Positions 1 to 22,749 of a DNA stretch of 22,749 bases are shown piece by piece (position 1 is the first letter of the stretch; each line of letters begins with the position of its first letter). A program made the position numbers and the translations under genes. This DNA is from a virus, in IMG/VR virus record IMGVR_UViG_3300020205_003169, positions 1 to 22,749 of that record; one strand, 5' to 3'. Below the pieces are notes generated by a model. That model worked only from the letters and a program-made list of their open reading frames with translations. It did not search any database and was not told where the DNA came from.

Positions 1-1
1 A

Positions 2-49
2 AGACCAGCAGTACCCTCAGTAATAGCAACACTAACACAGATAGCATAA
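2..49 (+). CDS. 3' end of an upstream gene (partial)
   Basis: One frame is open from the window edge and stops with TAA at 47-49, three bases before the next ATG at 53. The visible tail reads RPAVPSVIATLTQIA. The short gap matches the spacing between other genes here, so this is probably the end of another fibre-region gene. Only 15 codons are visible. A different frame also stays open from position 1 into the next gene, so the assignment is tentative and no function can be given. Confidence 0.45.
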   Translation, partial: RPAVPSVIATLTQIA

Positions 50-52
50 CAG

Positions 53-598
53 ATGAAAATATTTCAACCCATAGTATCAGGATCGTTTACAACTTCAGGG
101 TCCGTATTTCTAAAAGGATTAACATCTGCTGCTCAATCAAATGTTATTTTAATTGATACAGCCTCTGGACAATTATACACAACAGCTTCTGCAGCAATTT
201 CCCCACCACCAACACCTCCTTTTCCTTTTACAGGAACAGCACAAATAACTGGTTCACTTATAGTAACTAATACTCTAACATTAGATGGATCTTTACAAGA
301 CTTTTATACAACAAATACAGGAGCAACTGGAGATTGGGGTCTTTACACACAGATAACAGGTTCATACACTTCTGTATTTATGAAGTACACAGTAAGTAAT
401 GGAGCAAATACAAGAGCTGGAGAGTTTGTAACAACTTGGAATGGGACAACCATAGTGAGTTACGATAACTCAACAACAGATATTGGAAGTACATCAGATG
501 TAACAATAGTCTCAGCAATAGTAACAAATACTGTAGAGATAAAAGCAACAATACTCTCATCAGGTTGGAAAATAAAAACACTAGCAACTTTTATATAA
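53..598 (+). CDS. Tail fibre-like protein with Thr-Gly-Ser repeats
   Basis: A 181-residue protein rich in Ser, Thr and Gly with short beta-repeat units such as TGSLIVTNTLTLDGSL (about residues 66-81). This pattern is common in tail fibres and fibre-associated proteins of environmental T4-like phages, where repeats of this type build elongated beta structures on the virion. A proline-rich stretch (PPPTPPFPF, about residues 51-59) could be a hinge between an N-terminal attachment part and the repeat part. It is followed 46 bases later by the homing endonuclease gene and is one of four similar proteins in the first 7 kb. No enzymatic motif is visible. The fibre role is inferred from composition and position; the ATG at 53 is the first in frame and has no Shine-Dalgarno sequence. 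Confidence 0.6.
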   Translation: MKIFQPIVSGSFTTSGSVFLKGLTSAAQSNVILIDTASGQLYTTASAAISPPPTPPFPFTGTAQITGSLIVTNTLTLDGSLQDFYTTNTGATGDWGLYTQITGSYTSVFMKYTVSNGANTRAGEFVTTWNGTTIVSYDNSTTDIGSTSDVTIVSAIVTNTVEIKATILSSGWKIKTLATFI

Positions 599-602
599 GT
601 TA

Positions 603-617
603 AATATTTATTGTAAA
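603..617 (+). promoter_or_regulatory. Putative late promoter, copy 1
   Basis: AATATTTATTGTAAA, a near-consensus copy of the element found ten times in this window. It lies 27 bases before the homing endonuclease start. The fibre gene at 1358 has no copy of its own, so this site probably serves both genes and the cotranscribed fibre genes beyond. Confidence 0.5.
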
Positions 618-644
618 TTAGTTGGATAGGGAAAACTAAAAATT

Positions 645-1361
645 ATGGAAAAATCAGTCATATACAAAATAACAAGTCCTACAGGAAAAGTCTATATAGG
701 TAAAACAATCCATTTTACAAATAGAATGACCAGCTACAGGAACTTGAACAATCCCCAGCAACTAATAATCCATTCCAGTATAGTAAAATATGGATGGGAT
801 AATCATAAAGTAGAAATACTTGAAGAAACAACACCTGATAAGCTAAGTGATCTAGAAATCAAATACATAGCTGAGTATAAATCTTATCACTACGATAATC
901 CTCTAGGAATGAACCTTACAAAAGGGGGAGATGGAGCTATTGGAAGAATAGATAGTGCAGAGGTTAGAGTAAAAAGAGCTCAAAAATTAATAGGGTTAAA
1001 AAGAAATGAAACTACTAAGAAACTTATGAGTGATTTAAAAAAAGGAAAAGCACCAGTAGCATCAACTTTACCTAGAAGTGAAAAGCAATTATATCATATA
1101 AAATATGGTAATATAGGTAGAAAAGTATCACAAGAATCTATTAATAAAAACTTACAAACCAAATTAGATAACTTCTTAAAACAATATGGAGGGATCATAC
1201 AATATGATTTGGAAGGAAATTTTATAAAAGAATGGCAAATGTTACCAAAACATGTAGCAAATTGTATTAAGATTGATGATGCCCACTTCAATAAGGTCCT
1301 TAAAAAAGGGAGCAGTAAATGTGCCGGATATTTATGGACTTATAAAAATAAAACAAAATGA
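645..1361 (+). CDS. GIY-YIG homing endonuclease
   Basis: A 238-residue free-standing homing endonuclease, expected to cut a specific DNA site in related phages that lack the gene so that repair copies it in. The GIY-YIG nuclease domain spans about residues 4-95: IYK at 6-8, KVYIGKT at 15-21, an Arg at 27 at the position of the catalytic Arg of I-TevI, and Glu71 as the likely metal-binding residue. Next come two NUMOD3-like DNA-binding segments (about 107-135 and 155-172) and a C-terminal NUMOD1-like segment beginning IIQYDLEGNFIKEW. The stop codon overlaps the next gene's start (ATGA at 1358-1361), so translation may be coupled. It has its own promoter-like element upstream. The family call is strong; its target site cannot be read from this window. 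Confidence 0.92.
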   Translation: MEKSVIYKITSPTGKVYIGKTIHFTNRMTSYRNLNNPQQLIIHSSIVKYGWDNHKVEILEETTPDKLSDLEIKYIAEYKSYHYDNPLGMNLTKGGDGAIGRIDSAEVRVKRAQKLIGLKRNETTKKLMSDLKKGKAPVASTLPRSEKQLYHIKYGNIGRKVSQESINKNLQTKLDNFLKQYGGIIQYDLEGNFIKEWQMLPKHVANCIKIDDAHFNKVLKKGSSKCAGYLWTYKNKTK

Positions 1362-2542
1362 ACGAATTTATAGCTCGCAATGGGCTCATCGCACAAAACA
1401 ATTCCGTAGTAACTGGATCACTTACAGTTACTCAAGGGATAACAGGATCTTTATTTGGAACTTCGTCTTTTGCTACCTTATCAAACATACAGTATGTAAC
1501 CAATAGTATTCAATCTCTATCTCAAATTGAAGTGGCAGATTATAGTGCAGATGTAGCAGTAACATTTGTTAATGGTAAATTAAAATTTATATTTGGAACA
1601 CCAACAGCTCCAACTACACCTTCTCCTAGTTTTAATAGTACATTTAGTACAGATAGGTTTAACAAGATTCAGGATAATTATGATATTACTGGTAGTTTAA
1701 ATGTAAATGGATATACCTTAATCAGTGCATCTCTATACGAAGGTGCTACTCAACTAGCAAATATAGGAACAGGTACTACACTTTTTTACAATACAACAAC
1801 AAGTGGTTCACATACTTACACACTAGCAGTAACAGCTTCTAGTCCATTAGATGGAACAATAGTATCATCTTCGGCTACTTTACTAGGAACTCTATCTAAA
1901 ACAATTCCTGGAAGCCCAACTATTACTGCAACACCTAACGTACAGTTTGGAGCAACATCAAATCAAATTGAACAAGGAGCAACCGGTAGTATTGCATTTA
2001 CATCAGCATCAGGAGCTGCTAACTCTTGGGTACATAATTTTACATCAACCAATGTACCATCTCCAATATATGTAACAGGTTCAGCAACAGGTTCAGCAAG
2101 CATATTAATAACAGCTACATCCTATTACTCATCATCAGGAGTACTAGGAGCTGATAATAGTCCTGCACTAACAACGACAACAGCAACAACAACTACTTAT
2201 ACAAAAATAAGAAGTGTAAGATATGGTGCATCAGCAGCAACTAGTTTTACTCAAGCTCAATTAGAAAATTTAGCATTATGGGATACTACATTAGGAGGGA
2301 CCGTTGGAAGTATTGCAAAAGGAACAACTGATCCTAATAATTACCAATTTACTGCAGTTGCTTCAGCACAGTATATTTATATTGTAGTAGATTCAGCCTA
2401 CACACTTACAGGTATTCTAAATGTTAATAACTCTAATTCAAATGATTTAAACGTATTTTCAAATAGTACTATAGGTAATTATAAAGTTTACCGTTCTAAT
2501 AACTTAGCATCAACAACAATACTATATAAATTAACTAGATAA
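1358..2542 (+). CDS. Tail fibre-like structural protein
   Basis: A 394-residue Ser/Thr-rich protein. Residues 18-40 carry the VTGSLTVTQGITGSLFG-type repeat shared with the other fibre proteins here. The middle (about residues 100-290) is Thr/Ser-rich beta sequence that resembles tandem Ig-like or beta-sandwich modules, though no diagnostic motif is present. The C-terminus, ending KVYRSNNLASTTILYKLTR, looks like the small globular tip seen at the end of many fibre proteins. The start overlaps the stop of the homing endonuclease gene by four bases, and there is no promoter-like element or ribosome binding site of its own. It probably forms part of the distal tail or baseplate fibre and takes part in receptor contact; this is inferred from composition and neighbours. 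Confidence 0.65.
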   Translation: MNEFIARNGLIAQNNSVVTGSLTVTQGITGSLFGTSSFATLSNIQYVTNSIQSLSQIEVADYSADVAVTFVNGKLKFIFGTPTAPTTPSPSFNSTFSTDRFNKIQDNYDITGSLNVNGYTLISASLYEGATQLANIGTGTTLFYNTTTSGSHTYTLAVTASSPLDGTIVSSSATLLGTLSKTIPGSPTITATPNVQFGATSNQIEQGATGSIAFTSASGAANSWVHNFTSTNVPSPIYVTGSATGSASILITATSYYSSSGVLGADNSPALTTTTATTTTYTKIRSVRYGASAATSFTQAQLENLALWDTTLGGTVGSIAKGTTDPNNYQFTAVASAQYIYIVVDSAYTLTGILNVNNSNSNDLNVFSNSTIGNYKVYRSNNLASTTILYKLTR

Positions 2543-2548
2543 TAGGCT

Positions 2549-3163
2549 ATGGCAATAAATATAATTCAAGGGTATAATCCATCTACTAATGAACCTATAG
2601 ATTCAAGGTTAGTAAAAGCAGATGCTACTGCTAGGTATAATATTGCTACCTATGAATCGTATAATGGACTATTAGTATACCAAAAAGACACTAAAGAACT
2701 ATATACTCTAGTAGATACAGGAAGTATAGGAAATAGTGCTGGGTGGCAATTAGTTGGGTTAAATATCAATACAGGTTCATTTGCAACTACAGGTTCAAAT
2801 ATATTTAAAGGAAATCAAATTATAACAGGTTCTATTAATATAACTGGAACTTACAATGGATATAGACCACTACCAACTCAAGCCTCACAACTCTCAGGAA
2901 GCGTCACAATGTCCTACGTAACTGACGGAGTATATGGTACATTACAAACTCCAATAACTGGAAGTTCTATTGTATCAGATACGGCATCTGCAGTTTTAGG
3001 GGTTTCAAATATAATGATCCACAGTCAATCTACGGCACCCACTTTTGGAAGTGATTTTAAGAAATTAACAGGAAGCTCAACATATGTAGCAGGAGTTAAT
3101 TATATTTTCAGTACATTTATATCAAGTAGCCAAATTATATATTCAATCCAACAAACCCCATAG
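2549..3163 (+). CDS. Tail fibre-associated structural protein
   Basis: A 204-residue protein. The first 75 residues (NIIQGYNPSTNEPIDSRLV onward, then YNGLLVYQKDTKELYTLVD) form a distinct domain that resembles the N-terminal region of phage proteins which report or present a parameter-like segment before a fibre repeat; its exact role is unknown. Residues about 75-105 contain TGSFATTGSNIFKGN and ITGSINITGTYNG, the Thr-Gly-Ser repeat shared across this region. The C-terminal half is beta-rich without a recognisable motif. It lies six bases after the previous fibre gene and two bases before the adhesin gene, so the three are almost certainly translated from one message. A structural role in the fibre complex is the best inference. 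Confidence 0.55.
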   Translation: MAINIIQGYNPSTNEPIDSRLVKADATARYNIATYESYNGLLVYQKDTKELYTLVDTGSIGNSAGWQLVGLNINTGSFATTGSNIFKGNQIITGSINITGTYNGYRPLPTQASQLSGSVTMSYVTDGVYGTLQTPITGSSIVSDTASAVLGVSNIMIHSQSTAPTFGSDFKKLTGSSTYVAGVNYIFSTFISSSQIIYSIQQTP

Positions 3164-3165
3164 TT

Positions 3166-5733
3166 ATGAGTATTAGAAGAATGTTTATTGCAAATCTAAA
3201 CTACATTAGAAGTGTAATACAGAGTTTTGTAAATTATACAGCAGTATTTAATGCTCTGTATGAAGCAGACTATTGTTTAGAACGTTCATTAGATGATTTG
3301 AACAAAAAGGATTTATTATATAATGCATCATTAGTAGTTACGCCAAATTCATATAAAGAAGGATTATTATATAATGTATTTCCAAGTAAGAAAAACATAC
3401 TCCTAAACTCAGGATATTTTAATTTATCTCCTTGGACAACAGGTGGTGCTACAATAACTCCTAATGCAGGACCAGCTCCTGATGGAACAAGTACAGCTTA
3501 CTTATATAATGATACAGGAGCGTCAGATAATGCTGGTGCAATAATTCAAGCATTTACAGCTACTTCTAATATACTAACTTGTTCTATATATTTAAAAGCA
3601 TCTGCAACAACTATTGATAGACGTTTAGCATTAAGAAACAGTACTACAGCAACGATTTTTGACACTTTAATTATAAACCTTAATACAGGAGTTTTTACAG
3701 GAGCAGGTTGGACTGTTATCTTATTACCTAATAATTGGTACAGATGTATATACACAAGAAGCACAGGTTTTAGTATTGGCAATACAATGCAGTTTTATAC
3801 AGCAAGAACAAGTGGTGCTGCTGTAGGTGCAACAGACCAATGGTTTGCTTGGGGAGCACAAGTTGAAGAGGGATATAATGTATCTACATACAGTCAAACT
3901 TATGCAAGTATAATTCCTACATTCACAAGAAATTCAACTGCTACAAGATTAAACAGTTCGGGTAATGTTGAGGTAGTACCATCTCAGAATTTACTCACAT
4001 ATTCAGAACAATTTAATAATGCAAATTGGGCAAAAAGCAATGCGTCAGTAACCGTAGACACTGCAATAGCACCTGATGGAACTCTTACAGCTGATTCACT
4101 TATTGAAGACACTGCATTATCAGTTCATTTTACTAATAATGCTCAAAACGGAACTGTAATAGCAAGTCAAAACTACACTTTTAGCGTGTACGTAAATAGA
4201 ACATCAACAAGAAATGTAAGCATATCTATAGGAGCATCACGTTTATATGCTAATTTTATTTCAAGTACAGGGGTTATTGGTTCTTATGGAGCAGATGGAA
4301 CTAGTTTTACTTTTGGCGCATACACATCTACTATAATAAATTCAAATTGGATTAGAGTTTCAGTTTCAGGAACTGCGTTAGTAACACAAGGATTATATTC
4401 AAGAGTTACATTAGATAATACTCCAACAGCAATAGGAGGAGTAGCTCCTACATATACAGGAAATGGAACAAGTGGAGTAATAATATGGGGAGCACAGACA
4501 ACAATGACATCATCAGTACAACCATACTTCCCTACAACAACAAGATTTAATATACCAAGAGCAAACTATTTAGTTGGAGACACTTGTCCTACATTGTTTT
4601 TAGAACAAGCAGCTACAAACAATATGCTGAACTCTGAAGATATATCTTTATGGACAGCAATAAACTCTCCTATAATTTCAACAAATGTTGCAATTGCACC
4701 AAATGGTACAATGACAGCAGATAGCATACAATCAAATAATTCTGCTCTTTTTCAAAGTGTGTTACAAACAAGGGCAATTACAAGTAATAATTTTAGCACT
4801 GCTGTTACTTTTTCAATTTTTGTAAAAAAAGAAGCATCTCCCGAAACAAGATATGGAGGAATGGCTTTAGATTTTGCAGCATCAGGTGCAATATTAAGAA
4901 AAGTTGCTTGGATAATAATTGATGCTTACAATGGAACTGCTGTACTGTCCTCAACTGCTCCAGCCAGTCCTGCAATTGCAGCGACAGTTAATAGTATTAA
5001 AGTAGAAGACTATAATACGTATTGGAGAATAAGTATGACAGCAACGGACAATGGTACTGCTCTTATAGCAACAAGCCCTTTTGTGTCAGCGGTTTATTAT
5101 GGAACATTATCTACTGATGGAACCACTAACAATGCAACAGTACCTGGTTCTGCAAGAACAATATGGGGTGCTCAATTAGAGGTTATATACACAGGCACAC
5201 TTAATACCACAGCATCAGGTCCAACATCATATATACCAACTACTACAGCTATAGTTACAAGAACAGCTGAAAGCTTAATAGTTCCAACCCCATATACAAG
5301 TAATCTTATTACATCATTAGGAGGAACTTGGTTGATTGATTTAAAAAATGCAATAGAATATATAAGAGATGTTCCTTCAGCAGGTAGTGGTATGTTTATT
5401 GGAGATGGAGCAGCAGCAAATATTGGTAATTCTATAGTAATACGTATAGCTGTTAGTACAATATCTTATCTTTCAATATATAAATACGTAAGCGGTGCAG
5501 CTACGCCGTTATATACTTTAACTAATGCAAATTCTAAAATAGTAATAAAATGGGATGGAATATATATTAATGTTTTTGTAAATGGAGTAAAAGTAGTTAC
5601 AAACAGTGTTTTTACAACTACTAATATGAATAATATGATTTATAGTGTACAATCTCCTACAAATATAAAAACAATGGCGTTATACCCCCTTCCATTAACA
5701 GATGCTCAATGTTTATCACTTTCAACTCAATAA
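3166..5733 (+). CDS. Large tail adhesin with three jelly-roll-like modules and LamG-like end
   Basis: An 855-residue protein, the largest in the window. After a helical N-terminal segment (about residues 1-70) come three homologous modules. Each opens with an NLL-type strand and an aPDGT-type turn (NILLNSGYFNLSPW near 77, NLLTYSEQFNNANW near 274, NNMLNSEDISLW near 485) and closes with an aromatic WGAQ strand (near 227, 440 and 666), usually followed by YxPTT. This is a carbohydrate-binding-like beta-sandwich repeat common in phage spikes and fibres. Between modules 1 and 2 is the TFTRNSTATR segment that often precedes such modules. Residues about 719-855 resemble a LamG/concanavalin-like domain (KWDGIYINVFVNGVKV, then YPLPLTDAQC). 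It is probably the receptor- or glycan-binding tail protein. No depolymerase active site was seen. Confidence 0.75.
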   Translation: MSIRRMFIANLNYIRSVIQSFVNYTAVFNALYEADYCLERSLDDLNKKDLLYNASLVVTPNSYKEGLLYNVFPSKKNILLNSGYFNLSPWTTGGATITPNAGPAPDGTSTAYLYNDTGASDNAGAIIQAFTATSNILTCSIYLKASATTIDRRLALRNSTTATIFDTLIINLNTGVFTGAGWTVILLPNNWYRCIYTRSTGFSIGNTMQFYTARTSGAAVGATDQWFAWGAQVEEGYNVSTYSQTYASIIPTFTRNSTATRLNSSGNVEVVPSQNLLTYSEQFNNANWAKSNASVTVDTAIAPDGTLTADSLIEDTALSVHFTNNAQNGTVIASQNYTFSVYVNRTSTRNVSISIGASRLYANFISSTGVIGSYGADGTSFTFGAYTSTIINSNWIRVSVSGTALVTQGLYSRVTLDNTPTAIGGVAPTYTGNGTSGVIIWGAQTTMTSSVQPYFPTTTRFNIPRANYLVGDTCPTLFLEQAATNNMLNSEDISLWTAINSPIISTNVAIAPNGTMTADSIQSNNSALFQSVLQTRAITSNNFSTAVTFSIFVKKEASPETRYGGMALDFAASGAILRKVAWIIIDAYNGTAVLSSTAPASPAIAATVNSIKVEDYNTYWRISMTATDNGTALIATSPFVSAVYYGTLSTDGTTNNATVPGSARTIWGAQLEVIYTGTLNTTASGPTSYIPTTTAIVTRTAESLIVPTPYTSNLITSLGGTWLIDLKNAIEYIRDVPSAGSGMFIGDGAAANIGNSIVIRIAVSTISYLSIYKYVSGAATPLYTLTNANSKIVIKWDGIYINVFVNGVKVVTNSVFTTTNMNNMIYSVQSPTNIKTMALYPLPLTDAQCLSLSTQ

Positions 5734-5734
5734 T

Positions 5735-6121
5735 ATGTATTTTAGAAAATATGAATTTCCATCAGAAGAATATTTTGATTTATTAGTACAAGATATTCCA
5801 TTAGAATCAAACCAAGCAATTGTAAAACTTGGAAAGTTAGCCACAGAAGAGTTAACAATAGAAGAATTAACCGCAAAAAAGTATTGTGTAGATATACTTT
5901 GGGAAAATGAAATACCTGTAGATTGGACACAGTATGAAACATGGGATGTTGAAGAAAATGGTTCGCATACATTTTTAGGTTGGGAATTTGGTAAGGATAT
6001 TAATAGTAATTCAAAATTTGAAAACTATAGCAAACCTACTCCAACACCAGTAGAGGAGATTGTAGATATAATTCCTCTAATACAGGTAGATCGACCAGTA
6101 GTAGATGTAGTAGTTGAATAA
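5735..6121 (+). CDS. Small acidic protein of unknown function
   Basis: A 128-residue protein starting MYFRKYEFPSEEYFD. I chose the ATG at 5735, one base after the adhesin stop, because an upstream in-frame ATG at 5702 lies inside the adhesin gene and would add only residues from its overlap. The protein is acidic and Trp/Tyr-containing in the middle (VDWTQYETWDVEENG, about residues 69-83) and has a Pro/Val-rich C-terminus. I do not recognise the family. Its position directly behind a long adhesin gene is where tail-fibre assembly chaperones are often found, but no sequence feature supports that. A run of T's follows the gene without a hairpin, so no terminator is called. Confidence 0.6.
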   Translation: MYFRKYEFPSEEYFDLLVQDIPLESNQAIVKLGKLATEELTIEELTAKKYCVDILWENEIPVDWTQYETWDVEENGSHTFLGWEFGKDINSNSKFENYSKPTPTPVEEIVDIIPLIQVDRPVVDVVVE

Positions 6122-6145
6122 GAAACATAAATACTAATTTTTTTT

Positions 6146-6160
6146 AATATTTATTATAAA
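6146..6160 (+). promoter_or_regulatory. Putative late promoter, copy 2
   Basis: AATATTTATTATAAA, an exact match to the consensus, preceded by a run of T's and 11 bases before the ATG at 6172. Confidence 0.6.
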
Positions 6161-6171
6161 ACATAACCAAA

Positions 6172-6849
6172 ATGGCATTCATCAGTCCCTCAGGAATAGT
6201 AGCATTAAACCCCATTAAATCAGAACATATATTAAGGATAATAAATGCCTTAAATGGTACTTTATCCAATGATGTAACAGTATCAGGTTCAACAAAACTT
6301 AAAACTTTGTATGCCCCTTCAATGGTAGGGCCAACTTCATTTACCGGTACATTTACTGCAACTCATACAGTAAACAATATAGATACTTTTGCTATAGTAG
6401 GACAAAATACAACAAATGCCGGTTCAGGAATATATGGCTATTCGGCTAATGGGAAGGGAATATATGTTGGATCCGATAGTGGAACCGGTCTTTACGCATA
6501 TAGCAACTCAGGTCCTATAGCTAGATTTGCTACTAATAAAGATTATCAACTAATAAAAATTTTTAATAATGGTAACCTTTTATTAAATCCTTTAACTGCA
6601 TCCTCAGAAGACCCTACAGATACTGGATATAAACTTTATGTAGGAGGAAATACCTATATTCAAGGAAATACAACAATAACAGGCTCCTTAGTAGTAACAG
6701 GATCAGTTACTGTGCGCAACATACTAACACTTACACCTACAAGCTCATTACCAACAGGACAACCAACAGGATCCTTTATAGTATCAGGTTCAGGTGCAAG
6801 CTGTAAACCATATTTTTATAATGGAACAACCTGGACAGCATTATTCTAA
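6172..6849 (+). CDS. Tail fibre or tail structural protein with Thr-Gly-Ser repeats
   Basis: A 225-residue protein. The middle (about residues 75-125) is Gly/Tyr-rich with a repeat-like segment (SGIYGYSANGKGIYVGSDSG) resembling the triple-stranded beta fibres of phage tails. Residues 175-190 carry ITGSLVVTGSVTVRN, the repeat shared with the other fibre proteins. The end, YFYNGTTWTALF, is a short tip sequence found in many phage fibre and collar proteins. Unlike the upstream fibre genes it has its own promoter-like element. It is the last fibre-type gene before the sheath-tube segment, so it may attach near the baseplate or be a whisker-like protein; this cannot be decided from the sequence alone. 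Confidence 0.6.
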   Translation: MAFISPSGIVALNPIKSEHILRIINALNGTLSNDVTVSGSTKLKTLYAPSMVGPTSFTGTFTATHTVNNIDTFAIVGQNTTNAGSGIYGYSANGKGIYVGSDSGTGLYAYSNSGPIARFATNKDYQLIKIFNNGNLLLNPLTASSEDPTDTGYKLYVGGNTYIQGNTTITGSLVVTGSVTVRNILTLTPTSSLPTGQPTGSFIVSGSGASCKPYFYNGTTWTALF

Positions 6850-6866
6850 AATAAAATAAAAAATAT

Positions 6867-6881
6867 AATATTTATAATAAA
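6867..6881 (+). promoter_or_regulatory. Putative late promoter, copy 3
   Basis: AATATTTATAATAAA, consensus match containing TATAAT, 16 bases before the ATG at 6898. Confidence 0.55.
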
Positions 6882-6897
6882 TTAATTTAAAACCGTT

Positions 6898-7149
6898 ATG
6901 GAAAAAGCAACAAAGTTACAAGAAACCGAATTACAAGAATTAAAAAATTTCCAAAATCAATCTGAAGCGTTAATTGCACAATTAGGGCAATTATCATTTA
7001 AAAAACTTCAAATTGAAAAAGAAGAACAATACTTAAAATCTCAATACGAACAGTTAACTACAGTTGAAATTGAACTTAGTAAAAAGTTAAAAGAAACTTA
7101 TGGTGATGTTCAAATAGATTTAGAAAAAGGAGATATAATATATTCCTAG
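6898..7149 (+). CDS. Small coiled-coil protein
   Basis: An 83-residue protein that is almost wholly helical by composition: Glu, Lys, Gln and Leu rich with heptad-like spacing (about residues 5-68), no Gly or Pro in the helical part, ending in DIEKGDIIYS-like residues (DLEKGDIIYS). It probably forms a coiled-coil dimer or trimer. It has its own promoter-like element and sits directly before the sheath gene, so it is likely expressed late with the tail proteins. Small coiled-coil proteins next to sheath genes occur in related environmental phages, but I know of no established role. It could be a minor virion protein or an assembly factor. Confidence 0.65.
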   Translation: MEKATKLQETELQELKNFQNQSEALIAQLGQLSFKKLQIEKEEQYLKSQYEQLTTVEIELSKKLKETYGDVQIDLEKGDIIYS

Positions 7150-7173
7150 AATACAGGTTTTGAGCCCTTTTTT

Positions 7174-7188
7174 AATATTTATTACTAA
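7174..7188 (+). promoter_or_regulatory. Putative late promoter, copy 4
   Basis: AATATTTATTACTAA after a T-run, 32 bases before the sheath ATG at 7221, the longest leader of the set. One base differs from the consensus. Confidence 0.55.
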
Positions 7189-7220
7189 ACATAAACAAAA
7201 TAATTTAAACATAATTAAAA

Positions 7221-9299
7221 ATGGCTGAAACTCTTTTATCTCCAGGTGTACTAACCAGAGAAAATGACCAATCACAAATTACACAAGGCCCTATAACTGC
7301 AGGTGCAGCTATTGTTGGACCAACTGTAATGGGTCCGGTTAAAATACCTACTTTAGTTACTTCTTATAGTGACTATTTAAACAAATTTGGTGGATCTTTC
7401 ATTAGTGGAGGTGCATCATATGAATATTTAACTTCAATCTCTGCTTATAACTATTTCCAACAAGGAGGTACTACCTTATTAGTAACCAGAGCAGTAAGCG
7501 GAACATTCGCCCCAGCAACATCTAGTGCTAATAATAATATATCATCAGTAGTTGGAACATTCGCTTCTGCTTCTTTCACTATGTTAAACTCTAGTACAGC
7601 ATCTTGGAATCAAATCAAAGTAAATGCTACAACAGCTTTAGGTAGCATAAGCTATACAGTTTACAACTACCCATATGCTATTACAGGTTCATTTTTTGAT
7701 GCTGGAGATGTTATATACGTTGGAGTAGGTAATGGAACAAGTGATGGATTAAACTATGTAACTTCAACAGGAAGTTGGGCTGGATATGTATTAAGTGCTA
7801 TTAATACTGGAACTAGTAACATGGCTGGTAAACTTACAGCTTCATTAGCTACAAATGTAATTACTCTTAAATCTGATTTTACAGGTACTGTATATAATGG
7901 ATACTCTCTTACAAGTAGTTTTGGAGTTGGTACTCCAGTAAGTGTTGCATTTGCCGGAGGTTCAGATGGTACTCCTAGTACAGTATTCACTTTAGAAACT
8001 TTATCTCAAGGTGCTATTAATAGCAGCTACAGTATAGAAGGAACTAATAATACTTTACCTTCAGGTTCTGTAGATAATGTTAGATTTGAAATTGTAAATG
8101 TTAACTCAGGAAGTGGTACATTTGATTTATTAATCCGAAGAGGTGATGATAATATCAATTCTAAAGTAATTTTAGAACAATGGACAGGTTTATCATTAGA
8201 TCCTAACCAATCTAACTACATTGAAGCCGTAATTGGTAATCAATCTACAACTACTGATAGTGGATATGTTCAAACAACAGGTGATTATACTAATAAATCT
8301 AGATATGTAAGAGTAAAATCTGTTACTTATACTACTCCAAATTATTTCGATAATAATGGAAACCCAGTATCATCTTATACTTCATCTTTACCAATTAATC
8401 AAAGTGGTTCATTTAATGGTGCTACAGGAACAAATTGCGGAGTATATGGTTTATCTAATAGTGATTATACTTCTTCAATCTCTTTATTAAGCAACCAAGA
8501 CGAATTTAAATTCAATATTATTACTACACCAGGTATTACTGCTACAGCAGGAAATAGTGTAATTACATCATTAACTAACCTAGCTTCTAATAGAGGTGAT
8601 TGTATCGCTATTGTCGATATGTCAAAATTAGGTGATAATATTGCCACTGTAGTTTCTAACGCTACATCAGTAGATAGTAGTTATGCTGCTACATACTATC
8701 CATGGGTTCAAATTAGTGCTCCTAATACAGGAAAATTAACATGGGTTCCACCTTCAACAATCATTCCAAGTGTATTTGCTTACAATGATAGAATTTCTGC
8801 TCCATGGTTCGCACCTGCAGGATTTACAAGAGGTAGTTTAAGTGTAATTCAAGCTGAAAGAAAATTAGCTCCAACAGATAGAGATACATTATACGCTGGA
8901 AAAATTAACTCAATAGCTACATTCCCTGGACAAGGTGTTGTTGCTTACGGTCAGAAAACATTACAGAAAAAAGCATCTGCTTTAGATAGAATTAATGTAA
9001 GAAGATTGTTAATCGAGTTAAAATCATACATTGGTCAAGTTGCTAATAACTTAGTATTTGAACAAAACACGATCGCTACAAGAAATAGATTCTTAAGACA
9101 AGTTAATCCATATCTTGAATCAATTCAACAAAGACAAGGTTTATACGCTTATAAAGTAGTAATGGACGAAAGTAACAATACTGCAGATGTAATCGATAGA
9201 AATCAATTGCTAGGACAGATTTTTATCCAACCTACAAGAACTGCCGAGTTTGTTATATTAGATTTTAATGTTACACCAACAGGTGCAACTTTTTCATAA
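7221..9299 (+). CDS. Contractile tail sheath protein (T4 gp18-like)
   Basis: A 692-residue sheath protein; its subunits polymerise around the tail tube and contract to drive the tube through the host envelope. The N-terminus (LLSPGVLTRENDQS, then GPITAGAAIVGPTVMGPVKIP) is typical of sheath proteins, whose N-terminal arm links neighbouring subunits. The middle (about residues 90-440) is a Ser/Thr-rich variable region, presumably the protruding domains. The C-terminal core is conserved: RDTLYAGKINSIATFPGQGV (about 554-573), NVRRLLIELKSYIG (about 593-606) and QIFIQPTRTAEFVILDF (about 667-683). The gene is followed by the tube gene, as in T4. C-ending codons are somewhat more frequent here and in the tube gene than in the fibre genes, as expected for abundant proteins. 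Confidence 0.95.
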   Translation: MAETLLSPGVLTRENDQSQITQGPITAGAAIVGPTVMGPVKIPTLVTSYSDYLNKFGGSFISGGASYEYLTSISAYNYFQQGGTTLLVTRAVSGTFAPATSSANNNISSVVGTFASASFTMLNSSTASWNQIKVNATTALGSISYTVYNYPYAITGSFFDAGDVIYVGVGNGTSDGLNYVTSTGSWAGYVLSAINTGTSNMAGKLTASLATNVITLKSDFTGTVYNGYSLTSSFGVGTPVSVAFAGGSDGTPSTVFTLETLSQGAINSSYSIEGTNNTLPSGSVDNVRFEIVNVNSGSGTFDLLIRRGDDNINSKVILEQWTGLSLDPNQSNYIEAVIGNQSTTTDSGYVQTTGDYTNKSRYVRVKSVTYTTPNYFDNNGNPVSSYTSSLPINQSGSFNGATGTNCGVYGLSNSDYTSSISLLSNQDEFKFNIITTPGITATAGNSVITSLTNLASNRGDCIAIVDMSKLGDNIATVVSNATSVDSSYAATYYPWVQISAPNTGKLTWVPPSTIIPSVFAYNDRISAPWFAPAGFTRGSLSVIQAERKLAPTDRDTLYAGKINSIATFPGQGVVAYGQKTLQKKASALDRINVRRLLIELKSYIGQVANNLVFEQNTIATRNRFLRQVNPYLESIQQRQGLYAYKVVMDESNNTADVIDRNQLLGQIFIQPTRTAEFVILDFNVTPTGATFS

Positions 9300-9313
9300 G
9301 AATTAATTTATTT

Positions 9314-9328
9314 AATATTTATAATAAA
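9314..9328 (+). promoter_or_regulatory. Putative late promoter, copy 5
   Basis: AATATTTATAATAAA, consensus match containing TATAAT, 10 bases before the tube ATG at 9339. It gives the tube its own promoter, separate from the sheath. Confidence 0.6.
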
Positions 9329-9338
9329 ATAACACGAC

Positions 9339-9827
9339 ATGGCAGTATTAAACCCTAACGAAATAATGTTCACAGCATTCGAACCTAAAGTATCAAATAG
9401 GTTTATAATGTATATAGAAGGAATCCCAGCTTATATGATTAAGAAAGCTTCGGCTCCTGGATTCGACGCAGGTGAAATTACACTTGATCACATCAATGTT
9501 TACCGTAAAATAAAAGGTAAAGTAAGATGGAACGACATCACATTGTCATTATATGACCCAATTGCTCCAGCAGGATCACAGGCAGTAATGGAATGGATGA
9601 GACTATCTCACGAATCTGTAACAGGTAGAGATGGATATTCAGATTTCTATAAAAAAGACATTACAATGAATGTTCTAGGTCCTGTAGGTGATGTAGTTGG
9701 TGAATGGATCATAAAAGGTGCATTTGTTAAAACAGCAACATTTGGTGATTACGACTGGTCACAAGGTGAAGCAGCAGCAGAAATCAACTGTACACTTGCA
9801 ATGGATTATTGTATCTTAAACTTCTAA
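9339..9827 (+). CDS. Tail tube protein (T4 gp19-like)
   Basis: A 162-residue protein that stacks as hexameric rings to form the inner tail tube. It has the usual gp19 length and layout: an N-terminal strand region (FEPKVSNRFIMYIEGIPAYM, about residues 14-33), KASAPGFDAGEI (36-47), then KVRWNDITLSLYDPIAP (60-76), a helix-rich insert, and the conserved end segment GEWIIKGAFVKTATFGDYDW (about 118-137). It follows the sheath gene and is followed by a strong intrinsic terminator, so it may be made as a short abundant message in addition to sheath read-through. Confidence 0.95.
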   Translation: MAVLNPNEIMFTAFEPKVSNRFIMYIEGIPAYMIKKASAPGFDAGEITLDHINVYRKIKGKVRWNDITLSLYDPIAPAGSQAVMEWMRLSHESVTGRDGYSDFYKKDITMNVLGPVGDVVGEWIIKGAFVKTATFGDYDWSQGEAAAEINCTLAMDYCILNF

Positions 9828-9852
9828 GCCATACAAAATATATTTTAAAATT

Positions 9853-9878
9853 AACCCACCAAATGGTGGGTTTTTTTT
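9853..9878 (+). terminator. Strong intrinsic terminator after the tube gene
   Basis: Perfect 8-bp stem AACCCACC/GGTGGGTT with loop AAAT, running into eight T's (9871-9878). It ends the sheath-tube unit. Confidence 0.92.
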
Positions 9879-9886
9879 ATCCTCGC

Positions 9887-9901
9887 TATATTTATATACA
9901 C
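9887..9901 (+). promoter_or_regulatory. Putative late promoter, copy 6
   Basis: TATATTTATATACAC, a weaker match that keeps the ATATTTAT core. It lies directly behind the terminator and 17 bases before the ATG at 9919. Confidence 0.45.
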
Positions 9902-9918
9902 AAACATTAAAATAATTT

Positions 9919-10665
9919 ATGGAAAATCAAGTTACAAAACCAAAATTCCCTACAGAAATTGTAGAATTACCTTCAAAAGGTTTACTTTACTCAAAAGATA
10001 ATCCTCTTTCAAGCGGTACTATCGAAATGAAGTATATGGGAGCTAGAGAAGAAGATATTCTAACCAACTCAAATTACATTCAACAAGGTACAGTATTAGA
10101 TAAACTATTAGATTCACTTATTGTATCTAAAGTAGATTTAAAAGATATGATAATTGGAGACAAAAATGCTATCTTAATTGCTTCTCGTGTTTTAGGATAC
10201 GGTCAAGATTATGAATTCGAATCAGGAGGAAAAACATACAAAGTAGATTTAACTACTCTAACAGATAAAGAATTACCTGAAGATACAGATTATACTAATG
10301 GTAATGAATTTTTCTTCACCTTACCTGCATCTCAACTGGAAGTTGGATATAAAATTCTAACACATGGTGATGAAGCAGCGATAGAAGCGGAATTAAAAGG
10401 ACTGAAAAAATTATTCCCTAACGGTGGTGCACCTGAAATCTCTACACGTTTAAAGTACATTATTACTTCGGTTAATGGAGATAAAGAAAGAAAAACAGTA
10501 AGAGAATTTGTTGATAACGAAATATTAGCAAGAGACTCAAGAGCATTGAGACAAGAAATAAAAAGAATATCTCCAGATATTAATTTAACTATTAAAGGTG
10601 ATGAAGGGGAGGACATCGCTGTACCAATCAGCCTTAACTTTTTTTGGCCTGACCTCAACGTATAG
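9919..10665 (+). CDS. T4 gp26-type baseplate protein; probable tail-assembly chaperone
   Basis: A 248-residue protein of the T4 baseplate protein family typified by gp26. Recognisable family segments are ELPSKGLLY (residues 16-24) and IEMKYMGAREEDIL (35-48), followed by a helical region. In T4 this product is needed for hub assembly. Here the gene lies between tail tube and tape measure and overlaps the next reading frame, the position and layout of the tail-assembly chaperone pair (lambda G/GT type) in other tailed phages. Near the end, codons AAC TTT TTT TGG create a run of seven T's (10639-10645), five codons before the stop, where ribosomes could shift into the downstream frame. The family call is well supported; the chaperone role is inferred from gene order. 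Confidence 0.82.
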   Translation: MENQVTKPKFPTEIVELPSKGLLYSKDNPLSSGTIEMKYMGAREEDILTNSNYIQQGTVLDKLLDSLIVSKVDLKDMIIGDKNAILIASRVLGYGQDYEFESGGKTYKVDLTTLTDKELPEDTDYTNGNEFFFTLPASQLEVGYKILTHGDEAAIEAELKGLKKLFPNGGAPEISTRLKYIITSVNGDKERKTVREFVDNEILARDSRALRQEIKRISPDINLTIKGDEGEDIAVPISLNFFWPDLNV

Positions 10666-10915
10666 AATAAATTTATTTTCCCAAATAAATGAAATAGTAT
10701 TTCATGGTAAAGGAGGATATACTTGGGATACTGTTTATGAAATGCCTATATGGCTTCGAACATTCACTTTTAATAAGTTAAAAGAATTTTATGATAAAGA
10801 ACAAGCCCAAATAGATGCTCAAAATAATCAGTTAACTAACAAAAATGTTAATGAAGTAGCTAGACCTAATATACCTCAAGCAAACACATATAATGCTAAA
10901 GTGCCCACTAAATAG
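10601..10915 (+). CDS. Overlapping small baseplate/chaperone protein, likely made by frameshift
   Basis: A 104-residue frame overlapping the end of the gp26-type gene by 65 bases and lying +1 to it. The region from RINLFSQINEIVFHGKGGY (about residues 22-40) through VYEMPIWLRTFTFNKLKEFY (about 45-64) resembles small baseplate-hub proteins of T4-like phages encoded at this spot; the C-terminus is Asn/Gln-rich and looks disordered. ATG at 10601 (or GTG at 10598) could start an independent product, but neither has a well-spaced ribosome binding site, and residues before RINLF look unlike a conserved N-terminus. The alternative is translation by frameshift at 10639-10645, fusing this segment to the upstream protein. 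The stop codon lies inside the following terminator hairpin. Confidence 0.75.
   Translation: MKGRTSLYQSALTFFGLTSTYRINLFSQINEIVFHGKGGYTWDTVYEMPIWLRTFTFNKLKEFYDKEQAQIDAQNNQLTNKNVNEVARPNIPQANTYNAKVPTK
10639..10645 (+). promoter_or_regulatory. Candidate programmed frameshift site
   Basis: Seven consecutive T's read in the upstream frame as TTT TTT T(GG). A +1 slip, or a -2 slip, of tRNA-Phe keeps full pairing and moves the ribosome into the frame of the overlapping downstream gene. A -1 slip would not. The resulting junction would be ISLNFF joined to GLTSTYRINLF. Confidence 0.5.
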
Positions 10916-10927
10916 TGGGCATTTTTT
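10902..10927 (+). terminator. Intrinsic terminator overlapping a stop codon
   Basis: Perfect 8-bp stem TGCCCACT/AGTGGGCA with loop AAAT, then six T's (10922-10927). The stop codon TAG of the preceding gene (10913-10915) lies at the loop and start of the right arm. Confidence 0.9.
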
Positions 10928-10935
10928 ATCTATTT

Positions 10936-10950
10936 AATATTTATATTATA
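10936..10950 (+). promoter_or_regulatory. Putative late promoter, copy 7
   Basis: AATATTTATATTATA, directly behind a terminator and 12 bases before the tape measure ATG at 10963. Confidence 0.55.
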
Positions 10951-10962
10951 TACTAAGTTATT

Positions 10963-13281
10963 ATGGCAGACAATATAGATGATATTAACAAACAAATAGG
11001 TGATCTTAGAAAACAACTAGGTCAATCCCCTTTATCTCTTTTTGATCAAAAAGATTTAGAAAAAGCAAAACTAGCTTTAAGTGGTTTAAGAAACGAACTT
11101 AGAGAGATGAATAGTGATTTAAACTATATTGCTCAAAGTTTTAAAGATAGTGTCGCTGAATTATCTAAACAAAATGCTCAATTAACTGTAGCACGAAATT
11201 CTTTAAAGGGTATATCTAATATTGCTCGTGATTTAGTAGATTATAGAAAAGGAGAAGTTGATTTATCTGAAAAGCAATTAAAAAATCTTCAAAGGCAAGC
11301 TAAACTTAAATTTGATGATTTACAATCTACTTTAAGAAGTGGTAAATTAACAACAGCCCAAGCTAATGAAGTAAAAGATACTATAGCCCAACAAGAAGCC
11401 TTTAATACTGCATTAAATAGAACCTTAGAACTTCAAGCTGAAGTAAATAGAGATATTGGGTTAATGGGAGTAGGATTAGAAGGTGCTGGTAAATTCTTAG
11501 AAAAATTAGGATTTGTAGGTATATCTAAACCTATAACAGATGCTATTCAAGCTACTAAAAGAGCTAGATTTGAATATAAGCTAAATCAAGATGCTATACA
11601 AGATATAGGAAAAGAGATGGCGGCTCTAAATAAAAGAAATCTATCTGATCTCCAGATAAGGTATGGTTTTGGGGGAAAAGAACTTAAAAATCTATTAGCT
11701 CAAAAAGATGCTTTAATTGAACAAAATAAGGAATTAGATAAAAAAACATCTAAATATCGAAATATAGCAATAGCTTTAAAGGAACAATTTACTTTAGTAA
11801 ATATGACCGATGCTATTATAACTAAAGTTGTTCAAAGTTTCTTTAAACTAGATGAAGCTCAAACCAAATTTAAAAATCTAACAGGAGGTACTATTCCGTT
11901 GTTAGATCAAATGAATGGTAGATTAATATCTAGTATTGACTACATTCAGACCGCGGCGTCTTTAACTGAACAAACCGGAATGAACGCCGCAGCTATATTC
12001 ACTCCTGATACACTAGCATCAGCAGCTGAAATGGTTAAAGCTATGGGTATGACTCAAGATCAAGCTAATAGAGCAGCTATCATGTCCCAAGTTAATGGTC
12101 AAACCCTTGATCAAATGAATGCTTCTATTAAGCAAGGAACTAAAGAGCATAACGCTACTAATAGATCAGCTTTAGCTCAAGGAGCTATAATGAGGGAAGT
12201 ATATAGTACTTCAACAGCTCTTGCTGCATCTTTAGGAAATAGTACTAAACGTATAACAGAAGCTGCTACTAGAGCTAAAGATTTAGGATTAAATCTAGCA
12301 GAAGTAGATGGAATAGCAAACTCATTATTAAATGTTGAACAATCAATTGCATCGGAATTTGAATATGAAGTAATATCAGGTAAGCAAATTAATTTAGAGG
12401 CTGCTAGATACTATGCTTTAACTAATCAAACCGAAAAATTAACCAAAGAAATTGGTAAAAACCAAGCTATAGTAAATTCATTCGCTTCAGGAAATAGAAT
12501 AGAACAGGAAGCCGCAGCTAAAGTATTAGGAGTATCTAGGGATAAATTAGCTGAAATGTATATGGCTGATCAGAGAAGACTTGGTCTTACTGATGCTCAA
12601 ATAGCTAAGAATATGAAAATGCAAGAAGGTGATATTAAACGATTATCCCTTCAAGAAAGTATCAATACCTCTATTAATAAGATGACGGAATTATTAGCTG
12701 GCCCTTTAGAAGCAATGGCTCAATTATTATCTAATTCAGTAGTGCTATATGGTATAATGGGAGCTATAGGCGCTATAGTAGCAACTCAATTAATAAGCGG
12801 AATAGCACAATTTGGAATGGGAGTAGCATCAGCCATACCTAAATTATTAATAATGTCAGGTATTATGACTGAAGGAGCAATAGCCTCTATGACAACAGCT
12901 TCAGCTTTAACTTTAGGGTTAGGTACAATAGCTATTATAGCTGGTATAGCGGCATTAATGGGAGCTTTTTCAAGTGCTCAATCAACTGCCGCATCCTCTA
13001 CAGTACCTGGTCTAGCAGTTGGTGGAACAGTGACAGGAGCAGGAAGTATAATGGTAGGTGAAAATGGACCTGAAATATTATCTGCACAACCTGGAGCTAC
13101 TGTAACTCCATTAACTAAAATAAATGCTGCTACAGTTCAATCCTCTCAAGCTGAACCAAAATTTACTTGGGATTATGAAAAAATGGCTCAAGAAAATGCT
13201 AGAGCTATAGCAGGAATTTCACTTAAAATGGGCCAAACTGAATTAAACACTCAACTTGGAATAGGTACACGTAAAATATAA
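10963..13281 (+). CDS. Tail tape measure protein
   Basis: A 772-residue protein that sets tail length and travels through the tube at injection. The first 300 residues are strongly helical and coiled-coil-like (for example IDDINKQIGDLRKQLG and the Lys/Gln-rich segment near 70-160). Residues about 590-670 hold hydrophobic Gly/Ala-rich helices (VVLYGIMGAIGAIVATQLI, TLGLGTIAIIAGIAALMGAF) that could enter the host membrane. Near residue 682 is GLAVGGTV followed by GSIMVGENGPEIL, a C-terminal sequence typical of tape measure proteins. It follows the chaperone-like pair, as expected. At 772 residues it would span roughly 110 nm if extended as a helix at 1.5 angstrom per residue, similar to T4-type tails. 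Confidence 0.88.
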   Translation: MADNIDDINKQIGDLRKQLGQSPLSLFDQKDLEKAKLALSGLRNELREMNSDLNYIAQSFKDSVAELSKQNAQLTVARNSLKGISNIARDLVDYRKGEVDLSEKQLKNLQRQAKLKFDDLQSTLRSGKLTTAQANEVKDTIAQQEAFNTALNRTLELQAEVNRDIGLMGVGLEGAGKFLEKLGFVGISKPITDAIQATKRARFEYKLNQDAIQDIGKEMAALNKRNLSDLQIRYGFGGKELKNLLAQKDALIEQNKELDKKTSKYRNIAIALKEQFTLVNMTDAIITKVVQSFFKLDEAQTKFKNLTGGTIPLLDQMNGRLISSIDYIQTAASLTEQTGMNAAAIFTPDTLASAAEMVKAMGMTQDQANRAAIMSQVNGQTLDQMNASIKQGTKEHNATNRSALAQGAIMREVYSTSTALAASLGNSTKRITEAATRAKDLGLNLAEVDGIANSLLNVEQSIASEFEYEVISGKQINLEAARYYALTNQTEKLTKEIGKNQAIVNSFASGNRIEQEAAAKVLGVSRDKLAEMYMADQRRLGLTDAQIAKNMKMQEGDIKRLSLQESINTSINKMTELLAGPLEAMAQLLSNSVVLYGIMGAIGAIVATQLISGIAQFGMGVASAIPKLLIMSGIMTEGAIASMTTASALTLGLGTIAIIAGIAALMGAFSSAQSTAASSTVPGLAVGGTVTGAGSIMVGENGPEILSAQPGATVTPLTKINAATVQSSQAEPKFTWDYEKMAQENARAIAGISLKMGQTELNTQLGIGTRKI

Positions 13282-13287
13282 TTTTTC

Positions 13288-13302
13288 AATATTTATTATA
13301 AA
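13288..13302 (+). promoter_or_regulatory. Putative late promoter, copy 8
   Basis: AATATTTATTATAAA, exact consensus, 18 bases before the ATG at 13321 and seven bases after the tape measure stop. Confidence 0.6.
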
Positions 13303-13320
13303 CAATAAAAATATAACACA

Positions 13321-13608
13321 ATGGGATTATTAACATTATTAAACTCAGGAGTAAGTGATTACGGATATAGTGGGGGGACAGTTCCTTCAACCATAAATGC
13401 TAATCTCCCAGGATTTACACGTCATAATTTATTCTCTACTAATGGTACTCCTAACGTGAGTCGTAATATTATAGTAGGTGGAGTAAATGGACTACAAGCC
13501 CCTCCAGTAACTTATCTACCTTCAAATTTAGAAGAAAAAGACCCACTTAATACTGCTGCTTATAGAAGCAATCCAGGACAAGGGTATTTAGATAACTTAC
13601 CTGGATAA
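13321..13608 (+). CDS. Small protein of unknown function in the baseplate operon
   Basis: A 95-residue protein rich in Gly, Asn, Pro and Ser with little predicted helix (SGVSDYGYSGGTVPSTINAN near the start, APPVTYLPSNLEEKDP near residue 61). I do not recognise it. It lies behind a consensus promoter-like element and ends five bases before the large baseplate gene, so both are probably made together. The composition suggests an extended or disordered structural protein that packs against other baseplate components rather than an enzyme. Confidence 0.65.
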   Translation: MGLLTLLNSGVSDYGYSGGTVPSTINANLPGFTRHNLFSTNGTPNVSRNIIVGGVNGLQAPPVTYLPSNLEEKDPLNTAAYRSNPGQGYLDNLPG

Positions 13609-13613
13609 AACTT

Positions 13614-15668
13614 ATGGCTTTAATCAATCTTCATACTAATCTTAAATCATTAAGGTTCGGGAATGATATACAAGGAGGAGGTTCTAGTGGCCTTCCCTAT
13701 ATACAACCTGGATTGCCTGAGGATTCACCTGCGGGTGAATATCTTGCTGGTATCGCGAGAAATAGCGCAGATTGGCCATTAAGAGGTGGAACATATTCCA
13801 CTATAGCATCTACTGAAGACTCTGTAAGAATATCACGTTTTCTAACTGATTTTCCTAAGGGATCCATATTTACTGCTAAGCAAGTAGGATTACAAAGATC
13901 AAACCCAAATATTGAAACTGGAGGTAAAACCTCTAGATTAAATACTCAAACCTATAACTTAAATGCTAATTTATTAGCACAAGTATTTGAACAAGGTACT
14001 GGTATTCATATTCCAAGAGCCGGAGCAAATACCAATGAATTAGGACCTGATGGATTACAAAACAAATATGAGTATATAGTATCTCATAAGGAATCTTATA
14101 ATAATAGATTAGTTACTTTATATAATACTAAAGTAAACACTAATCTTTTAGATACAATTGATTCTCTAGGGGCCGCTCAAACACTAGGTATCCCTGTATC
14201 TAATGAGAATATCCTATTTGACTACCCAATGGGACCAGATTCATTATATGGGGATGGTAACACAACTATATTTAAAGCTACAGATTTTAAAGGAGTATCT
14301 ATAAATACTTCAAACTCTCCAAAGGGTCAAATTAGACCTTTGCCTGTATTAGATGTAAATAATTTATTAGGAATTTCTAAAACCTTCTCTAAAGGCTCAA
14401 CTTTCCAAATACCTAATTTATTTACAGGGCAACTTGATTCTGTCACTATAGGAGGATATGAAATTGCTGATGTTTTATACCAACAAACCTCAAAAGATTT
14501 TATAAGACCTGATAAAATACCTGAAGGTATGCCTGCTGTTAATCAGTTTGGTAACTTAATGGGATATGATGCTTTAATAGCTTCTAAACTTTCTTCTGGT
14601 CCTGTAACTACACAAAAAGAAATACAAGATTTTAGATCTAAATCATTAGATCCACAAGATCCTGCTCGTTCTCAAGCACGTGATTATAATAATCCTTTAA
14701 TTAACATAACAACAAGAGTTGGTATAGGTAGTCCTGGAGGTAGAACAAAAGAGCAGAGAAAACATATAAATCAGGTTAATTACGGAGGTCAAGATCAGGT
14801 AAATATGATACCCTTGTATGCTGATGCTACTGATCCATTTAATGGTAAACCTGAAGCAAGAGATTTAATTAAATTTGCTTTTGAAGTAATAAATAATGAT
14901 GGGGCAACAGGAACCTCTTTAACATCTACTAACAGTAAGGGAGAAATAACAAAAGATACTGATATTGTTACAACTAAAGTACATTTTAGAGCATTTTTAA
15001 CTAATTTTGCTGATAATCATTCTGCTATTTGGAATGGTCAAAGATATATGGGTAGAGGTGAAGAATTTTTCACTTACCAAGGTTTTACTAGAGATGTGAG
15101 TTTCCAATTTAAAGTAGTAGCTCAATCTAAACAAGAAATGTTACCTTTATGGCAAAAATTAAATTACTTAGCATCATCTTTATACCCTGATTACAGTGGT
15201 CAAGGATTTATGAGAGGTAATTTACATAAATTAACCATAGGTGAATATTTTTATAGAACCCCTGGTATATTAAAATCTATGAACATAAGCGTAGATGATA
15301 ATTATCCTTGGGAAATAAAATACTCAGAACCTGAAACAGCGAGATCTTTTGAAACCGCAGACTTTACCAACACTACAACTCCTGGAAGTCCTGATTTTAT
15401 CAATTCCAACTCAGATGCTGACATGATGGAGTTACCACAAGTAGTTAACGTATCTTGTACATTTACTCCTATACTTAACGAATTACCATCACTATCTAGA
15501 GTAACTGAAGCTACAATTCAGAAAAAACACATATTGATTAGTGATCATGGTATTCAAGAAAACTTTATTAACAGACTTCAAAATCCTGCTTCTAAAATTC
15601 CTTTTTGGAATACTGAAAATGTAAGATTTGATCCTGAAGTTTTTAATATCAATACACCAAATAGTTAG
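13614..15668 (+). CDS. Large baseplate / tube-initiation structural protein
   Basis: A 684-residue protein. The N-terminal half contains conserved-looking segments (RFLTDFPKGSIFTAKQVGLQ, about residues 76-95, and NLLAQVFEQGTGIHIPRAG, about 121-139) but no assigned domain. The part from about 455 to 630 (KVHFRAFLTNFADN, YMGRGEEFFTYQGFTRDVSF, WQKLNYLASSLYPDYSGQGF, VNVSCTFTPILNELP) has the alternating strand pattern and the AP-like helix of tail-tube-fold proteins, as in the T4 gp48/gp54 proteins that start the tube on the baseplate. By position, after the tape measure and before gp53, that role fits. The similarity is judged by eye and is the weaker part of this call; that it is a virion structural protein is well supported. 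Confidence 0.7.
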   Translation: MALINLHTNLKSLRFGNDIQGGGSSGLPYIQPGLPEDSPAGEYLAGIARNSADWPLRGGTYSTIASTEDSVRISRFLTDFPKGSIFTAKQVGLQRSNPNIETGGKTSRLNTQTYNLNANLLAQVFEQGTGIHIPRAGANTNELGPDGLQNKYEYIVSHKESYNNRLVTLYNTKVNTNLLDTIDSLGAAQTLGIPVSNENILFDYPMGPDSLYGDGNTTIFKATDFKGVSINTSNSPKGQIRPLPVLDVNNLLGISKTFSKGSTFQIPNLFTGQLDSVTIGGYEIADVLYQQTSKDFIRPDKIPEGMPAVNQFGNLMGYDALIASKLSSGPVTTQKEIQDFRSKSLDPQDPARSQARDYNNPLINITTRVGIGSPGGRTKEQRKHINQVNYGGQDQVNMIPLYADATDPFNGKPEARDLIKFAFEVINNDGATGTSLTSTNSKGEITKDTDIVTTKVHFRAFLTNFADNHSAIWNGQRYMGRGEEFFTYQGFTRDVSFQFKVVAQSKQEMLPLWQKLNYLASSLYPDYSGQGFMRGNLHKLTIGEYFYRTPGILKSMNISVDDNYPWEIKYSEPETARSFETADFTNTTTPGSPDFINSNSDADMMELPQVVNVSCTFTPILNELPSLSRVTEATIQKKHILISDHGIQENFINRLQNPASKIPFWNTENVRFDPEVFNINTPNS

Positions 15669-15689
15669 GCTCCATCAGGAGCCTTTTTT
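15667..15689 (+). terminator. Intrinsic terminator after the 684-residue baseplate gene
   Basis: Perfect 7-bp stem AGGCTCC/GGAGCCT with loop ATCA, then six T's (15684-15689). The stem begins within the stop codon (TAG at 15666-15668). Confidence 0.9.
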
Positions 15690-15695
15690 ATCTTA

Positions 15696-15710
15696 CATAT
15701 TTATATAAAA
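15696..15710 (+). promoter_or_regulatory. Putative late promoter, copy 9
   Basis: CATATTTATATAAAA, close to consensus, directly behind a terminator and 9 bases before the gp53-like ATG at 15720. It probably drives the four-gene operon to 19868. Confidence 0.5.
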
Positions 15711-15719
15711 ATGTAAACT

Positions 15720-16040
15720 ATGCCAAGTAGATACCAATCCATATCCACAATGAAATCCGATACGGGTGTTACTTCGACTTCGAATAAGACCATGTATAAA
15801 CCAACATATTATCCTAATATTGAGGCCCAAGCAGATGATAATTACATCTTGACAGGTACAACAGATAGATTGGATAATATTGCTTATGATTTCTATGGAG
15901 ACTCTACTCTATGGTGGACCATAGCAATGGTTAATAATTTACCAGGAGATTCATTATTTCCTCCTCAAGGATTCTATTTAAGAATACCAAAGAATCTATC
16001 AGATATCTTAATGAAATACAACCAATCAAATAATATATAA
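15720..16040 (+). CDS. Baseplate wedge protein (T4 gp53-like)
   Basis: A 106-residue protein with a LysM-like fold region, TDRLDNIAYDFYGDSTLWWTI (about residues 48-68), followed by a proline-turn and FYLRIP (85-90). This is the core pattern of T4 gp53 and of the small LysM-like baseplate proteins in other contractile tails, where it helps connect wedge to hub and tube. It is shorter than T4 gp53 and consists mainly of the conserved core. It opens an operon with the hub-type genes and is the only wedge-type gene in the window. Confidence 0.82.
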   Translation: MPSRYQSISTMKSDTGVTSTSNKTMYKPTYYPNIEAQADDNYILTGTTDRLDNIAYDFYGDSTLWWTIAMVNNLPGDSLFPPQGFYLRIPKNLSDILMKYNQSNNI

Positions 16041-16046
16041 TAAGTT

Positions 16047-18182
16047 ATGGCTGATTTAGATTATACTAATATCGCTGGTTCTCCCTTTCAACCCTATGTT
16101 GCGACTCAAATTGAAAAACGAAAAAAACTTGTTGATAACGAAAATAGAAGCTCACAAGAATTACAATGGCTTACAAACAAAAATGTTTGGATCAGAGTAA
16201 GTTCTGGAGCTAATGTTTTATATGGTAATAAAAGATTTGGAGGATTAGAAGGAAATGCTTTATCTAAAAAGTATATCTTACAAGCTGGTCTTATAGACCA
16301 TAGTGGAGATGACCCAACAAAATGGAAACAACGTTCAGGATTAGGTGCTGATAGTGCTTATGGTATGGGTGGAACTGATACTTTTGGATATAAACCAATG
16401 CCTGGTATAACTGGAATAGCTATTAAAACTGGTGGTAAATTAGGTACTTTAAAAGAAACTACTATTGATTTTGTTTGCTATAACATGGAGCAACTAAATA
16501 TAATGGAGGCTCTTTATATGAAATTAGGATTCGGTCTTTTAGTAGAATGGGGCCATACTTTTTATATAGATAATGATAATGAAAAAATTGAAAGTGTTCC
16601 TTCACCTCTTCCCTTTTATGGTATCCATACTAAGGAAAAATTGATGGAACAGATAACTGCTTATAGAATAAAACATAGTGGGAATTATGATGCAACTTGG
16701 GGTACAATTAAAAACTTTACTTACTCATTAGCAGATAATGGTTCATTTAAATGTCAAGTCCAACTAGTTGGAGCAGGAGATATATTAGAATCATTAAAAA
16801 TTAATCTATCAGGAGAATTTTCAAGTAGTGCCAACTTAAGTGCTGGACAATCTGAACTTACATCTTCAATTTACCCTGTAGTAGCAGACTCTAATCAATC
16901 TTTACTAAATTCAGCTTTATATAGTATTTACTCTAAAGATGTAACAAGTGGGGAAAATATTAATTTTAAAATCGAAACATCAGATGAATATCTAGCTTCT
17001 ATTGAACCCTTTTTAGGTAATTTAAATTATTGGTTAGGAAGCAGTTGGGTAAATAATACTGAATTAGAACGCAAAGGATATCATTACCGTTTAATAAATG
17101 AACCTGGTATGAGTGAAAATACTGGGGGAGATATAGATTCTAAAGTTCCTCCAATTTTATATCCTTCTTCTCTTTTTGGGAAGTTAATTATGGGGTATGA
17201 AGTTAATGGAGAGGCTTTAAATGCTAATGATATAAATTCTAAAGGATTAGAACAAGTTTATATTACTTTAGGTCATTTACTTCTTTTAATAAAATCTAAT
17301 GGGATGTTATTCCAAAGAAATGGAGGAGAAGGTAAAGACAAACAAACCCCTTATATTTACATAGATATAAATCCTGAAACTAACAGATGTTATACATTTC
17401 CTGGACATTGTTCTTTAGATCCATCAGTATGTTTAATAGGTTCAACTAAATTACCTTTCGGAATAACTTCACAAACTTTTGAAGATATAAAGAAAAACTT
17501 TAACTGGTTTGATGATGATGGTACTGGAGGTAGGTTTATGTGGACTTTAGTAAATGTAGACTGGGTAGCAAGTCTCTTGAAAAAATGGAGAACAACAGAC
17601 CAAAAAGGAAATGTTTATTTTGCTGATTTAGTTAAAGATATTTTAGATGGTATTTCTAAAGCTACAGGAGGTTACAATGAATTTAGAATAGTACCTGATG
17701 ATGATTCAAGATGCATAAGAATACTAGACGATAGAAGAGTAACTAGCCCAACACAAACTGTACCTGCTTATACTCAAATCCCAGTATTAGGTGTAAAAAG
17801 TTTAGCTTATAATTTTAGTTATACTTCAAAGATTTCTCCAAATACTGCAGCCATGATAGTTATAGCGGCACAAGCTCAACCTTATGGAGTGCAAGGAGCA
17901 GAAAATGCTTTATCCTTCTCCCATTTAAATAAGGGATTATATAATAGGTTAGGTACTGTAGTAGTAGATTCTGCTACTGATAGTAATGCTACCACTAAAA
18001 CTAATAATAGTTCTGATCAAAGATATATAGAATTAAGAGATTTTATAGAAAAAATATATGATGGGACTGGTGGAGCTAAAACTGATGAAGAGAAAAAAGC
18101 AGCGGCCGCAGCAGCAACAGAAGCTGAAAATAAAGCTAATCATAGTACTATCTATACAGAATCATCTCAAGGATTTAAATAA
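16047..18182 (+). CDS. Large baseplate hub-type structural protein
   Basis: A 711-residue protein, not assignable to a single T4 gene by eye. Notable parts are GITGIAIKTGGKLGTLKET (about residues 129-147), GFGLLVEWGHTFYID (about 161-175), and a C-terminal segment SLAYNFSYTSKISPNTAAMI (about 584-603), which resembles the region near the end of large hub proteins. The last 35 residues are Ala/Glu/Lys-rich and charged, like a linker. The downstream gene starts five bases later and carries a further hub-like domain plus a lysozyme domain, so the two products together may fill the place of T4 gp27 and gp5. A hub role is inferred; a virion structural role is likely. Confidence 0.65.
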   Translation: MADLDYTNIAGSPFQPYVATQIEKRKKLVDNENRSSQELQWLTNKNVWIRVSSGANVLYGNKRFGGLEGNALSKKYILQAGLIDHSGDDPTKWKQRSGLGADSAYGMGGTDTFGYKPMPGITGIAIKTGGKLGTLKETTIDFVCYNMEQLNIMEALYMKLGFGLLVEWGHTFYIDNDNEKIESVPSPLPFYGIHTKEKLMEQITAYRIKHSGNYDATWGTIKNFTYSLADNGSFKCQVQLVGAGDILESLKINLSGEFSSSANLSAGQSELTSSIYPVVADSNQSLLNSALYSIYSKDVTSGENINFKIETSDEYLASIEPFLGNLNYWLGSSWVNNTELERKGYHYRLINEPGMSENTGGDIDSKVPPILYPSSLFGKLIMGYEVNGEALNANDINSKGLEQVYITLGHLLLLIKSNGMLFQRNGGEGKDKQTPYIYIDINPETNRCYTFPGHCSLDPSVCLIGSTKLPFGITSQTFEDIKKNFNWFDDDGTGGRFMWTLVNVDWVASLLKKWRTTDQKGNVYFADLVKDILDGISKATGGYNEFRIVPDDDSRCIRILDDRRVTSPTQTVPAYTQIPVLGVKSLAYNFSYTSKISPNTAAMIVIAAQAQPYGVQGAENALSFSHLNKGLYNRLGTVVVDSATDSNATTKTNNSSDQRYIELRDFIEKIYDGTGGAKTDEEKKAAAAAATEAENKANHSTIYTESSQGFK

Positions 18183-18187
18183 AAATT

Positions 18188-19258
18188 ATGGCTTTAATAT
18201 ACAACACTGATAAAACAGACTCTTGTCTAAACACATACAGAGAAGTATTCTCAGACCCTCTTAAATCAGGAGATGATAATGCTTTTACTGGTGATGTTAT
18301 ACTACCTTTAGATTTTAGTTTAGAAATGGATGGGTTAAGTGGAATAATACCTCACTCAGCTTTTACAATACCAGAAGATTCTTTACCTAACTCTTATATA
18401 ATTCAAGAGGGAGCTGATAAAGGGTTAACTAAAATAGCCTTTATTTTACATACAATAGATCAAAACTTTAACAATAATAAGTGGACAACTAAAATAACAG
18501 GACAAACTCTTAATATTAGATTTGAACCTATGACTGAGGCTGAGAAAAAAGCAATTAAAGATGCTCAAGAGGCTCAAAACTCAATGACTAAATATAAAGA
18601 CGCTGGTAATAAAGTAAATAGAAATCCATCAGATCCTCCAGTTAAAGTAACTAAAGAAATGAATACCTTTGAACAAGCAGCTAGAGCTGTTATTGTTAAT
18701 CTTGAAGGAGGTTATTATAATGGTGGTGGTAATGGAGATGCTAGATATAATACTAGTGGTGAAACTATGTTTGGTATAGATAGATTAAGAAATGGTACTT
18801 GTGGCCCATGTGTAAGATTTTGGAAAATTATGGATGATAATGGTGCTAGAACAAACTGGCCTTGGCTATATGTTCCAAAAGATCCAATTAAAGCTGATTT
18901 ATTTAATTTAACAGTCCAAATCCAAAAACCAAACTATATAAAATGGAGAGATAAGTATTTAGATGCAGAAGTAAAAGCTCTAGTAGAATCTGATGGAAGG
19001 TTATTTTATAATATGGTTTACGCCTCATGGAATGGAGCTGGATGGTTTAAAGGATTTGCAGAATTGCTAAACAATTCCTACAAACGTGGTTACAAAACAT
19101 CAGTACAATTATTAGAGGTTATAACACAAGAAAGAATCAATGGTGGTAAAGTAGCTTACACATTAGGAACAGGAAAAAACCTAGGACCTACTGGAGCATC
19201 TTTAATTCAACAAACAGGATATAAAATAGCAAAAGCTACAGGAGTAACAGTAAAATAA
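18188..19258 (+). CDS. Baseplate hub protein with lysozyme domain (gp5-like)
   Basis: A 356-residue two-domain protein. Residues 1-112 are beta-rich (GDVILPLDFSLEMDGLSGII at 35-54, KWTTKITGQTLNIRF at 98-112) and match the terminal strands of phage hub proteins. A charged linker follows (about 113-157). Residues 160-356 resemble a GH108-type or related muramidase: NLEGGYY with Glu173 as probable catalytic acid, then SGETMFGID (190-198), and a second half with VYASWNGAGWFKGFAELLNN (277-296) like the conserved C-terminal helices. By analogy with T4 gp5 it would sit in the hub and open the peptidoglycan during injection. It is not a free endolysin by layout. The exact glycosidase family is uncertain. 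Confidence 0.78.
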   Translation: MALIYNTDKTDSCLNTYREVFSDPLKSGDDNAFTGDVILPLDFSLEMDGLSGIIPHSAFTIPEDSLPNSYIIQEGADKGLTKIAFILHTIDQNFNNNKWTTKITGQTLNIRFEPMTEAEKKAIKDAQEAQNSMTKYKDAGNKVNRNPSDPPVKVTKEMNTFEQAARAVIVNLEGGYYNGGGNGDARYNTSGETMFGIDRLRNGTCGPCVRFWKIMDDNGARTNWPWLYVPKDPIKADLFNLTVQIQKPNYIKWRDKYLDAEVKALVESDGRLFYNMVYASWNGAGWFKGFAELLNNSYKRGYKTSVQLLEVITQERINGGKVAYTLGTGKNLGPTGASLIQQTGYKIAKATGVTVK

Positions 19259-19259
19259 A

Positions 19260-19868
19260 ATGAAATATTTCCCTAAATCCCGAATATTAACAGACCAGAA
19301 GGCCAATCAGGGTCAATTCAAAACCCCTGATGGTAAACCTTATGCTGGTCCCTACTATACTACTTTTAAAGGAGAATCATTTACTGGAGTCAACCCTACA
19401 TCAGGTAGTTCTCTTCCTTTGATTAATACTCCTTTAAATGAATCAAATGTAAATTTAGATATTGATACTATTAAAAAAATTCAATATACAGCTTTAAATT
19501 CTAATTTAAATATTAATTTAGTAAATCCTACACCTTTTACTCCTCGCCCAACAGATGCAGATTATAAAGTAGGAAAAATTACAAGGTATTTGGCAAGACA
19601 AAGAAGTGGTACTACATTTAGAATAATGGAAATTGATAAAGCAACTTATGATGCTTTCCAAAATAATAATACTAAAGATAATTATGCTTTATGGAAACCA
19701 ATTTCTATATTTTGGCAAATTTCTGGCCCACTTCGTAACGAAAGAATAAATAACATAACAACAAGAGCAGGAATAATAGATACTAATCAAAGAGTATTAG
19801 ATAACGCTGAGAAAAACTTTATAGGTATAAAACAATACCTTACTAATTTAACTCAGTTTTCTAAATAG
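19260..19868 (+). CDS. Putative baseplate-associated protein of unknown function
   Basis: A 202-residue protein beginning one base after the lysozyme gene stop. The N-terminal part has KPYAGPYYTTFKGESFTG (about residues 26-43), a motif type seen in structural proteins of environmental T4-like phages. The middle (about 98-160) is mixed alpha/beta with LARQRSGTTFRIMEIDKATY, and the end is helical. No enzyme motif was found. Its operon position at the end of the hub genes suggests a small hub or wedge component, or a protein that helps mount it. No terminator follows; a promoter-like element for the next gene begins four bases after the stop. Confidence 0.6.
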   Translation: MKYFPKSRILTDQKANQGQFKTPDGKPYAGPYYTTFKGESFTGVNPTSGSSLPLINTPLNESNVNLDIDTIKKIQYTALNSNLNINLVNPTPFTPRPTDADYKVGKITRYLARQRSGTTFRIMEIDKATYDAFQNNNTKDNYALWKPISIFWQISGPLRNERINNITTRAGIIDTNQRVLDNAEKNFIGIKQYLTNLTQFSK

Positions 19869-19872
19869 TTAT

Positions 19873-19887
19873 AATATTTATATCAAT
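19873..19887 (+). promoter_or_regulatory. Putative late promoter, copy 10
   Basis: AATATTTATATCAAT, core intact but the 3' part diverges; 11 bases before the ATG at 19899. Confidence 0.5.
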
Positions 19888-19898
19888 AAAATAAAAAC

Positions 19899-21059
19899 AT
19901 GAAAAACCCATACAGTTTAAAAAATATACTTCTAAGTGAAGGAACAACTAAAAATGAAGTAATTAAAAAAGCTATCCAAGGTATATTAAACGAAGATGTT
20001 CGTTTCAATTTCCAAAAAGGTGGAGGTGGAGGTAAAAGATTTATCCCTACTAATGGAATAGTACCAAGTAGATTATTTACAGCTTTACCTAACCATTTCA
20101 AAATGCTAGGAGATCAACTTCTAATATCTCCAGAAGCAGTAATTGCTTTAACTTCAGTTGAAAGAGGTAGAGGTGGTGCAGTTAACTATAAAGAATTATA
20201 TGGTAAACTTAGAGGATATTTTGATATTAAAAAAGCAGATTCAAGTTCAGAATTTGGTCCTGCTCAAACATCATCTTTCTTATCCCAATTTAAACAAGGT
20301 TTAAAAGGTAGATTAGAATCAGTTGTTGTAGGAGGTAAAGAATTCAAAGTATGGAATGGAGAAGGAAGTAAAGATGAAAAAGGAGATTTTATATTCCCTT
20401 TATCTCAATTTAAAGCTGATTCATTACAAGAAGACGAAGGTAATCTTAGATCACAACTACATACCCTTGTTGGTAATGAAATGAGATTAGGAAAGAGAGC
20501 AAATATGACTGGAGCATCTCATCACGAAGAGGAACATAAAAAAGCAGAAAAAGCAGTTGAAGATTTTCTTAGAAAAAATCCATCTATGGAGGAATATAGA
20601 GATAAAGTTGAAGATAATTTTACTAAACTATTGTATAAATCTGAATCCATAGAAGAAATAAACCTAGCAAAAGCTGTAGGAGTAGGAGCAATGGCTCTAG
20701 GAAGTATGATGGCTCCAAAAGCTCAAGCACAGCAAGCACCTAATACTTCTCAACAAAAAACTTGGCAACAAATGACTCAAGGGGAAAAAGGAGCTAAGAA
20801 ACAAGAGCTTATAAAAAAAGGAGGCATAGAAGCATTCAATGCATACAAAGACTCTATAGGTACAGATGCTAGAGGTAGAGCTGATGCAGTTCTAAACAAA
20901 GCAGCTGCAGATGCCGGTATGAGTCCTGAAAAATACATAAAATTCTTACAAAAAAGAAACAGTGGAGAAGATGCTGGGCTAAGCGGATTAGAAGGAGAAA
21001 AAGATGTAAAAAATCGTAGAAAAAGCCCTTGTAAAGGTGGTAACGGTTGTTACAAATAA
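19899..21059 (+). CDS. Putative internal virion protein with capsid-targeting-like N-terminus
   Basis: A 386-residue Lys/Glu-rich protein, family not recognised. The N-terminus MKNPYSLKNILLSE|G resembles T4 capsid-targeting sequences, which end in an LxE-type site cut by the prohead protease; a second LxE site is LNE at 30-32. Residues 37-55 include a Gly-run (KGGGGGKRF). Residues 256-278 form a hydrophobic Ala/Gly/Met segment ending AQAQ, like an internal membrane or signal-type segment. The C-terminus is charged and ends CKGGNGCYK with two Cys. If the N-terminus is a targeting signal, this protein would be packaged in the head and might be injected with DNA. It has its own late promoter-like element, in line with virion proteins. 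No catalytic function is claimed. Confidence 0.65.
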   Translation: MKNPYSLKNILLSEGTTKNEVIKKAIQGILNEDVRFNFQKGGGGGKRFIPTNGIVPSRLFTALPNHFKMLGDQLLISPEAVIALTSVERGRGGAVNYKELYGKLRGYFDIKKADSSSEFGPAQTSSFLSQFKQGLKGRLESVVVGGKEFKVWNGEGSKDEKGDFIFPLSQFKADSLQEDEGNLRSQLHTLVGNEMRLGKRANMTGASHHEEEHKKAEKAVEDFLRKNPSMEEYRDKVEDNFTKLLYKSESIEEINLAKAVGVGAMALGSMMAPKAQAQQAPNTSQQKTWQQMTQGEKGAKKQELIKKGGIEAFNAYKDSIGTDARGRADAVLNKAAADAGMSPEKYIKFLQKRNSGEDAGLSGLEGEKDVKNRRKSPCKGGNGCYK

Positions 21060-21079
21060 AAAAATAAACAAACATAAAA

Positions 21080-21385
21080 ATGAACAATAACTTTAATTTA
21101 AAAACATTCCTTGCTGAAGGGAAACTATTAAATGAAATCGAAGTACGTAGACCTGGTTCTATTAATATTGAAGACTTTATTGAAAATGAAGAAGAAATCG
21201 AAGATATTAGAGGAGATGAAAGAGTTGTAAGAATAAACTTTACTAAAGATGTATACGATAATACTGGAGAAGATGAAGAAATGGAAAAATTAGAGGATGC
21301 AGCTCGAGACTATATTTATTCAAAGTATCCTGATAATACCGGGTTAGATTGGAGAGATAGCTCTGAAGTTGAAGTAAACTTTTAA
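21080..21385 (+). CDS. Small acidic protein with the same targeting-like N-terminus
   Basis: A 101-residue protein, strongly acidic (runs such as ENEEEIEDIRGDE, about residues 35-47). Its start, MNNNFNLKTFLAE|GKLLNE|I, closely matches that of the preceding gene: a hydrophobic LKxFL core and LAE then LNE as LxE-type sites. Acidity, small size and a removable N-terminus are features of T4 internal head proteins. It lies 20 bases after the previous gene with no promoter-like element between, so both are probably made from one message. The remainder has no motif I recognise. Function unknown; a packaged protein is the best guess. Confidence 0.62.
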   Translation: MNNNFNLKTFLAEGKLLNEIEVRRPGSINIEDFIENEEEIEDIRGDERVVRINFTKDVYDNTGEDEEMEKLEDAARDYIYSKYPDNTGLDWRDSSEVEVNF

Positions 21386-21409
21386 TAAAAAACTCACATA
21401 CAAACTAAT

Positions 21410-21440
21410 TTGGCTCCCATAGGGAGCCTTATTACATTTA
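21410..21440 (+). promoter_or_regulatory. Possible Bacteroidota-type promoter for the polymerase gene
   Basis: TTG at 21410-21412 and TACATTTA at 21433-21440 resemble the TTG and TAnnTTTG boxes of Bacteroidota housekeeping promoters with a spacing of 20 bases, placing a start about 10 bases before the ATG. No late-type element is present here. Both boxes are short and the DNA is AT-rich, so chance is a real possibility; the upstream box also overlaps the hairpin. Confidence 0.25.
21412..21430 (+). terminator. Hairpin, probable weak terminator
   Basis: Perfect 7-bp stem GGCTCCC/GGGAGCC (21412-21418 with 21422-21428) and loop ATA, followed only by TTATTA. The stem is strong but the T-tract is poor. 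It sits between the late genes and the polymerase gene. Confidence 0.6.
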
Positions 21441-21455
21441 ACAAAAATAAAGGTT

Positions 21456-22749
21456 ATGTTTTACTTAATAGAAAATACCGAACAGTTATCTAAACTTCAT
21501 CCTTACGGAGATTGTTATATAAATGTTATCCCACTTTCCTCTCAATATCACCCTCTACTAACACAAACTTCCCTAATTTATTTCAAACAAATAGATTCGA
21601 AGGGATTAATTTTTACTATCCATCATAGTGAAGCATTTGCTGTAGACGAGCAAAAAGTAAAAGATTTTATCTTAAAACATAAAAATGTGTTTGTATTAGA
21701 TAAAAAAGTGACGGCACAATTGTTGGGGGAAGAATTTCTAGATAGTAAAGTAAAGGATTTACAACTTTTGTCACTATCCACATCCACTACCCCTCCGTAT
21801 ATACACGATTTTGATACTCATATACACACTCATTTCCAACGGCTTTATGGAGACAAACCTTATTTAAACTCCATTATCCCTATTCCTAAACATTATGATA
21901 CCCAAGAAGCTATATTTAGTGTTGTAAAGCATTTGATGGTTTATCCCGACATAAACCGGTATTATAACGACGAGTATGTTAAAGTGTACTATGGCATTGA
22001 AAAACAGGGTATCGCGTTAGATATGCCACTTTTTAGCGAGCATTTTAATCCACAAAATGTTAATTTCTCAATAAAGGATGACAAAATCTACACTCAATAT
22101 AATCTATATAATTTTACTTCTCGTCCGACAAATTCTTTTAACAATATTAACTTCGCGGCTTTAAATAAATCCAACGGTTCTCGTGAGGCAATCATATGTC
22201 AAAACGATATGTTATTTGAATTTGATTACGAGGCATACCATCCTAGAATTTTAGGTAAACTAATAGGATATGAGTTTGATCAAGGATCCATTCATACCCA
22301 TTTAGGTCAGATGTATTTTAAAACAGATATATTAACTCCCGAACAATATCAATCATCTAAAGAATTAACATTTAAACAACTATATGGAGGAGTGTTTAAA
22401 CAATATGAAGACATACCATTCTTTAGAAAAGTGGCGGCTTATGTAGATAAATTATGGGATGAATTTAATTATGGAGGATATATTACTTTAGTAGGAGGGA
22501 GACAATTATTTGCAAAAGATGTTGTAAACCCAACACCTCAAAAATTATTAAATTATTTAATACAGTCTGGAGAAACTTTTTATAATGTTAATTCTATAAA
22601 AGGTGTGCAAGCCTACTTGGTTGGTAAAAAAAGTAATATTATATTATACACATACGATTCGATATTAATAGATTATCATAAAGATGATGGGAAGGAGACA
22701 TTAATAGAGATAAAAAGGTTATTAGAAGAGCCATTCGGGTTCAAAGTTA
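21456..22749 (+). CDS. Divergent family A DNA polymerase (partial, runs off the window)
   Basis: 431 codons are visible with no stop. The start ATG at 21456 is the first in frame after the hairpin. About residues 170-190 give YYGIEKQGIALDMPLF, the segment that opens the polymerase domain in family A enzymes. Motif A is FEFDYEAYHPRIL with Asp257. Motif B is KELTFKQLYG: Lys302, Phe306, Tyr310 and Gly311 have the spacing of E. coli Pol I K758, F762, Y766 and G767, but the Arg four residues before the Lys is a Tyr (298). Motif C is YDSILID with Asp401; Tyr and Ser replace the usual His and Glu. The first 120 residues look like an exonuclease-type fold without clear catalytic acids. It would replicate phage DNA. 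T4 itself uses a family B polymerase. Confidence 0.85.
   Translation, partial: MFYLIENTEQLSKLHPYGDCYINVIPLSSQYHPLLTQTSLIYFKQIDSKGLIFTIHHSEAFAVDEQKVKDFILKHKNVFVLDKKVTAQLLGEEFLDSKVKDLQLLSLSTSTTPPYIHDFDTHIHTHFQRLYGDKPYLNSIIPIPKHYDTQEAIFSVVKHLMVYPDINRYYNDEYVKVYYGIEKQGIALDMPLFSEHFNPQNVNFSIKDDKIYTQYNLYNFTSRPTNSFNNINFAALNKSNGSREAIICQNDMLFEFDYEAYHPRILGKLIGYEFDQGSIHTHLGQMYFKTDILTPEQYQSSKELTFKQLYGGVFKQYEDIPFFRKVAAYVDKLWDEFNYGGYITLVGGRQLFAKDVVNPTPQKLLNYLIQSGETFYNVNSIKGVQAYLVGKKSNIILYTYDSILIDYHKDDGKETLIEIKRLLEEPFGFKV

Follow-up and report, generated by a model that had tools for sequence, protein, structure and literature searches.

A programmed +1 frameshift very probably yields the long form of a tail assembly chaperone (TAC-NC) from one two-frame locus in the 22.7-kb virus record analysed here, the whole of which is referred to as the window and which carries contractile-tail genes. 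According to the mechanism proposed, most ribosomes would read positions 9919-10665 and thereby produce the short form TAC-N, while a minority would slip one base forward with peptidyl-tRNA-Phe on UUU within the U-run 10639-10645, whereby tRNA-Phe would re-pair with the overlapping UUU and GGC would enter the A site. Translation would then run on to position 10915, and by analogy to lambda G/GT both forms may bind the tape measure and recruit the tail tube. The frame relation of the two ORFs, its conservation, the lack of a conserved start for the second ORF, a conserved UUU_Y and the homology to chaperones were observed directly; that slippage occurs, that it is directed to +1 and that it concerns a minority of ribosomes we infer from these sequence features.

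The tail tube gene, both chaperone frames and the putative tape measure gene locate to the plus strand of the window. The contractile-tail set comprises the sheath gene (7221-9299) and a gp19-like tail tube gene (9339-9827; phrog_4542 tail tube, 1.7e-23), the latter being the upstream neighbour of the frame-0 gene for the 248-residue short form, a member of the T4 gp26/gp51 family (9919-10665, with the stop TAG at 10663-10665). Inspection of this gp26-like gene confirmed that it is overlapped by an ORF in the +1 frame (10598-10915), which is open from position 10589 and has candidate starts GTG/ATG at 10598-10603. The downstream neighbour (10963-13281, 772 amino acids) is the probable tape measure gene as judged by position and length; profile searches gave no family match for this ORF itself, and the ORF matching it in Flavobacterium phage immuto is annotated as tail tape measure. 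Two overlapping frames hence sit between the tail tube and tape measure genes, as in loci of the lambda G/GT type, and the order of tail tube, overlapping pair and tape measure put forward in the initial annotation is borne out by both the window and the gene order of immuto. Neither an Rfam match nor a tRNA was found within the window; a GIY-YIG domain protein is encoded in its upstream part (645-1361; PF01541, 4.9e-6).

The putative slippery site is a run of seven T's (T7) at 10639-10645, read as TTT TTT T(GG). The initial annotation had correctly placed this run within TTT TTT TGG, and its distance of five codons to the stop is close, TGG being the sixth codon before it. As it had reasoned, a slip by +1 or by -2 on T7 allows for perfect re-pairing of tRNA-Phe and joins ISLNFF to GLTSTYR. 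After a +1 slip the next codon is GGC at 10646, from where the C-terminal domain (TAC-C) is read in the +1 frame up to 10915, the fused product of 331 amino acids being encoded by 9919-10644 plus 10646-10912. The run is part of a conserved 16-mer, CTTTTTTTGGCCTGAC (10638-10653), within which a TGA (10650-10652) closes the -1 frame. By itself a T7 is unsurprising in a window this AT-rich, where 13 occurrences on both strands were counted versus 25 expected, and it is the conservation of the site which exceeds chance. The 16-mer is present in at least 120 IMG/VR contigs, whereby in 115 of these it lies in the correct frame within such an overlap and in the other 5 at the end of a chaperone ORF with the downstream ORF being unrecognised.

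Profile matches place the first protein in the T4 gp26/gp51 family (phrog_150, 4.2e-6). The profile phrog_150 (282 positions) matches both T4 gp26 (14-235) and T4 gp51 (13-280), which are similar to each other, and gp51 therefore consists of a gp26-like domain and a C-terminal domain. This corrects the earlier statement that T4 is not known to have a pair of this kind, as it encodes the homologues gp26 and gp51, the latter with an additional C-terminal domain. The same profile is matched by 50 of 50 fused relatives, and PF12322 by 48 of 68 family members (best 8.9e-22), the window protein itself giving no PF12322 match. Reading across the shift lengthened the phrog_150 match from profile positions 3-150 to 3-265 of 282 in one relative (L005) and from 11-214 to 11-265 in another (L052); the match of L121 was lengthened slightly and those of L136 and L205 were not improved. 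Profile comparison of the C-terminal domains related the +1 family to relatives using a -1 frame (E 4.1e-7) and these in turn to the gp51 C-terminus (E 1.4e-9), while the direct comparison of the +1 family domain with T4 gp51 was not significant (HHalign probability 2.2%); homology of the +1 family domain to gp51 is hence suggested through the -1 relatives only. Searching Pfam and PDB sequences with the pair encoded in the window returned nothing reliable.

Structure prediction with AlphaFold was carried out for the two halves separately, on alignments restricted to rows from part of the sources, and yielded a TAC-N model with a pLDDT of 94.4 and a helical TAC-C model with a pLDDT of 74. Among 652 PDB chains aligned, residues 1-96 of the TAC-N model were found to be closest to 3klu (YqbN; Z 6.0), which we take to be an XkdN-type prophage chaperone, and to the HK97 chaperone 2ob9 (Z 5.2), the next Z being 2.1. 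The predicted TAC-N fold would accordingly be that of known tail assembly chaperones, a likeness confined to the N-terminal 96 residues and of modest Z (5-6); the support from the fold is moderate, because Foldseek alone gave no PDB match to the TAC-N model under E 0.001.

Conservation of the junction was followed among relatives of increasing distance. In 78 of the 80 nearest IMG/VR relatives inspected the second domain overlaps in the +1 frame, and similarity usually starts directly after the T-run. The nearest relatives, more distant ones and the contigs with the exact 16-mer amount to 336 loci with 265 distinct junctions; the share of T7 among these is inflated by the loci retrieved through the 16-mer, the 80 nearest and the sets obtained with the LR756508 and Mel-JY01 proteins having been retrieved by protein instead. 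The +1 overlap was found in 261 of the 265 distinct junctions, and in each of these 261 the same Phe site carries a UUU in frame 0 with U or C as the next base, a count that does not equal 261 trials, because related sequences are not independent. The sites read TTTTTTTGG (235 junctions), TTCTTTTGG (12), TTTCTTTGG (4) and CTTTTTTGG (3), with TTTTTTTTC and TTTTTTTAC occurring twice and TTTCTATGG, TTTTTTTAT and TTTCTATTC once each. In a non-redundant set of 185 junctions, with identities below 85%, 358 stops interrupt the +1 frame within the 24 codons upstream of the site and none within the 23 codons downstream, frame 0 shows the opposite pattern (0 upstream, 541 downstream), and in 89% the -1 frame is shut by a TGA just past the run. 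T-run and frame relation thus persist across the alignment, with conservation of the +1 frame being seen past the run but not ahead of it, as had been predicted for a frameshift. Together with gene order, family and fold matches, this junction conservation supports the earlier assignment of the two frames as a pair of the G/GT type.

While the initial annotation left the choice between +1 and -2 open, and T7 indeed fits both, the natural site variants now permit a preference. That ribosomes produce the same fusion by slipping -2, the direction reported for Mu, is very unlikely: T7 does allow tRNA-Phe to re-pair perfectly at -2 and the same frame would be reached, but +1 is preferred because variants such as TTC TTT TGG and TTT CTA TGG re-pair at +1 and not at -2. 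In TTC TTT TGG (12 junctions) only the second codon can slip, by +1 to UUU, as -2 would need pairing to UCU, and in TTT CTA TGG/TTC (2 junctions) only the first codon can slip, by +1 to UUC. TTC TTT CGT of Streptococcus phage GXN1, which likewise re-pairs at +1 and not at -2, and TTT CTA TTC of LR756508 agree with +1. Re-pairing of the Mu type is hence unavailable at some sites, failing at the variants TTCTTTTGG, TTTCTATGG and TTTCTATTC, and a canonical -1 shift on X_XXY_YYZ does not apply either, given that TAC-C is encoded in +1. Every site fits a single rule, a +1 movement of tRNA-Phe on UUU_Y, whereby the argument on direction presumes a single mechanism across the whole family. The phages SP-15 (L084), LIS04 (L085) and GXN1 (L086) also have their second domain in the +1 frame and share a further conserved element, CCCGATT, located a few codons downstream of the Phe codons; where precisely these three would slip is less certain.

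That the second ORF is instead an independent gene, with translation beginning at GTG 10598 or at ATG 10601, or through translational coupling, and without any frameshift, is very unlikely. This reading draws on the start codons at 10598-10603, which are present in the window and in many close relatives, on the purine-rich stretch at 10604-10612 and on four relatives in which the second domain is encoded separately and starts at an ATG of its own. The starts are, on the other hand, unconserved across the family: 83 of the 261 overlapping junctions lack any ATG, GTG or TTG ahead of the slip in the +1 ORF, and in several a +1 stop lies one codon ahead of it, among them L001, a relative sharing 97% identity with the window in the first protein, where a TAA located one codon ahead of the run shuts the +1 frame. 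Moreover, conservation of the +1 frame starts at the T-run, and the separate genes accompany a broken T7. By eye, the candidate starts indeed have no good ribosome-binding site, as had been noted; as evidence this absence is weak, because the genes starting at 9919 and 10963 are without an obvious one too.

With the +1 ribosomal slip as the preferred reading, slippage of RNA polymerase on T7, by which some mRNAs would lose one U or gain two, is highly improbable: homopolymer runs are its classical substrate, but 18 junctions with runs of at most four T's still keep the frame relation, and in the variants that favour +1 over -2 the runs are too short for it. A run of seven is short for slippage by bacterial polymerases. 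Hardly any credence is given to the idea that the frames are ordinary overlapping ones, with the T-run as a by-product of dual coding for Phe-Phe-Trp-Pro-Asp and Phe-Gly-Leu-Thr, which fixes most bases of GGCCTGAC, TTT being the common Phe codon (439 TTT vs 135 TTC), since dual coding that begins at the run and is absent before it is what a frameshift predicts, and a start is often missing from the second frame.

A search for stimulators of the shift revealed no conserved downstream RNA structure in the junction set (mean z -0.5). Upstream, the purine-rich AAGGGGAGG (10604-10612) is Shine-Dalgarno-like (SD-like) and lies 27-35 bases before the T-run; the best anti-SD energy of this region is -8.7 kcal/mol, the remainder of the gene reaching -2.95 kcal/mol, and the peak is located 31-34 bases upstream of the slip. 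In the window as well as in its relatives, the stretch about 30 bases before the slip shows a strong codon bias to GGG and GAG. AAGGGGAGG is a possible stimulator of the shift; its long distance to the slip and its retention in the four unshifted loci speak against such a role. A role as internal start of the +1 ORF was rejected, as relatives such as L008 keep the element while their +1 frame contains a stop and lacks a start.

Separately encoded second domains with their own ATG, an arrangement that the initial annotation regarded as speaking against a frameshift, were found in 4 of the 265 junctions (L025, L035, L125 and L130), yet T7 is broken there, which supports the link of the T-run to the fusion. 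The sites of these loci read TTCTTTTGG, TTCTTCTGG, TTCTTGTAT and TTCCTTTGG, whereby T7 is lost in all four and UUU_Y in three, L025 retaining UUU_U despite its split genes. In L025 a gene for a GIY-YIG endonuclease of 204 amino acids (2943-3557; PF01541, 2.4e-6) lies between the two chaperone frames and the second domain starts at its own ATG (MLEFFGIT...); L035 looks like a decayed version of this arrangement. The two loci suggest the insertion of a mobile gene, that of the endonuclease, at the shift site or beside it. In L125 and L130 the second gene is separate, begins at an ATG of its own a few bases past the first stop and encodes a new N-terminus; its protein may act in trans. The split loci occupy at least two places in the tree. 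As four relatives do without it, the fusion is not strictly essential, and judged from these loci the T-run is lost where fusion is unneeded.

Frameshifting in chaperone genes and T4-like chaperone genes are already published. A 2016 review described G-T frameshifting as conserved 'except T4' (PMC5009743), T4 gp26 and gp51 were listed as hub assembly chaperones (PMC3004832), -1 chaperone shifts were reported for Vandenendeviridae (PMC12846349), and T4-like chaperone genes were reportedly identified by Vladimirov, Gautam & Davidson 2022. For the tail chaperone gene of the archaeal myovirus HSTV-2 a shift was considered 'very likely' to be +1 (PMC5009743), the direction found here, with the host domain being different. 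Listeria phage PSA, cited in the initial annotation as a +1 precedent among chaperones, does not serve as one, as its +1 shifts occur in the capsid and tail-shaft genes (PMC5009743). In lambda gpG/gpGT the shift is -1, whereas it would be +1 here. E. coli RF2 (prfB, CUU_UGA) likewise involves a +1 slip of peptidyl-tRNA, and a few family sites read TTT CTT TGG; in RF2, however, a stop occupies the A site, which here holds a sense codon, mostly TGG, and the SD about 3 bases upstream has no conserved counterpart at this spacing. A literature search whose coverage left out most subscription journals returned no report of the +1 group, and the +1 direction across a large group, beside -1 relatives, may be new.

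The closest systems are T4 and the T4-like phages with a -1 shift, which belong to the same family (PF12322, phrog_150) and have a homologous C-terminal domain. T4 possesses two separate genes, whereas the frames overlap at +1 here, and the -1 chaperones shift at the same Phe-Phe position with their domain in the -1 instead of the +1 frame. Among the 14 inspected relatives with the C-terminal domain in the -1 frame, 8 have the site T_TTT_TTC; the -1 relatives include the cyanophages S-PM2 and P-SSM2 as well as ValKK3, Astolliot, Bhz51, avDM12, PA5oct and Atu_ph07. A tree of the first domain separates most -1 members, together with T4, from the +1 members, and PA5oct and Atu_ph07, both -1, sit on a long branch among the latter; the direction is strongly clustered in this tree, while deep placements are uncertain. 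It appears likely that one family has arrived at three solutions at the same joint, namely -1 (most T4-like phages), +1 (a large environmental group and the SP-15-like phages) and separate genes, a class which consists of the homologous pair of T4 and the four +1-group members with own starts, two of these having a GIY-YIG endonuclease gene or its remnant in between. The direction of frameshifting would then have switched in evolution with the protein joint being kept, and the +1 site would need little beyond UUU_Y.

Few programmed +1 frameshifts are known in bacteria and their phages, and long-tailed phages mostly use -1 for the shift in their tail chaperones. Being conserved in many environmental genomes, with natural variants and four natural split-gene 'knock-outs', the present site offers ready material on what a bacterial +1 site requires. 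The annotation of immuto is corrected as well, in which just 36 residues of the C-terminal domain are called as a gene.
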